From Phyllobacterium phragmitis (GTDB lineage Bacteria > Pseudomonadota > Alphaproteobacteria > Rhizobiales > Rhizobiaceae), in NCBI RefSeq assembly GCF_002980495.1, contig NZ_PVBR01000009.1, positions 124,001-188,000 on the forward strand: a DNA stretch of 64,000 bases, in the 5' to 3' direction. Both the position numbers and the translations under genes were made by a program. Shown one piece after another: positions 1-64,000 of this stretch. The notes under the pieces were generated by a model. The model saw only the letters and a list, made by a program, of their open reading frames with translations, ran no database searches and had not been told where the DNA came from. Within the stretch, counting starts at the first letter, position 1. Every line of letters starts with the position of its first letter.

Positions 1-506
1 GCCGGCCACAAACGGCGGGCGACGGCGGGAACCTCTGCAGGCAGTTCCTTGGTTTCGCTGTTAGTCGGATTGGCTTCGTTGACATAAATCGTGTTGCCCT
101 GGCTCGGCTGGGTATCTCCGAACATCCGTTCGCGGCCAAAGGAGAAGGCCACATCCTCGGCCGTCATCTCATCGCCATTGTGGAACTTGACCCCCCGGCG
201 CAACTTCAGTTCGACGGTCCTGTCGTCGATACGCTTCAATTCGGTAGCAAGCCCCGGCACGGAACCGAGATTTCCGAGCCAATCCCGGTTGAGCAGGCCT
301 TCCCACAGATGGGAGAAGAAAATACGCTCGCCGACATTCGACTGCTCGCGCAGCACATCGAGCGTATTGGAGTTGGAAATCTTCTGGACCGCGATGGTCA
401 CCGAGGGACGCGTATCGCCCTGAGCGATCGCGAGGCGCGGCAGGATCAATGAAGCCGCACTTCCGGCAGCGAAGCCCAATGCGCCGCGGCGAGTCATGAT
501 TGCCAT
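1..506 (-). CDS. ABC transporter substrate-binding protein, family 5 (peptide type), N-terminal part
   Basis: Periplasmic binding protein of a dipeptide/oligopeptide/nickel-type ABC importer. Reading leftwards from ATG at 506 (a second in-frame ATG lies at 497) gives a twin-arginine-like leader (MTRRGALGFAAG) followed by a small-residue hydrophobic stretch and AIAQGD as probable cleavage region. The mature part carries the family signature KFHNGDEMTAEDVAFSF, as in DppA/OppA. The gene runs off the left edge, so the C-terminal two thirds are unseen, as are its permeases. A purine-rich ribosome site (GGGAGAAAAAA) precedes the start. Family call is secure; substrate unknown. Confidence 0.85.
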   Translation of the reverse strand, partial: MAIMTRRGALGFAAGSAASLILPRLAIAQGDTRPSVTIAVQKISNSNTLDVLREQSNVGERIFFSHLWEGLLNRDWLGNLGSVPGLATELKRIDDRTVELKLRRGVKFHNGDEMTAEDVAFSFGRERMFGDTQPSQGNTIYVNEANPTNSETKELPAEVPAVARRLWP

Positions 507-917
507 AAGTTTTTTCTCCCTTGTTCATTGCTTGGCGATCACGGGCCCGACAGTCGGGCGCGGTGATGGGTGATCTCCGGTAGGCTCAGCCAAGACGTCG
601 TGGAAGCGCCTTTGCGCAGGATTGCGAACAAGCATGGCCTTCACGCATCCCGTGCTTTGATCGTTTCCAATGAGACGAAAACGATCAAAGCACGCTCTTG
701 CGCGTCACAAGCCTCGTTCTGCGCAGGCAATCTGATGGCGGGTCATGTCAGACGCATGAACCCTCCGTTGCAGTTTGATGAAAACTGGCGGGTTTCCACA
801 GCCGTGAATGGTGTGGCCGTTGCGATCTCGCGCAATGGTCGGCGGCGACGTCGTTTCCGTCGCCAGCCTCGCCTGCCGGTGCCAGGGAATCAGCGCCGGC
901 TGGGTCAGTCGTGCGTC
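507..917. other. Intergenic region with one strong inverted repeat
   Basis: No convincing gene is seen. The region lies downstream of the sugar ABC operon and upstream of the binding-protein gene that starts at 506, so it should hold the terminator of the former and the promoter of the latter. Its only clear structure is the inverted repeat at 651-694. Short open frames here lack ribosome sites and recognisable domains. Confidence 0.6.
651..694. repeat. Perfect 16-bp inverted repeat with 12-base loop
   Basis: CGTGCTTTGATCGTTT at 651-666 is followed after 12 bases by its exact reverse complement at 679-694. There is no T tract after it on either strand, so it is not a textbook terminator. Similar AT-richer hairpins occur as dispersed intergenic repeats in Brucella-type genomes (from memory, not checked). 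It could also end the sugar ABC transcript. Confidence 0.75.
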
Positions 918-1937
<1,020 letters not shown>

Positions 1938-1997
1938 CTCCAGCGTTCCATAGTTCTTGCGGATGTCGTTGAGTTCTACGGATCCATTGTTTACTCC

Positions 1998-2870
1998 TCA
2001 CCCCTTCACCGCACCGGCGGTCAGGCCCGCGATGATATGTTTCTGCGCTAGAAAGAAGACGATGATGGTGGGCAGGATCGTCAGCGTGATGAAGGCGAGC
2101 ACGAGTTGCCACTGGGTGCCGAACTCGCCGCGATAGACCATGATGTCCAGCGGCCAGGGGTATTTCGTCTCCGTATTCAGCATGATCAGCGACAGGATGT
2201 AGCTGTTCCAGCTGTTGACGAAAGCGATGATGCTCACCGTGGCGATGATCGGTCGCGAGAGCGGCAGGGAGATATGCCAGAAGAACCTGACATAGCCGCA
2301 GCCATCGACGAAAGCCGCCTGGAACAGCTCTTCCGGCAGATTGCGGAAATAGTTGCGGAAGAGCAATATGCTCATGCCGAGGCCGAAGGCGACCTGTGGC
2401 AGGATCACGCCCCAATAGGTATCGAGCAGGCCCAGATCGCGGATACGGATGAACAGCGGGAGGATGGCGGTGGCGGCGGGAAACATCAGCCCGATGAGGA
2501 AATAGTTCAGCAACTGGTTGGCGCCGAAGAATTTGACATGCGCCAGCGTGAAGGCCGCCATGCTTGAGGCCACCACGGTCAGAAACACCGTCATAATGGC
2601 GATGAACAGCGAGTTGATCATCTGCCGCCAGTAGCGATCGCCGAACAATATATCGAGATAGTTCGACCAGTGCCATTGCGACGGCAGGCCGAAGGGGTTG
2701 ACGCGAAGCTCGCCCAGCGACTTGAAACCGCCCAGCGCGGTGGCGAGCAGCGGGACCAGCACGAGGGCGGCGACCAGCGACAACGAGACATAGAGATAGA
2801 TGCGGGTGCCCGCATTGATACGGACGGCCGTTCCGGATGTGCTTGTGTCAGTCATCTTTCTATTAATCAT
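1998..2870 (-). CDS. Sugar ABC transporter permease (MalG type)
   Basis: Inner-membrane subunit of the carbohydrate importer. The 290 residues contain about six hydrophobic segments, starting near residue 25 after a polar N-terminus, and the ATPase-contact (EAA) loop near residue 185, AAFVDGCGYVRFFWHISLPL. Length and architecture fit MalG/UgpE. ATG 2870 overlaps the end of the MalF-type gene; ATG 2855, preceded by GAAAG, is an equally good start. Translation is likely coupled to its neighbours. Substrate is not determined because no binding-protein gene sits in the cluster. Confidence 0.9.
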   Translation of the reverse strand: MINRKMTDTSTSGTAVRINAGTRIYLYVSLSLVAALVLVPLLATALGGFKSLGELRVNPFGLPSQWHWSNYLDILFGDRYWRQMINSLFIAIMTVFLTVVASSMAAFTLAHVKFFGANQLLNYFLIGLMFPAATAILPLFIRIRDLGLLDTYWGVILPQVAFGLGMSILLFRNYFRNLPEELFQAAFVDGCGYVRFFWHISLPLSRPIIATVSIIAFVNSWNSYILSLIMLNTETKYPWPLDIMVYRGEFGTQWQLVLAFITLTILPTIIVFFLAQKHIIAGLTAGAVKG

Positions 2871-3792
2871 GGCGCATGAATATCCGTTTGTAGCCGAAAG
2901 CGAGCGTGATGCAGATGATGAAGAGGACGACGCCCACCGCGCCGCCCAGGCCCACCTGCATCCGCGTCACGCCATAGGTGTAGAGAAAGGTCACCATGGT
3001 CTGCGTCGAATTCAACGGCCCGCCGCCGGTGAGCGGCATGATCAGGTCGAAGAGTTGCAGCGAACCGATGATGGCGAAGAACACGGAAATCCGCACGGTG
3101 GAGCCGAGCAGCGGCAGCGTCACATAGCGGAACTTCTGCCAGCCGGTCGCCCCGTCGATTTCGGCGGCTTCCAGCACGTTCTTGTCGACCGCCTGTAGGC
3201 CGGCGATGAAGAGCATCATGTGGAAGCCGAAATATTTCCAGATGACCACCGCGAGAACCGCATAGATCGCGAGGTTCTTGTCCGCCAGCACATAGGGCGT
3301 GGCGACGCCGAAGAAGCCGGCGACCGCCGCGAACAGCCCGTAGTCTCCATCATAGACGAAGCGCCAGATGAGGCCGGCGGCGACATCGGCCAGCACATAG
3401 GGCAAGAAGAAGATCAGCCGAAAAGCGATGACGCCGGTGATCTTGTGCGCCAGCATCGTGGCAAGCCAGATCGCCAGCGGGACTTGTAATAACAGCGACG
3501 CAAGGATGATCAGGCCGTTGTTGATCAGCGCTCGCGAGAAGGCGGCATTGTTGAACAGCACCTCGAAATTTCGCAAGCCGATGAAGTGCTCGGGCGCTCC
3601 ATAGCCGTTCCACCGGTAAAGGCTGTACCAGGCCGCCTCGCCCATCGGCAGGATGACGAAGAGGGTGAAAAGGAGCAGCGCCGGGGGAAGGAAGAACAGC
3701 AGGACGGGGAGACGCCTGCGCACTGTGGGGCTCTTGTGGCGGGTCTTGTTGGATGCCATGGCGGATGGCGCGGTCATTGTGGCGTCGGTCAT
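2863..3792 (-). CDS. Sugar ABC transporter permease (MalF type)
   Basis: First membrane subunit of the importer, 309 residues. Residues 1-30 are basic and cytoplasmic, then LPVLLFFLPPALLLFTLFV begins the first membrane helix. The EAA loop EAAEIDGATGWQKFRYVTLP is diagnostic. ATG 3792 is chosen because GGAGAT precedes it and because the frame further upstream reads through a repeat into esterase remnants; the 491-residue open frame is an accidental fusion. The expected solute-binding protein gene, usually first in such operons, is absent here. Confidence 0.9.
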   Translation of the reverse strand: MTDATMTAPSAMASNKTRHKSPTVRRRLPVLLFFLPPALLLFTLFVILPMGEAAWYSLYRWNGYGAPEHFIGLRNFEVLFNNAAFSRALINNGLIILASLLLQVPLAIWLATMLAHKITGVIAFRLIFFLPYVLADVAAGLIWRFVYDGDYGLFAAVAGFFGVATPYVLADKNLAIYAVLAVVIWKYFGFHMMLFIAGLQAVDKNVLEAAEIDGATGWQKFRYVTLPLLGSTVRISVFFAIIGSLQLFDLIMPLTGGGPLNSTQTMVTFLYTYGVTRMQVGLGGAVGVVLFIICITLAFGYKRIFMRHD

Positions 3793-3846
3793 GCACGAAA
3801 TCTCCGTCGCGGAGAGGGATAATGTTTGATGGAATCGCGAGGCAAC

Positions 3847-3990
3847 ACCCCCCTCTGCCCTGCCGGGCATCTCCCCCACAAGGGGGGAGATTAGGCCTTC
3901 ATGAACGCTTGATACCAATCGCAAACGTCGCAGAATGAAGGTAGGAGTTGCGTCAGCCAATCTCCCCCCTTGTGGGGGAGATGCCCGGTA
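3847..3990. repeat. Palindromic repeat element (two inverted arms)
   Basis: Arm 3861-3893 (GCCGGGCATCTCCCCCACAA and onward) and arm 3957-3989 are inverted copies of each other, about 63 bases apart. Each arm also contains its own small palindrome CTCCCCC-ACAA-GGGGGGAG. This GCCGGGCATCTCCCCC sequence is a familiar dispersed intergenic repeat of Brucella and rhizobia (recalled, not searched). It abuts the last recognisable residues of the carboxylesterase remnant and the promoter side of the MalF-type gene. Confidence 0.8.
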
Positions 3991-5036
3991 CTGGATATCG
4001 GCGGTATGATCAGCCATTGGTTCAAAGCCTTGCATGTCGGGCAGGTTGGGGGGCGCCGTACGATCATTGAACTGATAGGCGTACACTGTCGATTTCTTTG
4101 AAATTGCGGCAAGACGATCCCGGGTCACGCACTGGAAAAATGGCCCGCCCTGGGTGCCGATCGCCGAAATGGCCTGCTGAGGTGCTTCGTAGCTGGAAAG
4201 CGGGTAGTGTGTGCGGATAGCCTCGGCGACAATGGCGTTGCCGCCCGCTCGTGCCAGAACAAATTGGTCGTAGTCATCACGCGTCATCGGCGTGGTCCTG
4301 CCGGTAGCATAGAATTGAACCCCGGTAAGGAATTCCACTCGTCCTGGGTCGTGCTGCTGAGCACCGGGACGTTGGCAAAGTTGCCGCTTTCAAACGCTGC
4401 TTTGAGCCCCACTGCGGGGACGATCTGACCATCGGCGACCACGCCATCGTTGGTAGGATACTTTCCTTCAGCGCCTTGCACCGCTAGAATGCGGCTCGCC
4501 GGGATACTGCGAAGGCAGTCAACCGACTGAGCATTGTTGCCACATCCTAATTCTTCAGAGAAGTTTACCCCCAGCGCTTCGGCGTCCGCAAGCGGGGCTG
4601 CTTCCTCCACGCCACTCTGAAGTATGGCCCCATGGAACAGACCACGCGCCAAAGGCGAAACCATATGGGCCTGCACATCAAAAGAACCGGCCGACTGGCC
4701 GCCGATGGTGACATTTTCGGGGTTGCCGCCAAAAGCTGCAATATTGTCCCTTACCCAAGTCAGCGCCATCTGCTGATCAAGCAATCCGTAGTTCGCGAAA
4801 GGATGTCCTTCCGCGTCGAGCCCCGGATGGGCAAGCCATCCGAGCACGCCCAGTCGATAGTTGAGGGTGACGACAATTACGTTACCTGCCCTCGTGAGGG
4901 CACTTACATCGTAGGCATCGCCGGCGCCCGCGAAATTGCCGCCACCGTGGAACCAGACGATAACCGGCAAGGCCGTCCCACTTGCGGCATCCTCAGGAGT
5001 GTAGACATTGAGGTAGAGACCCGTCCGTCATAGTGG
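3990..5036 (-). pseudogene. Type-B carboxylesterase remnant, truncated at both ends and frameshifted
   Basis: The reading frame recovers a type-B carboxylesterase: LYLNVYTPEDAASG, then the oxyanion region WFHGGGNFAGAGDAYD, the nucleophile elbow GGQSAGS, and later HTADIQY around the catalytic histidine. The N-terminal 80-100 residues usual for the family are missing: an in-frame TGA stands just before RTGLYLNV near 5036. Near 4335 the frame shifts by one base (TQDEW continues as EFLTGVQFYATG in another frame). The 3' end is cut directly at the palindromic repeat. It cannot make an active enzyme. Confidence 0.85.
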
Positions 5037-5108
5037 TTGCGCTCGAGGGCGCCACGGGACAAAGAGACCCGGCGGCATGAGCCGATGGGCCGGAGACGGG
5101 AGCGGGCG

Positions 5109-7715
5109 TCAATCGGGATGCCGGAATCCGTAGCCGATCCTGTAAAAGAAACGTCCCACCACGGCGCCGTTCTTTCGCACCGCCTGCCGCTCGACCGGGC
5201 CGATGGACTCAAACCATGCGGACAATCCGTCATCGGAAACGCCGGCTTCCTTGACGCTGACCATGATCACGTCCCGTCCGTCGGAGGAGCGGTTGGAAAA
5301 CCAGGTGTCGAACATGAGGCCGTTGCGGCCGAAAAGGTTCTGACTTGTGACGTTTTCCAACGCGGCCGGCCCTGTGCTGTAAAAGCCGAGCTCGCTCGCG
5401 ATGTTGTAGGTGTCCATGCCGACAAGCAGCGGCGGTTGACCGGTTTCGGCTTCCACGCTCGCCTTGATCCGCTCCGCTTGCGCGCCAAACTCTTCCCAGG
5501 CCACCGGCAAGCCGCGCAGCTTGCCGGTATGGCCGATCAAGGGCAGGCCCAGAGCGACGTAGTGAAATAGTAGCGCGAACGCCACAATGCTGACCGCCGT
5601 GGTGATCTGCAGGGAAGCCATGAAACGGGGTTTGTCGCCCTTCTTTATTGCTTTGACGACCACATTGGCCATGGCAGGCACCAATGCCAACCAGACCGGC
5701 CCTGTCCAGTTGAGCTTGACTGAGTGGAACAGGCTGTAGAAGACGAAAACCGAAAGCGGCGCCAGTGTGAAGACGATGACGAACATGCCGGCTTCCCGCA
5801 GAAAAGTCCTCGCCGGGAGCCGGACCATCCGGCTGGCTGCATGTCCGGCAAGGGAGATCCCGATCGGGCCCAGCAGCGCCGCCATGAACAGCACCAGGGT
5901 AGGCATCGAAAATTCAGGGTCGCCCTGGGACCATCGCCTGCTTCCCTGGAAGTGAAAGGAAGCCCAGTCGTGGTTCGCGTTCCATGCAATCACCGGGGTA
6001 AACAAGACCGCCACCACGCCCGCGCAGAGGTACGGCCATGGTGTGAGGAGCCACCGTCGAGACTGCGGATGGACGAGCAGATAGACCAGCGTCGCAGGGC
6101 CCAGCAATGCGATCGTGTATTTCGACAGCATGCCAAGGCCCACGCAGACTCCGGCGCCCAGCCAGGCCTTCGCATCTTTCGCCCGCAAAGCACGCTCCAG
6201 GAAATACAATGCTCCCGCCCAGGCGGCCGTAAGCGGTGCATCAGGCGTGGTCAGGATCCCGATGAGGAAATAGAACGGAAAAACCGACAGCAGCATCAGA
6301 GCCAGAAACGCGGCAGTCTGTCCGAAGAGATTCTTCGTAAGCCGAAACATGAAATAGGCGGTCGTCAGCCAGGCGAAGGTTGCCACGATGCGAACGCCGA
6401 ATTCGGAATCGCCGAAAATGGACGTCCCCAGCCATATCAGCCACGCCACCATCGGCGGATGGTCGAGGTAACCCAATGCGGGATGCTGGGCGTAGTTCCA
6501 GTAGTAAGCCTCCTGAGGGATCAGGTCCATGCTGCCCTGATAGACGATCCTCAGCGCCACGGCGTAGACGGCTATGGCGAAAGCCGCCAGTCTCCACCGG
6601 GCCGCTGAAGACAGGAACCGGTCATTCCTGAATACATAGAACTCGTTGCCGATGTAGCTGACGACCCCGCCGCCCGCGATGCCCGCGAACACCACGGCGA
6701 AGAAGGGAAAACCCAGATCGGTCCCCGCCGCGATGAAGCCGCCGCGCAAGGCAATGGCCATGGCCGACACGAGAATGAACCGCGCGAACTGCGATTTCAC
6801 CCGAGGACGATCGTGGAAAGACCATTTCATGTGTCCAATATAATTGAACGCCGCCGAGAGGCAGAAGCCGGAGACATGAGCGATGGCGATGCTGGTGCCG
6901 AGAGACTGCAGAACCGCGACCACAAGAAAGTCCATGAGGAACCCGGCCATGCCGACCAGCGCAAAGCGATGCATGGCGACCGCTGAGGTGGTGCCCCTGG
7001 AAAACCGCAGCAGTTGGTTGAGGTAGGCGATCGTCTGACTGGCGCCTATTTTCGACGTTCCATGAACCCTGTCGGAAAATGAAATCGGCACCTCGCATAC
7101 CCTGATGCCGTCGCCGCCGGCGACAATCGCCTCCAGTCCGATCTTGAATCCTTCCGCATCCGCGCCCGCAGCCAGGAGACGTGTTCGTCGTATCGCGAAA
7201 AAGCCCGACAGCGGATCCTGGATATCGGTAAAGGGCGCCGCGAGCGCTGCGCCGAGGCGCGAAAGCGCCTGGCGCGGGAAGGGCCAGTCGACCGTTGCAC
7301 CACCGGCAACATACCGGCTGCCGATCGCTATGTCGTATTCGCCTGAAGCTACGGCGTCCACGAGGGAAGTAATCGCTGAAGCCGGATGACTTCCATCCGC
7401 ATCGAGCACAACGACAATCGGAAATCTGGCGCTCAACGCCGCGGCACGGACATCTTTGGCCAGCCCGCCGCCGCCAATGTTTCCAAGCAGGCGAACGGGT
7501 CGATCCTTCTCCCAGCAGGCCACCCTTTCGCGCGTACCATCGGTCGACCCTCCATCTGTGACGATGATTTCAAAATCAAAGCGCCCGCCGATATTCTCGA
7601 TGATGGCGCGCAAGGTCCGGTCGATGTTCTCCGCCTCGTTCAACGTGGGGACGATGATTGAGACGGACGACTGGCGGGTATGAACGTCAGGCGACGGTCT
7701 CGGACGAGAATTCAT
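5109..7715 (-). CDS. Three-domain glycosyltransferase: GT2 + GtrA + GT39/ArnT-like
   Basis: An 868-residue membrane enzyme. Residues 15-235 are a GT2 domain of the polyprenyl-phosphate mannose/glucose synthase type (SIIVPTLNEAENI, then VLDADGSHP as the metal and nucleotide site). Residues 245-365 form a four-helix GtrA-like flippase domain. Residues 375-868 resemble the PMT/ArnT GT39 family with many membrane helices and an early loop (PQEAYYWNYAQHPALGYLDH) typical of that family. Together they suggest making a lipid-linked sugar, flipping it and transferring it to an envelope acceptor. ATG 7715 is preceded by CTGGAG. It stands alone; the acceptor is unknown. Confidence 0.9.
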   Translation of the reverse strand: MNSRPRPSPDVHTRQSSVSIIVPTLNEAENIDRTLRAIIENIGGRFDFEIIVTDGGSTDGTRERVACWEKDRPVRLLGNIGGGGLAKDVRAAALSARFPIVVVLDADGSHPASAITSLVDAVASGEYDIAIGSRYVAGGATVDWPFPRQALSRLGAALAAPFTDIQDPLSGFFAIRRTRLLAAGADAEGFKIGLEAIVAGGDGIRVCEVPISFSDRVHGTSKIGASQTIAYLNQLLRFSRGTTSAVAMHRFALVGMAGFLMDFLVVAVLQSLGTSIAIAHVSGFCLSAAFNYIGHMKWSFHDRPRVKSQFARFILVSAMAIALRGGFIAAGTDLGFPFFAVVFAGIAGGGVVSYIGNEFYVFRNDRFLSSAARWRLAAFAIAVYAVALRIVYQGSMDLIPQEAYYWNYAQHPALGYLDHPPMVAWLIWLGTSIFGDSEFGVRIVATFAWLTTAYFMFRLTKNLFGQTAAFLALMLLSVFPFYFLIGILTTPDAPLTAAWAGALYFLERALRAKDAKAWLGAGVCVGLGMLSKYTIALLGPATLVYLLVHPQSRRWLLTPWPYLCAGVVAVLFTPVIAWNANHDWASFHFQGSRRWSQGDPEFSMPTLVLFMAALLGPIGISLAGHAASRMVRLPARTFLREAGMFVIVFTLAPLSVFVFYSLFHSVKLNWTGPVWLALVPAMANVVVKAIKKGDKPRFMASLQITTAVSIVAFALLFHYVALGLPLIGHTGKLRGLPVAWEEFGAQAERIKASVEAETGQPPLLVGMDTYNIASELGFYSTGPAALENVTSQNLFGRNGLMFDTWFSNRSSDGRDVIMVSVKEAGVSDDGLSAWFESIGPVERQAVRKNGAVVGRFFYRIGYGFRHPD

Positions 7716-7965
7716 GCAAGACTCCAGGTGGAATTGGCCGGCGCGCGATCGGTGATCGGGCCGCGCTGCCGCCTAGACCTAGCCGGCTTCCCGACCGGAC
7801 GGTGTTAAGTCTTGTTGAGCTTTGCTCGGATTTGTTGCGCTCGGACCGGGATGAATCCCGGCCACGCAGGCCGCTTTCCCGCGAGCCTGTGCTTGCGGGT
7901 GCCGACGGTTATTTCGCGACTGTCCGGGAGGTGCGATTTTGAGCCAATCGCGGATTGATTGGCCT

Positions 7966-8220
7966 CTATGTCTTGTCAGGATTCCAGAGGGGCAATTGGC
8001 CATCGGGAAATGCATAGACGTGCCGACGCGGGTTTCCGGACCCGTCGGCGGTGGGGATCTTGCCTACCTTAATCGGGTGCCCGTTACAGCTCCCTTGTGC
8101 CCGGGCTGCTTCCAGAAGCAGCCTCTCCATCTGTCCAACAGATACTCCGTCAGCTTGCATCAATTGTCCGACGAGCGGGTCGTCCAGGATGTCGGCTATC
8201 GTCATTTCATCATGGATCAT
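7966..8220 (-). CDS. Small conserved-looking hypothetical protein (84 aa)
   Basis: I do not recognise a named family. The start at 8220 (MIHDEMTIADILDDPLVGQL) is chosen because a perfect GGAGG lies 7 bases upstream; the longer open frame to 8457 adds a low-complexity, unlikely N-terminus. The product is acidic at its N-terminus with a helical heptad-like pattern, then a basic turn-rich C-terminus (GNPRRHVYAFPDGQLPLWNP). It is divergent from the response regulator gene. Similar short MTIADIL-type proteins are common in rhizobial genomes as I recall. Confidence 0.6.
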   Translation of the reverse strand: MIHDEMTIADILDDPLVGQLMQADGVSVGQMERLLLEAARAQGSCNGHPIKVGKIPTADGSGNPRRHVYAFPDGQLPLWNPDKT

Positions 8221-8527
8221 GAGTGCCTCCGGGCGTGATTTCGCCCTAGATGAAGACTGCGAAGAGCTTTGCGATGTCAAAACCGCGACAAAACCGAGGC
8301 GTTCAGTGAAGTTGTGTTTCCGAACCTCGGTGCTGGCGGCACGGCAGATGCCGGCGGGTTTGCCCTGGCTGCGGCAACCTTCAACAGGTGTTGCCGCGGT
8401 TTCTCTCCTGGCTTGCACGATCCCGATACAAGGCAAAAACTCATAACAATACAACACCCCACGTTTTTCATCTTCTTAACATATCCAAACAACTTGATCC
8501 TGTGACTTCGGGTGTATTTCTGCGACA
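8221..8527. other. Divergent intergenic region, nothing recognised
   Basis: This 307-base stretch separates the small hypothetical gene from the two-component operon and should hold both promoters. The right end (8440-8520) is AT-rich, which would suit a promoter for the regulator. I see no convincing repeat, operator or RNA gene. Confidence 0.5.
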
Positions 8528-9316
8528 ATGAAGCACGAGATCCCAGCCATCGCCGATCACGCTTTGCAGAGAAAACACATGACAGTTCACCATCGCGTCG
8601 CGCCGGAAACCGTGTCCCGCATTCTTCTCGTCGAGGACGACGGGGAGATTGCCGCCATGGTCATTGAGATGTTGCGGGAGAACGGTCTGGAGGCTGTTGC
8701 GGTTGGCTCAGCCGCCAACATGGACGCCGCCATGAGAAAGCAATCCTTCGATCTGGTTGTGCTTGATGCCATGCTGCCTGGCGAAGACGGCTTCAGCATC
8801 TGCCGCCGGCTGCGGGCATCATCGACGATCCCGATCGTCATGCTCACGGCGCTCGGCGATGAAATCAACCGCATTGTCGGAATCGAGCTCGGCGCGGACG
8901 ATTACGTCACCAAGCCGTTTCATCCGCGTGAGCTCATGGCGCGCATCAAGAGCCTGTTGCGGCGCGCGTCCTATGGAGCGGATCAGCCCTTGCGACAGAC
9001 CCCGATGCGGTTTGCGGGTTGGCAGATCGATCCGATCCTGCGGCAACTCATCAATCCGGAAGGTGTGCACGTCTCGATGACCACGGCCGAGTTCGATATT
9101 CTTCTCGCACTCTGCCAGAATCCGGGACGGGTCATGACGCGTGAGCAGCTTCTGCGGCTGACCCACGCCGGTCTTGCCGGTTCGGTCGAGCGCAGCATTG
9201 ATGTCCACATCAGCCGCGTCAGGCAGAAGATTGAGCAGAATGTACGCGAGCCGTCCTTCATCAAGACGGTCCGTTTGGGCGGCTACATGTTCACCCCGGA
9301 AGTCGAGAGCTGCTGA
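8528..9316 (+). CDS. OmpR/PhoB-family response regulator
   Basis: DNA-binding response regulator. The receiver domain has the acidic pair (LLVEDD), the phospho-acceptor Asp near residue 80 (VVLDAMLPGEDG), and the TKPFHPREL lysine; the C-terminal half is an OmpR-type winged helix (TAEFDILLALCQNPGRVMTREQL, then RSIDVHISRVRQKIE). ATG 8528 gives 262 residues, but ATG 8579 (MTVHHRV), with AGAG upstream, fits the usual receiver start better. The stop overlaps the ATG of the kinase gene (ATGA), so the pair is co-translated. The signal is unknown. Confidence 0.93.
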   Translation: MKHEIPAIADHALQRKHMTVHHRVAPETVSRILLVEDDGEIAAMVIEMLRENGLEAVAVGSAANMDAAMRKQSFDLVVLDAMLPGEDGFSICRRLRASSTIPIVMLTALGDEINRIVGIELGADDYVTKPFHPRELMARIKSLLRRASYGADQPLRQTPMRFAGWQIDPILRQLINPEGVHVSMTTAEFDILLALCQNPGRVMTREQLLRLTHAGLAGSVERSIDVHISRVRQKIEQNVREPSFIKTVRLGGYMFTPEVESC

Positions 9317-10707
9317 TGAGCAAGCGCTTTAGGGGCGGATCGATTCGCCGCCAGATCGCAGCCCTGGCCATCGGCCCGATCATTAGCCTCGTCATTCTGG
9401 CCGCGATTTCCGATTGGTTGCTGCGGGAAGACCCGGAGAGCATCTCCTATGCCCGGGCGACGGCATCGAAGATCGAGACTGTCATCGATCTGGTACGCGC
9501 GTCCACTTCCCCGGGGCAGAAGGCGGCAATCCTCAATGCGTCAGCAAAGACGGGGTTGCGGGTCGAGGAAGTGGCAATGGCGGAGCTTTCGCAAAGCGAA
9601 ACGGATATTTCCGTCGAGGATGTCCGCCACATGGTGCAGGAGAATCTGCCGGTCAGCTTCGCGACGTCGTTTCGTTCGGAGACCGCAACTGGAAGCCTTC
9701 GCGATGTGCTGGTCGTCGGGATCGGCGAGAACCGGGCCCTGGCATTTAGGCTCGCACCGCCTCCTCCCGATGCATGGATCAGCGACCAGGAAGTCGTCAT
9801 CGTGCTGCAACTGTTGGTTCTAGTCCTGCCGGTGGCTCTCTTGTCGCTCTACGCAGCGCGGGTGATTGCGGCTCCCCTTCTTGAATTTGCGAAGGCTGCG
9901 GAAACGTTGAAGGTCGACGACGGGCCGGCCAGACCTTTCAAGGAGAGCGGCGCGACCGAAATCCGGACATTGGCGACGTCCCTCAATGACATGCGCAGCC
10001 GCGTGCGCCGCATGATCGATGATCGCACGCGCATGTTGCGCGCGATTAGCCATGATCTTCGTACACCGCTGACCCGTCTGCGTCTGCGCGTGGAGCGGTC
10101 GACGCAGCCGGAGCTCAAATCGGCGATGCTCAAGGACATCTCCGCTTTGAGCGATATGATCAACGATACGCTGACCTATCTCAGCAAGGAGATGGCGTCC
10201 GAGAAGCCGGTGAATGCCGATCTTCCCAGTCTGTTGGCGACCGTATGTTCCGACTTTTCCGATATCGGCTTCAACGTGACTTATGCCGGGCCGGACCGTT
10301 TCGCCTATCGCTGCAAACCGCGATCGCTGGCGCGCGCGGTCACCAATCTCGTCGAAAACAGCACCAAGTTCGCTGGCCATGCCATGGTGGAATTGTCAGT
10401 CCTCGGAAATGGGGCCGTGCGCATAAGCGTCACTGATGAGGGCCCGGGCCTTCTCGGCAGCTTGCGGACCCTTGTGCTGGAGCCCTTTTTCAAAGCCGAT
10501 ACCGCACGGACACCGGCCAGTCGCACCGGGTTCGGACTCGGGCTTTCGATCGTTGACGACATCGTGCGGGCGCATGGCGGCACGATCGAACTTCTGAACA
10601 GAGTGCCGCATGGGCTTTTGGCACAGATCGTACTTCCCGCCGCAGGAGATGTGGCAAGCGATGCCACGTTCAATTCATCGGCCGGTGAGCTTGCCCACGC
10701 TGGGTGA
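9316..10707 (+). CDS. Membrane sensor histidine kinase (EnvZ-like)
   Basis: Partner kinase of the upstream regulator, 463 residues. A first membrane helix near residues 17-37, a periplasmic loop of about 120 residues, a second helix near 157-180 and a HAMP linker precede the HisKA motif AISHDLRTPLTRLRLR with phospho-accepting His246. The ATPase domain shows the N box (AVTNLVENSTKFAG), G1 (DEGPGL) and G2 (GFGLGLSIV). Layout matches EnvZ-type kinases. It starts inside the stop codon of the regulator gene. The periplasmic loop is not one I can match to a ligand. Confidence 0.93.
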   Translation: MSKRFRGGSIRRQIAALAIGPIISLVILAAISDWLLREDPESISYARATASKIETVIDLVRASTSPGQKAAILNASAKTGLRVEEVAMAELSQSETDISVEDVRHMVQENLPVSFATSFRSETATGSLRDVLVVGIGENRALAFRLAPPPPDAWISDQEVVIVLQLLVLVLPVALLSLYAARVIAAPLLEFAKAAETLKVDDGPARPFKESGATEIRTLATSLNDMRSRVRRMIDDRTRMLRAISHDLRTPLTRLRLRVERSTQPELKSAMLKDISALSDMINDTLTYLSKEMASEKPVNADLPSLLATVCSDFSDIGFNVTYAGPDRFAYRCKPRSLARAVTNLVENSTKFAGHAMVELSVLGNGAVRISVTDEGPGLLGSLRTLVLEPFFKADTARTPASRTGFGLGLSIVDDIVRAHGGTIELLNRVPHGLLAQIVLPAAGDVASDATFNSSAGELAHAG

Positions 10708-10912
10708 TCCAGCAAAGCGGTGATAGTATTGCGTCAACGAGGCGCAAGTGAAGGAAACGAGCAACCCAAACCAGATTCCAGCTTACGGTAGAGATGGGCT
10801 GATGGGCAACAGCGAGGCGGGCGAACAAAAAGGCGCACGCATTTTTCAAGGAGCAAGGCGTCATGTCTTTCGGCTGTTCGCCGATTGCTCGACGGAGCTC
10901 GGCTTGCCAATT

Positions 10913-11000
10913 CGGAGGACGGACCGAGCAAGGACCAGATGCACAGCTTCATGGCGATCAAGCGCCATGGCCGGCCCGAGAATGTCGCCGGCGAGACCGG
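10913..11000 (+). pseudogene. Fragment of a short-chain dehydrogenase (SDR)
   Basis: One frame reads GPSKDQMHSFMAIKRHGRPE followed by NVAG, which is the segment just before the C-terminus of many rhizobial SDR oxidoreductases (MHSFMAIKRHG-PEEVAGMVA as I remember it). Homology stops abruptly after VAG and nothing before it looks SDR-like. It is a relic of about 25 codons in a decayed stretch between the kinase gene and the amidohydrolases. Confidence 0.55.
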
Positions 11001-11075
11001 TAATTTCCCTGGGGTCGAATACGGGTTGTTAGGTCGGCGTGGTCCATCAGCGTGGCTTTGTTCGGAAACAAAGCG

Positions 11076-11285
11076 ATGGCGGTGGAATGGACGATCACGA
11101 TCGAGGGCAGGAACGAATTTGGCGACACGTGCCGGAAGGAGGTGCGCATCAACGGTGAGGCGCTGCTGCGGGCCTTGATGGCCAATAAGCGAGGTGAGCC
11201 GCGTGTGTGCGCCATGGTCCGGGTGCCGACGCCTGAAGAAGAGGATCATCGCCGCCCCTGTCGCGAACGCAAGATGTCGTTGTGC
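11076..11285 (+). pseudogene. Joined transposase fragments (ISKra4-like start, IS110-like middle)
   Basis: From ATG 11076 the frame reads MAVEWTITIEGRNEFGDTCR, resembling the N-terminus of an ISKra4-type transposase (less sure). Without a break it continues as GEALLRALMANKRGEPRVCA and then MVRVPTPEEEDHRRPCRERK, which matches the region of IS110-family transposases after the DEDD catalytic part (fairly sure). Neither is complete, and the two families do not belong together, so this is a scar of nested or deleted insertions. No terminal repeats remain. Confidence 0.5.
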
Positions 11286-11302
11286 GAGGTCGTGGTGAGC
11301 GT

Positions 11303-13022
11303 TGTTATGTTTTGTTGCCCGCGATCACCGGCGCCGTCGGTTGATGTACCGTGGGGGCAATACTGTATCCAGGTCGCTTCGCTCCGCCCGCATGCATGCG
11401 ACGAAACAACTCTCAACAAAAGAAAACACAACCCAACGACAAAATCGGAATAAGTGCAGCCAGATTCCGATCTCAAAGGAAACTGGCTGTGAACGACCTG
11501 AAACTGACTATGCGCTCGCGATGCTGGGCGCATCGGCGTTCAAAACGCTCGCGGCGATCTACAGGACAATCGGCGGGCTCATTAATGTGTCGCCATGCCT
11601 CCAGGATGCGGCAGGCTATACCTCGCTTCTAGCGGTCGAGATGAAGTCTTTGTCAAGCGAAAGCACCTATACTGCACAACGCGACATCGGAGTAGAAACT
11701 GACATGAAACCGATCGAAAAACTCCTAAAGAGCCTGGCAATGGGCCCCCGCAAATTTCTAAGTGGCGCGGCTGCACTTGGTGTTGGTGCCGGATTGTCCG
11801 CGCCCGCCATTGTCTCACGCGCCGCCGCGACAGAGATTTCGGACATCTCGTTGCGAGACCAGGACCTGCCATTTATCGGCACGGAAGAGACCTTTTCCAC
11901 TCATGAGCTGATGGTGCTGAACGACAGGCTGTTCCTCGAGGATACTGGTCTTGCCGAAATCGGCCCGCGCCGCATCGGTGCAATGGACGAGGCGGGGATC
12001 AACGTTCAAATCCTCTCCGCACATACGCCAGGTGTGCAGAATGTCCCAGGTCAGGAGGGCATCGATTTTGCGTATCGTCTCAACAAAATGCTTGTCGATG
12101 GACCGATGGCCACCTATCCGGGGCGGTTCCAGGCATTTGCAACCTTGCCGTTGCAGAATCCGGAGGCCTCAGCGGACGAACTGGAACGCGCAGTTCGGGA
12201 AGATGGCTTGCTGGGAGCCCTGACTAATGGAATCATCGGGAAAAAATTCCTCGATCACCCCGATTTTGAACCCGTGCTCGCGCGTGCCGAAGCCCTTGAT
12301 GTGCCGATATACATCCATCCAGGCATTCCACCAGACGAAGTTTTCCAACTCTACTACAGCAATATGCGGCCGGAATATCAGGAGCAGTTCCAGGACCAGG
12401 TTCTCAGCATCTCAGCATATGGATGGCACCAGGAAGTCGTCACTCAATGCCTTCGAATGATCACGTCTGGGGTATTCGACAGATATCCCAAGCTCCAGAT
12501 CATCATCGGCCATATGGGCGAGGGCCTTCCGTTCTTCTACAAACGCATCGTGGAAAAGATGGGTGAAGTGACCGAAAGCACCCTGGATAAGCCATTCGAG
12601 CAATATTTCCATGACAATTTCTGGTTCACAACCAGCGCACTCTTTCAAGATGAACTGCTCGATCTTTTGCTGAAGTACATCAGTGTGGATCGAGTGATGT
12701 TTGCAACCGACTACCCGTTTGCGAACATGAAGGAAGGGACCGACTGGTTTCGGGCAGTCGATCTGCCCCGTGAAACCAAGGAAAAAATTGCATTCCGAAA
12801 CGCGGAAGAACTGTTCGGCATAAAGGTCTGACGCATCCGCCCCGCCCGGCGCTGCGGACAGGCCGTACCGCAGAAGATCCGCCCGACTGGCGGCGCCGGA
12901 CGCTCGCGCCAGGTCAGACGACCGAACGCGATGCACCGAATGACGGAAAGGCGAAGCATAACCCCGACACCGTTCACGCCGTTGCACGAGCCCGTTGGGC
13001 GGGTGCAGCGCAAGGCATTCAC
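11303..13022 (+). repeat. Tandem duplication, copy 1 (about 1.7 kb)
   Basis: The block from near 11303 to near 13022 is repeated as 13033-14760. Shared landmarks are CGTGGGGGCAATACTG in the leader, the leader stretch ending GTGCAGCCAG, the amidohydrolase gene, and a trailing piece around CGCAGAAGATC and GACGGAAAGGCGAAGCAT. Copy 1 carries about 115 extra bases (near 11463-11577) that copy 2 lacks. Many substitutions separate the copies, so the duplication is not recent. Exact ends need alignment. Confidence 0.8.
11704..12831 (+). CDS. Amidohydrolase-2 family protein (gamma-resorcylate decarboxylase-like), copy 1
   Basis: 375 residues of the metal-dependent decarboxylase/hydrolase group that includes gamma-resorcylate decarboxylase: TLPLQNPEASADELERAVRE, YIHPG (His205), GHMGEGLPFF (His270) and FATDYPF (Asp336). 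The family metal site Glu-x-His at the N-terminus reads EET (61-63), so that His is missing. The leader resembles a Tat signal but has GPRKFLSG where the paralogue has GRRSFLSG, so the twin arginine is lost. ATG 11704 is preceded by GGAG; the longer open frame upstream is repeat leader. Substrate unknown. Confidence 0.8.
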   Translation: MKPIEKLLKSLAMGPRKFLSGAAALGVGAGLSAPAIVSRAAATEISDISLRDQDLPFIGTEETFSTHELMVLNDRLFLEDTGLAEIGPRRIGAMDEAGINVQILSAHTPGVQNVPGQEGIDFAYRLNKMLVDGPMATYPGRFQAFATLPLQNPEASADELERAVREDGLLGALTNGIIGKKFLDHPDFEPVLARAEALDVPIYIHPGIPPDEVFQLYYSNMRPEYQEQFQDQVLSISAYGWHQEVVTQCLRMITSGVFDRYPKLQIIIGHMGEGLPFFYKRIVEKMGEVTESTLDKPFEQYFHDNFWFTTSALFQDELLDLLLKYISVDRVMFATDYPFANMKEGTDWFRAVDLPRETKEKIAFRNAEELFGIKV

Positions 13023-13032
13023 GATCGGTTGT

Positions 13033-14760
13033 CACACTGTTGTGTTTGTCGCCCGCGATCACCGACGCCGTCGGTCGATGTACCGTGGGGGCAATACTGC
13101 ATCCGGGTCGCTTCGCTCCGCCCGCAGGCATGCATGCGACGAAACAACTCTCAACAAGAGAAAACCCAACCCAACGACAAGATCGGAAAAAGTGCAGCCA
13201 GGCGGGCTCATTGATGTGTCGCCACGCCTCCAGGATGCGGCAGGCTATATCTCGGCTTCTAGCGGTCGAGATGAAGTCTTTGTCGAGCGAAGCTGCACCC
13301 AGACTGCCCAACGCAAACATCGGAGTAGAAACTGAGATGAAACCGATCGAAAAACCCCAACAGAGCCTCGCAATGGGACGCCGCAGCTTTCTGAGTGGCG
13401 CGGCTGCACTTGGTGTTGGTGCCGGATTGGCCGCGCCCGCCATTGTCTCCCGCGCCGCCGCGGCAGAGCCTTCGGTCATCGCGTTGCGAGACCAGGACCT
13501 GCCATTTATCGCCACGGAAGAGACCTATACCACCGACGAACTGATCGCGCTGAATGCGATTAACGATGAACACGTAGAGTACCTCAGGGAAACTGGTCTT
13601 GCCGAACTCGGCCCTGGCCGCATCGGCGCAATGGATGAGGCGGGGATCAATGTTCAAATCCTCTCCGCACATACGCCGGGCGTGCAGAATGTCCCCGGTC
13701 AGGAAGGCATCGATTTTGCATATCGTCTCAACAAGATGATTGCCGATGGCCCGATGGCCACCTATCCGGGGCGGTACCAGGCCTATGCAACCTTGCCTCT
13801 GCAGGACCCGGAAGCATCAGCGGACGAACTGGAACGCGCCGTTCGGGAAGATGGCTTTGTGGGGGCCATGACCAATGGATTCATTGGCAACAAATTTCTC
13901 GATCATCCCGATTTCGAGCCCCTTCTGGCGCGTGCCGAGGCGCTTGATGTGCCGATCTACCTGCATCCAGGTTTCCCACCGGAAGACGTGTTCAATATTT
14001 ATTACAACACCACGCGGCAAGGGTATGACCAGGAGTTCCAGAACTACATTTTTAGCGGTTCAGGGTATGGGTGGCACCAGGAAGTCATTACTCAATGTCT
14101 TCGACTGATCATCACTGGGGCGTTCGACCGCTTCCCCAATCTGCAGATGATTATCGGCCATATGGGAGAGGGCCTTCCGTTCTTCTACGAGCGTATCGTG
14201 GGCGATATGAGCGGGTCGACTGAAGACTCGCTGAACAAGCCTATCGGGCAATATTTCAGTGACAATTTCTGGTACACAACCAGCGCATTCTTCCAGGATG
14301 AACTGCTTCATCTTTTGCTGAGGTACATCAGTGTGGATCGAGTGATGTTTGGAACGGATTACCCGTTTGCAGACATGAAGCAGGGAACCGACTGGTTTCG
14401 GGCAGTCGATCTGCCCCGTGAAGCCAAGGAAAAAATTGCGTTCCGAAATGCAGAAAAGCTGTTCGGCATAAAGGTCTGACGCATCTGCCCCGCCCGGCAC
14501 TGCGGACAGGCGTCTCCCGTCCGTCCGCCGCCGAGCGGGGCCGATGGATGCGAGGCGCCGAACCGACCGCGACAAGCGCCGCGTGTCGCCGGGAATTTTC
14601 TCGCATCCCGCGTGTTCCCGCTGATTGCCGGGTCGGTGCCGCAGAAGATCGGCCCGACGTGCGGCGCCGAACGCTTGCGCCAAGGTTGGACGACCGAACA
14701 CGATGCACTGAATGACGGAAAGGCGAAGCATGACCCCGAAACACCGGTCACGCCGTTGAC
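13033..14760 (+). repeat. Tandem duplication, copy 2 (about 1.7 kb)
   Basis: Second unit of the duplication described at 11303-13022. It has the same leader, amidohydrolase gene and trailer order. The trailer of this copy runs straight into RND-pump-like coding sequence, whereas the trailer of copy 1 runs into the leader of copy 2. This suggests copy 2 keeps the original right-hand junction. Confidence 0.8.
13337..14479 (+). CDS. Amidohydrolase-2 family protein (gamma-resorcylate decarboxylase-like), copy 2, Tat signal
   Basis: 380 residues, paralogue of the gene at 11704. It has a proper twin-arginine leader (MGRRSFLSGAAALGVGAG, then AAPAIVSRAAAAE), so the product should be exported folded. 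Family features are TLPLQDPEASADELERAVRE, YLHPGFPPED, GHMGEGLPFF and FGTDYPFADM. As in copy 1, the N-terminal metal ligand pair reads EET instead of E-x-H. ATG 13337 has GGAG upstream at the same spacing as copy 1. It is the better candidate for a working exported enzyme of the two, if either works. Confidence 0.82.
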   Translation: MKPIEKPQQSLAMGRRSFLSGAAALGVGAGLAAPAIVSRAAAAEPSVIALRDQDLPFIATEETYTTDELIALNAINDEHVEYLRETGLAELGPGRIGAMDEAGINVQILSAHTPGVQNVPGQEGIDFAYRLNKMIADGPMATYPGRYQAYATLPLQDPEASADELERAVREDGFVGAMTNGFIGNKFLDHPDFEPLLARAEALDVPIYLHPGFPPEDVFNIYYNTTRQGYDQEFQNYIFSGSGYGWHQEVITQCLRLIITGAFDRFPNLQMIIGHMGEGLPFFYERIVGDMSGSTEDSLNKPIGQYFSDNFWYTTSAFFQDELLHLLLRYISVDRVMFGTDYPFADMKQGTDWFRAVDLPREAKEKIAFRNAEKLFGIKV

Positions 14761-15690
14761 GCCGGCCGATCTCGACATCCTCGGTGCGGCGGAACGTGCG
14801 GTCGGCGGTACGGTCAGCCTGCGCGGCACGGGCGCCAAAGCGATGGAGCTCGGCGCCGAAACGGTGGTCGGCGTCGATCCCCGGCTCGAGGGCCTGAAAG
14901 GCATCCGGGAGCTGCAGTCGACGGCCTCGCAGGCCGTCGGCACGGTGGCCGCCGAACTCAACGCCGGCGCCGACCCGCGCGAAGTCGAGAACGACATCGA
15001 GACCGAGGTGGCGCGGATCACGACGTTTCCTGCCGCCGCCGAGGCGCCGCGCATCACGCAGGTGGAACCGCAGGAACTCGCCGTCCAGTTCGTGCTGCAC
15101 GGCGACATCACGCGCGACGCGCTCAAGAATCTGGCCGTCCGCGTCCGCGACGAGCTGACCGACCTCCCGGGCGTCAGCCAGGTGGGGATCTCCGGCATCC
15201 CCGCCGACCAGATCGACATCGAGGTGCGCCGGGAGACGCTCCGCAGCCATGGCCTCGGACTTCTCGACCTCGCGGACCGCCTGTCGGCGCGCAATCTGGA
15301 CCTCAGTTCCGGGCAGATCGACACGGGCGCGTCGGAAGTCCAGGTGCGCACGCTCGGCGAGGCCAAGACCGCCGACGACTTCCGCAAGATTGAGCTGTTC
15401 TCGGACGACAACGGCGCCACGGTCGAACTCGGCGACATCGCCAGCGTCAGCGAAACGCGCGCCGAGACCGCCGTTCAGGCGACGTTGTCGGGAAATCCGG
15501 CGATCTTCGTCTCGGGCCGGCACCGAGCAGGTCCTCTCCGTTGCCTCCGAGGCACTCGCCTATCTGGAGGAGGATCTGAAGGCGTCGGTCTGGCGAAACC
15601 AGAGCGAGGTGCTGCAGGGACGTATCGACCTGCTCGTCAAGAACGGCACGCTCGGCGCGATCCTGATCTGTCACTTGGCAGCTAATGGTA
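14750..15690 (+). pseudogene. RND-family efflux pump fragment (periplasmic porter part)
   Basis: The frame yields LKGIRELQSTASQAVGTVAA, VGISGIPADQIDIEVRRETL and LGDIASVSETRAETAVQATL, which are the pore/docking subdomains of an HAE-type RND transporter. The first membrane helix is absent. Near 15515 the frame shifts (AGTEQVLSVASEALAYLEED continues in another frame), a few residues seem deleted before WRNQSEVLQGRIDLLVKNGT, and homology ends at GAIL about 60 bases before the insertion sequence. A further stretch at 14750-14890 is not RND-like. Non-functional. Confidence 0.8.
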
Positions 15691-15728
15691 AGAATGCGGC
15701 TGTTTGGTTCGCGTTGGGCACTTAATTA

Positions 15729-17492
15729 GGGTCTTCCACACTTTGTGTGGTTAACAGATCGTTAGCAGTGACGCCGCTATGGGCTGGCATGCGAACGCAA
15801 TCGAAATGGTCGCCCGGTCCGGGCATTAAGGTGCTAAGTGTCGTATCCAACGGCGATGGTGATTGGGTTGTGTCTGCTTGCGGACCATCCTCGGGTATTT
15901 GCCCAGATTGCCGACAACAGAGCGGAAGTCGGCACGGCTGGTCGTACCGCAGTCTCCAGGACCTGCCGATCCAAGGCAATGAAGTGACGGTATGGCTTCA
16001 GTTAAGCCGCTGGCGTTGCACATATCGGCAGTGCGGACGGAAAACGTTCACGGACCGGGTCCCGGCGATTGCCTCCCCTTACGCCCGCAGGACAACGAGG
16101 GTCGCTGACATAGTCGGCCTGCTCGGTCACAGTACGGGTGGGAGGCCCGGAGAGCGCTTGATGAGGCGGCTTGGGATGTCGATCAGCGACGACACCATCC
16201 TTCGGCACTTGAAGCGCAATGCTTCACGGGTCGGCGACGAAGCGCCGGCGCGGATCGTCGGAATCGATGACTGGAGTTGGAGGAAATCATGGCGCTACGG
16301 CACGATCATCGTTGATCTCGAACGCCGAAAGGTCATGGACATTCTCGAAGGCCGGAGCGTGGTAAGCGTTGCCCAATGGTTGAAGCGGCACCCCTCTATT
16401 GAGATCGTCAGCCGAGATCGATGCGGGCTCTACGTGCAAGCTGCTCGTGAGGGCGCGCCGCAAGCGTCTCAGGTGGCGGATCGCTTTCATCTCATCCAGA
16501 ATCTGCGTCTTGCTATCGAGGAACAGATGAGCCTCTCCGGCCGAGCTACAGGCAGAGCATTGCTGCCAGACGAGGACATCGAGACTGATCACGACGATCG
16601 TGCTTTGCATGAGCAGGCCCCTGAAACGCCTTGGCGCAATCAGCTTCGCCGGGCACATCGGCAATCCCGGAAGGAGGTGTTCGAGACGGTGCACGCCTTG
16701 AGCAAAGAAGGCCTGACCTGCTCGGAAATTGCGCGTCGCACAGGATATGGCCGCCGCAGCATCGCGAAATGGCTGACGTTCGAAACCCTACCCGATCGAC
16801 GCAGGGGTGCGCTACAGCCGACATCTCCTTTATATTTCGAAGCGTTTCTCACCCAGTGTTGGAAGGATGGCAACCGTCGTGGGCGGCATCTGTTTCACGA
16901 CATCAAGAACCGAGGATACACAGGCAGCTTCTCCAATCTTGAACGCCTCCTGGCAACCTGGCGCCGCGCCGAGAAGCCGGGAGAAGATCATGTAGCACCA
17001 TTTCCAAGCGTTTTCGTCGGCGAAACACCTGACAATGCGCCTGTGCGTGATCCGCATACCGGTCATTTGATCTCACCGGTTGTCGCCGCTACTCTTTGCA
17101 TCAAGCCGCGCGGCGCGCTGACCATCAATCAAGCACGGAAAGTCGATGCCCTCAAACAGCGATCACAGACGTTTGCTGTTTTGCGCAGCTTCTCCATGCG
17201 ATTTCGCGGAATATTTCATAGCCGAACTTCGGCGAAGCTTGAAGATTGGATCGAAGATGCCATTCATTCTGGCCTCGCCTTCCTGGCCCGTTTTGCCCGC
17301 GTTCTACGCCGCGATATCGACGCGGTCTGTAACGCCATCGACCTGCCCTGGAGCAACGGTCAGGCAGAAGGTCAGATCAACCGACTGAAGACGATCAAGC
17401 GCGCAATGTATGGCCGAGCGGGCCCAGAGCGTCTCAGAGCGCGGATGATGCCAATCAAATCGGCTGATCTCCACACAAAGTGAGGAAGACCC
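15729..17492 (+). mobile_element. ISL3-family insertion sequence (1764 bp)
   Basis: Bounded by 22-bp terminal inverted repeats, GGGTCTTCCACACTTTGTGTGG at 15729-15750 (22 bases shown as GGGTCTTCCACACTTTGTG plus TGG) and its near-exact complement at 17471-17492 (one mismatch). It contains one intact transposase gene. ISL3 elements usually make 8-bp target duplications, but the flanks CTTAATTA (left) and TATTTACG (right) do not match. An RND relic lies on the left and a methyltransferase relic on the right, so a deletion or rearrangement has probably occurred at one edge. Confidence 0.92.
15747..17483 (+). CDS. ISL3-family transposase
   Basis: 578 residues if started at GTG 15747, which lies inside the left inverted repeat; GTG 15768 or ATG 15789 (MRTQSKWSPGPGIKV) are alternatives. 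An N-terminal zinc-ribbon pattern (CPDCRQ, then CTYRQCGRKTF) is followed by the DDE region beginning IVGIDDWSWRKSWRYGTIIV and by VADRFHLIQNLRLAIE, all hallmarks of ISL3 transposases. A helix-turn-helix-like insert (GLTCSEIARRTGYGRRSIAK) sits in the middle. The C-terminus SNGQAEGQINRLKTIKRAMY completes the domain. It appears intact. Confidence 0.93.
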   Translation: MVNRSLAVTPLWAGMRTQSKWSPGPGIKVLSVVSNGDGDWVVSACGPSSGICPDCRQQSGSRHGWSYRSLQDLPIQGNEVTVWLQLSRWRCTYRQCGRKTFTDRVPAIASPYARRTTRVADIVGLLGHSTGGRPGERLMRRLGMSISDDTILRHLKRNASRVGDEAPARIVGIDDWSWRKSWRYGTIIVDLERRKVMDILEGRSVVSVAQWLKRHPSIEIVSRDRCGLYVQAAREGAPQASQVADRFHLIQNLRLAIEEQMSLSGRATGRALLPDEDIETDHDDRALHEQAPETPWRNQLRRAHRQSRKEVFETVHALSKEGLTCSEIARRTGYGRRSIAKWLTFETLPDRRRGALQPTSPLYFEAFLTQCWKDGNRRGRHLFHDIKNRGYTGSFSNLERLLATWRRAEKPGEDHVAPFPSVFVGETPDNAPVRDPHTGHLISPVVAATLCIKPRGALTINQARKVDALKQRSQTFAVLRSFSMRFRGIFHSRTSAKLEDWIEDAIHSGLAFLARFARVLRRDIDAVCNAIDLPWSNGQAEGQINRLKTIKRAMYGRAGPERLRARMMPIKSADLHTK

Positions 17493-17773
17493 TATTTACG
17501 GAACAATCCTTGCGAGACAGCCTGCAAGACGTCGGATGTACCGACGTTGATGTTCATGTCGCACAAGCGGATTGGAGCCCGTTTTCCTCGGCTGAGGTGG
17601 TCAGTGAATGTGATCCGATGTTCAAGAGCTTTCCCGGATATCAAGCGTTGACGGCGAGTGAAGCAGAATTGCTGCGTAACTCGCTGCAGGCCGCCTTCGA
17701 CGGCTACGCCGATACCAGCGGAAAGATCCACTTACCAACCAAGGCCTTTATGGCCACGGCACGGATAGATTAA
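17493..17773 (+). pseudogene. C-terminal fragment of a SAM-dependent methyltransferase
   Basis: Directly after the right end of the insertion sequence a frame reads LRDSLQDVGCTDVDVHVAQA and ends LPTKAFMATARID. The pattern (loop, beta strand, FKSFPGYQAL, then a C-terminal strand with MATA) is that of class I methyltransferases that act after an Ala/Glu-rich linker. Everything N-terminal, including the SAM-binding site, is missing, presumably removed with the insertion or an adjoining deletion. Family assignment is moderate. Confidence 0.5.
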
Positions 17774-17802
17774 CCGGTACGTGTGGGCACCCCCTCCACT
17801 AG

Positions 17803-17904
17803 GCGTTAGCCAATCAAGTGAGCGCGCGGGTAAAGACGCTGAAGGAAGACCTTGGTGTCCTCTTGTTCGAGCGCCATGCGCGCGGCGTGCGCCAGCCCTC
17901 CTAA
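17803..17904 (+). pseudogene. Fragment of a LysR-family regulator (recognition helix region)
   Basis: ALANQVSARVKTLKEDLGVL followed by LFERHARGVRQPS and a stop is the classic HTH end of LysR-type regulators (QPS-SARIKALEEELGV-LFERHARGV). Only about 33 codons remain between an upstream TAG at 17800 and TAA at 17902-17904. It is a relic. Confidence 0.75.
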
Positions 17905-17918
17905 AGCGGAGCGACCTG

Positions 17919-18767
17919 TTAACGCAAGAACGCAGGGATATATTGCCACTGATCTTTCTTCCATGGAAACATGGCTGCGGGGAGTTCGATATTGCGATCG
18001 ACATAGCCATGGAAATGCACGGTGCAATCGTCTCCGTCGCAGATGACGATGCCGAATTGGGCTGACCCTTCGTAGCAGGCCTGCTGTCCGGTCATGCCGG
18101 GAAAGAAAGGGGCGACGCGGTGCTGGTTACCGGAAATGGTAACCGCCGGGTATCCGCCCCAGCTACCGGCTGTCGTGATGTGGCAATGCCCGGCTATGAT
18201 GAGCGGGATGGGAACACCGCTTTCCTTCAGCACCGCCATCAGCTTCTCCGGTTCCGCCAGACTATAGCGATCAACCGGCATATGGAGCTTTTGCGGATTG
18301 TGATGCACGATCAGAATGACTTTCTGGTTCTTGCCATTGGCTTGCGCCAATTGCTCCGCCAGCCAGCCAAGGCGCGCCGGGCATAAGATGCCTTCGACAT
18401 GACCGGGTTCCGAACTGTCCAGCATGACGACCTGCATATCGCCTACTTCATGCGATCCCTGAACAAAGCCATTGGCGTCGAGCATCGGAGCCGTGCAATT
18501 ATCGAGATAGACCTGCCGGTCGTCGTGATTGCCCAGCATCACATATTGCGGCATTGCAAGGCGTGTGCGCATTTGCTCGAACAAACGGTAGGCTTCAGGA
18601 TCGGCTTCATCCGCGATATCGCCTGCGAAAACGCACAGATCGGCGTCGGCATAAAGCCTGTTGATCTCGTCAAAAGCCTTTGCCAGTCTTTCTTGCGTAT
18701 CCAGCCCGAACTTCACGGTTCCCGGCGCGCCCAGATGCAGGTCGCTTAGTACGATAATCTTTGTCAT
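17919..18767 (-). CDS. Metallophosphoesterase (CpdA/GpdQ-like phosphodiesterase)
   Basis: 282 residues with the full binuclear metallophosphatase signature: DLHLG, GDIAD, GNHDDR, HHNP and GHCH. It resembles cyclic-nucleotide phosphodiesterase CpdA and glycerophosphodiesterase GpdQ. No signal peptide, so it is cytosolic. ATG 18767 has AAGGAAA upstream. It is the last gene of an operon of solute-binding protein, fused ATPase and two permeases, only 17 bases after the DppC-type gene. This implies that the imported compound contains a phosphodiester; the arrangement recalls the agrocinopine (acc) operon, where uptake genes are followed by a phosphodiesterase. Confidence 0.88.
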   Translation of the reverse strand: MTKIIVLSDLHLGAPGTVKFGLDTQERLAKAFDEINRLYADADLCVFAGDIADEADPEAYRLFEQMRTRLAMPQYVMLGNHDDRQVYLDNCTAPMLDANGFVQGSHEVGDMQVVMLDSSEPGHVEGILCPARLGWLAEQLAQANGKNQKVILIVHHNPQKLHMPVDRYSLAEPEKLMAVLKESGVPIPLIIAGHCHITTAGSWGGYPAVTISGNQHRVAPFFPGMTGQQACYEGSAQFGIVICDGDDCTVHFHGYVDRNIELPAAMFPWKKDQWQYIPAFLR

Positions 18768-18784
18768 TGTTTTTCCTTTTTCGT

Positions 18785-19651
18785 TCAGGCCTGATCGAAT
18801 TTGTCGCGCAGCCAGTCCCCGATGAGAGAGACGGATAGTGTGGCAAACAGGATAATCAGCCCCGGTATGAGAGCCAGCCAGGGCGCGTTGTAGATGTGGT
18901 TGCGGCCAAGGCCCATCAAAACGCCAAGGCTGGTGTCGGGCGGCTGAATGCCGATCCCAAGAAAGTTGAGCGAAGTTTCCGCCAGGATCGTCGCCGGGAA
19001 ATTCAGCGACATATTGACAAGCAGCACGCCCATCGCATTGGGCAGGATGTGCAGCAGATAGATGCGCCAGGCAGGCGTTCCGGTCACGGTCAGCGCCTGC
19101 ACGAATGTTGACTCCTTCGCCGACAGGGCAACCGAACGCGCCAACCTTGTGTACCGCTCCCAGCCATAGATGCACATGATGACGATAAACAGGGTCATAT
19201 CCGCTCCGGGAAGTACCGCCAGCAGGGCAAGCACCAGCACCAGAAATGGCATGGTCGCCTGAAAATCCACCAGAATGCCGATCGCGTCATCGACGATCCC
19301 GCCAGACCAGGCAGCGATCAGGCCCAAAATTGTGCCGATAATCGCGCCGCCGATCGTCCCGACAAAAGCAATCAGAAAGCTGACCTGAATGGCGCGCAGC
19401 ACCAAAGAGAGCATATCCCGCCCCAGATTGTCGGTTCCGAACGGATGGGCCCAGTCGCCGCCAAATAGAAGCGGCGGTGCGAAACGGTGCAACAGGTTTG
19501 TCTTCGCCACTTCATAGGGCATGATCCATTGCGCGCTGAGCGCGCAGGCAACGAGCAGCAGCGTGAACAGAATGGAAAGCTTGACCAGGAGCGGCATGGG
19601 TGCCGAAACAGGCGTTTTCTCCACAATCGCCAGTCTTGTGGCACCAGTCAT
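18785..19651 (-). CDS. Dipeptide-type ABC transporter permease (DppC type)
   Basis: 288 residues. N-terminal membrane helix near 25-45, then the periplasmic segment with HPFGTDNLGRDMLS, which is diagnostic of DppC/OppC/NikC, and four or five further helices with the ATPase-contact loop (LTVTGTPAWRIYLLHILPNA). ATG 19651 is preferred over GTG 19666 because GGAGGAG lies right before it; it overlaps the stop of the DppB-type gene (ATGA). Part of the importer-phosphodiesterase operon. Confidence 0.93.
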   Translation of the reverse strand: MTGATRLAIVEKTPVSAPMPLLVKLSILFTLLLVACALSAQWIMPYEVAKTNLLHRFAPPLLFGGDWAHPFGTDNLGRDMLSLVLRAIQVSFLIAFVGTIGGAIIGTILGLIAAWSGGIVDDAIGILVDFQATMPFLVLVLALLAVLPGADMTLFIVIMCIYGWERYTRLARSVALSAKESTFVQALTVTGTPAWRIYLLHILPNAMGVLLVNMSLNFPATILAETSLNFLGIGIQPPDTSLGVLMGLGRNHIYNAPWLALIPGLIILFATLSVSLIGDWLRDKFDQA

Positions 19652-20583
19652 GATTTGCTCCTCCACTTTGCGTCGCGCAGGCGCGGGTCAACCCAGAGAT
19701 AACAGACATCCACCAGCAGATTGGCCACGATCATCGTCGCGCCGATCAGCAGAACCGTGCACTGCACGACAGTAAAATCGCGAGCACCGACGCTCTCCAC
19801 CAGCAGGCGCCCGGTGCCGGGCCAGGAAAAGACATTCTCCGTCACCACGCCGCCGCCGATCAGACTGCCGACGAACAAGCCGGCGATCGTCAACAGGGGC
19901 AGTCCGGCATTCGGCAGAACATGCACAAGCAGCACCTTGCCTCTGGTAAAACCGCTCGCCAGCGCCGTTTCGATCATCGGATGTTCCAGCACCTCGATCA
20001 TGGCCGAGCGGGTGAAACGCGCAAAAATCGCCGCTTCTGCAATCGCCATCGTGAACATGGGCATCAGGAAGGAGCGCCAGTCAACGATACCCGAAGGCGG
20101 CAGCCAGCCGAGTTTCACGGAGAAAAGATAAATCAGAAGAATACCGATGAGAAAATTCGGTATGGCAAAACCGACAATGGCGATCAGCGTGATGCACCGG
20201 TCCCATCCCGTACTCCGCTTATAGGCAGCCAGTATGCCCATCGGCACACCGATCGCCAACGCAACAAGTGCTGTCGGGATCATGAGGGCAAGCGTTGCCG
20301 GAACCCGCGACAGCACCAGTTGCAGGGCCGACGCATTGGTGCGGTAGGACATGCCCAGATCGAGTTGCAGCACATGGGCCAGATAGGTCAGGAACTGACG
20401 CCAGAGCGGTTCATTCAGTCCCCATTTCTGGCGAAAAGCCTCGACAGCTTCCTTGCCGGCATCAGGGCCAAGAATCTGCAAGGCCGGATCCGCGCTGATC
20501 TTCAGGGCGAAAAATGTGAACGCGATCAGGAGGAGCAAGGTTATGACAGCCCGTCCCAACCGGCCAAGCAACCAGCGGATCAT
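19648..20583 (-). CDS. Dipeptide-type ABC transporter permease (DppB type)
   Basis: 311 residues. First helix at the N-terminus (AVITLLLLIAFTFFALKISA), then the family periplasmic region with FRQKWGLNEPLWRQFLTYL and DLGMSYR, followed by the BPD_transp_1 domain with GRFTRSAMIEVLEHPMIE-type contact loop. ATG 20583 overlaps the ATPase stop codon (ATGA). Length is normal for DppB. Confidence 0.93.
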   Translation of the reverse strand: MIRWLLGRLGRAVITLLLLIAFTFFALKISADPALQILGPDAGKEAVEAFRQKWGLNEPLWRQFLTYLAHVLQLDLGMSYRTNASALQLVLSRVPATLALMIPTALVALAIGVPMGILAAYKRSTGWDRCITLIAIVGFAIPNFLIGILLIYLFSVKLGWLPPSGIVDWRSFLMPMFTMAIAEAAIFARFTRSAMIEVLEHPMIETALASGFTRGKVLLVHVLPNAGLPLLTIAGLFVGSLIGGGVVTENVFSWPGTGRLLVESVGARDFTVVQCTVLLIGATMIVANLLVDVCYLWVDPRLRDAKWRSKS

Positions 20584-22244
20584 GCGGGCAAAACCTCTTC
20601 GTACCTGTTTGCGACCGGCAATTGCGGCAATGACCGGAGAAGTTCGCGCGTATAGGACTCAGCCGGGTTTTGCCAGACCACATCGGTCAATCCGGATTCA
20701 ACGATTTTTCCAGCTTGCATGACGACGATCCGGTCGCACAGATGCTGAATCACCGACAGGTCGTGGCTGATGAACAGGATTGCGATGTTTCGCTGCGCGC
20801 GGATTTCAAGCAAAGTGTTGAGGATGCGCGCCTGTACGGACACATCCAGCGCGGAAACGCTTTCATCGCAAATCAGAATTTTGGGATCGAGCGCCAGGGC
20901 GCGGGCGATGGTCACGCGCTGGCGCTGCCCGCCCGACAAAGTGCCGGGCTTGCGCTGATAGTGGCGCGGCTCCAACCCGGCTCGGCCCAATTCCGTCGCT
21001 GCGATCCAGTCGCGCTCGGCACTTTCACCGATCCCATGCACATCCAGCGGTTCCCGAACCTGTGACAGCACCCGGCGGACAGGATCGAGCGCGCCACGCG
21101 GGTCTTGAAAGATATATTGAATCTTGCGTCGTTCAGCTCGCGCCGCCTTGTCCCAATCGACGCGCTGCCCTTCAATCAGAACCTCGCCCATCGACGGTCT
21201 CACCAGCCCGACGGCGGATTTGGCCAATGTGCTTTTGCCGGAACCGGACTCACCCACAATGCCCAGAATCTCATTGCCGTAAATGTCAAGGTTGATGTCA
21301 TCGACCGCCCGGAACGCCTGTCCGTCCGACCGCTTGTAATCCACACAGATATTGCGAAAGCGCAGAACCGGCTCATGGCTGCGATTGATGAAAGGCGCAG
21401 GCGGCATGGGCGGCATATCCGTCCCGGCTTGCATGTCTTCTAGCGTCGGAAGGCGCTGCCCCTTGGTTTCCGGACGCGGGATCGCGGCCAGCAGGCTGCG
21501 CGTATAGAGGGCGCGTGGATGACGAAGAAGCCGGTCGGTCTTGCCCACTTCCTCAATCTTCCCGTATCGCATGACAAGAACCCGATCGCACAGTTCGGAT
21601 ACGACGCTGAGATCATGCGTGATAAAAAGCATGCTCATGCCGCGCTGCCGGACGGTTTCTCGCAACAGGTGAAGAATGCCGGCCTGTATCGTGACGTCGA
21701 GCGCCGTGGTCGGCTCATCGGCGACAAGCAGCCGGGGGCTGGATGCCATTGCACAGGCAATGACGATCCGCTGGCATTGACCGCCGGAAAGCTGATGCGG
21801 ATAACGGTCGAGAACACTTGCCGGATCAGGAAAACCGGCTTGCGCCAGCAGCTGTTCGGCTTGCGCGCCGCCTGCCCCCCTCAAGGCAAGCTGGCGGCGT
21901 ATCCGCATAAGCGGGTCGAGTGCGCTCATCGGATCCTGAAAAATCATGGAAATATCGCGTCCGCGCAGCCCGGCGCAGGCCGCCCGGTCGGACAGGTCAT
22001 AATTCCGACCATCAAACATCATGCGCCCCGAACTGGCCGCTTGATCGGGCAAAAGCCCGATCAAAGCACGGCACGTCACGGTTTTCCCCGACCCGGATTC
22101 GCCGACGACACCGAGGATTTCACCCCGGCCAAGGGCAAAATCCACGCCCTGAATTACATCGGACCCACTAAAAGAGACCCGTAAGCTCGTGATATCCAGC
22201 AGGGAACTTCCCTGCTGGATATTGTGCGTTGCGTTTGTCATCAT
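20580..22244 (-). CDS. Fused two-domain ABC ATPase (DppD-DppF type)
   Basis: 554 residues with two complete nucleotide-binding domains. First: Walker A GESGSGKT, signature LSGGQCQRIVIACA, Walker B LLVADEPTTALD. Second: [34 protein letters not shown]. Such fusions are known (for example YejF, YliA/GsiA) and supply both ATPase halves from one gene. It starts 2 bases after the binding-protein stop. Codons about 8-18 contain a 31-base palindrome in the DNA. The Walker B of domain 2 has DES rather than DEP, which is common in DppF. Confidence 0.94.
   Translation of the reverse strand: MMTNATHNIQQGSSLLDITSLRVSFSGSDVIQGVDFALGRGEILGVVGESGSGKTVTCRALIGLLPDQAASSGRMMFDGRNYDLSDRAACAGLRGRDISMIFQDPMSALDPLMRIRRQLALRGAGGAQAEQLLAQAGFPDPASVLDRYPHQLSGGQCQRIVIACAMASSPRLLVADEPTTALDVTIQAGILHLLRETVRQRGMSMLFITHDLSVVSELCDRVLVMRYGKIEEVGKTDRLLRHPRALYTRSLLAAIPRPETKGQRLPTLEDMQAGTDMPPMPPAPFINRSHEPVLRFRNICVDYKRSDGQAFRAVDDINLDIYGNEILGIVGESGSGKSTLAKSAVGLVRPSMGEVLIEGQRVDWDKAARAERRKIQYIFQDPRGALDPVRRVLSQVREPLDVHGIGESAERDWIAATELGRAGLEPRHYQRKPGTLSGGQRQRVTIARALALDPKILICDESVSALDVSVQARILNTLLEIRAQRNIAILFISHDLSVIQHLCDRIVVMQAGKIVESGLTDVVWQNPAESYTRELLRSLPQLPVANRYEEVLPA
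22192..22222. promoter_or_regulatory. Perfect palindrome inside the ATPase gene (15-bp arms, 1-base centre)
   Basis: ATATCCAGCAGGGAA at 22192-22206 is mirrored exactly by 22208-22222 around C22207. It begins 25 bases past the stop of the binding-protein gene in the direction of transcription, so in RNA it would form a stable hairpin at the 3' side of the binding-protein message. Candidate function: mRNA stabiliser or attenuator that favours the binding protein. Confidence 0.8.
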
Positions 22245-22246
22245 GC

Positions 22247-23779
22247 TTACTTGAACTGAACACCGGCTGTCGTCAGGTCGAGATAGTTCGTCGGCATCGT
22301 ATCGAGCGTCAGACGGGTCTTGTTGACACCGAAGAACTGGGTGAGCAGATGCAAGGCTGAACCATGCGGATTGCTATTGAAACGATCCAGCATCTCTGCG
22401 AACACTTTCCGGCGCTCATCCGTGTCCATGCTGGTCGCCAATGTCTCGCCAAGCGAGGCCTGCTCCGGGTCGACAACAAAAATCTTGCTTGCCGCCCAGT
22501 TCGATGACGTACCAAAACGACGCCAGAACTGGCCCATTGGATCGGGGTAATAAGCCGTGAAAGAGGCGTTGAAGATCGCCCGGTCAGGAGTGTCTTCATT
22601 GATCTGATCCCAGGTTTCCTTCACATCGAGTTGAACATTCAGCCCAACAGCCGACCACATGCCCTGAAGAATCTGCGCCGTTTCGATCTCGTTGGTATAA
22701 TAGGCGTTCATCGTGCGATAGGAGATGCGCTCGCCCTTATAGCCCGCCGCCTTCAGCAATTCCCTTGCCTTGCCGGGATTAAATTCCGGGGCCGGCCTAT
22801 CGGCCAGATACATAGCGCCGAAGGTTTTCATCTGCCAGCCATTCGGCATTTCCGTCTTACCGTTATAGAGCGACTTCACAATCGCTTCACGGTCGATGGA
22901 CAGATCCAGCGCCTCGCGGATGCGCGGGTCGCTCAGGATGGAGCCAGTGCTGTCATAGACGACCCCGCGAATATTCTCGACCGCACCACCGACGATAGCG
23001 GCATTGGAAGAGCTTTCAATTTGCTGGAAATTGTCCGGATTCAATTCGGTTACGATGTCGAACTGGCCCGATAGCAGACCGGCAATGCGTGTGGACGCTT
23101 CGGGAACGACCGTGAACGTCACCTTGCCGGCCGCAGCCTTTTCCTCACCCCAATAACCAGCGAAGGATTGCAGAATGACCCGTTCGCCGAGATTGAAATC
23201 AGACAGTTTGTAGGGTCCCGTGCCAATGGGACGCTTGGAATAGGCTTCCATGGAACCGGCATCCTCAAACCCCTTCCTGGAAAGAATCTGGGCCGGATAA
23301 TTAGCAAAACGCTGCACGATCAGTGCATCCGGCGTGCGCATATGAATGCGAACCGTGAGCGGATCGATCACATCGACTTTATCAATTCCGCCAAGGAATG
23401 GCATGGAAAGAACCGGCTTCGCACCGTTCTTCTCTTGCCCGGTGCGCTCGGGCGAAAAGCTGAAAACCACATCCTTGGCGTTGAAATCGTCGCCATTGTG
23501 GAACTTCACACCGGGGCGCAACTTGAACTCAATCGTCTGCGCGTCGAGAATTTTCCATTCGGTTGCAAGACCGGGCTTGAGTTTACCGCCATCGCGATAA
23601 TCTGTGGTCACCAGCGTATTGAACAGCGACCACATGATGCGTTCATTGACATTGGAATTGTCCAGGACCGGATCCAGAAAGTCCGGCACCTTTTGAACTG
23701 CAATCGTCAAGTCCGCCGCATAGGACGCAGTAGATAAAAGAACGCCGGCTAATAGAGGTAGGAGTTTCGTGCGAAGCAT
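22247..23779 (-). CDS. ABC transporter substrate-binding protein, family 5
   Basis: 510 residues, periplasmic receptor of the importer. Sec signal peptide (MLRTKLLPLLAGVLLSTASY, cleavage after YAA region), then LTIAVQKVPDFLDPVLDNSN and the family motif VKFHNGDDFNAKDVVFSF. C-terminal lobe normal; length matches DppA/OppA. It is the first gene of the operon; ATG 23779 has no good ribosome site, which is odd for a binding protein. Ligand unknown; a phosphodiester-containing compound is suggested only by the downstream phosphodiesterase. Confidence 0.92.
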   Translation of the reverse strand: MLRTKLLPLLAGVLLSTASYAADLTIAVQKVPDFLDPVLDNSNVNERIMWSLFNTLVTTDYRDGGKLKPGLATEWKILDAQTIEFKLRPGVKFHNGDDFNAKDVVFSFSPERTGQEKNGAKPVLSMPFLGGIDKVDVIDPLTVRIHMRTPDALIVQRFANYPAQILSRKGFEDAGSMEAYSKRPIGTGPYKLSDFNLGERVILQSFAGYWGEEKAAAGKVTFTVVPEASTRIAGLLSGQFDIVTELNPDNFQQIESSSNAAIVGGAVENIRGVVYDSTGSILSDPRIREALDLSIDREAIVKSLYNGKTEMPNGWQMKTFGAMYLADRPAPEFNPGKARELLKAAGYKGERISYRTMNAYYTNEIETAQILQGMWSAVGLNVQLDVKETWDQINEDTPDRAIFNASFTAYYPDPMGQFWRRFGTSSNWAASKIFVVDPEQASLGETLATSMDTDERRKVFAEMLDRFNSNPHGSALHLLTQFFGVNKTRLTLDTMPTNYLDLTTAGVQFK

Positions 23780-24140
23780 TGGGAGGGAGAGCCTTCTGTG
23801 TTGAAGTTTCCCCCCGCTACATGCGTTATTTAACAGCCTGATGAACTAGGTGTTCGATCGCGGCTTTTGATGGTGCATTATTTTCCTTTGAATGGAAGGA
23901 GGCACACTATGGGCCGATGCTTCGCGGGAGCCGCAACGTCGGAGCGAAACCCCTGGAGATGATTTCAAAGGGCGGCATTGAGACCGACCGCCTCCGAATG
24001 AAGAAGAACACGCCGAAGGGCAGCGGCTTCTCCAGCAGTTGGACTGTCAACGACCAGAACGATCTGCTTGCACCTCTTTAGGCTCAAAAGCGAACAAAGC
24101 ATGAATACCTGGGCGTACTCTGGCAACGGGCCTGTTCATC
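23780..24140. other. Intergenic region upstream of the binding-protein operon
   Basis: Should hold the promoter of the operon reading left. A strong Shine-Dalgarno (AAGGAGG, 23896-23902) precedes ATG 23909, but that frame closes after 17 codons. A different frame from ATG 23917 runs 54 codons to 24081 without recognisable domain. This looks like the wreck of a former gene. Nothing else is recognised. Confidence 0.4.
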
Positions 24141-24302
24141 CTATCCCAGCGTCGCGAAAAGACGGCCGTAACCTTGAATGACAGGGCTGCGGTTCGCGAG
24201 TTTCAGACTATGCCAGAGGATGAGTTGGTTCGCGGTAACCAGCGTAATGCCTAGATCTTGTTCTATAGCCTCGATGATACCCACTGCTCGTTGCCCGTTG
24301 GC
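24141..24302 (-). pseudogene. C-terminal fragment of an Asp/Glu racemase-family protein (maleate isomerase-like)
   Basis: ANGQRAVGIIEAIEQDLGIT followed by LVTANQLILWHSLKLA and GYGRLF is the C-terminal end of maleate cis-trans isomerase/arylmalonate decarboxylase-type proteins. Only about 53 codons are left. Its upstream end, near 24302, coincides with the end of a different relic. Confidence 0.6.
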
Positions 24303-24396
24303 AGACGACCGAAGTCTTGACGCTTGGGTGCTTCTCAAGCGCGATTTCGACATCGCGGAGATTTGTGCGGACATCCCTCACCTTCACCACGAAATC
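24303..24396 (-). pseudogene. Possible adenylation-domain fragment
   Basis: The frame reads FVVKVRDVRTNLRDVEIALE then KHPSVKTSVV, which resembles the C-terminal subdomain hinge of NRPS or acyl-CoA ligase adenylation domains (VKIRG-R-L-EVE-AL-HP-V--AVV). About 30 codons, no flanking homology. It abuts the racemase-type relic in another frame. Weak call. Confidence 0.35.
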
Positions 24397-24507
24397 GCGC
24401 CAACTAAATGAGCGCGCATCGTCAATATGTTTGTGCAAGCAATATAACGTTGAATTGCGGCTGTTTTGCCTTGCGCCGGGTACACGGCTCGACTGTGCTG
24501 ATGGAGA

Positions 24508-24987
24508 TTATTCCTCGCGAAATGCCCGGTTGATCTGGTCGCTCAATGGTTTGACAAGAAAAGACAAGGCCGTCCTTTCTCCCGTCTGAATGAATGACTC
24601 CGCGGGCATACCGGGAACCAATGCAAGCTCGTCAAGCTTGGCGAGTTCGTCGGCGGAGATAAAGATCCGGACCAGATAGTAAGAAAGACCCGTGCGCTGA
24701 TCCTGAGTGAGATCGGCCGCAATTCTCCCAACCTGCCCCTGCAGTTCAGGAGTGGTCCGCTGATTGAACGCCGATAGCCGGAGGACGGCTTTTTGTCCGA
24801 GTTGGAGCTGGTCTATGTCCTGAGGAGCGATCTGCGCCTCGAGTGCAAGATCGTCACTGGCGGGCACGATCAGCATGATCACATCGGCTGGCGAAACCAC
24901 CCCGCCCACCGTGTGGACAGCAAGCTGATGCACGGCGCCTGACTGCGGCGCGAAGGCACCTGTCATCCATGATCTCCGAACCATCAA
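24508..24987 (-). pseudogene. C-terminal part of a type I secretion adaptor (HlyD family)
   Basis: Residues from APQSGAVHQLAVHTVGGVVS through IMLIVPASDDLALEAQIAPQ to PGMPAESFIQTGERTALSFL and VKPLSDQINRAFREE match the C-terminal beta-barrel half of PrtE/LapC-type membrane fusion proteins. The N-terminal membrane anchor and coiled coil are missing, and no ABC partner is adjacent. The last 150 residues are intact to the natural end. A fragment, most likely not expressed. Confidence 0.78.
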
Positions 24988-25587
24988 AACCCATGGATTC
25001 AGACCGCGAAAGAAATTGAAACTGTAATGCTAGTGCAGCAACTGTATTCGGACGATCATATTTCGCAAAATCCATCAAGCCAAATAATATACATCATCAT
25101 ATCGGATGTGTAGCATCATATTTGGTGAGTTTTCTCCATAATACCGGTGTTCTCCGGTCGCGTGGCGGCACATGGTGCAATGGCAATAGGCTGAAATGGA
25201 TGGCGTACGCCTGAAACGGTAATGCCGCTTGCCGCACAAATGCCCTCCTTTCCAATCAATGTTTTCTGCCATGGCGCTTAAAACCAAGATGGTGGAGCAT
25301 TGTTCCACTCAGACATTTGCGGCACTTTGCGCCGTACTTTTGTCCGGCAACCATCGGATGAAAAGGCGTTCGAATGAACTGGCCCCACGCACGACTTCGC
25401 GGGACGGGCATGGGACCAGCCACCCGAGAAACCTTATGGCTTCAAGGGGAAAATAACATACGACCCTCAACCCATGCGCGCAATCCAGTTGATATAGACG
25501 ATCTGAAGTTTAGTTATTAAAAATATAAAAATTTAGACTAGTCAAATATGAATTCACTTCGTACTTTGTATACAGAGGGGTAGAGCA
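24988..25587. other. Intergenic region with relics and an AT-rich promoter-like stretch
   Basis: Contains the GFA-domain relic at 25075-25272. From about 25500 to 25570 the DNA turns AT-rich (TTATTAAAAATATAAAAATT), unlike its surroundings, and includes the 8-bp palindrome GACTAGTC; this likely carries the promoter of the small gene at 25588. Confidence 0.45.
25075..25272 (-). pseudogene. N-terminal fragment of a GFA/CENP-V-domain protein
   Basis: From ATG 25272 the frame reads MAENIDWKGGHLCGKRHYRF, RRTPSISAYCHCTMCRHATG. The zinc-binding pattern G-CLCG then YCHC--CR is the signature of the GFA family (glutathione-dependent formaldehyde-activating enzyme-like). The remaining two thirds of the domain, with its last zinc cysteines, are absent. 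Relic. Confidence 0.65.
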
Positions 25588-25863
25588 ATGACAGAAAGAT
25601 ACAGGCAGCTCTGTAATATTGTTGATCAATGGAGTGATAATTTACCTTTCCCGGGCGACTTTCCGAAAAACCGCAAGCAAATCGTGGAAGCCACGTACTC
25701 CCAATTTCTTACGGCGTTGACGACTCTTGGCTTCACCAAGGACGAAATCGAAGCAGCGACGGGCGGACTATTCAACCTTATCGAAAGACGTCTTGATGCG
25801 CTTTACAGATCCGGGCTGGTAATTTTAAGACTGGATGCAACCGCGCTTTCGAACAATCGATGA
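25588..25863 (+). CDS. Unrecognised small protein (91 aa)
   Basis: No family recognised. ATG 25588 follows AGAGGGGTAGAG, a reasonable ribosome site, and an AT-rich upstream stretch suited to a promoter. The product is likely soluble and helical: it opens TERYRQLCNIVDQWSDNLPF, has a central segment QFLTALTTLGFTKDEIEAAT with a helix-turn-helix-like rhythm, and ends with a hydrophobic strand (SGLVILRLDATAL). No signal or membrane segment. It stands alone between relics and a toxin-antitoxin pair. Base composition of its leader is lower in GC than the neighbours, consistent with transfer. Confidence 0.55.
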   Translation: MTERYRQLCNIVDQWSDNLPFPGDFPKNRKQIVEATYSQFLTALTTLGFTKDEIEAATGGLFNLIERRLDALYRSGLVILRLDATALSNNR

Positions 25864-25905
25864 CCATCCGGTTTCATCGCGCCGGGCGAGGCTGATCTGT
25901 CCGCA

Positions 25906-26619
25906 TCAGATGATCCGATAGACCTGCCCGGTAGCGGCGTCGCGGCACATGTCCACATGGCTGCCATCCCAGTGATAATCGAGATGGCGGCCCTGAACGG
26001 GATGCCTCGCGCAATCGGGGTAAAACAAGCCCACGCATTTTCCGTCCTGCCGACGCAGGCTCGGATAGATCAGCCCGTCTGATCCGGCCGTGTGCAGCCT
26101 TCGGCCGAGTAGCTGACTTTCAGAATAGTCGTTTGGATCAAGCACGGTCGAGTAGGCCCGATGCTTGCCGCGGATATCGTGCAGGCGGGCGTCGATATCG
26201 AGGACGATCTCGCGGAACTGCGATGTCCAGCCGGCGCTCTCCTGTGTACGCGCCATGAAGCGGGCGTGGTGATAGATCGTTTCGAAGAGCGCCGTTTCGA
26301 ACGTATCACCTACATAAAGCACCCCGAATGCGCCATCGCTGAAGCGGCTCGGCCGATCGGTGCTGATATGCGTGAAGGGCGCCATGAGGTAGCTGGCTCC
26401 CGGGCCCGCGACACGGCGGCCTGCCGGAACCAGATCCAGATTGCCGATCGATTCCATCAGACGAGGATTGGTCTTCTGTTCCGCGGCGAGAAGCAGCGGC
26501 CAATCGGCGGGATCAGCAATATCCTCGAACAGGTCGATGGGTGGAAACGAACTGCGAATGATGCGAACGGCCCTCTCCCATTGGATGGGAGAGACCGGTA
26601 TGGTTGCGATGTCGATCAC
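25906..26619 (-). CDS. RES-domain toxin of a type II toxin-antitoxin pair
   Basis: About 237 residues. The RES domain is visible as RFSDGAFGVLYVGDTFETAL with the following Glu (FETIYHH), and later SDGLIYPSLRRQDGKCVGLF; the conserved Arg, Tyr, Glu and Ser positions are present. RES toxins (MbcT, ParT) consume NAD or modify targets with it. GTG 26619 overlaps the antitoxin stop codon (GTGA); TTG 26622 is an alternative. Translation is thus coupled to the antitoxin, as is typical. Length is in the long-RES range. Confidence 0.85.
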   Translation of the reverse strand: MIDIATIPVSPIQWERAVRIIRSSFPPIDLFEDIADPADWPLLLAAEQKTNPRLMESIGNLDLVPAGRRVAGPGASYLMAPFTHISTDRPSRFSDGAFGVLYVGDTFETALFETIYHHARFMARTQESAGWTSQFREIVLDIDARLHDIRGKHRAYSTVLDPNDYSESQLLGRRLHTAGSDGLIYPSLRRQDGKCVGLFYPDCARHPVQGRHLDYHWDGSHVDMCRDAATGQVYRII

Positions 26620-27029
26620 CAACTGCCGCGTTCGGCGTCCAGATAACGCCGCACCCGCATGAGGTCGGTCAATTCGCCTTCAAGCATGATATCGAGTGCC
26701 GATCTTTCTCCAAAAGCCGCATTGGGCGCCTGAATCCAGGCATATCCACGTTGCGGCTCGCGGAAGATCAACCGAAGCGCCTTGTGGATACCCATCAGGT
26801 TCGAGAGCCGTGCCTTGGTATCGCGGTCCATGCGGCCGAGTTCGCCCGCCTTCCAACGCCGATAGGTCCGCACCGGCAAATCGAGCAGCGTAGCCGCCTG
26901 ATCGTCGGTGACATCCCACAGGCGGAAAAGATTGAGCGCGGCCCGAAACATCGCTCCCGCCTCGTCATCCGTCAGGGGCGCAGAGGAAAAGTCCCGCGGT
27001 TTGGTATCGATGGGCACCAGGGCGATCAT
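26616..27029 (-). CDS. Xre/MbcA/ParS-family antitoxin
   Basis: 137 residues. Central Xre-like helix-turn-helix (LFRLWDVTDDQAATLLDLPV, RTYRRWKAG) followed by the C-terminal toxin-binding domain (LMGIHKALRLIFREPQRGYA, WIQAPNAAFG, then LMRVRRYLD), the standard partner of RES toxins. ATG 27029 has AGGAGA upstream. That ribosome site lies within an inverted repeat (27036-27061), suggesting autorepression. Confidence 0.88.
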   Translation of the reverse strand: MIALVPIDTKPRDFSSAPLTDDEAGAMFRAALNLFRLWDVTDDQAATLLDLPVRTYRRWKAGELGRMDRDTKARLSNLMGIHKALRLIFREPQRGYAWIQAPNAAFGERSALDIMLEGELTDLMRVRRYLDAERGSW

Positions 27030-27035
27030 GGTTTA

Positions 27036-27061
27036 TCTCCTATATGGCCTAAAATAGGAGA
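27036..27061. promoter_or_regulatory. Candidate operator of the RES/Xre pair
   Basis: TCTCCTAT at 27036-27043 and ATAGGAGA at 27054-27061 form a perfect 8-bp inverted repeat with a 10-bp centre. It starts 6 bases upstream of the antitoxin ATG and includes its ribosome site. Spacing fits a dimeric helix-turn-helix repressor. Confidence 0.65.
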
Positions 27062-27110
27062 GTTAATGCCAAATGGCAAGTCTTTGTCGATGCAGCATTC
27101 TAACTAGCTC

Positions 27111-27371
27111 GTGCTGATAGCACTGCTCGGCACGGTCGCCATGAATGCGATCTTCTGGTTCGCCGTTCAGCCGGTGAATAGCTACTGGATGGAAGGCCAT
27201 GCGGTCAGCTCTTTTGCTGCTTCCTTCTTCCGGATCGGAGCGATGCGTGAGGACCAGAGGCTGCAATGGACGCGACTGCGCGATCGCTGGGAATATTCCC
27301 ACCTTGCGCGTGCCGTTGCCAGCAGCGTCAGCTTGCTCGCGCTGGTGATATCCCTCGCCATCCAGTCCTAG
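27111..27371 (+). pseudogene. C-terminal part of a DUF1772/anthrone-oxygenase-like membrane protein
   Basis: The frame has MNAIFWFAVQPVNSYWMEGH, then WTRLRDRWEYSHLARAVASS and a final membrane helix. The W--LRDRWEYSH-ARA motif is characteristic of DUF1772 proteins, which usually have about 150 residues and four helices; only the last half is here. No start with a ribosome site is evident (GTG 27111 is nominal). Probably a 5'-truncated relic. Confidence 0.5.
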
Positions 27372-27453
27372 CCAATCTCCCGGCGGTAACGAAAAAGTTC
27401 CCGATGCCGCTATCGCAAGCCATTGTCTGGATGACATCCCCCTTCTATATGGA

Positions 27454-27479
27454 AAACTCATAAGCATCCTTACGAGTTT
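27454..27479. promoter_or_regulatory. Candidate MarR operator upstream of marR-emrAB
   Basis: AAACTCATAAG (27454-27464) and CTTACGAGTTT (27469-27479) form an 11-bp inverted repeat with one mismatch and a 4-bp centre, ending 14 bases before the regulator ATG. Size and position fit autoregulation by the MarR/EmrR-type protein. Confidence 0.6.
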
Positions 27480-27493
27480 CAGGCTCTTCGTCG

Positions 27494-27958
27494 ATGAATT
27501 CCCAACCCACCCTCGGTTTCCTTCTGCATGACGTCGCTCGGCTACTGCGCAAGCGGTTCGAACAGCGTGCCGGCAATCTCGGTCTGACCCGGTCGCAGTG
27601 GCAGGCGCTGGCCTTTCTCTCGAAGAACGAGGGGATACATCAGGCAGGCCTGGCGGAAATCCTTGAAATCAAGCCGATCACATTGGCCCATATTCTCGAC
27701 AAATTGGCAGAACGCGAATTGATCGAGCGGCGCCCGCACCCGACCGACCGCCGCATTTGGCTGCTTTATATGCGCGACGAGGCGCAGCCGCTTTTGAACG
27801 AGATGCGCAAGATCGGCGATGCGACACGCAGCGAAGCGCTCGAAGGTATCTCCGACGCCGACCGCGATCATCTCGTCGAAATCCTCACACATATGAAAAA
27901 GAACATTTTGCAGACCTGCCGCACGCCGGCGGGTGACGGAAAGAAAGACCATGGCTGA
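27494..27958 (+). CDS. MarR-family transcriptional regulator (EmrR/SlyA-like)
   Basis: 154 residues. N-terminal dimerisation helix (LLHDVARLLRKRFEQRAGNL), winged HTH (GLAEILEIKPITLAHILDKL) and the basic wing RRPHPTDRRIWLLYM. It is first in an operon with emrA and emrB, overlapping emrA by 8 bases, which points to local repression of the efflux pump that is relieved by drug binding, as for E. coli EmrR. Confidence 0.9.
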   Translation: MNSQPTLGFLLHDVARLLRKRFEQRAGNLGLTRSQWQALAFLSKNEGIHQAGLAEILEIKPITLAHILDKLAERELIERRPHPTDRRIWLLYMRDEAQPLLNEMRKIGDATRSEALEGISDADRDHLVEILTHMKKNILQTCRTPAGDGKKDHG

Positions 27959-29159
27959 CGGATCTCCTCCCTTGCGTGACCCCGCAAACGAAAACATCAC
28001 CGCTCGCAACGTTCTTTTGGAAAAGGTCGCAGAGGCGCCCTCCCCATCACGGGAGCCAGAAGAGCAGGAAACGTCATCGCCTGCGAGAACGATGAACCGG
28101 CGCGGGCGGATGCGTCCTCTCCTGTTCGCGCTTTTGCCGATCGCCCTGATCGCTGGCGGCTATGTCTACGTCACCGGTGGCCAGGTCGTGTCGACGGACA
28201 ATGCCTATGTCGGGGCCGACATGGTGGGTGTATCGACGGACGTTTCCGGCATTGTCGAATCCATCGCTGTCCATGAGAACGAGCCCGTGAAGGCGGGACA
28301 GGTGCTGTTCCGCCTCAAGCCGGCTTCCTTCAGGATCGCACTTGCCGGCGCAAAGGCGCAGCTTGGCGCGGTGCGCAACCAGATCCTCACACTGAAGGCG
28401 AATTACCAGCAATCGCTTGCCCAGATAGAACAGGCTGAGGCCGATATCTCGTTTTATGAGAAGAACTTCGAACGCCAGCAGAATCTGCTGTCAAGCGCGG
28501 CCGCGTCACGGGCATCTTATGATCAGGCTAAGCACGATCTGGAAAGTGCACAGCAGAAGGTCGATGTCGCGAAGGCGCAGGCGCAGGCGACGCTCGCCCA
28601 ACTCGGAGGCAATGCCGACCAGCCGGTCGAGCAGAACCCGCTCTATCTCCAGGCGAAGGCTGCCGTGGACAACGCCCAGCGCGAACTCGATGATACCGTA
28701 GTGCGCGCGCCCTTCGATGGTGTGGTGGCCAATGTCAATTCGCTGCAGGCCGGCGCTTATCTCGAAGCGTCGCAACAGGGCTTTTCCCTCGTCTCCACCA
28801 GGGATATGTGGGTCGCCGCCAGCCCGAAGGAAACGGAGCTGACCTATGTCAAGCCGGGCCAGCCCGTGACGGTTTTCGTCGATACCTATCCGGGCGTCGA
28901 ATGGAAAGGCACGGTCGAAGGCATCAGTCCCGCCTCGGCGTCCAGCTTTTCATTGCTGCCGGCACAGAACACGACAGGCAATTGGGTGAAAGTCGTGCAG
29001 CGTGTCCCGATGCGCATCAAGATCGACGATGTGGCCGGCAAGCCGCCGCTGCGGGTGGGCATGAGCGCGACCGTCGATGTCGAGACGGGCCACGCCCGCG
29101 GCCTGCCTGATTTCGTATCGAATATGTTCGGCCATTCAGGCAGCCGGGATCATGGATAA
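27951..29159 (+). CDS. emrA: EmrA-type membrane fusion protein
   Basis: Periplasmic adaptor of a multidrug efflux pump. ATG 27951 (GGAAAGAAAG upstream) gives 402 residues. A cytoplasmic N-terminus is followed by one membrane helix (PLLFALLPIALIAGGYVYVT), the split lipoyl domain (GIVESIAVHENEPVKAGQVL and later VVRAPFDGVVANVNSLQAGA), a coiled coil (residues 120-220) and beta-barrel domain. It overlaps marR and ends inside the start of emrB. Confidence 0.92.
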   Translation: MADGSPPLRDPANENITARNVLLEKVAEAPSPSREPEEQETSSPARTMNRRGRMRPLLFALLPIALIAGGYVYVTGGQVVSTDNAYVGADMVGVSTDVSGIVESIAVHENEPVKAGQVLFRLKPASFRIALAGAKAQLGAVRNQILTLKANYQQSLAQIEQAEADISFYEKNFERQQNLLSSAAASRASYDQAKHDLESAQQKVDVAKAQAQATLAQLGGNADQPVEQNPLYLQAKAAVDNAQRELDDTVVRAPFDGVVANVNSLQAGAYLEASQQGFSLVSTRDMWVAASPKETELTYVKPGQPVTVFVDTYPGVEWKGTVEGISPASASSFSLLPAQNTTGNWVKVVQRVPMRIKIDDVAGKPPLRVGMSATVDVETGHARGLPDFVSNMFGHSGSRDHG

Positions 29160-30696
29160 CGCAACGGCTTCAAGTGCTGCCCCGGTCATAAACCGCGGCG
29201 CGATCACCGCCTGTGTCATTCTGGCGGTGATCATGCAGGCGCTCGACACGACGATCGCCAATGTGGCGCTGCCCTATATCCAGGGCAGCGTTTCGGCGAG
29301 CGCCGACCAGATCAACTGGGTGCTGACCTCCTATATCGTGGCCGCCGCCATCATGACGCCGCCCTCCGGCTTCCTGGCCGCCAAGTTCGGGCGAAAGCGC
29401 GTGCTGCTGACGGCGATCGCCGGCTTTGTCGTCGCCTCGATACTCTGCGGCCTGGCCCAGTCCCTGACGCAGATCGTCGGCTTCCGCCTGATGCAGGGCC
29501 TGTTCGGCGCCGCACTCGTTCCCCTGTCTCAAGGCATCCTGCTCGATATGTATTCGGTGGAGGAACGGGGGTCGGCGATGGCGCTTTTCGGCGTCTCGGT
29601 GATGGTGGGGCCCGTGCTCGGGCCGGTGCTCGGTGGCTGGCTGACGGATCATATCAGCTGGCGCTGGGTGTTCTATATCAACATACCGATCGGGCTTCTC
29701 GCTTTTGCCGGCATCATTGCCTTCGTCAGGGAGACCAGCATCGATCTGCGGGCGCGTCTCGACTGGTTCGGCTTCGGCACGCTGAGCATCGCCATCGCCG
29801 CGCTTCAGCTTTTCCTTGACCGGGGCGAGCAGCTCGACTGGTTCTCCTCCGGCGAAATCATCATAGAGGCAGTGGTATGCGCCAGCGCATTTTATCTGCT
29901 GCTCGTGCACACATTCACTGCGAAGCGCTCCTTCATCGATCCACGCCTGTTTCTGGACCGCAACTTCGCCGTCAGCATGCTTTTCATCTTCGTTATCGGC
30001 GTGACCTATCTGGCATCTCTGGCGCTGATGACACCCTATCTCCAGACGTTGATGGATTATCCCGTCATCACCGCCGGCATCGTGATGGGGCCGCGCGGCC
30101 TGGGGACGATGGTATGCATGTTCGTTGTCGGCCGCCTGATCGGCAAGGTAGACACGCGCTGGCTGCTGCTGACGGGCCTGGGGCTCACGGCATGGGCGAT
30201 GTACGACATGACCGGCTGGACGCCCGACGTATCGCAATGGACGATCGTCTCGGTCGGCTTCATCCAGGGCGCTGGGCTCGGCTTCCTCTTCGTGCCGTTG
30301 ACGACGGTTGCCTTCTCCACATTGCCGGCCCATATGCGCGGCGACGGCACGGGGCTTTACAATCTCTCGCGCAATATCGGCTCAAGCGTCGGCATCTCCA
30401 TCGTAGCCGCGCTGCTCGTCGAGAACGTGCAGACGAACCATGCCTCGATCGCATCTTATGTCACCCCGTTCAACCGCGCCTTCAACGCGCCGGCGATCAT
30501 GGAAAATCTCGATCCGATGAAGGCGGCGGGCCGCGCTGCTCTCGACAGCCTCATTACCTCGCAGGCAACGATCATCGCCTATATGGACGATTTCAAACTG
30601 CTGATGCTGATGTCGCTCGTCGTCATGCCGCTCGTCTTTCTCCTGCGCAAGCCGGCAGCGTCAGCAGCGGTGGATCACAGTATCGCCGTTGAATAG
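29152..30696 (+). CDS. emrB: EmrB-type MFS drug transporter (DHA2, 14 helices)
   Basis: 514 residues from ATG 29152. DHA2 motif C and A are seen: ALDTTIANVALPYIQG in helix 1, LAAKFGRKRVLL in loop 2-3, GPVLGPVLGGWLTDHISWRW in helix 5. With EmrA and an outer-membrane channel it exports hydrophobic toxicants. The start overlaps the emrA stop by 8 bases. Ends back-to-back with the convergent iron transporter ATPase gene, no gap between stops. Confidence 0.93.
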   Translation: MDNATASSAAPVINRGAITACVILAVIMQALDTTIANVALPYIQGSVSASADQINWVLTSYIVAAAIMTPPSGFLAAKFGRKRVLLTAIAGFVVASILCGLAQSLTQIVGFRLMQGLFGAALVPLSQGILLDMYSVEERGSAMALFGVSVMVGPVLGPVLGGWLTDHISWRWVFYINIPIGLLAFAGIIAFVRETSIDLRARLDWFGFGTLSIAIAALQLFLDRGEQLDWFSSGEIIIEAVVCASAFYLLLVHTFTAKRSFIDPRLFLDRNFAVSMLFIFVIGVTYLASLALMTPYLQTLMDYPVITAGIVMGPRGLGTMVCMFVVGRLIGKVDTRWLLLTGLGLTAWAMYDMTGWTPDVSQWTIVSVGFIQGAGLGFLFVPLTTVAFSTLPAHMRGDGTGLYNLSRNIGSSVGISIVAALLVENVQTNHASIASYVTPFNRAFNAPAIMENLDPMKAAGRAALDSLITSQATIIAYMDDFKLLMLMSLVVMPLVFLLRKPAASAAVDHSIAVE

Positions 30697-31452
30697 TTAG
30701 ACGATCGAATCGTCGATGATGATGATCGGGCGGCCTTTCGAGCAGGATTCGATACGCGCATTGACGCGATAGACATCCCGCAGGAGATGTTCCGATATCA
30801 CTTCCTCAGTCGGTCCACTGACAACCATTGAACCGTCCGCAATGACGATCGTCTGCTCGCAATAGCGCAGGGCGTGATTGAGATCGTGCAGCGCGATCAG
30901 AACGGCCACGCCCGATCGCGAAGACAGCTCCTTCATGAAACCAAGAACCTCGACCTGTCTGAACAGGTCGAGGGCGGATGTCGGTTCATCCATCAGCAAT
31001 ACTTCGGGATTGCGGACCAGGGCCTGCGCGATCGACACGAGCTGCCGCTGCCCTCCCGATAATTCGCCAAGGCTCTTGAAGGCAAGCGCCTCTATTTTGA
31101 GCGCTTTGAGAATACGATCGATCTCGCGCAGCTCGCTGTCGTGGACCTTCAGGCTCGATCCCTGCTTGGCCGCGAGCAGGACCGATTCATAGACGGTGAG
31201 AACCGCATTCGCGCCTGTGTCCTGCGGCATGTAGCAGATGGTGTCGTGGCCTTTAACCGTGTCCGACAAATGGACCAGTCCGGGGCCGGAAATCAGGCCG
31301 GCGATACGCTTGAACAGTGTCGACTTGCCCGCCGCGTTCGGCCCGATGACGGCGGTCATGCTGCCACCCTTCAGCACGCCGGTCGTGACATCGGCAAGCA
31401 CGGTGTGCTTGCCGTATTTCGCGCCGAGTTGTTCGACCGCTATGCTTACCAT
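30697..31452 (-). CDS. Iron-siderophore-type ABC transporter ATPase (FecE/FhuC type)
   Basis: 251 residues from ATG 31452, which overlaps the permease stop (ATGGTAA). Walker A GPNAAGKS, signature LSGGQRQLVSIAQA, Walker B VLLMDEPTSALD and H-loop ALHDLNHA mark the FecE/FhuC/BtuD subfamily. Cytoplasmic partner of the permease at 31446. The longer open frame beyond 31452 is permease shadow. Third gene of the operon binding protein, permease, ATPase. Confidence 0.93.
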   Translation of the reverse strand: MVSIAVEQLGAKYGKHTVLADVTTGVLKGGSMTAVIGPNAAGKSTLFKRIAGLISGPGLVHLSDTVKGHDTICYMPQDTGANAVLTVYESVLLAAKQGSSLKVHDSELREIDRILKALKIEALAFKSLGELSGGQRQLVSIAQALVRNPEVLLMDEPTSALDLFRQVEVLGFMKELSSRSGVAVLIALHDLNHALRYCEQTIVIADGSMVVSGPTEEVISEHLLRDVYRVNARIESCSKGRPIIIIDDSIV

Positions 31453-32510
31453 GACCGTTTCCGATGCGTGAAAATCAGCACGAAGAAGAATGGCACGCCG
31501 ACGAGCGCCGTCATTACGCCTATGGGCAGTACAGCACCTGGAATGAGCGTCTTGCTTACCACCGAGGTGACCGACAGCAGCAGCGCGCCGCACAGGACGG
31601 ACGCCGGAAGAAAGAAGCGCTGATCCTCGCCAACCAGCATCCGCGCGATATGGGGCCCGACAAGGCCGACAAACCCGATGGTGCCGACGAACGATACCGG
31701 AATTGCGGCGAGAAGGCTGACGATCAGCATCGTCTCCAGCCTGAGATAACGCACCTTGACGCCAAGGCTGGCCGCCTTGTCCTCACCCAGCCGCAATGCC
31801 GTCAAGGCCCAGGCGCGCCGGGCGAACAGCGGAACGGTAAGGAACAGGGTCGCCGCCGTTATCGCCACCTTCGGCCAGGTCGCCTTGGTGAGGCTGCCCA
31901 TCGTCCAGAACACCACGGCGGCAAGCGCCTGCTCGGAAGCGAGATATTGGAGCAGCGACAGCAGCGCATTGAAGGTGAAGACCAGCGCGATGCCGAGAAG
32001 CACGATGGTCTCGACGGTCACCCCGCGCATGGTCGAGGCAAAGTGGATGAACAGCGCCGCCAGCATCGCCATCAGAAAGGCATTGGCCGGAACCATGAAC
32101 TGGATAGCGAACGGAAAGACCGCAACGCCGCTGACAAGCGCAAGGGCCGCGCCAAAACCTGCGGCGGCGGAAATCCCCAGCGTGAAGGGGCTGGCGAGCG
32201 GGTTGGCGAGGATCGTCTGCATCTGCGCGCCGGCCACCGAAAGCGATGCCCCAACGGTCACCGCCATCAGCGCAATCGGCATCCGGATATCCCAGATCAC
32301 CACGCGCATCTGATCGCTCACCGCGCCGGGATGAAACAGCGTATTGAGCACATCGGCAAGCGCGTAGTTCGCAGGTCCGAGCGCCATGTCGGTGGAAACG
32401 CTCAGGAACAATGCCACGACGAGCACCGCGATAAGCACTGTGCGGCGCAGCACCAGCGCGCGGTAGGCATCGCGCGCTGGTGTTGCGCTATTTTCGGAAA
32501 TGACGGTCAT
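31446..32510 (-). CDS. FecCD-family ABC permease
   Basis: 354 residues with about ten membrane helices and the family signatures GASLSVAGAQMQTILANPLA near residue 85 and GTIGFVGLVGPHIARMLVGE near 290. This family imports siderophores, haem, vitamin B12 and related compounds. Its ATG 32510 directly follows the stop of the binding-protein gene, so the genes are co-transcribed. Confidence 0.94.
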   Translation of the reverse strand: MTVISENSATPARDAYRALVLRRTVLIAVLVVALFLSVSTDMALGPANYALADVLNTLFHPGAVSDQMRVVIWDIRMPIALMAVTVGASLSVAGAQMQTILANPLASPFTLGISAAAGFGAALALVSGVAVFPFAIQFMVPANAFLMAMLAALFIHFASTMRGVTVETIVLLGIALVFTFNALLSLLQYLASEQALAAVVFWTMGSLTKATWPKVAITAATLFLTVPLFARRAWALTALRLGEDKAASLGVKVRYLRLETMLIVSLLAAIPVSFVGTIGFVGLVGPHIARMLVGEDQRFFLPASVLCGALLLSVTSVVSKTLIPGAVLPIGVMTALVGVPFFFVLIFTHRKRSW

Positions 32511-33650
32511 TTATTCCGGCTGTCCGTCTTTGAGCGAGACGAAATAGCCGGACTTATAGTCGAGCGGCAGGAACCGTTCGTGCAATTCCTTGAACGTCGC
32601 CACCGGATCGAGATCCGCGAATAGATCCGGATGCAGCCATTTCGCCATCTCCTGAATGGCGACGAACTGATAGGGGTTGTTGTAGAACTGGTGCCAGATG
32701 GCGTGAACATTGCCGTCCTTGACCGCTTTCACGTCGGTGAAGGCCGGGCGCTTGGTCAGCGCATCGAGCTTGCGCCGCGCTTCCTTTTCATCCGCGCCAT
32801 AGCCGACGCCGACCCAGTTGCCCCCCGGCACATAGCCCTGCCAGTTGCCGCCGGTGACGATGATCTGATCCGGATTGGAAGCGATGATCTGTTCGGGATT
32901 AACATTGCCGAACGTGCCGGGGATGATGTCCTTAGCGAGATTTACGCCGCCCGCGATCTCGACCATCTTGCCGAAATTCGCGTCGCCGAACGACATGCAG
33001 CAATCGTCGGAATAGCCGCCGGCGCGCTCGATGAACACCAGCGGCTTCGGCGCATTGGATTTCGCCAGGGCATCGGTGACTTCAGCGATATTCTCGGCAC
33101 GGAACTTGACGAATTCCTCGGCTTTGTCTTCCTTGCCGAAGAGCTTCCCAATAATGCGGACGCTCGCTTCCGTGTTTTCCATCGGCTTCTCGCGGAAATC
33201 GATATAGACAAGCGGAATCCCCACCTTGTCGAGCTTCTCGATATATCCGGATTCTTCCGTGGCGGTCTTGGCATCGATGTTCATGATGATGACATCGGGC
33301 TTGAGCGCCACCGCCTGCTCGACATCGAATGTCCCGTCTTTCATGCCGCCGAAGGTCGGCAGCTTGGCAATCTCGGGATACATCTCGAGATATGCCGCAT
33401 AGCTCTCGGGATCGGCCTTCGGCAGATCGTCGCGCCAGCCGACAACACGTTTGAACGGATTGTCGCGGTCGAGAATCGCGGTGAAATAGACCTGGCGCCC
33501 TTCGCCGAGGATGACATGCTCGACCGGAACATTTACCTCGACATCGCGACCAGTTATATCCTTGATCGTAACCTTGTCCGCAAGCGCTCCGCCTGACAGA
33601 ACAGCAAGCCAACTTATGGCAGCAAATGCTGCCTTGCCGAATAACCGCAT
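32511..33650 (-). CDS. Periplasmic binding protein of the iron-type importer (TroA/FepB fold)
   Basis: 379 residues. Signal peptide (MRLFGKAAFAAISWLAVLSG, cleavage after GALA), then VTIKDITGRDVEVNVPVEHV, the standard opening of FecB-type proteins, and DVEQAVALKPDVIIMN. An unusual acidic, cysteine pair SDDCCMSFGDANFG occurs near residue 220. It heads the operon. Upstream lie TGA-N9-TCA and TTTAGAA motifs resembling RirA and Irr boxes. Ligand likely an iron chelate but not determined. Confidence 0.9.
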   Translation of the reverse strand: MRLFGKAAFAAISWLAVLSGGALADKVTIKDITGRDVEVNVPVEHVILGEGRQVYFTAILDRDNPFKRVVGWRDDLPKADPESYAAYLEMYPEIAKLPTFGGMKDGTFDVEQAVALKPDVIIMNIDAKTATEESGYIEKLDKVGIPLVYIDFREKPMENTEASVRIIGKLFGKEDKAEEFVKFRAENIAEVTDALAKSNAPKPLVFIERAGGYSDDCCMSFGDANFGKMVEIAGGVNLAKDIIPGTFGNVNPEQIIASNPDQIIVTGGNWQGYVPGGNWVGVGYGADEKEARRKLDALTKRPAFTDVKAVKDGNVHAIWHQFYNNPYQFVAIQEMAKWLHPDLFADLDPVATFKELHERFLPLDYKSGYFVSLKDGQPE

Positions 33651-33692
33651 CGCTTGTAACTCCGTGGAAAACTGGAGCGTTCTATTATTTCA

Positions 33693-33707
33693 TGAGTTTC
33701 GCAGTCA
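33693..33707. promoter_or_regulatory. Candidate RirA iron-responsive (IRO) box
   Basis: TGAGTTTCGCAGTCA fits the rhizobial RirA-dependent consensus TGA-N9-TCA exactly. It lies 43 bases upstream of the binding-protein ATG on the left and about 50 bases upstream of the methyltransferase gene on the right, within a locally AT-rich promoter region. Confidence 0.5.
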
Positions 33708-33717
33708 ATATATATCT

Positions 33718-33734
33718 TTTAGAACACTTCCAGA
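33718..33734. promoter_or_regulatory. Weak Irr-box (ICE)-like motif
   Basis: TTTAGAACACTTCCAGA resembles the Irr consensus TTTAGAA-N3-TTCTAAA, strong in the left half and weak in the right. Its proximity to the RirA-like site supports iron control, but alone it would not be convincing. Confidence 0.3.
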
Positions 33735-33757
33735 TCATCGGGTCAGTGGAATGAGTG

Positions 33758-34555
33758 ATGGACGGACCAGCAATCGGATCGAATTTTAGCCTCCGCGAAG
33801 AAATCAAGGCCTATTGGTCGCAACGTGCCGCGACGTTCGATCAGTCTCCGGGTCACGAGATATTTTCCGAAGACGAACGAGCCGCGTGGCATCGTCTGAT
33901 CGTCAAGCATCTGGGCAAAGGCAAAGGCCGGACCGCACTCGACCTCGCCAGTGGCACCGGGGTCGTGTCACTGCTGATGGACGATCTCGGCTTCAACGTA
34001 ACGGGGATGGATTGGGCCGAGCCAATGCTCGAACGGGCCCGCGACAAGGCCAAAGGACGCAATATTACGTTTCGGCTCGGTGACGCGGAAAGCACCATGG
34101 AGCCGGACAATCATTATGATGTTATCGTCAACCGCCATCTGGTCTGGACCCTGGTCGATCCGGCAGCGGCCTTTGCCGAATGGCTGCGCATTCTCAAGCC
34201 CGGCGGTTGTATTCTCATTGTCGACGGGGACTTCGTCAACTCCACTCCCCTCGAACGGTTCATCCAAAAACTCTCAAATCTTTCCCGACGACTGGGCTTT
34301 GCACATCCCGAGACGATGCAATTGTCACAGCAACTCATGAAGACCCATCAGAGCATACTCTCGCGGGTCCATTTTTCCGGCGGCGCTCGCGCTGAGGCGG
34401 TTGCGGAGCTCTTGAGAAAAGCAGGGTTTCAGAACATCATCATCGATACCGATATGCGGCGGATTCACCGCGCTCAGGCCAGGCACCTGGGGCTTTGGAA
34501 AGGCCTGGCGCGAGGCACGCAACACCGTTACGCTATCAAGGCGATCAAATTGTAG
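33758..34555 (+). CDS. Class I SAM-dependent methyltransferase
   Basis: 265 residues. Motif I TALDLASGTGVVSLLMDDLG binds SAM; further motifs are GMDWAEPMLERARDKAKGRN, FRLGDAE, and the post-III region LKPGGCILIVDGD. ATG 33758 is used; GTG 33755 immediately before is equivalent. It is divergent from the iron-type importer and shares its promoter region, so it may act on the imported chelate or a metallophore, but no substrate can be read from the sequence. The order methyltransferase plus FecBCD importer recurs in alphaproteobacteria as I recall. Confidence 0.85.
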   Translation: MDGPAIGSNFSLREEIKAYWSQRAATFDQSPGHEIFSEDERAAWHRLIVKHLGKGKGRTALDLASGTGVVSLLMDDLGFNVTGMDWAEPMLERARDKAKGRNITFRLGDAESTMEPDNHYDVIVNRHLVWTLVDPAAAFAEWLRILKPGGCILIVDGDFVNSTPLERFIQKLSNLSRRLGFAHPETMQLSQQLMKTHQSILSRVHFSGGARAEAVAELLRKAGFQNIIIDTDMRRIHRAQARHLGLWKGLARGTQHRYAIKAIKL

Positions 34556-34559
34556 CAAC

Positions 34560-34573
34560 TGTTATCGATAACA
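34560..34573. promoter_or_regulatory. Second copy of the TGTTATCGATAACA palindrome
   Basis: A perfect 14-bp palindrome identical to the core of the operator at 36932-36947. Here it lies between convergent gene ends, 94 bases past the stop of the dehydrogenase at 34667, about 2.4 kb from the other copy, with no gene start next to it. Confidence 0.6.
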
Positions 34574-34666
34574 TTCACGCGATTCGAAGCCCCGAAAAAC
34601 CGGCTAAACTTTGCGAAAAACCGCCGATTTTCCCATGATATCGCATCTATTATCGTGAAGTTTCAC

Positions 34667-35554
34667 TCAAAAAGATGCCGTTTTCCCGTCGAGAAGCCGC
34701 ATCATTTCCGCTGAATCCCTGGGCCCCAGACCAGCCGCGCAGAGCAGGCGGTGGATCTCGACCACCTGCCCGGTCATCGGCAGCGGCGTCTTTGTCTTCA
34801 GCGCGAAGGCTTGCAGTGAATCAAGATCCTTCAGCATATTATCGATCCGGCCGGTCGGTGTGTAATCGCGCGCGGCGAATTTCGCCATGAATTCCTGCAT
34901 GATGCGATTGTCGGCGCGTCCGCCCGCCAGCGCCTGCGGAATGATTGCCGGGTCGACGCCACCGGCTTCTGCAAGCTTCACCGCTTCGGCTACCGCCTGG
35001 AAGGCGACGGCGCAGAAAAGCTGGTTGATGAGCTTTGTGGTCTGGCCGGCACCGCTCGGTCCCATCAGCGTATAGTTGGCGCAAAGGTGCTGCATGACAG
35101 CACGGCCTTGCTCGAAATCCTCGGTGGTGCCGCCGGCCATGATTGTAAGACGCCCTGAAAGCGCGCCGGGTGCGCCGCCGGAAAGCGGGCAGTCCAGCCA
35201 TTTCATGCCGGTCTCGTATGCCAGCTTCGCGGCCATTTCAGCCGTTCCCTTTGGATCGATGGACGACATGTCGATCAAAAGCTTGCCCGGCTTTGCAGCG
35301 ACCGCGACGCCGTCTCTGCCGAACACGGCAGCGCGTACGATATCGGCATGGTTCAGGCTCAAGATTACATAATCGCTTGCCGCGGCAGCCTCCGCCGCCG
35401 AGGCTGCGGCCACCGCGCCCTTGTCGACAAGCGCTCCCACCTTGGACTTATCGAGATCGAATACGCTGATCCGGTTGCCGGTTTCGAGGAGGCGCGTGAC
35501 GATCGCCGAACCCATGATGCCTGCGCCGACGACGGCGATTTTCATTTGTGTCAT
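34667..35554 (-). CDS. 3-hydroxyisobutyrate dehydrogenase-family NAD(P) oxidoreductase
   Basis: 295 residues of the beta-hydroxyacid dehydrogenase family (GarR, MmsB, GND relatives). Dinucleotide motif VVGAGIMGSAIVTRLLETGN at the N-terminus, substrate-binding DCPLSGGAPGALSGRLTIMA, and catalytic Lys in GAGQTTKLINQL. ATG 35554 has GGAGAGGA upstream; the longer frame is an antisense-like shadow of the kinase gene. Last gene of the operon idnO, gluconokinase, this gene; its role could be reduction or oxidation of a sugar-acid breakdown product. Confidence 0.88.
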   Translation of the reverse strand: MTQMKIAVVGAGIMGSAIVTRLLETGNRISVFDLDKSKVGALVDKGAVAAASAAEAAAASDYVILSLNHADIVRAAVFGRDGVAVAAKPGKLLIDMSSIDPKGTAEMAAKLAYETGMKWLDCPLSGGAPGALSGRLTIMAGGTTEDFEQGRAVMQHLCANYTLMGPSGAGQTTKLINQLFCAVAFQAVAEAVKLAEAGGVDPAIIPQALAGGRADNRIMQEFMAKFAARDYTPTGRIDNMLKDLDSLQAFALKTKTPLPMTGQVVEIHRLLCAAGLGPRDSAEMMRLLDGKTASF

Positions 35555-35588
35555 GCGGATAGTCCTCTCCAATGATGGATCGGGAAAT

Positions 35589-36086
35589 TCATCCCCTGCC
35601 GTTCCGCAGCCAAGCCGCGCTGGCTTCGACGATGCGATCGATCGGTTGCGCGATGTCCTGCCGCAACACCAAGGGCTCGCCGGTCGGCGGCTCCAGGGTC
35701 GCAAGCTGGCTGTCGAGCATGGAAAGCGGCATGAAATGACCTGTCCGGTGGCCCATATGCTCGCGCAGGTCGGCTAAACTTCCATCAAGGAAAATGAAGC
35801 AAAGCGACGATCCGGCGGCTTGCCGCAAGCGGTCGCGATAGATTTTCTTCAGCGACGAGCAGGAAATGACGATTCCGTCCGGCGCCTGCGCCAGGCGCGC
35901 GCCGATCAGGTCGAGCCACGGCCAGCGGTCCTCGTCGGTCAATGGAGTGCCCGCCGACATCTTCTCGACATTGCTCCTGGGGTGCAGCGTGTCGCCTTCC
36001 AGAAACGGCAGGCCGAGCTTTTCTGCGAGCGCCGCACCGACCGAAGATTTGCCCGAACCGGAAACGCCCATGACGATGACGCGCAT
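35589..36086 (-). CDS. gntK: Gluconokinase (thermoresistant type)
   Basis: 165 residues. P-loop GVSGSGKSSVG, then EGDTLHPRSNVEKMSAGTPL and DRWPWL, the distinctive gluconokinase substrate segment, and FLDGSLADLREHMGHRTGHF. Phosphorylates D-gluconate to 6-phosphogluconate. ATG 36086 has GAGG upstream and lies just 8 bases after the idnO stop, so the two are coupled; product of IdnO is its substrate. Confidence 0.95.
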   Translation of the reverse strand: MRVIVMGVSGSGKSSVGAALAEKLGLPFLEGDTLHPRSNVEKMSAGTPLTDEDRWPWLDLIGARLAQAPDGIVISCSSLKKIYRDRLRQAAGSSLCFIFLDGSLADLREHMGHRTGHFMPLSMLDSQLATLEPPTGEPLVLRQDIAQPIDRIVEASAAWLRNGRG

Positions 36087-36093
36087 CACGACC

Positions 36094-36861
36094 TCACACG
36101 CTCGCGGTCATGCCGCCGTCAATGTGCAGCACCTGCCCATTGACGAAGGAAGAGGCATCACCCGCCAGGAAGACGGCGGCGCCGACCAGCTCCTCGACAT
36201 CGCCCCAGCGTCCGGCAGGCGTGCGCTTTTCGAGCCAGGCGGAGAATTCCGGATTATCGACCAGCGCCTGGTTGAGCGGCGTCTTGAAATAGCCTGGCGC
36301 GATGGCGTTGATCTGCAGGCCGTATTTTGCCCAGTCCGTCGCCATGCCGCGGGTGAGATTGCGCACCGCACCCTTGGTTGCGGTATAGGGCGCAATCGAG
36401 GGGCGCGCGAGTTCGCTCTGCACCGAGGCGATATTGATGATCTTGCCGCGCCCACGCGCGATCATGTGGCGCGCTACTGCCTGCCCGGCATAAAACACGC
36501 TGGAGATGTTGGTATCGAGAAGCTGCTGCCATTTGTCGACGGGAAAATCCTCGAGCGGTGCGCGAAACTGCATGCCGGCATTGTTGATAAGGATGTCGAT
36601 CGGCCCGATCTCGGCTTCTATCCCATCGATCCCGACCTTGACCGCATCCGCGTCGGTCACGTCGAAAGCGGACGCATGAGCCTTATGGCCGGCCTTTTTC
36701 AGGTCTTCCACTGCAGCTTCGACCTTTTCCGCATTGCGCCCATTGATCACGACCGCCGCGCCGTGTTCCGCCAGCCCGGTCGCCAGCGCCAGGCCTATCC
36801 CCTGGCTCGACCCGGTCACGACGGCAAGCTTGCCCTCTAGATTGAAAAGCGAAAAAGCCAT
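36094..36861 (-). CDS. idnO: Gluconate 5-dehydrogenase (SDR family)
   Basis: 255 residues. NAD(P) motif TGSSQGIG, NNAG motif, and catalytic Ser, Tyr, Lys (Ser in NIASVQSELARPS, YTATK). Closest to IdnO/Ga5DH, which reduces 5-keto-D-gluconate to D-gluconate. It is divergent from idnD, which makes 5-ketogluconate from L-idonate, and followed by gluconokinase, giving the full idonate to 6-phosphogluconate route. Confidence 0.88.
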   Translation of the reverse strand: MAFSLFNLEGKLAVVTGSSQGIGLALATGLAEHGAAVVINGRNAEKVEAAVEDLKKAGHKAHASAFDVTDADAVKVGIDGIEAEIGPIDILINNAGMQFRAPLEDFPVDKWQQLLDTNISSVFYAGQAVARHMIARGRGKIINIASVQSELARPSIAPYTATKGAVRNLTRGMATDWAKYGLQINAIAPGYFKTPLNQALVDNPEFSAWLEKRTPAGRWGDVEELVGAAVFLAGDASSFVNGQVLHIDGGMTASV

Positions 36862-36922
36862 ATCTCCACCCTATCCCTCGTTTATTCTGCCGGTGCAGCA
36901 AAAATTACGGTAGTAATAGCGC

Positions 36923-36951
36923 TTGACATAAATGTTATCGATAACATATGC
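36923..36951 (+). promoter_or_regulatory. idnD promoter with GntR/IdnR-like operator
   Basis: A consensus -35 (TTGACA, 36923-36928) is followed at 36932-36947 by the perfect 16-bp palindrome ATGTTATCGATAACAT, with a weak -10 (ATATGC) 17 bases after the -35. The palindrome closely matches the operator of E. coli LacI-type GntR/IdnR (ATGTTA...TAACAT). Lying between the promoter elements of divergent genes, it should repress or control both. No cognate regulator gene is in the window. Confidence 0.75.
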
Positions 36952-36972
36952 AAGGGCCCTGAGGAGAAGTCG

Positions 36973-38004
36973 ATGGACGCCGTCATTATACATGCCGCCA
37001 AGGATCTGAGAATAGAAGACCGTGAAACCGGCGATATGAAGCCCGGGCAGGTCGAGATCGCCATCCAGGCGGGGGGCATATGCGGGTCGGACCTGCATTA
37101 TTATCATCATGGCGGCTTCGGGACAATTCGGCTGCGCGAACCGATGATCCTCGGTCATGAGGTGGCGGGAACCGTCGTGGCGCTGGGCCAGGGCGTCAGC
37201 GGACTTGCGATCGGCGACCGCGTCGCCGTTTCGCCGTCACGGCCCTGCAATGCGTGCGAATATTGCCTCAAGGGCCAGCAGAACCACTGCTTGAACATGC
37301 GCTTTTACGGCAGCGCCATGCCGATGCCGCATATCCAGGGCGCGTTCCGGCAAAGGCTGATCGCCGAGAGCTGGCAGTGCCACAAGGTGGCCGACGGCAT
37401 CTCGATTAACGAGGCAGCGTTTGCAGAACCCCTCGCCGTCACCCTCCACGCCGTCAACAGAGCGGGCTCGCTCCTCGGCAAGCGCGTGCTGGTGACAGGC
37501 TGTGGCCCTATCGGCGCGCTCACCATCATCGCGGCCCGTGCTCACGGCGCCCGCGAGATCGTCGCAACCGATGTGATGGACGCCGTTCTAGAGAAGGCGC
37601 GCGAGATCGGCGCCGACCGCACCATCAATGTCGCCGAGCACGGCGAAGAACTGGCGGCCTACACGGCGAACAAAGGCTATTTCGACGTGATGTTCGAAGC
37701 GTCGGGGAACGAGCGGGCCGTGCGCGCCGGCATGGAGGTGCTGCGGCCGCGCGGCATTCTCGTGCAACTGGGTTTGGGCGGCGACATTTCCATTCCCCAA
37801 AATCTCGTTGTCTCCAGGGAAATCGACATGCGCGGCTCCTTCCGCTTTCACGAGGAGTTCGGGCTTGCCGTCGATCTTATCAACCGCCGGACTGTCGACA
37901 TGAAACCGCTCCTGAGCGAGATCTTCGACTTCAGGGATGCCGTCGCGGCCTTCGAAGCCGCCGGAGACCGCAGCCGGTCGATGAAGGTTCAGTTGTCGTT
38001 TTGA
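36973..38004 (+). CDS. idnD: L-idonate 5-dehydrogenase (zinc-dependent MDR)
   Basis: 343 residues. Catalytic zinc site GGICGSDLHYYHHGG and GHEVAG, structural zinc cysteines CNACEYCLKGQQNHC, Rossmann motif VTGCGPIGALTIIAARAHGA. The YYHHGGFG signature is typical of L-idonate 5-dehydrogenases. Oxidises L-idonate to 5-keto-D-gluconate. ATG 36973 follows GAGGAGA. Divergent from idnO across the palindromic operator. Confidence 0.92.
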   Translation: MDAVIIHAAKDLRIEDRETGDMKPGQVEIAIQAGGICGSDLHYYHHGGFGTIRLREPMILGHEVAGTVVALGQGVSGLAIGDRVAVSPSRPCNACEYCLKGQQNHCLNMRFYGSAMPMPHIQGAFRQRLIAESWQCHKVADGISINEAAFAEPLAVTLHAVNRAGSLLGKRVLVTGCGPIGALTIIAARAHGAREIVATDVMDAVLEKAREIGADRTINVAEHGEELAAYTANKGYFDVMFEASGNERAVRAGMEVLRPRGILVQLGLGGDISIPQNLVVSREIDMRGSFRFHEEFGLAVDLINRRTVDMKPLLSEIFDFRDAVAAFEAAGDRSRSMKVQLSF

Positions 38005-38048
38005 AGCGGAACATCTGTTGGCGACCTGCGAGGATGCGCGGTAGCCGT

Positions 38049-39908
38049 CTATCTCTGATGTGCCCGTATTACCATCAGGAAGGCATCCCCATAGCGTTCC
38101 AATTTTGACTGGCCGACACCGGAGATGCCGAGGAGCGTGTCGCGGCTCGTCGGGCGGTCGGTGGCGAAAGCAACCAGTGTCGTGTCCGGAAAGACGACAT
38201 AGGGCGGGACCGAAAGCTCCTTGGCGATCGCCATGCGAGCGGCGCGCAATGCCTCGAAAAGCTCCATATCAGCCCCTTCCAGCGCGGATTTGCCACTTGC
38301 CGAACGCGATGATGCTGATCTCGAGGCCTTTCCCGTCGTTGGCCGGTCCTTGCGGAAGCGAACCTCGCGTTCGCGCTTGAAGACGGCGCGAGCGTCCGGC
38401 TCCAGCTTCAGCGCGCCGAAAGCCGCATGATCGACGCTGACGAAGCCGGCGGCGAGAAGCTGGCGGTAGACCGACTGCCAGGTTTTGGACGGAATATCCT
38501 TGCCGACACCGAAAACCGGCATGTCAATATGGCCGAAGCGTGTGGTCTTTTCGTTTTCATTGCCGAGCAGCACGTCGATGAGATGGCCGGTGCCGAAGCG
38601 CTCGCCGGTCCGATAGATCGCTGCCAATGCCTTGATGGCGGCGTCCGTTCCGTCCCAGGTCTCGACCGGCTTGAGGCAGGTGTCGCAGTTGCCGCAATTG
38701 CCCGCATGCGCTTCGCCGAAATGGGCAAGGACCGCCTGCCGGCGGCAACCGGGGGTTTCGCAGATGGCGAGCAGCGCATTGAGCTTGGCGCGTTCGACAC
38801 GTTTGATATCGTCGCCCGAATTGCCTTCGTCGATCATTCGGCCGCGCTGGATGACATCGGCCATGCCATAGGCCATCCAGACGTCGGACGGCAATCCGTC
38901 GCGGCCGGCACGGCCGGTTTCCTGATAATAGGCCTCGACGGAGCCAGGCAGGTCGAGATGCGCGACATAGCGCACGTTCGGTTTGTCGATGCCCATGCCG
39001 AAGGCGACGGTGGCGACGAGGCAAAGATCCTCCTCCTTCAGGAAAGCATCCTGGTTGGCGTCGCGAACCGCGCGGTCCATGCCGGCATGATAGGCGAGAG
39101 AGCGTATTCCTTGGCCGTTCAGCCATTTGGCCGTGTCCTCGACCTTGGCGCGCGACAGGCAATAGACGATGCCGCTTGAGCCCTTGTGGCGCGACAAAAA
39201 GCGCAGGAGCTGCTGGCGCGGCTGATCGCGCTCGACGATTTCATAGGCGATGTTCGGCCTGTCGAACGACGTCGTGAAAACCTCCGCCGAATGCAAACCA
39301 AGCTTGTCGATGATGTCTTCGCGGGTATGCGGATCGGCCGTCGCCGTCAGCGCCATACGCGGCACGCCGGGATACGCCTCGGCGAGATGGCCGAGTTCGC
39401 GATATTCCGGGCGGAAATCATGTCCCCATTGGGAAACGCAATGCGCCTCGTCTATGGCGAACAATGCAATCCTGGCATTGCGGATCATGTCCTTGAAGGC
39501 AGGTGTTACAATGCGCTCGGGCGTCACATAGAGAAGATCGAGCTCACCGTTGGCGATCGCCCGGCGGACATCCAAAAGCTCTTCGCGCGTCAGCGAGGAA
39601 TTCAGCGCAGCGGCGCACACACCCAGCTGTTTCAGCGCTTCCACCTGATCGCGCATCAGCGCGATCAACGGGGAAACGACGATTCCGACGCCATCGCGAC
39701 AGAGCGCCGGAATTTGATAACACAGCGATTTTCCGGCACCGGTCGGAAACAGAACAACGGCATCTTCACCCGACACGACCCGTTCGACGACATCAGCCTG
39801 TTTGCCGCGGAAGGCGGGATAACCGTAGACGTGCTTCAGGATGGCAAGTGGATTTTTCGCGACCTCGTTGTCAAACAGCGGATCGAAGCGGGTTTGCATC
39901 TGCACCAT
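38049..39908 (-). CDS. recQ: ATP-dependent DNA helicase RecQ
   Basis: 619 residues. Helicase motifs [15 protein letters not shown] (I), [20 protein letters not shown] (II and aromatic loop), GRAGRDG (VI); RQC zinc cysteines in [20 protein letters not shown] followed by NCGNCDTC; C-terminal HRDC domain ending [12 protein letters not shown]. Full length for alphaproteobacterial RecQ. Repairs and restarts forks; a housekeeping gene among catabolic ones. Convergent with idnD. Confidence 0.97.
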
Positions 39909-40044
39909 GGAATCGCTCTCTTGTGAAGACCGTTATTATGGCACAGGTCATGCGAGTAAGAGAATAGGGAGACCTCCCTAATGGGGCAAGCTAGGGCCAT
40001 GCCGCGAATGACGACGGGTATGTCGGCGGCAGCGCCGATCGCGG

Positions 40045-40827
40045 TCACCGCGATGCATGACCTCGGCGGATTTCTGTCCGCTCCAGCATATAGATCTCGG
40101 CCGCAATCATATGGTGGCGCATGATTGTGGAGGCCCGCTCGGCATCGCCGGCTTTGATTGCCCGCAACAACGCCACCTGATAGTGCAGCCCCGTTTCGCG
40201 CAGCACGGGATTGTGCTGTTGGTATACGTCCCTGCAAGCCGCCATATCCTTCAGCAAGCTGACCAGGAAACGGCAGAGAAAGCCCAGCAATCGGTTTTCA
40301 CAAAGCCGCGCCAATGCATCATGGAAGTCGAGTTCGGCCATTCTCTGCCGATATTCTTCCTCGACCGTCGCCGGCTCGTCCTCATACAAGCGTATTTTCG
40401 CCTGCAGCAATGCGAATGCAGGCGGCGTCAGCTTTCCTGCCAGACTCGCGGCCAATAGCGGCTCCAGTTCCTTGCGGATCGCGTAGATCTCGGCAATCGA
40501 CGGTGGCTGGTGGAGGAACAGATTGTCGAGGAGCCGGATCGCCTGTTCGGCCTCGACGGAAGCGACGAATACACCGCCGCCCGGTCCGGTCTTGCTCAGT
40601 GTCAACCCTTGCGATTCCAGAACCTTCAGGGCTTCGCGGAGCGTACCGCGAGAGACATGCCAGGCTTCCGGCTCGATCCACTCGTGAGGCAGGCGGTCAC
40701 CTGGTGAGAGACCATGTTCGACGATTCGATCACGAATCTGGTCTGCTACGGCGTCCGGCCGCTTGCGGCGGCGGATCACCACGGGCACGTCTGCAATGGT
40801 TTCTTCTCGCCCCGGCATCTCACTCAT
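40045..40827 (-). CDS. GntR-family regulator, FCD (FadR) subfamily
   Basis: 260 residues. N-terminal winged helix (VADQIRDRIVEHGLSPGDRL, then WHVSRGTLREALKVLESQGL) and a C-terminal FCD effector domain with metal-ligand Asp/His positions (ELDFHDALARL, IMRHHMIAAE). ATG 40827 overlaps the end of the DppF-type gene by 8 bases, so it is the last gene of the importer operon and probably regulates it in response to the imported acid or its product. Confidence 0.9.
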   Translation of the reverse strand: MSEMPGREETIADVPVVIRRRKRPDAVADQIRDRIVEHGLSPGDRLPHEWIEPEAWHVSRGTLREALKVLESQGLTLSKTGPGGGVFVASVEAEQAIRLLDNLFLHQPPSIAEIYAIRKELEPLLAASLAGKLTPPAFALLQAKIRLYEDEPATVEEEYRQRMAELDFHDALARLCENRLLGFLCRFLVSLLKDMAACRDVYQQHNPVLRETGLHYQVALLRAIKAGDAERASTIMRHHMIAAEIYMLERTEIRRGHASR

Positions 40828-41674
40828 GTGCGGCTATCCGCCCTCCAGTTGACCGAGGCGTCCAGGCGGTTTTCAGCCGCGGCGCACTCGATAACAGCTT
40901 TCTCGTATATTCGTGCCGGGGTGATCTGAAAAGCTGCTCCGCGGGGGCAATTTCAACGATCTCACCGGAATACATGACCGCAACCCTGTCGGAGATGCTT
41001 TCCACCACGGCGAGGTCGTGACTGATGAACAGATATGACATATCGAATTCCTTTCGCAGATCCTCCAGCAGCAGCAGGATCTGCGCTTGAACGGAGACAT
41101 CGAGGGCCGAAACCGGCTCGTCGAGTACGATGATACGCGGCTCCGCGGCCAATGCCCGGGCAATGGCGATGCGCTGGGCCTGGCCGCCGGAGAATTCATG
41201 TGGGTAGCGCTCCAGCGCGTTGGCCGGCATCTGCACGGCATCCATGAGTTCCTTCATGCGGGCCCGGCGCCGAACCCGGTCATATCCCTTCAAAAGCCGC
41301 AGCGGCGGGTCGAGGATCGCGTCGACGGTCTTGCGCGGATTGAGCGAGGATACCGGATCCTGAAAGACATACTGGATAACCCGCCCGAAAGCGCGGGGCC
41401 CCTCGGCTCTCAGAGCGGCGGCATCCTTTCCGGTAATGCGCATGTCGCCTGATGTAGGCGTTTCGAGACCCACCATCATGCGCGCGAGCGTGGACTTGCC
41501 CGAACCGCTTTCGCCAACGACGGCAAGCGTCTCTCCATACCGCAATGCCAGCGTGATGTCTCTGACCGCCCTGATCTCATAACCGCGCCCGCTGAACAAC
41601 GACCATTCGCCGGCGAAGGTCTTGCTGAGATCGGTCACGCTGATTGCATCCACGGATTTTCTGTCTTCCGTCAT
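40820..41674 (-). CDS. Dipeptide-type ABC transporter ATPase (DppF type)
   Basis: 284 residues. Walker A GESGSGKS, signature FSGGQAQRIAIARA, Walker B IIVLDEPVSALD, and the C-terminal peptide-transporter extension (SPRHEYTRKLLSSAP). It supplies the second ATPase of the importer; the first is fused to the permease next door. ATG 41674 overlaps the stop of the fusion gene. Confidence 0.93.
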   Translation of the reverse strand: MTEDRKSVDAISVTDLSKTFAGEWSLFSGRGYEIRAVRDITLALRYGETLAVVGESGSGKSTLARMMVGLETPTSGDMRITGKDAAALRAEGPRAFGRVIQYVFQDPVSSLNPRKTVDAILDPPLRLLKGYDRVRRRARMKELMDAVQMPANALERYPHEFSGGQAQRIAIARALAAEPRIIVLDEPVSALDVSVQAQILLLLEDLRKEFDMSYLFISHDLAVVESISDRVAVMYSGEIVEIAPAEQLFRSPRHEYTRKLLSSAPRLKTAWTPRSTGGRIAAHE

Positions 41675-43482
41675 GCGCTGCGCCCTCCCGCTATGTCGGC
41701 AGGCGGCATCGCGCGGATCGCGTCGAGGAAACCCCTGCCCTGCCCCGGCACAGGAACACAGGCGATCAGCCGCTTCGTATAGGGATGTTCCGGATTGCCC
41801 AGGACGGCAGCAGTCTCTCCCGTCTCCACGATTTCTCCGTGCCGCATGACTGCCACCCGGTCACAGATCTCGGCCACGACGCCGAAGTCGTGTGTGATGA
41901 ACAAAAGCGCCAATCCCCGTTCGCGCCGCAAGACCTGCAGCAGCCGCAATATTTCCGCCTGCACGGTGACGTCGAGCGCCGTGGTTGGCTCGTCGGCGAT
42001 AATGATATCGGGATCGTTGGCGAGCGCCATCGCGATACCCACGCGCTGGCGCTGCCCGCCCGAAAGCTCGTGCGGATAGGCGCGTGCGCGCTGCTCGGGA
42101 TCAGGGATCTGCACGGTCCCCAGGAGTTCGACCGCCTTGCGATGGGCCGCGGCGCGACCGACCGGCTGATGCGCCCGGACGGCCTCGGCCACCTGTTCGC
42201 CGATCGTGAAGAGCGGATGCAGCGTCGTCAGCGGATCCTGGAAGATATACGCCACTTTGCCGCCCCGGAAGGAGGCGATCTGCGTCTCGTCGAGCGACAG
42301 CACGTCGCGCCCCTCTATCGTTACGGCTCCGCCGGTGATGACGCCGGGGGGCGAGGCCACGAGGCCGAGGATGGAAAGCGCGGTAACGCTCTTGCCGGAT
42401 CCGCTTTCGCCGATCAGGCCGAGGCATTCGCCCTTCCGCAAAGTGAAGCTGATATCCTTCACCGCCCGCTGCCTTCCGCTCCTTGCCTCGAAGCTGGTCT
42501 CCAGTTCCACGACTGCGAGGGCCGAAGCCTTTGCGGTCTCGTCGGGCACCGGCACATTTTCGCGTTCGATGCGGGTCACCGGCATGGGACGGCCAAGCGA
42601 ACCGGCTCTCAGGCGCGGGTCGAGTACGTCCCGCACCCCATCGCCAAGCAGATTGACGCTCATGACGATGAGGAAGACCATCACGCCGGGAATCACTGAA
42701 ACCATCGGAGCGGTGAATAGAAGTGCCCTGCCCTGGCCCAGCATGGAGCCGAGATCCGCTTGCGGCGGCTGTGCGCCAAGGCCCAGGAAACTGAGCCCCG
42801 CTGTTTCCAGGATCATCCACCCGATGGTGGTCGACATGGTGATGACGACGATCGGCAGCACATTGGGCAGGATTTCCGTCGCCACGATTGCAATATGGCT
42901 CTTGCCGGAAAGGCGCGCGGCATCGACGAATTCCCTGTGCGAGAGGCCGAGCGTAATTCCGCGCACATTGCGGGCGAAAAACGGGATATTGACGATGGCG
43001 ATGGCGTAGAGCGCATTGAGCAGACCCGGGCCCAGCACTGCCACGATGGCAAGCGCCAGCAGGATATAAGGAAATGCCATCAGCATATCGATGCCGCGCA
43101 TGATGAGATTGTCGGCGCGCCCGCCCGCATAGCCGGCGACAAGGCCGATAACAGAGCCCAGGAACGCCGCCACGAAAGCAGCGGCAATGCCGACAAACAG
43201 CGAAACGCGGGTTCCCCAGACGAGGCGCGCCAGCACGTCCCGCCCCAGATGATCGGTGCCGAGCATATGGCCTTCGGAAAGCACGGGCAGCAGGCGGTCG
43301 GCCGGGCTGGTTATATCGGGATCGTGGAGCGGCAGGACCGGAGCCAGCAGCGCCATGACGACGATCAGGGTGATCGCGTAGAAACCGGCAGCCGCCAACC
43401 TGTTGTTCATGAGGAGCCGCCAGGCCATACGCAGGCGGCCATCGCGCTCGGGCGCCACCACTTCCACGGCTTGCGTGCTCAT
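41671..43482 (-). CDS. Fused ABC permease-ATPase (DppC-DppD type)
   Basis: 603 residues combining two subunits. Residues 1-300 are a DppC-type permease: helix near 28-50, HMLGTDHLGRDVLARLVWGT, contact loop AARLSGKSHIAIVATEILPN. After a linker (RPMPVTRIERENVPVPDET) residues 325-600 are a DppD-type ATPase: [33 protein letters not shown], and NPEHPYTKRLIACVP. Such permease-ATPase fusions occur sporadically in rhizobial dipeptide importers. The frame is continuous with no sign of a missed stop. Confidence 0.93.
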   Translation of the reverse strand: MSTQAVEVVAPERDGRLRMAWRLLMNNRLAAAGFYAITLIVVMALLAPVLPLHDPDITSPADRLLPVLSEGHMLGTDHLGRDVLARLVWGTRVSLFVGIAAAFVAAFLGSVIGLVAGYAGGRADNLIMRGIDMLMAFPYILLALAIVAVLGPGLLNALYAIAIVNIPFFARNVRGITLGLSHREFVDAARLSGKSHIAIVATEILPNVLPIVVITMSTTIGWMILETAGLSFLGLGAQPPQADLGSMLGQGRALLFTAPMVSVIPGVMVFLIVMSVNLLGDGVRDVLDPRLRAGSLGRPMPVTRIERENVPVPDETAKASALAVVELETSFEARSGRQRAVKDISFTLRKGECLGLIGESGSGKSVTALSILGLVASPPGVITGGAVTIEGRDVLSLDETQIASFRGGKVAYIFQDPLTTLHPLFTIGEQVAEAVRAHQPVGRAAAHRKAVELLGTVQIPDPEQRARAYPHELSGGQRQRVGIAMALANDPDIIIADEPTTALDVTVQAEILRLLQVLRRERGLALLFITHDFGVVAEICDRVAVMRHGEIVETGETAAVLGNPEHPYTKRLIACVPVPGQGRGFLDAIRAMPPADIAGGRSA

Positions 43483-44426
43483 GTCTTCAGCCTCGGGTCA
43501 AGGATCGCCTGCACGATATCGGCAATGAGATTGACGAACACATAGGCGGCGGCGACAAACAGCACCCCTCCCTGCACGAGAAGAATATCCCGCGTGGAAA
43601 TAGCCTTGACGAGCATGGCGCCGATACCCGGCCATTGGAACACCGTCTCGATATAGACGGCGCCACCAAGCACAAAGCCCGCCTGGAGCCCGATCACCGG
43701 AACCACGCTGACCATCGCCGCCTTGAGCGCATGGCGATAGATGACCTTTCGCTCGCTAAGTCCTTTCGCCCGCGCCGTGCGGATATAGTCCTGCCTTAGA
43801 ACTTCGAGCATGGCCGTGCGCGTCAGCCGCGCGACCACGCCGGTGGCGATGACGGCGAGCGTCACGGCGGGCAGGATGAGATGGTAGAGAAGATCGGCAA
43901 GATCGCCGCCCCCATAGATCGCATACATGCCGGAGGCCGGCAGTAACCGCAACTGCACCGCAAACAGCAGAATCAGCAGCAATCCGAGGAAGAAGGATGG
44001 TATGGATATGCCGATCAGGACGAACAAGGTGACGATCCGGTCAACCCAACCGAACTGGCGCACGGCCGAGACGATGCCCGCCAGCAGTCCGAAGACCGTA
44101 CACAGTATCAGCGCCGTGCCAGCAAGGATCAGCGTTGCGGAGAAGCGCTCCAGCACCTCGTCCAGGACCGGCCGGTTCAGCCCATATGACCTGCCGAGAT
44201 CCCCGTGAAGCAGGTTTCCGAGCCAGATGACATATTGCTGCGGTAGCGACTTGTCGAGACCGAGACTGCGGTTCAGCCGCTCGACGTTTTCCGGCGTCGC
44301 GTAGGAACCAAGGATGGCCGTCGCCGGATCGCCGGGAATCATCGCCATGATCAAAAAGATGATGACCGACAACCCGAGCAACACCGGAATGGCAGCGAAC
44401 AGGCGCTTGATGATGTAGGCGGCCAC
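43479..44426 (-). CDS. Dipeptide-type ABC transporter permease (DppB type)
   Basis: 315 residues. N-terminal helix (IPVLLGLSVIIFLIMAMIPG), LGLDKSLPQQYVIWLGNLLH and GDLGRSYG of the DppB family, then BPD_transp_1 with TRTAMLEVLRQDYIRTARAK. ATG 44426 is 65 bases after the binding-protein gene, across a hairpin. Overlaps the fusion gene downstream. Confidence 0.94.
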   Translation of the reverse strand: MAAYIIKRLFAAIPVLLGLSVIIFLIMAMIPGDPATAILGSYATPENVERLNRSLGLDKSLPQQYVIWLGNLLHGDLGRSYGLNRPVLDEVLERFSATLILAGTALILCTVFGLLAGIVSAVRQFGWVDRIVTLFVLIGISIPSFFLGLLLILLFAVQLRLLPASGMYAIYGGGDLADLLYHLILPAVTLAVIATGVVARLTRTAMLEVLRQDYIRTARAKGLSERKVIYRHALKAAMVSVVPVIGLQAGFVLGGAVYIETVFQWPGIGAMLVKAISTRDILLVQGGVLFVAAAYVFVNLIADIVQAILDPRLKT

Positions 44427-44450
44427 GGCGCTGACCCTCCAAATCCGAAT

Positions 44451-44483
44451 GCCGGCCCCGACGGACTGCCGTCAGGGACCGGC
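44451..44483 (-). terminator. Stem-loop between binding-protein and permease genes
   Basis: GCCGGCCCCGACGG (44451-44464) pairs with CCGTCAGGGACCGGC (44469-44483) with one bulge and a wobble pair; the loop is 4 bases. No T tract follows, so it is better seen as a processing or attenuation hairpin that leaves the binding-protein message in excess over the membrane subunits. Confidence 0.6.
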
Positions 44484-44491
44484 TCACAACG

Positions 44492-46060
44492 TCACTGCTT
44501 GGCCACGTCCTGCAGCATCAGGAAGAACGACGGCTGCAGCTTGAAGCCCTCGACATTGGCCCGGGTGACGGCGTTCTGCTTCCAGTTAGCCACGAATAGC
44601 CAGGGCGCATCGTCATGCACGATCGTCTGCATCTCCTTGTAGAGCTCGGCGCGGCGCTCCTGGCTGTTGGCGGCCCGCGCCTCGCTGAGGAGTTCGTCCA
44701 CCTTTTCGTTGGAATAATAACCCGAGTTGAAACCACCCTTGTCCGGAAATGCTTCCGTGCGCAGGGTAAGGAAAGGCAATGTATCGGGATCATTCGTCAT
44801 CCAGGCCATTTCGGCCATGTCCGCCTTGCCTTCGAGACCGGGGTTCACCTTTCCGAGAAAGGTGTTCCACTCATAGGTCTCGATCTTCGTCGGCATGCCA
44901 ACGGCTTCCAGATCGGCCTGGATGGCGGTGCCCATCGCCACGGGATCGAGCATGCCCGAGCCTCCCTCGGTCACGTAGAAAGTAAGTTCCTTACCGTCAT
45001 ACCCGGCTTCCTTGAGCAGTTGCCTGGCGCGGTCGGGGTCGTAGGCATAGGGATCGAGATCCTCATTATAGGCCCAAGCAAATGCCGGCGGGGTCGGCCC
45101 GGCCGCGACCTCAGCCGTGCCTTGAAGAACATTCTCCACCAGCGCTTTCTTGTTGACGGCATAATTCACCGCCTGGCGGATCTGCTTGTTGGCAAACGGG
45201 CCTTCCCTGGTGTTCAGGATCAGGAACCAGAGATGCGGCCCGATCTGCTCTTGCACGGTGAAGGTGGGGTCATCGCGGAACTGCTTGAGACTGTCGGGGG
45301 GAACCTCCACCATCACGTCGAGGCCTCCCGAGAGCATTTCGGCTATGCGTGTATTGGCGTCGGTGATCGGTCGATAAACGACAGCTTCAAGCGGCGGGGC
45401 GCCGTCCCAGTAATCCTCGTTGCGGGTAACCACCACGCGCGAATTCGCCTGCCATTCCGCGAATTTGAAGGCGCCGGTGCCGCTCGGATGACGGCCGAAA
45501 TCCTTGCCATGCTCCTGCACCGCCGTCGGCGATACGATAAGTCCGGTCGGATAGGCAAGGTTGGAGAGAAATGGCGCATAGGGTTCCGAGAGCTTGAATT
45601 CCACAGTGAGATCGTCAAGCGCGGTAACCTTCTCGACCGAGGAGAAGAAGAAGGCCAGCGGAAACGGTCCGGTGTCGTGATAGGGGTGCTTCTCGTCGAG
45701 CATGCGGTCGAAGTTGAACTTCACCGCCTCGGCATTGAACGGCGAACCGTCATGAAAAACAACGCCGGAGCGGAGCTTGAACGTATAGGTTTTTCCATCT
45801 TCGGAAATATCCCAGCTTTCGGCGAGTGAGGGCTCCACCTCGAGCGTGCCCTCCTTGTAACGCGTGAGCCCGTCATAGACATTCACCAGGATGCGAAAAT
45901 CGTTGACAGCCGTGACGGCCTGCGGGTCGAGCGATTTCGGCTCGGCGATCTGTCCGACGACAAGAGCGTTGGGCGGTGTCTGTGCAAACGCCGGCGAGGT
46001 GAAGGCTAGCAACATTGCCGAGACGATGGCAGCCAAAACATTCCTTATAACGGGCTTCAT
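44492..46060 (-). CDS. ABC transporter substrate-binding protein, family 5
   Basis: 522 residues. Sec signal peptide (MKPVIRNVLAAIVSAMLLAF, cleavage after FAQ region), then GQIAEPKSLDPQAVTAVNDF and VVFHDGSPFNAEAVKFNFDR, the family 5 motifs. First gene of the importer operon and divergent from a carbamoyl-amino-acid-type hydrolase, which suggests that the ligand is an N-substituted amino acid, peptide-like compound or ureide. Confidence 0.93.
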   Translation of the reverse strand: MKPVIRNVLAAIVSAMLLAFTSPAFAQTPPNALVVGQIAEPKSLDPQAVTAVNDFRILVNVYDGLTRYKEGTLEVEPSLAESWDISEDGKTYTFKLRSGVVFHDGSPFNAEAVKFNFDRMLDEKHPYHDTGPFPLAFFFSSVEKVTALDDLTVEFKLSEPYAPFLSNLAYPTGLIVSPTAVQEHGKDFGRHPSGTGAFKFAEWQANSRVVVTRNEDYWDGAPPLEAVVYRPITDANTRIAEMLSGGLDVMVEVPPDSLKQFRDDPTFTVQEQIGPHLWFLILNTREGPFANKQIRQAVNYAVNKKALVENVLQGTAEVAAGPTPPAFAWAYNEDLDPYAYDPDRARQLLKEAGYDGKELTFYVTEGGSGMLDPVAMGTAIQADLEAVGMPTKIETYEWNTFLGKVNPGLEGKADMAEMAWMTNDPDTLPFLTLRTEAFPDKGGFNSGYYSNEKVDELLSEARAANSQERRAELYKEMQTIVHDDAPWLFVANWKQNAVTRANVEGFKLQPSFFLMLQDVAKQ

Positions 46061-46106
46061 AGCGGGTTCCCCTTCCTTACGCTGGCCTTAAATTAATTCT
46101 GATAAT

Positions 46107-46120
46107 TTGCATTCGTGCAA
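46107..46120. promoter_or_regulatory. Candidate operator TTGCA-TTCG-TGCAA
   Basis: Perfect 5-bp inverted repeat with a 4-bp centre in the AT-rich divergent promoter between the binding-protein gene and the hydrolase gene. A plausible site for the FCD-type regulator at 40045, whose family binds short inverted repeats of this size. Confidence 0.45.
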
Positions 46121-46144
46121 GCATTTATCATAATAAATTTGGCG

Positions 46145-46170
46145 CGCGCGCCTCCAGAACGAGGCGCGCG
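46145..46170. promoter_or_regulatory. GC-rich stem-loop upstream of the hydrolase gene
   Basis: CGCGCGCCTC (46145-46154) pairs exactly with GAGGCGCGCG (46161-46170) around a 6-base loop, ending 34 bases before the hydrolase ATG. In the hydrolase leader RNA it would be a very stable hairpin; it could also terminate or insulate leftward readthrough. Confidence 0.55.
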
Positions 46171-46204
46171 GCCCCGATAAATATCTGAAGAAGAACGAAA
46201 AACG

Positions 46205-47455
46205 ATGCCGTGTGACCATCTCGCTATTAACCCCGACCGCCTGCGCGGACTGCTCGAGGGCATCAACAGCTTCGGCTTCAATCGCCAGACGGGTGGATAT
46301 AACCGGGTCGGCTATTCCGACGCCGATATGGCGGTCCGGGAATGGTTTATGGATCAGATGCGGGCTGCAGGACTGGTCATACACCGTGATGGCGTTGCAA
46401 ACCTCTTCGGCCGATTCGGCCCGGCGGAGGGTCCCTGCGTCATGGTCGGATCACATCTCGACACGGTGCCGGAAGGCGGCGCCTTCGACGGTGCCCTGGG
46501 CGTGGCGGTCGCGCTGGAATGCGTGTGCGCGATCCAGGATGCCGGCCTTCTTCCAAAGTGCGCGATCGAGATCGTGGCGACAGCCGAGGAGGAAGGACGC
46601 TTCGGTGGCATGCTCGGCTCCCAATCCATTGCCGGCGTCGTGGATTCCAAGTGGCTCTCGCAGGCATCCGATGCCGACGGTGTCATGTTGGTTGATGCGA
46701 TGGCGGTCCAGGGCCTGAACGCCAATGATGCGCTCGCTGCAAAGCGCAGCAGCGGCGACATCCGCGCTTTCCTTGAACTTCATGTCGAGCAGGGCCCGGT
46801 GCTGGAGAGCCGCTCCATGCCGATCGGCATCGCATATTCGGTCGCCGGCGTCCGTAATCTTGGTGTTCGCTTTGAAGGCGAAGCCAATCACTCGGGCACG
46901 ACGCCGATGAACCTGCGTGCCGATGCTTTTGCCGGCCTTGCAGCGATCGGCACGGCCATACCGGGCATTATCGCCCGGTATGGACACGAGAATACGCGTG
47001 TTACGATCGGCAAGGCGGATTTGCGGCCGAATTTTATCCACACCATTCCCGGCGAGGCCGAGTTCGTCATCAACATTCGCGACACCGAAGCCGAGGGCAT
47101 CGATTCGATCGACGCAGCCCTGCGGAACGCGATCGCTTCGGTCGCCCGTGCAAATAACCTCAAAGCCAGCATCGTGGAACAAAGCCGCATCGCACCGGTT
47201 CAACTGGATCGGGACCTCGCCACATTGTTCCATGAAGAAGCGCACAGGCTGGGATTGGAGGCGCTTGCAATGCCGTCGGGTGCGGGACATGACGCACAGA
47301 CGATGCAGGCATCGTGCCCCTCGGCGCTGATTTTCGTGCCGAGTCGCGGCGGCATCAGTCATTCTCCGATGGAGTGGACCGACTGGGCGGATATCGAAAG
47401 GGGCGCCAATCTCATGCTTGCGGCGCTGGTGAGACTCAGCGGCAGCACCGGCTGA
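46205..47455 (+). CDS. Zn-dependent N-carbamoyl-amino-acid / allantoate amidohydrolase family hydrolase (M20 fold)
   Basis: 416 residues of the hydantoinase/carbamoylase amidase family. Metal ligands appear in MVGSHLDTVPEGGAFDGALG, the EEEGRFGGMLGS motif carries the catalytic and bridging Glu, and FLELHVEQGPVLE follows; SGAGHDAQTM and GGISHSPMEWT near the end complete the site. Cleaves carbamoyl or ureide groups from amino acids. ATG 46205 has GAAGAAGAA upstream. Divergent from the importer operon, which presumably supplies its substrate. Confidence 0.92.
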   Translation: MPCDHLAINPDRLRGLLEGINSFGFNRQTGGYNRVGYSDADMAVREWFMDQMRAAGLVIHRDGVANLFGRFGPAEGPCVMVGSHLDTVPEGGAFDGALGVAVALECVCAIQDAGLLPKCAIEIVATAEEEGRFGGMLGSQSIAGVVDSKWLSQASDADGVMLVDAMAVQGLNANDALAAKRSSGDIRAFLELHVEQGPVLESRSMPIGIAYSVAGVRNLGVRFEGEANHSGTTPMNLRADAFAGLAAIGTAIPGIIARYGHENTRVTIGKADLRPNFIHTIPGEAEFVINIRDTEAEGIDSIDAALRNAIASVARANNLKASIVEQSRIAPVQLDRDLATLFHEEAHRLGLEALAMPSGAGHDAQTMQASCPSALIFVPSRGGISHSPMEWTDWADIERGANLMLAALVRLSGSTG

Positions 47456-47480
47456 TATAATCAAACAGCCGACCGGATGT

Positions 47481-47972
47481 TCAGATGTGAGAACCATCCT
47501 CTACACCGGTGCTCATGAGCTCCGCCAGCGTGGTCACCCGCGAAATGAGCTCGCGTCTTCGACTGGAAGGAAGGCTTGCAAAGCGCTGGGCAAACGCGTC
47601 GCCGAATACGCGCGGTGCATGAGAGATGAGTTGCTGCCCTTTCGCGGTGAGCCGCGTGAACACGATGCGGCGATCAATGTCTGATCTGTAACGCTGCACA
47701 ATCACCCGCTGCTCCAGATTTTCCAGTACCGTCACGACGGTCGCCGGACTCAGATCCGCATGATCGGCCAACGCTTTTGTCGTCACTTCCCCGAGTTCCG
47801 CCACCGCCATGAGGATCACCAGCTGCGGCCCGGTCAGCCCAATGGATTTCGCCAGCGCGCGCGACTGCAGATCGTTGGCGCGAACGATGCGGCGGATCGA
47901 TTTCAGCAAGCTGCGCGTTTCCTCCGGTGAGACGGCCTCAGCGAGCGTGGGGGATGAAAATTTTTGGCTCAT
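47481..47972 (-). CDS. MarR-family regulator
   Basis: 163 residues. Winged helix with LADHADLSPATVVTVLENLE and wing RYRSDIDRRIVFTRLTAKGQ. Divergent from the NAGGN operon, with a perfect 15-bp palindrome just upstream of its ATG. MarR-type genes beside NAGGN operons have been noted in other genomes as I recall, so it probably represses the operon and itself; the inducing signal may be osmotic. Confidence 0.9.
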   Translation of the reverse strand: MSQKFSSPTLAEAVSPEETRSLLKSIRRIVRANDLQSRALAKSIGLTGPQLVILMAVAELGEVTTKALADHADLSPATVVTVLENLEQRVIVQRYRSDIDRRIVFTRLTAKGQQLISHAPRVFGDAFAQRFASLPSSRRRELISRVTTLAELMSTGVEDGSHI

Positions 47973-47987
47973 GGCGTTTTATTTGAC

Positions 47988-48002
47988 TTCAAATCATTTG
48001 AA
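47988..48002. promoter_or_regulatory. Candidate MarR operator (15-bp perfect palindrome)
   Basis: TTCAAAT-C-ATTTGAA lies 16 bases upstream of the marR-type ATG and about 60 bases upstream of the asparagine-synthase-like gene. An overlapping half-site ATTTGA precedes it at 47981. The form and the location are classic for MarR-family autoregulation and divergent control. Confidence 0.75.
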
Positions 48003-48065
48003 CTCTAACTATATGGACCTGTGAATGCAATTTGGCAATGAACAATGGAGGATATGGATCCGCCG

Positions 48066-49841
48066 ATGTGCGGCATTTGTGGTGAAGTAAGATTTGATGG
48101 CGTCGCGCCATCCGTTTCAGCGATTTCGAAGATGATGGACGCCCTTGCGCCAAGGGGCCCGGACGGCTCGGGCATTGTTTCCCATGGCAGCGCGGGTTTC
48201 GGCCATCGGCGGCTTCGCATCATCGACCTGTCGGAAAAAGCTCAGCAGCCCATGGTCGATTCGATGCTTGGCCTGACGATCGCTTTCAACGGTTGCATCT
48301 ATAATTATCCGGAATTGCGCCGCGAACTGGAGGCGGAAGGCTACAGCTTCTTCTCGCAGGGCGATACGGAAGTGATCCTCAAGGCCTGGCACGCCTGGGG
48401 CAGGCGATGCGTTGAACGTTTCAACGGCATGTTCGCCTTCGTCATTCAGGAGCGCGACAGCGGCCGTATCATCATGGCGCGCGACCGCTTCGGCATCAAG
48501 CCGCTCTACCTCGCCCACTCGGGCCGGAAGCTGCGCTTTGCCTCATCGCTGCCCGCATTGCTGAAGGCGGGAGATATCGATACGTCGATCGACCGCGTGG
48601 CGCTGCATCACTACATGACCTTTCATGCCGTGGTGCCGCCACCGCGCACCATCATCAATGGCGTGCGCAAGCTGCCGCCGGCAACCGTCCGTATCATCGA
48701 AGGGGACGGACAGTTCTCCGACCATGTTTATTGGGATCCGCCCTATCAGCGCAATCCGGCCGAAAGCGGCATCTCCAGTGAAGAGTGGCGCGACCGAGTG
48801 CTGGAAGCGTTGCGGCTGGCGGTGAAACGGCGCATGGTGGCCGATGTTCCGGTGGGCGTCCTGCTCTCCGGCGGCGTCGATTCCAGCCTGATCGTGGGGC
48901 TTCTTGCCGAGGCAGGTCAAACAGGATTGATGAGCTTTTCGGTCGGCTTCGAGGAAGCCAATGGCGAGAAGGGCGATGAGTTCGTCTATTCCGACTTGAT
49001 CGCCCGCGAGTTCGGAACCGATCACCACAAGATCTTCGTTCCATCGGAGCGCCTGATGGACGCGCTGCCGGGAACCTTCGCGGCGATGTCGGAGCCAATG
49101 GTCTCATATGACAATGTCGGGTTTTACCTTCTGTCGCAAGAGGTCTCCAAGCATATCAAGGTGGTGCAATCCGGGCAGGGTGCAGACGAAGTATTCGGCG
49201 GTTATCATTGGTATCCGCCATTGGCCAATTCCAACGATTTGGTGGGCGATTACACCAGCGTCTTCTGCGATCGCTCGCACGAGACATTGAAACGCCAGCT
49301 TGGGCAGGATTGGATTGACGGCGAAGATTACAGCCGCGAATTCGTCGAAGCAGAACTCATGCGCGCTGGCGCCGATACACCGGTCGACCGCGCGTTGAGG
49401 CTCGATTCCAATATCATGCTCGTCGACGATCCGGTGAAGCGGGTGGATAACATGACGATGGCCTGGGGTCTGGAGGCCCGGGTGCCGTTCCTCGATCACG
49501 AGTTGGTGGAGCTTGCCGCCCGCATTCCACCAGAGGAAAAGCTGAAGGACAATGGCAAGGGCGTGCTCAAGGATGCGGCCCGCCTGGTCATCCCTCACGA
49601 GGTGATCGATCGCAAGAAGGGCTATTTCCCGGTTCCGCAGCTCAAATATGTCGACGGTCCCTATCTCGACATGGTCCGCGATGCCTTGACGTCCGCTGCG
49701 GCGCGCGAGCGCGGCCTGTTCAGGGAGGACTATCTCGAAACATTGTTTGCCGCGCCGGCAGAGCACATTACGCCGCTGCGCGGCTCGGAACTGTGGCAGG
49801 CGGGACTGCTCGAAATGTGGCTCCAGACGCACGGGATTTAG
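48066..49841 (+). CDS. N-acetylglutaminylglutamine amidotransferase (asparagine synthase-like)
   Basis: 591 residues. Class II glutaminase with Cys2 nucleophile (MCGICGEVRFDG), which fixes the start at ATG 48066, since earlier in-frame starts (48045, 48054) would bury the Cys. Synthetase domain has the PP-loop LLSGGVDSSLIVG and GQGADEVFGGYHWYPP. Converts the C-terminal carboxyl of N-acetylglutaminylglutamine to the amide, giving the osmolyte NAGGN. First of three genes that always accompany one another in NAGGN producers (Sinorhizobium, Pseudomonas). GGAGG lies 14 bases upstream, unusually far. Confidence 0.92.
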   Translation: MCGICGEVRFDGVAPSVSAISKMMDALAPRGPDGSGIVSHGSAGFGHRRLRIIDLSEKAQQPMVDSMLGLTIAFNGCIYNYPELRRELEAEGYSFFSQGDTEVILKAWHAWGRRCVERFNGMFAFVIQERDSGRIIMARDRFGIKPLYLAHSGRKLRFASSLPALLKAGDIDTSIDRVALHHYMTFHAVVPPPRTIINGVRKLPPATVRIIEGDGQFSDHVYWDPPYQRNPAESGISSEEWRDRVLEALRLAVKRRMVADVPVGVLLSGGVDSSLIVGLLAEAGQTGLMSFSVGFEEANGEKGDEFVYSDLIAREFGTDHHKIFVPSERLMDALPGTFAAMSEPMVSYDNVGFYLLSQEVSKHIKVVQSGQGADEVFGGYHWYPPLANSNDLVGDYTSVFCDRSHETLKRQLGQDWIDGEDYSREFVEAELMRAGADTPVDRALRLDSNIMLVDDPVKRVDNMTMAWGLEARVPFLDHELVELAARIPPEEKLKDNGKGVLKDAARLVIPHEVIDRKKGYFPVPQLKYVDGPYLDMVRDALTSAAARERGLFREDYLETLFAAPAEHITPLRGSELWQAGLLEMWLQTHGI

Positions 49842-49845
49842 CGAG

Positions 49846-51654
49846 ATGACAAAAGCTGTCGGTACGCGAAACAGCGGGAGGAGCGAAGGAGCACTCGACC
49901 ATCGTCTAAGGCGGCTGCGTGTTCATTCGATGAAGGCGCCGATCGACAATGGCGGCGATGCTGGAGACCTGGCGCGCAAATCAGTCGTGCTCGACTGCGG
50001 ATGGGGCCGTCTGATTTTTGCGCAGACCTTTACGAGCAACCAGGAAATCGTCGATGCGCTGCGCCAGGAACGGCAGGATCAGCGTGACATCGCCTTTTAT
50101 GTGCGCGACCCACATGTCCTTTTGACGCTAGCGCCAGAGGAGACTTTTCTCGACCCGTCACATACCTACCGGCTTGACCTGTCGACCTACCGGGTTAGCA
50201 GACGACAGCCGAAAGGCTTCTTTGTTCGCCGGCTTGCCTCGGAAGCCGACGCCAAGGCGGTCAACGCGATCTATGCATCGCGCGGCATGGTGCCGGTCTC
50301 ACCCGATTTTTTCTGGGCGAAGCGCGACAGCCGCTCGCTCACCTATTTCGTTGCCGAGGAGGAGGCGACAGGCGAGATCATCGGCACCGTCACCGGCGTG
50401 GATCACCATCGGCTGTTCAACGATCCCGAACGCGGCTCCTCGCTGTGGTGTCTAGCGGTCGATCCGCAGTCCAGGCATCCGGGAATCGGTGAGGTGCTGG
50501 TGCGACGGGTCTCCGAGTATTTCCAGGCGCGTGGCGCAGCCCATGTCGACCTTTCGGTCCTGCACGACAATGAGCAGGCGATCGGGCTGTACGAAAAACT
50601 GGGATTCCGGCGTATTCCAGTCTTCGCGGTCAAGCGGAAGAACCCGATCAACGAGAAGCTCTTCGCTACTCCGCTGGAAGAGTACGATGCGCTCAACCCG
50701 TATGCCCGTATCATTGTCGATGAGGCGCGGCGGCGCGGCGTTCACGCGGAAATCACCGACGCGGCGGGCGGATTCTTCCGCCTTACCTATGGCGGACGCT
50801 CGATCCACTGCCGGGAGAGCTTGTCGGAGATGACGTCGGGCGTTGCCGTTTCGATCTGCGACGACAAGGCAGTGACACGACGCATCGTCTCGGCAGCCGG
50901 GCTCGAAGTGCCGGAGCAGATCACCGCGGATGATGAAAACGCGATCGCGGAATTCCTGGATTCGCACAAGACAGTGGTGGTCAAGCCTGCACGCGGCGAG
51001 CAAGGCCGCGGCGTATCCGTTGGCCTGACCAGGACGGAGGATGTGAAACAGGCCGTGGCCGAGGCGCGTGAAATCAGCGAACGCGTGCTAATTGAGGATT
51101 GCTTCGACGGGCAGGATCTGCGGCTGGTCGTGATCGATCACAAGCTGGTCGCGGCGGCGGTGCGACGCCCGCCATGCGTGCTGGGGGACGGCCAGAGCAA
51201 TCTGAAGGCGCTGATCGAACTGCAGTCCCGGCGGCGTGCGGCGGCCACCGCCGGCGAAAGCACGATCCCTATCGATGACGAGACGCAGCGCTGCCTCGCC
51301 GCGTCGGGCAAGACGCTGGAGACCATTCCCGCCGCAGGCGAAGAAGTCCTGGTGCGCAAGACCGCAAATCTCCATACCGGAGGTTCTATCCATGACGTAA
51401 CAGACATCGTGCATCCAAAGCTGGTGGAGGCAGCCTGCCGCGCATCGCAGGCAATCGACATACCTGTCACCGGGATCGATTTCATGGTCAAATCCCCGTC
51501 ACAGCCGGACTATGTATTCATTGAGGCGAACGAGCGACCCGGGCTGGCCAATCATGAACCGCAACCGACCGCCGAACGCTTTCTCGACCTGCTTTTTCCG
51601 CTGTCGCGGGCCCGGCGAACCCAGGAAGCGTCCAACAGAACGGCAATTGCATGA
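49846..51654 (+). CDS. N-acetylglutaminylglutamine synthetase (GNAT + ATP-grasp)
   Basis: 602 residues. Residues about 100-270 are a GNAT acetyltransferase domain (WCLAVDPQSRHPGIGEVLVR, then LYEKLGFRRIPVF); residues 300-590 are an ATP-grasp ligase related to cyanophycin and glutathione synthetases (VVKPARGEQGRGVSVGL, FIEANERPGL). Together they acetylate and join two glutamines. ATG 49846 lies 4 bases after the previous stop with a poor ribosome site, indicating coupling; the stop overlaps the next start. Confidence 0.93.
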   Translation: MTKAVGTRNSGRSEGALDHRLRRLRVHSMKAPIDNGGDAGDLARKSVVLDCGWGRLIFAQTFTSNQEIVDALRQERQDQRDIAFYVRDPHVLLTLAPEETFLDPSHTYRLDLSTYRVSRRQPKGFFVRRLASEADAKAVNAIYASRGMVPVSPDFFWAKRDSRSLTYFVAEEEATGEIIGTVTGVDHHRLFNDPERGSSLWCLAVDPQSRHPGIGEVLVRRVSEYFQARGAAHVDLSVLHDNEQAIGLYEKLGFRRIPVFAVKRKNPINEKLFATPLEEYDALNPYARIIVDEARRRGVHAEITDAAGGFFRLTYGGRSIHCRESLSEMTSGVAVSICDDKAVTRRIVSAAGLEVPEQITADDENAIAEFLDSHKTVVVKPARGEQGRGVSVGLTRTEDVKQAVAEAREISERVLIEDCFDGQDLRLVVIDHKLVAAAVRRPPCVLGDGQSNLKALIELQSRRRAAATAGESTIPIDDETQRCLAASGKTLETIPAAGEEVLVRKTANLHTGGSIHDVTDIVHPKLVEAACRASQAIDIPVTGIDFMVKSPSQPDYVFIEANERPGLANHEPQPTAERFLDLLFPLSRARRTQEASNRTAIA

Positions 51655-52781
51655 GCAAGCTCAATATCGATGCGGACTATCTGCTGGGCCAGCTAAGGAC
51701 AATACTATCGATCGACAGTCCGACCGGCTACACCGATAACGCCGTACGCTACTGCAGCCGTGAACTGGAGCGGCTCGGACTAAAGCCGGAACTGACGCGC
51801 CGCGGAGCGATCCGCGCCGTGAGCCAAGGCGGCAGGCGCGAGGGCGCCCGCGCAATTGTCTCGCATATCGATACGCTCGGCGCCCAGGTAAAGGCGATCA
51901 AGTCCAATGGCCGTCTCGAACTCGTGCCGATCGGCCACTGGTCGGCCCGCTTTGCCGAGGGGGCCCGCGTCACGATCTACGGATATGAGAAGATCCTCCG
52001 GGGCACGATCCTGCCGCTCAAGGCTTCGGGCCACACTTTCAACGAGGAAGTGGATACCCAGCCTACCGGCTGGGGTTTCGTCGAACTGCGTATCGATGCG
52101 CCGACGACCAGCGCCGAAGAAACGGTCGCATTGGGTATCGATATCGGCGACATTGTCGCGGTCGATCCGCAGTCGGAATTTCTGGACAACGGCTTTATCA
52201 ACTCTCGTCATCTCGACGACAAGGCAGGCGTGGCGATCATGCTCGCCACCATCGAAGCGTTCGAGCGCTCAGGCGCTGTCGCTCCTGTCGATGTGCACTG
52301 GCTATTCACCATCGCTGAAGAGGTCGGCGTCGGCGCCTCCTCGGTGATCAGGCCCGATGTCGCTTCCCTTGTGGCTGTCGACAATGGCACCACCGCGCCA
52401 GGCCAGAACTCTTCCGAGTTCGGCGTGACCATTTGTATGGCCGATCAATCCGGCCCGTTCGATTATCATCTCACCAGGCAACTCACGGAGCTATGTCAGA
52501 AGAACGGAATCAAATACCGGAAGGACATTTTCCGCTATTACCGCTCCGACTCGGCCTCCGCGCTTGAAGCGGGCCATGACATCCGAACGGCACTCGTCAC
52601 CTTCGGTATCGATGCTTCGCATGGTTACGAGCGCATTCACCTCGATGCACTCCGCTCGGTGGGCGAGTTGCTAACGCATTATGTGACAAGTCCGATCGAG
52701 ATCGCCCGCGATACCGAGGAATTTTCTGACGTGCAATCCTTCCCGAGACAACCCGTGCCGAAAACCAAAAGCAAGATTTAG
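51651..52781 (+). CDS. NAGGN-associated M42-family peptidase/hydrolase
   Basis: 376 residues. Metal ligands of the M42 aminopeptidase fold are visible: VSHIDTLG, FINSRHLDDKAGVAIM, TIAEEVGVGASS and the final H in IDASHGYERIH. This subfamily occurs next to NAGGN synthesis genes and may recycle or edit the dipeptide. ATG overlaps the TGA of the synthetase gene (ATGA). End of operon. Confidence 0.92.
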   Translation: MSKLNIDADYLLGQLRTILSIDSPTGYTDNAVRYCSRELERLGLKPELTRRGAIRAVSQGGRREGARAIVSHIDTLGAQVKAIKSNGRLELVPIGHWSARFAEGARVTIYGYEKILRGTILPLKASGHTFNEEVDTQPTGWGFVELRIDAPTTSAEETVALGIDIGDIVAVDPQSEFLDNGFINSRHLDDKAGVAIMLATIEAFERSGAVAPVDVHWLFTIAEEVGVGASSVIRPDVASLVAVDNGTTAPGQNSSEFGVTICMADQSGPFDYHLTRQLTELCQKNGIKYRKDIFRYYRSDSASALEAGHDIRTALVTFGIDASHGYERIHLDALRSVGELLTHYVTSPIEIARDTEEFSDVQSFPRQPVPKTKSKI

Positions 52782-52870
52782 AGAACCGGCTACAGATGCA
52801 TGCCGTGCCGGCAGCCTTTGGTCTCATCCCTTCCGACCGGGATGGATAGGTGGCTTCGCTCTTTAGGCGG

Positions 52871-53554
52871 TCAGGCGACTTCATCCGTGGCAAATGTCGG
52901 GAGAACCACAGCCTTCGTTCCAGCTGGGACGCGACTGTAGAGATCGATGATATCCTGGTTGAACAGACGGATGCAGCCCGAGGATACCTTTGTACCGATC
53001 GTCCAGGGTTCCACTGTGCCATGCAGTCGATAGAAGGTATCCTGACCATTCCGGAAGAGATAAAGGGCGCGGGGGCCGAGGGGGTTCCTTGGCCCGCCTG
53101 GCAGGCCGCCTTTGAGGGGACCATACCGGTCAGGCTCTCGAGCGATCATGTCCGGCGTTGGTCGCCAGCCCGGCCATTCCTTCTTCGCAGCAATCGTGGC
53201 CTCGCCCTGGAAATTGAAGGCCTCGACCTTGCCCACACCCACGCCATAGCGAAGCGCCCTATCGTTTTCCCCGACGAGGTAGGCAAAGCGCTCATTGGGA
53301 TCCACCACTACCGTGCCCGGCGCATAGGATGATGCGTAGGACACTTCCTGGCGAAAGAATTTCGGGTTGACGTTCGTCAGATCGACAGCAGCGATCGGCC
53401 ACGGCTCCGAAGTGATCGAGCCATACATCGAGCGATAATACTGATCTTTGACCGGGCTAAACGCCTGCGGCTTTATCGAAACTGATTCATTTGTGATGCA
53501 GCCACCGAGAGCAAACGGCAGTCCTACTATCACTGAGCGGCGGTTGATTGACAT
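52871..53554 (-). CDS. L,D-transpeptidase (YkuD domain) lipoprotein
   Basis: 227 residues from ATG 53554 (AGGAG upstream). Leader NRRSVIVGLPFALGGC ends in a lipobox, so the protein is likely lipid-anchored in the envelope. The YkuD domain carries YRLHGTVEPWTIGTKVSSGC followed by IRLFNQD, with catalytic His and Cys. Such enzymes cross-link peptidoglycan by 3-3 bonds or attach outer-membrane proteins to it in Hyphomicrobiales. Divergent from a LysR gene. Confidence 0.9.
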   Translation of the reverse strand: MSINRRSVIVGLPFALGGCITNESVSIKPQAFSPVKDQYYRSMYGSITSEPWPIAAVDLTNVNPKFFRQEVSYASSYAPGTVVVDPNERFAYLVGENDRALRYGVGVGKVEAFNFQGEATIAAKKEWPGWRPTPDMIAREPDRYGPLKGGLPGGPRNPLGPRALYLFRNGQDTFYRLHGTVEPWTIGTKVSSGCIRLFNQDIIDLYSRVPAGTKAVVLPTFATDEVA

Positions 53555-53651
53555 GTTCGATCCATACTCCTTTGATTCCGCCATCAAGCCGCATGGCGCC
53601 GCTACTGTCTATCGGTTATGATGGAATTGCAGCCATAACCAGGAGATATGC

Positions 53652-54554
53652 ATGGATATCAACGCGGCGTTGCGGGCCTTCGTGAGAACCGTCGAAAAAG
53701 GGTCGATCACCGGTGCGGCCAAGGATCTCGCCATCTCACAGCCGGCTGTCACGAAGCACCTGAGGAATTTGGAGCGGCACGTCAACGCCAGACTGCTCGA
53801 GCGCAGCAATCGAGCCGTGAGGCCGACAGCGCAAGGGTTGGCCTTGTACGAAACCAGCCGGGTGGCGCTCGCATCCATCGAAGCTGCGCTCGAAGGCGTC
53901 CGTCGCGATGTCGGCGAGATGCAGGGGACGCTTCGCATCTTTGCCCCCTCATGCATCGGCGCGCAGCACCTGGACCGGATCGTGATGGAATTCCAGGACG
54001 ACCACCCCCTCGTCTGCGTTGATCTGGTGCTCGACAACCGCCACGTTGATCTTGTCTATGAGAATTTCGACCTGGCAATTCGCTATGACAAACCGGAGAA
54101 TCAGGATGTGATCGCGCGGCGGATCGGGCTGGTGAAGCGCATCCTCGTAGCATCGCCCAAATTTTTGGAGTCGGTCGGCCTTGTCGAATCGGTGGAGCGC
54201 CTGACCGATCTCAATATCGTGACGACAATGGTCGTGCTGTCAGCCCGCAATACGCTAACCCTGTGTCGGGGAGAGGAGACGTTCGAGATTCCCGTTCGTC
54301 CGAGCTTGCGAACGAACAATTCGCAGGTGATTACCCGCAGCCTGAGGAGCGGGCGTGGAGCGGGACCGGTCCAGGTGATCCTCGTGGCCGATGATCTCGC
54401 GGCAGGCACGCTTATTCATATCCTGCCAGACTATGCACTCCGACCAACGGAGATGTTCCTCACATACCCCTCGACGCGCTTTATGAGGCCGACCGTTCGG
54501 GCTTTCATTGATTTCCTTGTCCTGAAACTAAGAAAGATCGAAGGCATCGACTGA
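53652..54554 (+). CDS. LysR-family transcriptional regulator
   Basis: 300 residues. N-terminal HTH (GSITGAAKDLAISQPAVTKH then LRNLERHVNARLLERSNRAV) and a C-terminal substrate-binding-type effector domain (DLVYENFDLAIRYDKPENQD). Closest in style to the group that recognises aromatic or small acid effectors. Transcribed away from the L,D-transpeptidase and towards the dehydrogenase-TRAP cluster 170 bases downstream; the target is not evident. Confidence 0.9.
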   Translation: MDINAALRAFVRTVEKGSITGAAKDLAISQPAVTKHLRNLERHVNARLLERSNRAVRPTAQGLALYETSRVALASIEAALEGVRRDVGEMQGTLRIFAPSCIGAQHLDRIVMEFQDDHPLVCVDLVLDNRHVDLVYENFDLAIRYDKPENQDVIARRIGLVKRILVASPKFLESVGLVESVERLTDLNIVTTMVVLSARNTLTLCRGEETFEIPVRPSLRTNNSQVITRSLRSGRGAGPVQVILVADDLAAGTLIHILPDYALRPTEMFLTYPSTRFMRPTVRAFIDFLVLKLRKIEGID

Positions 54555-54725
54555 TATCCGGTCCTGCAAGCTGCGTATCTGACTTTCCACCCCTCGCCTG
54601 CGACCAAGGCTGTGCATCTCTGTAGAAATTGCCGTGGAAATATTGACATACTACCATGGCAGCATTAGAGCATTGCCAAACTGGCGATTGACCGCGAATG
54701 GTGGAATGCGGGAGGAACTCTGATA

Positions 54726-55742
54726 TTGATAGCAGTCCGTGTGCGTGCGCCGCATTCTCTTGAGGTTATCGAGGCTGATCGCGCCGAGCCCGGCCCGGAT
54801 GAAGTACGGGTCAAGGTTTCAAGCGCCGGAATTTGCGGTTCCGACATCCATATCCTTCATGGCTCCAATCCCTTCGCCAAATATCCGCGCGTGATCGGCC
54901 ACGAATTTGCGGGCACCATCGCCGCAACAGGCGCTGCCGTCACCGCGCTCTCCGTGGGCGACAATGTCGTCGTCGACCCGGTCATATCCTGCGGTCATTG
55001 TTATGCCTGCCGCGTCGGGCGCTCCAATGTCTGCGCCAATCTGGAGGTGCTGGGCGTCCACCGCGATGGCGGTTTCCGCTCGCAAGTCGTCGTGCCGGCG
55101 GCCAATGCGGTGAAAGTCTCCAAGAGCTTGCCGATCTCAGTTGCGGCACTGGCCGAACCGTTCTCGATTGCCGCCAACGTGCTTGTCCGCACCGGATGCG
55201 ACGAGCGCGATACCATCCTTATCTACGGTTCCGGCACTGTCGGGCTGACCGTCCTGCAAGTCGCCAAGCTGAAGGGTGCGCGGGTCATTGTCGCGGATCC
55301 GGACAAGCGACGCCTCGAGCGCGCGGAACAATTCGGCGCCGACCGGCTTCTCCAGTCGGGCAAGGACGACGTGCCGGCAAGTGTCGCCGGTGAAAATGAC
55401 GGATTGGGGCCGACGCTGGTTATCGACGGCGCAGGCGTCCCAGCGCTTCTGGAAGAGGCCTGCCGCGTGGCAAGCCCGGCCGGGCGAATCGGAATTCTCG
55501 GCTTTTCGCCGGCCCCCTGCAATGTATCGCAGCAGGAGATCGTCAAGAAGGAACTGACGCTCGTCGGTTCACGGCTCAGCCGCCGGCTTTTGCCCGAGGT
55601 GATCGGCTGGCTGGAAAGCGGGCAATTGAAGCCGGAAGCGATGATCACCCAGACGTTCAGCGGCAGCGATGCGAAGGATGCCTTCGCACTGATCGAACAG
55701 GCTCCGGAAAAAACGGTAAAGGTACAGCTGGATTTCAGTTGA
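54726..55742 (+). CDS. Zinc-dependent alcohol dehydrogenase, L-gulonate/galactonate 5-dehydrogenase-like
   Basis: 338 residues. Catalytic zinc segment AGICGSDIHILHG and GHEFAG, structural cysteines SCGHCYACRVGRSNVC, Rossmann motif YGSGTVGLTVLQVAKLKGAR. It resembles RspB-type L-gulonate and L-galactonate 5-dehydrogenases. A TTG start at 54726, 8 bases after GGGAGGA, is the best-supported; GTG 54738 would cut the first strand. It heads the TRAP, uxuB and uxuA cluster, suggesting oxidation of an imported hexonate to fructuronate or tagaturonate. Confidence 0.82.
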   Translation: MIAVRVRAPHSLEVIEADRAEPGPDEVRVKVSSAGICGSDIHILHGSNPFAKYPRVIGHEFAGTIAATGAAVTALSVGDNVVVDPVISCGHCYACRVGRSNVCANLEVLGVHRDGGFRSQVVVPAANAVKVSKSLPISVAALAEPFSIAANVLVRTGCDERDTILIYGSGTVGLTVLQVAKLKGARVIVADPDKRRLERAEQFGADRLLQSGKDDVPASVAGENDGLGPTLVIDGAGVPALLEEACRVASPAGRIGILGFSPAPCNVSQQEIVKKELTLVGSRLSRRLLPEVIGWLESGQLKPEAMITQTFSGSDAKDAFALIEQAPEKTVKVQLDFS

Positions 55743-55809
55743 CGTGCGGTGCAAGCCGCTGAACCAATATGGCCACCGGTGTTCGGTAGGCACAACAAGG
55801 GAGGATAGC

Positions 55810-56802
55810 ATGATCAAGACGAACCTGAAGAGACGCGGCTTTCTGGCCGCAATGCTTGCGACCTGCGTTACCCTGGCGGCTTTGGCGCCGGGCCTCGCCG
55901 AAGCCAAGACACTGAAGCTCGGCCATCTCGGCAATGAGGACAATTCCTGGCACAAGGCGGCGCTGAAATTCGCCGAAGAGGTGAAGGCCCGCACCAATGG
56001 CGAACTCGAAGTGCAGGTCTTTCCGAACGAGCAACTCGGCAAGGAAACCGATCTCATCAAAGGTCTGCAGCTTGGAACGGTCGATTTCACCATCACGGGC
56101 GAATCCCTGCAGAATTGGACGCCCTACGCTTCGCTCCTCGCCGTTCCCTATGCGCTCCGCGACAGCGAGCATATGCGCAAGGTGGTCGAGGGACCGATCG
56201 GCGAGAAGATCGCCGCCGAAATTGAAGCCAAGGCCAAGCTGGTGCCGCTCACCTGGTTCGAACGCGGTCCGCGTGAACTGACCTCCAACAGGCCGATCAA
56301 ATCACCCGACGATCTCAACGGACTGAAGCTGCGCGTGCCGAATGTCCCGCTGTTCGTCTCGGTTTGGGAGGCGCTCGGCGCCAAGCCGACGCCGATGGCT
56401 TTCTCGGAAGTCTTCACCGGCCTGCAAAGTCATGTCATCGACGCCCAGGAAAACCCCCTCGCATTGATCCGCTCGGCAAGCTTCTATGAAGTCCAGCGCT
56501 ATGTGAATATGACGGATCATGTGCGCAGCTGGATTTACCTCGTCGGCAGCCAGCGCCTGATGAACGGCCTGAGCGATGAGCAGCGCAAGGCTGTGATGGA
56601 AGCCGCCAAGGCGGCACAGGCTTACGAGCACGAGCTTTTCCTTGCCGATGAAGAACGCTTCAAGAGTGAGTTGGAAAGCAAGGGCATGGAGTTCGTCGAG
56701 GTCGACAAGGCGGCATTTGCGAAAAAAGCAAAGGCGGCGGTGGTCAAGGCGCTCGATCCGAGCGTCGTGCCGCTCTATGAAGAGATGCTGGCCGTCAAGT
56801 AA
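55810..56802 (+). CDS. TRAP transporter solute-binding protein (DctP)
   Basis: 330 residues. Signal peptide (RRGFLAAMLATCVTLAALAP, cleavage near AEA-KTL), then LKLGHLGNEDNSWHKAALKF and the DctP core: FPNEQLGKETDLIKGLQLGT, LNGLKLRVPNVPLFVSVWEA, AFSEVFTGLQSHVIDAQENP with the conserved carboxylate-binding Arg (LRVP). AAGGGAGGA precedes ATG 55810. Binds an acid sugar or organic acid. Separated from the membrane genes by a hairpin-rich repeat. Confidence 0.93.
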   Translation: MIKTNLKRRGFLAAMLATCVTLAALAPGLAEAKTLKLGHLGNEDNSWHKAALKFAEEVKARTNGELEVQVFPNEQLGKETDLIKGLQLGTVDFTITGESLQNWTPYASLLAVPYALRDSEHMRKVVEGPIGEKIAAEIEAKAKLVPLTWFERGPRELTSNRPIKSPDDLNGLKLRVPNVPLFVSVWEALGAKPTPMAFSEVFTGLQSHVIDAQENPLALIRSASFYEVQRYVNMTDHVRSWIYLVGSQRLMNGLSDEQRKAVMEAAKAAQAYEHELFLADEERFKSELESKGMEFVEVDKAAFAKKAKAAVVKALDPSVVPLYEEMLAVK

Positions 56803-56832
56803 GCGTCCAAGCTGTTCGAAATGCGGGCCGCC

Positions 56833-56937
56833 CTAGAGCATCCCGCTTTCAGGTGGAAACGCCGAAAGCGGATAAGGTGCTCTAGATTCAAAGTGCTAGA
56901 GCGTCCTTTGCGCGTTCAATTGAACACGCGGCGCTCT
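56833..56937. repeat. Double palindromic intergenic repeat between dctP and dctQ
   Basis: First stem: CTAGAGCA (56833-56840) with TGCTCTAG (56878-56885), plus CCGCTTTC (56843-56850) with GAAAGCGG (56864-56871). Second: AGAGCG (56898-56903) with CGCTCT (56932-56937) around CGTTCAATTGAACACG. CTAGAGC-type mosaics like this are dispersed in Brucella and rhizobial genomes (recalled). Its place inside an operon suggests it tunes expression of binding protein versus membrane subunits. Confidence 0.75.
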
Positions 56938-56974
56938 GGTCTCCGGGCGGCCACCTTTTCAAGGATCTGATACC

Positions 56975-57469
56975 ATGAAAAACCTGTTCGGGAAAATCAT
57001 CGAGGGCGTTGCGGTTCTGTGCAGGGTCGGCACGGTTATCGCCTTTGCCGTGCTGATCGTCATGGTGACCCTGCAGGTTCTGGGCCGCGTTCCCGGGATT
57101 GCGGCTCCGATCTGGACGGAAGAAGTGTCGCGCTTCGCCCTGCTCTATCTGGTCGCGTTCTCCTGCGGCCTTGCCGCGCTGGACGGGGAACTGGTCAATG
57201 TCGATCTCTTCACAGCAACCCTGCCCGTCAAGGTGCAGGCCGCCATCGACAAGCTCGTGGATGTCGCCGTGATCGTCTTTTCGCTGGCGATCATTCCCGG
57301 CGCCTATGCCTATGTCCTCAACAGCTTCGGCGAACGGGCCCGCTCGTTCGATGCGCCGATGGTCATCGTCTATATCACCATCCTCATCATCCCCGTCTCG
57401 CTTGCCTTCTTCTATCTCGCCCGGCTCCTCGGCTTCGGCAAACCGATGCAACATCAGGAGACGCTGTAA
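56975..57469 (+). CDS. TRAP transporter small membrane subunit (DctQ)
   Basis: 164 residues, four membrane helices. First helix near 17-37 (TVIAFAVLIVMVTLQVLGRV) followed by WTEEVSRFALLYLVAFSCGL, the DctQ signature. The stop overlaps the next start (TAATG). Works with DctM as the sodium- or proton-driven importer. Confidence 0.93.
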   Translation: MKNLFGKIIEGVAVLCRVGTVIAFAVLIVMVTLQVLGRVPGIAAPIWTEEVSRFALLYLVAFSCGLAALDGELVNVDLFTATLPVKVQAAIDKLVDVAVIVFSLAIIPGAYAYVLNSFGERARSFDAPMVIVYITILIIPVSLAFFYLARLLGFGKPMQHQETL

Positions 57470-58746
57470 TGCTGGTCGCAGCCCTTTTCGGCACCTTTAT
57501 CATCTGTCTGGCGCTCGGCGTTCCCGTCGCCATCACACTCGGCATTTCCTCGGCGGTCTACCTGTTTCTGGCCGACATCGACCTGACGGTGGTCTCGCAG
57601 TTCATGTTTTCGGGTATGGACAGCTTCGTGCTGCTTTGCATCCCCGGTTTCGTGCTGGCCGGCAATCTGATGAACAATGGCGGCATCACCGACCAGATCG
57701 TCCGCTTCGGCAATGCCCTTGTCGGCCATATCCGGGGCGGGCTTGGCCTTGCCAACGTCACCGGATCGATGATCTTCGCCGGCATCTCCGGAACGGCCGT
57801 GTCGGAGACCGCTTCGATCGGCTCGGTGATGATCCCGGCCATGAAGAAATCCGGCTATGGCGCAGGCTTCGCCTCGGCGCTGACCGCCGCGGCGTCGACG
57901 GTCGGCCCGATCATTCCGCCCTCGGTGCCGATGATCATCGTCGGCACGCTGACCGGCCTGTCCGTCGGCCGCATGTTCCTTGCCGGCGCCATCCCCGGCC
58001 TCATGATGGGCCTTGGCATGATGCTGACGGTCTACATCATTGCCCGGATGCGCAATTACCCAAAGGGCAAATGGGTCGGTTTTCGCGAGGTTTTTGTCTC
58101 CGGAAAGGCCGCCTTCTGGGCGGTGCTGATGACCGTGATCATCCTGTTCGGTATTGTCGGCGGCGTCTTCACACCCACCGAGGCGTCGATCGTCGCCTCG
58201 CTCTATGCGTTTGCCGTCGGCCTCTTCATCTATAAAGGCTTCAGGCTCCGCGACGTGCCGCGTATCATGCTGGAATCCGCCGTCGGCTCGGGTGCGCTGA
58301 TCCTTTTGGTCGGCCTCGCCAATGTGTTCGGCTGGATCCTCACCAGCGAGCAGATCCCGCAGATGATCGCCGGTGCGATGCTGTCGGTGACGGACAACAA
58401 ATATCTGATCCTGCTGATGATCAACGTGCTGCTTCTCTTCGTCGGCACGTTCATGGAGACGATCGCCGCGCTGATCATCCTGTTTCCGCCGCTGCTCGCG
58501 GTGGCGCTGCAGGTCGGCATCGATCCGGTGCAATTCGCCATCATTGCCATCATCAATCTGATGATCGGCCTGACCACCCCGCCGGTCGGCATCTGCCTGT
58601 TCGTCGCGGGAAATATCGGCAAGGTGCCGCTCAGCGTCATCAGCCGCGAGGTTCTGCCCTTCATCCTCAGCAATCTCATCGTGCTGATGCTGGTGACCTT
58701 CATTCCGGCGCTGTCCCTGTGGCTGCCCTCCATTTTCTTTGATTGA
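57469..58746 (+). CDS. TRAP transporter large membrane subunit (DctM)
   Basis: 425 residues with about 12 helices. Typical features: FVLAGNLMNNGGITDQIVRF, GSMIFAGISGTAVSETASIG, AAASTVGPIIPPSVPMIIVG. ATG 57469 overlaps the dctQ stop, with CAGGAG upstream. Forms the transport channel of the TRAP system. Next gene starts 7 bases after its stop. Confidence 0.95.
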   Translation: MLVAALFGTFIICLALGVPVAITLGISSAVYLFLADIDLTVVSQFMFSGMDSFVLLCIPGFVLAGNLMNNGGITDQIVRFGNALVGHIRGGLGLANVTGSMIFAGISGTAVSETASIGSVMIPAMKKSGYGAGFASALTAAASTVGPIIPPSVPMIIVGTLTGLSVGRMFLAGAIPGLMMGLGMMLTVYIIARMRNYPKGKWVGFREVFVSGKAAFWAVLMTVIILFGIVGGVFTPTEASIVASLYAFAVGLFIYKGFRLRDVPRIMLESAVGSGALILLVGLANVFGWILTSEQIPQMIAGAMLSVTDNKYLILLMINVLLLFVGTFMETIAALIILFPPLLAVALQVGIDPVQFAIIAIINLMIGLTTPPVGICLFVAGNIGKVPLSVISREVLPFILSNLIVLMLVTFIPALSLWLPSIFFD

Positions 58747-58753
58747 GCACGAT

Positions 58754-60235
58754 ATGACCCAGAGACTTGACAGTGAAACGCTGAAAAATGCGAAGGCTCG
58801 CCTTCCCGGCTTCGACAGAGCGAGATTAACGCCCGGCATCGTCCATATCGGCCTCGGCGCTTTCTTCCGCGCCCATGGCGTCGTCTATAATGACGATGCA
58901 ATCGAGACCGATCCGGCGGCGCACAATGGCTGGGGGATCATCGGCGTCAGCTTGCGCAGCCCTTCACAGCGTGACAAGCTTGCGCCGCAGGATGGCCTCT
59001 ACACCACGGTGGAGCGTTCGGCTTCCGGCGACCGACCGCGTATCATGGGATCGCTGCTGCAAGCGATCGTGGCGCCGGAAGATCCCAAGAGTCTCGTCGA
59101 TACTCTGGCCGATCCCGGCATTCGCATCGTGACCATCACGGTCACCGAAAAGGGCTACTGCCATGATCCGGCGACGGGACGGCTCAATCCGGCGCATCCC
59201 GATATCGTCCATGATCTGGAACATCCCGAGCGGCCCATGTCCCTCCTCGGCTTCCTCGTCGCCGCGCTGAAATTACGTCGGGAGCGCGGGATTGCCCCGT
59301 TCACAATCATCAGCTGTGACAATCTTCCTTCCAATGGCAAGCTGCTGCGCGGTCTCGTCCGCGATTTCGCCGCGCTCCGTGATGATGGCCTTGCCACATG
59401 GATCGAGAGCACGGTCGCTTTTCCGAGCACGATGGTCGACCGCATCGTTCCCGCTTCGACCGATGATGATCTGGCGTTGACCCTCGATCTCACCGGTTTG
59501 CAGGACTTGGCGCCGGTCATTCACGAGCCTTTCCGCCAATGGGTCATAGAGGATGTTTTCGGTGCGGCGGAGCGGCCTGCCTGGGAGCGCGCCGGAGCCC
59601 AGTTCGTCGCCGATGTCGAGCCGTTCGAACTGATGAAGCTGCGCATGCTCAACGGTTCGCATTCGGCGCTCGCCTATCTCGGCTTCCTCTCAGGCTTTCA
59701 GACCATATCGCAGACAGTGGCCGATCCGGCGTTCAGGAATTTCCTCGCCGGTCTGTGGCGCGACGAGATCATCCCGACCGTGCCCACGCCTGATGGAACC
59801 GATCTTGAAGCCTATGCGGGCCAGTTGCTCGAGCGCTATTCAAACCCCGCCATCAGCCATCGCACCGCGCAGATCGCCATGGACGGATCGCAGAAGCTGC
59901 CGCAGCGCATCCTCGGCACCATCCGCGACCGGCTGCAGGCCGGCCAACCATGGGACCGCCTTGCGCTGATCGTCGCGGCCTTCATCGCTTACACCAGCGG
60001 CACGGACGAAAAGGGCCAGCCCATCGACGTCAAGGACCCGCTTGCCGACCGGCTTAAGGCGGACGGGCAGGATCCCGCCGCCCATGTGCGACGCGTGGCA
60101 TCCATCGAAAGCATATTCGGCACCGACCTCGGAAAAAACGAACAGTTCCTGGACGGGGTTGAAGCCGCCTATCGCAAGCTTTTGGTCGATGGCTCGCACG
60201 CGGCGGTCAGCGCAATCAATCAGACGGCGGAATAG
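58754..60235 (+). CDS. uxuB: D-mannonate oxidoreductase / fructuronate reductase (mannitol dehydrogenase family)
   Basis: 493 residues of the long-chain mannitol dehydrogenase family. N-terminal dinucleotide site GIVHIGLGAFFRAHGVVYND; catalytic region FPSTMVDRIVPASTDDDL and KLRMLNGSHSALAYLGFL with the conserved Lys, Asn and His. Reduces fructuronate to mannonate. Placed between TRAP genes and uxuA, the dehydratase that uses its product. ATG 58754 follows the dctM stop by 7 bases. Confidence 0.9.
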   Translation: MTQRLDSETLKNAKARLPGFDRARLTPGIVHIGLGAFFRAHGVVYNDDAIETDPAAHNGWGIIGVSLRSPSQRDKLAPQDGLYTTVERSASGDRPRIMGSLLQAIVAPEDPKSLVDTLADPGIRIVTITVTEKGYCHDPATGRLNPAHPDIVHDLEHPERPMSLLGFLVAALKLRRERGIAPFTIISCDNLPSNGKLLRGLVRDFAALRDDGLATWIESTVAFPSTMVDRIVPASTDDDLALTLDLTGLQDLAPVIHEPFRQWVIEDVFGAAERPAWERAGAQFVADVEPFELMKLRMLNGSHSALAYLGFLSGFQTISQTVADPAFRNFLAGLWRDEIIPTVPTPDGTDLEAYAGQLLERYSNPAISHRTAQIAMDGSQKLPQRILGTIRDRLQAGQPWDRLALIVAAFIAYTSGTDEKGQPIDVKDPLADRLKADGQDPAAHVRRVASIESIFGTDLGKNEQFLDGVEAAYRKLLVDGSHAAVSAINQTAE

Positions 60236-60240
60236 GACAA

Positions 60241-61470
60241 ATGGCAGACCAGATCGACGCAACCACCATGGAAGAATCTTGCACCATGGAAGAAACCTGG
60301 CGCTGGTTCGGGCCCGACGATGCCTGCGAGCTCAAGCACATCCGGCAGGCCGGCGCGCGCGGCATCGTCACCGCGCTCCATCACATTCCGTATGGTGAAA
60401 TCTGGACGACGGACGAGATCAAACGCCGTCAGGCAATCATCGGCGCCGATCCCTCGCTCGGACTGGAATGGCGCGTGGTCGAGAGCCTCCCGATCCACGA
60501 AGACATCAAGATCGGCGCCGGCAACCTGACGCCGCTGTTCGATCATTACCGGCAGTCATTGCGCAATCTCGCGGCCTGCGGCCTGAAAATCATCTGCTAT
60601 AATTTCATGCCGATCCTCGACTGGACCCGCACCGAGCTTGCCGCACCCCTGCCCGGAGGCGGCACGGCGTTGCGCTTCAACCGGCATGAATACGCCGCCT
60701 TCGATTGCTACATGCTGAAACGGCCGGGCTCGGAAGACGAGCAGGACAGCATCACCCTCGACAGAGCGCGGGCGTGGATGGCCGCGTCTTCGGAAAGCGA
60801 CCGCGAAAAGCTGCTCGCCAATATCATGGCCGGCCTGCCCGGCGCCTATGCCCGCTACGATGTGCCGGGGCTGCGCGCCATGCTCGAGCGCTATCATGAC
60901 GTTTCGCGTGAACAGTTGCGCGAGAATTTCGCCCGCTTCCTGCGCGAAGTCATACCGACAGCCGAGGAGGTAGGCATCCGGCTTTGCGTGCACCCCGATG
61001 ATCCGCCGCGCCCGCTTTTCGGACTGGACCGGATCGTCTCGTCTGCCGACGACATCGATTTCATTCTGTCGGCGGTCCCCTCGCCCTCCAACGGCCTGAC
61101 GCTGTGCTCCGGCTCGCTTGGCGCAAACCCGGCCAACGATATTCCAGCCATCGCCGAACGCTTCGCCGACAAGATCCATTTCGCGCATCTGCGCAATGTG
61201 AAAAAGGATCCGGACGGTTCGTTCATGGAGGCCGATCATCTCGGCGGCGACACCGACATGGTCAAGCTGGTGCGTGTTCTGCTGCGCGAATGCCGCCGCC
61301 GCAAGGACGAAGGCCGCGCCGACTGGCGCATCCCCATGCGCCCCGACCATGGCCATGAACTGATCGGCGATCACACACGCAAAACCCATCCAGGCTACCC
61401 GATCATCGGCCGCCTGCGCGGGCTTGCGGAACTTCGCGGCGTGATGGCAGCTGTTGCGGCGGTGGATTGA
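60241..61470 (+). CDS. uxuA: Mannonate dehydratase
   Basis: 409 residues. WRWFGPDDACELKHIRQAGA and GIVTALHHIPYGEIW are the UxuA N-terminus; ICYNFMPILDWTRT, LCVHPDDPPRPLFGL, CSGSLGA and FAHLRNVKK carry the metal-binding His and Cys residues. Converts D-mannonate to 2-keto-3-deoxygluconate. E. coli UxuA starts at the equivalent of Met16 (ATG 60286), and a near-duplicate ACCATGGAAGAA occurs at 60268 and 60283, so either ATG 60241 or 60286 may be used. Confidence 0.94.
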   Translation: MADQIDATTMEESCTMEETWRWFGPDDACELKHIRQAGARGIVTALHHIPYGEIWTTDEIKRRQAIIGADPSLGLEWRVVESLPIHEDIKIGAGNLTPLFDHYRQSLRNLAACGLKIICYNFMPILDWTRTELAAPLPGGGTALRFNRHEYAAFDCYMLKRPGSEDEQDSITLDRARAWMAASSESDREKLLANIMAGLPGAYARYDVPGLRAMLERYHDVSREQLRENFARFLREVIPTAEEVGIRLCVHPDDPPRPLFGLDRIVSSADDIDFILSAVPSPSNGLTLCSGSLGANPANDIPAIAERFADKIHFAHLRNVKKDPDGSFMEADHLGGDTDMVKLVRVLLRECRRRKDEGRADWRIPMRPDHGHELIGDHTRKTHPGYPIIGRLRGLAELRGVMAAVAAVD

Positions 61471-61505
61471 GTCTGTCAGGGCTAGCTCGAAACAGCTCCC
61501 CCCTC

Positions 61506-61618
61506 GCCGTCATTCTCGGGCTTGTCCCGAGAATCTACCGTGGCTGATCGGCCAGGACCGTATTTGCTTCTCTTTTTTCTTATGGCAGATTCTCGGGACA
61601 AGCCCGAGAATGACGGCA
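61506..61618. repeat. Perfect 31-bp inverted repeat, 51-bp spacer
   Basis: The arm at 61506-61536 (GCCGTCATTCTCGGGCTTGT and onward) recurs exactly inverted at 61588-61618. Each arm also folds on itself (TTCTCGGG-CTTGT-CCCGAGAA). A common type of dispersed palindromic repeat in Brucella and rhizobia (recalled). Lying after uxuA and before the regulator gene, it may terminate or insulate transcription. Confidence 0.85.
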
Positions 61619-61688
61619 AGAAAAGGGGCGTTGTCCTGCCAGTGTCTCAATTAAACCATGACAGACTCTAGCACCAGGGAGAGGATAT

Positions 61689-62423
61689 TTGTCAGTTCAT
61701 CGGGCAGCAGACTGGACCAGTCCCATCGATCCGAAATCACCGATCGGGACGCAGGTTCACAGCCAGATAAAGCGGGCGATCCTGATGCTCGAACTGGCGC
61801 CGAACGAAGCCTTGAGCGAAAAGGAACTGTCGCTGAAGCTCGGCATCAGCCGTACGCCGGTGCGCGAAGCGCTGATCAAGCTGGCAGATGAAGGGCTGGT
61901 CGATATCTTTCCGCAGCGCGGGACCTATGTTTCGCCCATCCGGGTGGCGGAGGTGCTGGAAGCCCAGTTCATCCGCGAGGCTCTGGAAATTGCCGTCGTG
62001 CGCCGGGTCGCGCAAGATGCCGATGCGGCCTTTGCCGCCCGGCTCGATGAGCAGTTGCGGTTGCAGAAACAGGCCGCAGACGCTAGGAACCTCGATGATT
62101 TCATAGCGCTCGACGACCAGTTTCACCATGCATTCTCCGATATCGCCTCGTTGCCGCGAAGCTGGAAGGTCATACAGTCGGTGAAAAGTCAGCTCGATCG
62201 GGTCCGTTATCTGAGCCTGCCGCAGCCGGGGCATATCGAGCAGCTTTACATGCAGCATTCCGATATCGCCGCGGCGATGCAGGCGAATGATTCCGATCTG
62301 GCCGCCCGGCACATGAAGACGCATCTGCGGGAAGTCTTCCGCTCGATCGACAAGCTCGTCAAACAGCACCCATCGCTGTTCGGAGAGAAGGCTGGCGGGC
62401 CGGCGAACCGTCCGGCCCGGTAA
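61689..62423 (+). CDS. GntR-family regulator, FCD subfamily
   Basis: 244 residues. Winged helix GTQVHSQIKRAILMLELAPN, KLGISRTPVREALIKLADEG, and FCD domain with metal-site residues (ALDDQFHHAFSDIA, ARHMKTHLREVF). The TTG start at 61689 is supported by AGGGAGAGGA 5-10 bases upstream; no ATG in frame fits. Likely controls the uxu-TRAP cluster that it follows, like UxuR/ExuR-class regulators, with a hexonate or KDG as effector. Confidence 0.88.
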   Translation: MSVHRAADWTSPIDPKSPIGTQVHSQIKRAILMLELAPNEALSEKELSLKLGISRTPVREALIKLADEGLVDIFPQRGTYVSPIRVAEVLEAQFIREALEIAVVRRVAQDADAAFAARLDEQLRLQKQAADARNLDDFIALDDQFHHAFSDIASLPRSWKVIQSVKSQLDRVRYLSLPQPGHIEQLYMQHSDIAAAMQANDSDLAARHMKTHLREVFRSIDKLVKQHPSLFGEKAGGPANRPAR

Positions 62424-62478
62424 AGAATTCCGGACCATGGGAATGCCGGACCGGCCCAAGCCGATCCGGCTATAATCG

Positions 62479-63489
62479 CTACGATCTCAGGAAGGTGAGC
62501 AGATCGGCGTTGAGCTGCTCCTTATGGGTGTCGGCAAGGCCGTGCGGCGCGCCCGGATAGACCTTGAGCTCGGCATGCGGAACCAGCCGCTTCGAAGCGC
62601 GAGCCGCAGCGTCGATCGGCACGACCTGGTCGTCGTCGCCATGGACGATCAAGGTCGGCTTGTCGAACTTCTTCAGATCCTCGGTGAAATCGGTTTCCGA
62701 GAATGCCTTGATGGAGTCATAGGCGTTCTTGTGGCCGGACTGCATGCCCTGCAGCCAGAACGAGTCGATCATGCCCTGGGAAACCTTCGCGCCGGGCCGG
62801 TTGAAGCCGAAGAACGGGCCGCTGGCGAGATCCTGATAAAGCTTCGAGCGGTCGGTGATGCTGGCGGCGCGAAGTCCGTCGAAAACATCGATCGGCAGAC
62901 CGCCGGGATTGGCATTGGTCTTGAGCATCAGCGGCGGCACCGCCGAGATCAGGCCGATCTTGGCGACCCGCCCGGTACCGTGCCGGCCGATATAACGCGC
63001 CACCTCGCCGCCGCCGGTCGAAAAGCCGAAGAGCGAGACGTTCTGGAGATCGAGCGCCTCGATCACCTGCGCCAGATCGTCGGCATAATGATCCATGTCG
63101 TTGCCGTCCCAGGGCTGGCTGGACCGGCCATGGCCGCGCCGGTCATGGGTGACGACGCGGAAGCCGTTCGACGCGAGATGGAAAGCCTGGGACTCCCAGC
63201 TGTCGGAACTGAGTGGCCAACCATGGCTGAGGACGACGGGCTGACCCTTCCCCCAGTCTTTGTAATAGATCTCGACGCCGTCGCGGGTGGTGATGGTGCT
63301 CATGGTTCTTGCTCCTTGTGTTCGGGTTGCTTGTGCTTGGGTTTCAGGGGTGGAGAGAGTATGTCCGCCGGCCCTTGCGGTCGCGGCGGCAATAAGGGGA
63401 AACGCGGCGATGCTCGCGCCGGCGAAAAGAATCCGCCGCCGGGAGACGATACCCGCGCGCTCGGGCTGATCAGACGAAATCACGCTCAT
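62479..63489 (-). CDS. Alpha/beta hydrolase (non-haem chloroperoxidase/arylesterase type) with Tat leader
   Basis: 336 residues. Tat-like leader [20 protein letters not shown], linker, then the hydrolase from about residue 63 ([20 protein letters not shown]). Nucleophile elbow GFSTGGGE, acid in HGDDDQVVP, His in [21 protein letters not shown] is the oxyanion region. Cofactor-free perhydrolase/esterase family. ATG at 63303 could make a leaderless form. Divergent from an OhrR-type gene with palindromes between, so probably induced by organic peroxide. Confidence 0.9.
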
Positions 63490-63517
63490 GGCTGCTCCTC
63501 AATCAGTTTTATTGCTA

Positions 63518-63538
63518 CACGATTTAATCGTGCACGAT
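63518..63538. promoter_or_regulatory. Overlapping palindromes, candidate OhrR operator 1
   Basis: CACGAT-TTA-ATCGTG (63518-63532) overlaps ATCGTGCACGAT (63527-63538), a perfect 12-bp palindrome. They lie 30-50 bases upstream of the hydrolase ATG and share the CACGAT unit with site 2. Confidence 0.65.
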
Positions 63539-63580
63539 ATAAATACATCGTCATTTGCCGATGTCAAGCGCTTGCGATAA

Positions 63581-63607
63581 GATCGTGTGCGATATATATG
63601 CACGATC
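63581..63607. promoter_or_regulatory. Inverted repeat, candidate OhrR operator 2
   Basis: GATCGTG (63581-63587) and CACGATC (63601-63607) flank 13 AT-rich bases (TGCGATATATATG) that could include a -10 element. It ends 17 bases before the OhrR-type ATG. Confidence 0.65.
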
Positions 63608-63624
63608 AAGTGATGAGGTGCGCC

Positions 63625-64000
63625 ATGCCCAGACCCGAAGATGACCACAAGCCGGACGATGCCCTGAAACTGGGCGATTTCCTTTGTTTTGCCGTCTACT
63701 CCGCCAATCACGCGTTCAACCGCGTCTACAAGCCCCTGCTGGACAAGCTCGGCCTGACCTATCCGCAATATCTGGTCATGGTCCTGCTCTGGACGCAGGA
63801 TGACCAGACGGTCGGCAATCTCGGTGAAAAGCTGTTTCTTGAATCAAGCACACTCACGCCTCTGCTCAAACGGCTGGAAGCGCTGGGGCACATCAAGCGC
63901 AGCCGCGATCCCGTCGACGAGCGCCAGGTACGGGTACAACTGACCGACAAGGGCCGAGCACTCCGCGAAAACGCGCTGGATATCCCGCCGTGCATCCTTG
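63625..64000 (+). CDS. OhrR-like MarR-family regulator, C-terminus outside the window
   Basis: The 125 visible residues include the OhrR-type segment [20 protein letters not shown] with the peroxide-sensing Cys21, and the winged helix [20 protein letters not shown] with wing [17 protein letters not shown]. OhrR represses genes for organic hydroperoxide defence until the Cys is oxidised. Palindromes lie directly upstream, and the Tat hydrolase is divergent; the usual ohr gene is not in the window. Confidence 0.88.

Follow-up and report, generated by a model that had tools for sequence, protein, structure and literature searches.

Enterobacterial gluconate-idonate regulons of the GntR/IdnR type comprise idnD, idnO and gntK as targets of a LacI-family regulator, with permeases of the GntT/GntU type as transporters. 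Their operators are nearly identical to a palindrome found here in a stretch of 64,000 nucleotides of Phyllobacterium phragmitis (contig NZ_PVBR01000009.1), which we refer to as the window. The window shares the targets and a candidate regulator of the LacI family with the enterobacterial systems. It differs from them in that this candidate remains below the GntR and IdnR cut-offs, in that the transporters in the window's genome and its relatives are of the ABC or TRAP type, and in the addition of what is probably a stranded operator.

PMC10450161 quotes a GntR site ATGTTACCGATAACAG and, beside it, the consensus ATGTTACCCGTAACAT. PMC4052901 describes reconstructed LacI-family regulons, Rhizobiales included, with 7 groups for gluconate and idonate, and the regulon of the inner site described below may already be part of that work. 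Among publication titles on LacI regulons for gluconate in Rhizobiales, on looping by GntR and on stranded operators, none concerned the present case; the 14-mer itself is printed in a paper on Lactobacillus crispatus.

Two clusters from the Rhizobiales are the nearest points of comparison. In Rhizobium and Mesorhizobium, a LacI gene, idnD and a hydroxyacid dehydrogenase gene are separated by a site from the divergent idnO-gntK-garR, which is followed by a second site, rbsACB and a small gene. The window has the same order idnO-gntK-garR and likewise two sites, mostly 2.3-2.4 kb apart in these relatives; in contrast to them, no ABC operon follows its second site, its candidate LacI gene lies on another contig, and its idnD faces idnO directly. 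The idn cluster of Phyllobacterium (L102, L107, L125, L149) has the closest garR (84-85% identity), the identical 35 bp around the inner operator, the same type of regulator (79-81%) and an SBP_bac_3 transporter. Unlike the window, this cluster is compact, garR lies on the other strand behind hadh (a label for a gene matching glyoxylate reductase models below cut-off), and no site follows garR.

Two copies of one palindrome around the idn operon

The 14-mer TGTTATCGATAACA occurs exactly at 34560-34573 (outer or distal copy) and at 36933-36946 (inner copy), 2,373 bp apart from start to start; together with a flanking A and T, the inner copy forms a 16-bp palindrome at 36932-36947. The features of the region are as follows.

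33755..34555, plus strand: methyltransferase-like gene (best model 65.1 bits, below cut-off)
34560..34573, no strand assigned: distal operator copy TGTTATCGATAACA, whose counterpart in relatives is the operator of the rbsA operon
34583..34588, minus strand: TTCGAA, probable decayed -35 region of a lost operon (TTGAC in relatives)
34667..35554, minus strand: garR-like NAD-binding reductase that closes the operon (uncertain start codon)
35589..36089, minus strand: gntK, gluconokinase (TIGR01313, 183.1 bits, cut-off 113.75 exceeded)
36094..36861, minus strand: idnO-like SDR of the gluconate 5-dehydrogenase type (PRK07523 SDR subfamily, over cut-off)
36923..36928, plus strand: TTGACA, likely -35 region towards idnD, read directly and adjoining the inner operator
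36933..36946, no strand assigned: inner operator TGTTATCGATAACA in the divergent promoter region of idnO (minus strand, start 36861) and idnD (plus strand, start 36973)
36973..38004, plus strand: idnD-like zinc dehydrogenase of the L-idonate 5-dehydrogenase type (PRK09880, 378 bits, cut-off 469 missed)

The L-idonate 5-dehydrogenase model is the best match of idnD, though below cut-off. For idnO, the gluconate 5-dehydrogenase model ranks second with 346.4 bits (below the cut-off of 408), and the garR-like protein scores 212.8 bits with the 2-hydroxy-3-oxopropionate reductase model (below 340.75). The genes idnO, gntK and garR form a leftward operon, with idnD divergent. An earlier note on this DNA had named the operon idn-gntK; the operon stands, refined by the garR-like third gene that the note left unnamed.

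The same note had proposed that two copies of a GntR/IdnR-type palindrome bracket the operon. Both copies are indeed exact, and a search of the window's genome (G000, 5,625,008 bases) returned them as the only exact ones. The type also fits: 13 of 14 bases equal TGTTACCGATAACA, the core of the GntR site in PMC10450161, although only 11 of 14 equal the consensus core TGTTACCCGTAACA given there.

Chance recurrence of the palindrome as the source of both copies was rejected on the following counts and is next to impossible. From Markov models (order 1-4) fitted to the window, 0.004-0.019 exact copies per genome are expected, against two observed within 2.4 kb. With up to three mismatches, the window holds five matches (two of them exact) versus a shuffle mean of 0.94. 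As a control we used the pattern read backwards, which is palindromic too and has the same composition. Up to one mismatch, five places were found genome-wide versus none for the control; up to two mismatches, there were 11 places on one strand versus 5. This roughly two-fold excess is the one figure that leaves room for chance, and the two-mismatch places are therefore largely noise. Outside the window and the regulator locus described below, a one-mismatch place lies at C1:327647, and further imperfect places with up to two mismatches lie at C3:282337, C6:124514 and C9:192336 and on C8, C21 and C23. Of 297 sampled genomes from the family, among them the window's own, 41 contained the exact 14-mer and none contained the control. 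Around the family places, 40 stretches from 38 genomes were inspected (the window's genome and G004 were treated separately, and G026 was left out), and 34 of them contain an idnO-like gene of at least 66% identity; at this identity it was not found in L063, L064, L070, L072, L074 and L088.

Conservation of the inner site was assessed in the 45 loci that had been found by the garR protein (see below) and have an idnO-like match of at least 60% identity. In 42 of them, the 260 bp upstream of idnO contain a site with up to two mismatches, and in 36 it is exact. The inner-type site is missing in L141, L142 and L148, of which L141 and L142 carry an exact site farther upstream, in front of idnD. 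L083, L107, L125 and L149 share the 35 bp at 36920-36954 without a difference, and L102 does so one base further on (36921-36955); these five loci are of the Phyllobacterium type, L083 and L149 seemingly being one contig. The TTGACA at 36923-36928 falls inside this identical stretch and is not flagged by the promoter scan. Judged by this conservation, we take the inner site to be the working, conserved operator of the divergent idnO-gntK-garR and idnD.

The outer site and the gene behind garR in relatives

The outer site begins 4 bp after the stop of the methyltransferase-like gene (34555) and lies 93 bp past the garR stop (codon end 34667), between two convergent 3' ends. As the earlier note had stated, it has no gene start beside it: inspection of the open reading frames gave no credible one. 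The sole ORF there, 77 aa with a TTG start (34325-34558, minus strand), abuts the outer site, runs antisense to the methyltransferase-like gene without a visible ribosome site and is most likely a mechanical ORF. A small RNA at the outer site was rejected, because no Rfam match reached the gathering threshold in 33000-39000 and the fold of 115 nt was unremarkable (z -1.26). An intrinsic terminator between the outer site and garR was also rejected, the scan having found none. A hidden promoter was likewise considered; the scan gave none, but this counts for little, as the inner promoter went unflagged too.

Relatives' loci were collected by means of the garR protein and not by means of the site, which gave 79 loci. 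The first 50 (at least 58% identity) were used, leaving out the more distant or short matches L151-L179; 49 were readable, L148 being unreadable at a contig end. In 36 of these 49 loci, garR is followed directly by rbsA, with which a sugar ABC operon on that strand begins, and the site is located between garR and rbsA in 35 of the 36 (31 exact, 4 with one or two mismatches). L143 (5213-5432) is the sole locus with rbsA behind garR and no site in the gap. The remaining 13 loci have no site behind garR, the best match showing 6-8 mismatches, and the next recognised gene there is gntK (4), a small 'mut' gene (4), hadh (2), idnD (1), a distant idnO (1) or none (1). The contrast of 35/36 with 0/13 is partly trivial, since the gap behind garR measures merely 0-36 bp in six of the 13 (L101, L102, L107, L125, L126, L149), and the association of site and rbsA (Fisher p = 5e-11) gives no true probability because the loci are kin, many of them from Rhizobium and Mesorhizobium. 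Five further relatives that were found by the site (L073, L080, L081, L086, L087) show the same layout. Absence of the distal copy in relatives, which the earlier note had named as the observation that would count against a role, holds only where relatives have no transporter at that place.

In the relatives, TTGAC precedes the site by 14-16 bp in 32 of the 35 loci (26-28 bp in the other three); it stands at the window's offset of 15 bp in 19 and one base nearer in 12. The base after the site is T in 33 of 35, completing TAACAT as a -10 region, and A in two. This spacing and the following T place the relatives' site over the spacer and the -10 region of the rbsA promoter. The window has TTCGA instead of TTGAC at the 15-bp offset, and G after the site, hence TAACAG for TAACAT. 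The best hexamer pair at the outer site scores 7/12, compared with 9-10/12 in the five relatives scored, and the promoter here looks decayed. The distal region, unlike the inner one, is not among the best 40 matches listed against other loci, so that its homology rests on position and order.

We consider the outer site to be, with good probability, the stranded operator of a lost sugar ABC transporter operon. This makes specific the earlier note's suggestion of a relic of a lost gene and lends it good support, as the relatives have an ABC operon with the same site at this place and the window's genome does not (see below). Calculated survival of an intact 14-mer is 0.006% at 50% change per free site, 0.7% at 30% and 4% at 20%. 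The perfect 14-mer could mean that the operon disappeared only recently and selection removed the antisense promoter; alternatively, the site still matters.

In the latter case, the distal site would have been kept because a bound repressor still works there, either as the anchor of a 2.37-kb loop or as a roadblock or insulator between convergent transcripts. The 14-mer is intact while the surrounding promoter elements differ from those of the relatives, the site lies between two 3' ends that face each other, and nothing terminator-like was detected between these genes, all of which favors retention. On the other hand, no conserved role is visible, given that all 13 loci without rbsA lack a post-garR site (six have less than 40 bp of room), and in relatives the pair of sites simply marks two promoters. 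On balance, we regard retention as unlikely. Rather improbable, too, is that the operator was reused after loss of the operon, as a promoterless repressor site selected as a gluconate-sensitive roadblock or loop anchor; if true, it would be a regulatory site that outlived its gene and gained a function.

The transporter operon and a candidate regulator

The operon behind garR in the relatives encodes an ATPase, a permease and a binding protein, plus a small gene of ~110 aa. The name rbsACB is our label, as the scores of the ATPase with sugar ABC ATPase models stay under the cut-offs and the binding protein gave one weak match. Two copies of the small gene, here labelled 'mutarot' or 'mut_C3', were compared with Pfam and neither gave a match. 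In the window's genome (99.11% complete, 139 contigs), no match to the transporter's SBP was found at E <= 1e-3 and the best match to its permease reached 32%, compared with 81% and 82% identity, respectively, in the congener G004. From these searches, the sugar ABC operon that follows garR elsewhere is judged to be absent from this genome.

The genome contains 18 LacI-domain matches. The search for a LacI-type regulator, suggested by the earlier note, yielded as best candidate a LacI-family protein on contig C3 (G000:C3:199001-200065; PF00356, 71.4 bits, cut-off 27 exceeded), whose gene lies beside two one-mismatch sites, TGATATCGATAACA and TGTTATCGAAAACA. Its neighbours are gluconate 2-dehydrogenase genes, a small 'mut' gene and an SBP_bac_3 transporter. 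The curated GntR/IdnR equivalog models were not passed (297.5/400, 200.7/500 and 173.2/433 bits), and by these models the protein belongs to the LacI family with GntR as its nearest member. Relatives of 79-83% identity in Phyllobacterium and Falsochrobactrum share a cluster with idnO, idnD and garR and with such sites, either exact or with one or two mismatches. No congener has the protein above 45%; in G001 and G005 its best relatives reach 42-43%. This GntR/IdnR-like protein is the likely regulator of the window's sites. With 355 residues in total and a sensor domain reaching to residue 345, the protein has about ten residues left where the tetramer tail of a LacI-type protein would lie. This short remainder offers no obvious room for such a tail and speaks against a kept loop. 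The DNA looping suggested by the earlier note thus found no positive support here, nor in the 13 non-rbsA loci, which have no site behind garR.

Next to the candidate regulator, L008:3004-6779 (contig C3) contains gluconate 2-dehydrogenase-like genes: a GMC oxidoreductase, a subunit 3 and a protein in which a CxxCH motif was recognised by eye. This arrangement suggests that periplasmic gluconate oxidation may belong to the same regulon.

For the binding protein, repression, ligand, takeover of uptake and order of events, we infer the following. One LacI-family, GntR/IdnR-like repressor would bind both copies, and for gluconate/idonate breakdown the inner copy would control idnO-gntK-garR and the divergent idnD. 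The outer copy would have begun as the operator of a second operon starting right behind garR, as in Rhizobium and Mesorhizobium, namely the rbsACB-like sugar ABC transporter with the small ~110-aa gene. This operon would have been lost in the window's lineage with a break within ~4 bp of the site, at the present end of the methyltransferase-like gene, and uptake was probably taken over by the SBP_bac_3-type transporter that lies beside the C3 regulator gene and has a site of this kind. The regulon would then be caught between two states, with one type of transporter missing and its switch remaining. Such a stranded operator would be a warning to regulon predictors that not every good site has a target.

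Ancestral order and congeners

Quick trees were built for garR and idnO. In the garR tree, the window groups with Phyllobacterium (support 94) and, with L150, next to Falsochrobactrum (82), and this group is set among mostly rbsA-type loci (85). None of the six Phyllobacterium/Falsochrobactrum loci, the nearest by garR, has the garR-site-rbsA layout. The garR tree would suit an ancestral garR-site-rbsA order that was lost in the window's group. In the idnO tree, the window joins G001 and G005 (88), then Falsochrobactrum (92) and Phyllobacterium (81), followed by Martelella loci without rbsA behind garR (93). As the idnO tree joins loci of the non-rbsA type, the trees do not settle the ancestral order.

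The groupings with Phyllobacterium and Falsochrobactrum in both trees, and the SBP_bac_3 transporter beside the regulator on contig C3, favor a further origin of the distal site. It could be left from the time before this block lay on C3, from a Falsochrobactrum-like unit where idnO-garR and hadh-ABC-SBP3 run towards each other and the sites stand between SBP3 and the side of the regulator. However, the C3 block retains two sites of its own, so that a third one would imply a duplication, the Falsochrobactrum sites lie ~4 kb from garR, and the window keeps the rbsA-type order idnO-gntK-garR-site. This origin appears very unlikely. Because of the idnO tree and the six negative loci with cramped gaps, our confidence in the lost sugar ABC operon was slightly lowered, and both a kept function and the Falsochrobactrum-like unit were raised.

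In G001 and G005, idnO-gntK adjoins a methyltransferase-like gene, whose 3' end lies next to gntK, and garR is missing there; neither genome has a site with up to one mismatch anywhere. With the methyltransferase-like gene beside gntK in these congeners and neither garR nor the site, it is conceivable that the window may have gained garR plus the site instead of keeping them.

Exact sites occur in one of the five other congeners, G004, whose cluster is accompanied by a LacI-type gene and in which sites precede a TRAP operon and an ABC operon. The TRAP operon, first seen in G004, was dropped as a candidate for the lost operon, because the site directly behind garR goes with rbsA. In the plasmid collection, the best 25 of 720 and 15 of 125 records were Rhizobium clusters, and in none of the records did a single place span 80% of the query.

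Across the relatives, the same operator stands before three transporter classes: TRAP dctQMP, SBP_bac_3-type ABC and RbsACB-like ABC (L007:5299, L078:7405, L090:10720; L083, L102, L149; L103-L106 and others). This is read as transporter swapping under a constant operator. In the congener G001 (L020:9098-10141), a different LacI-family regulator with the helix letters SRPTVSK lies beside idnO-gntK and the palindrome is lacking; there, the regulator may have been exchanged along with its operator.
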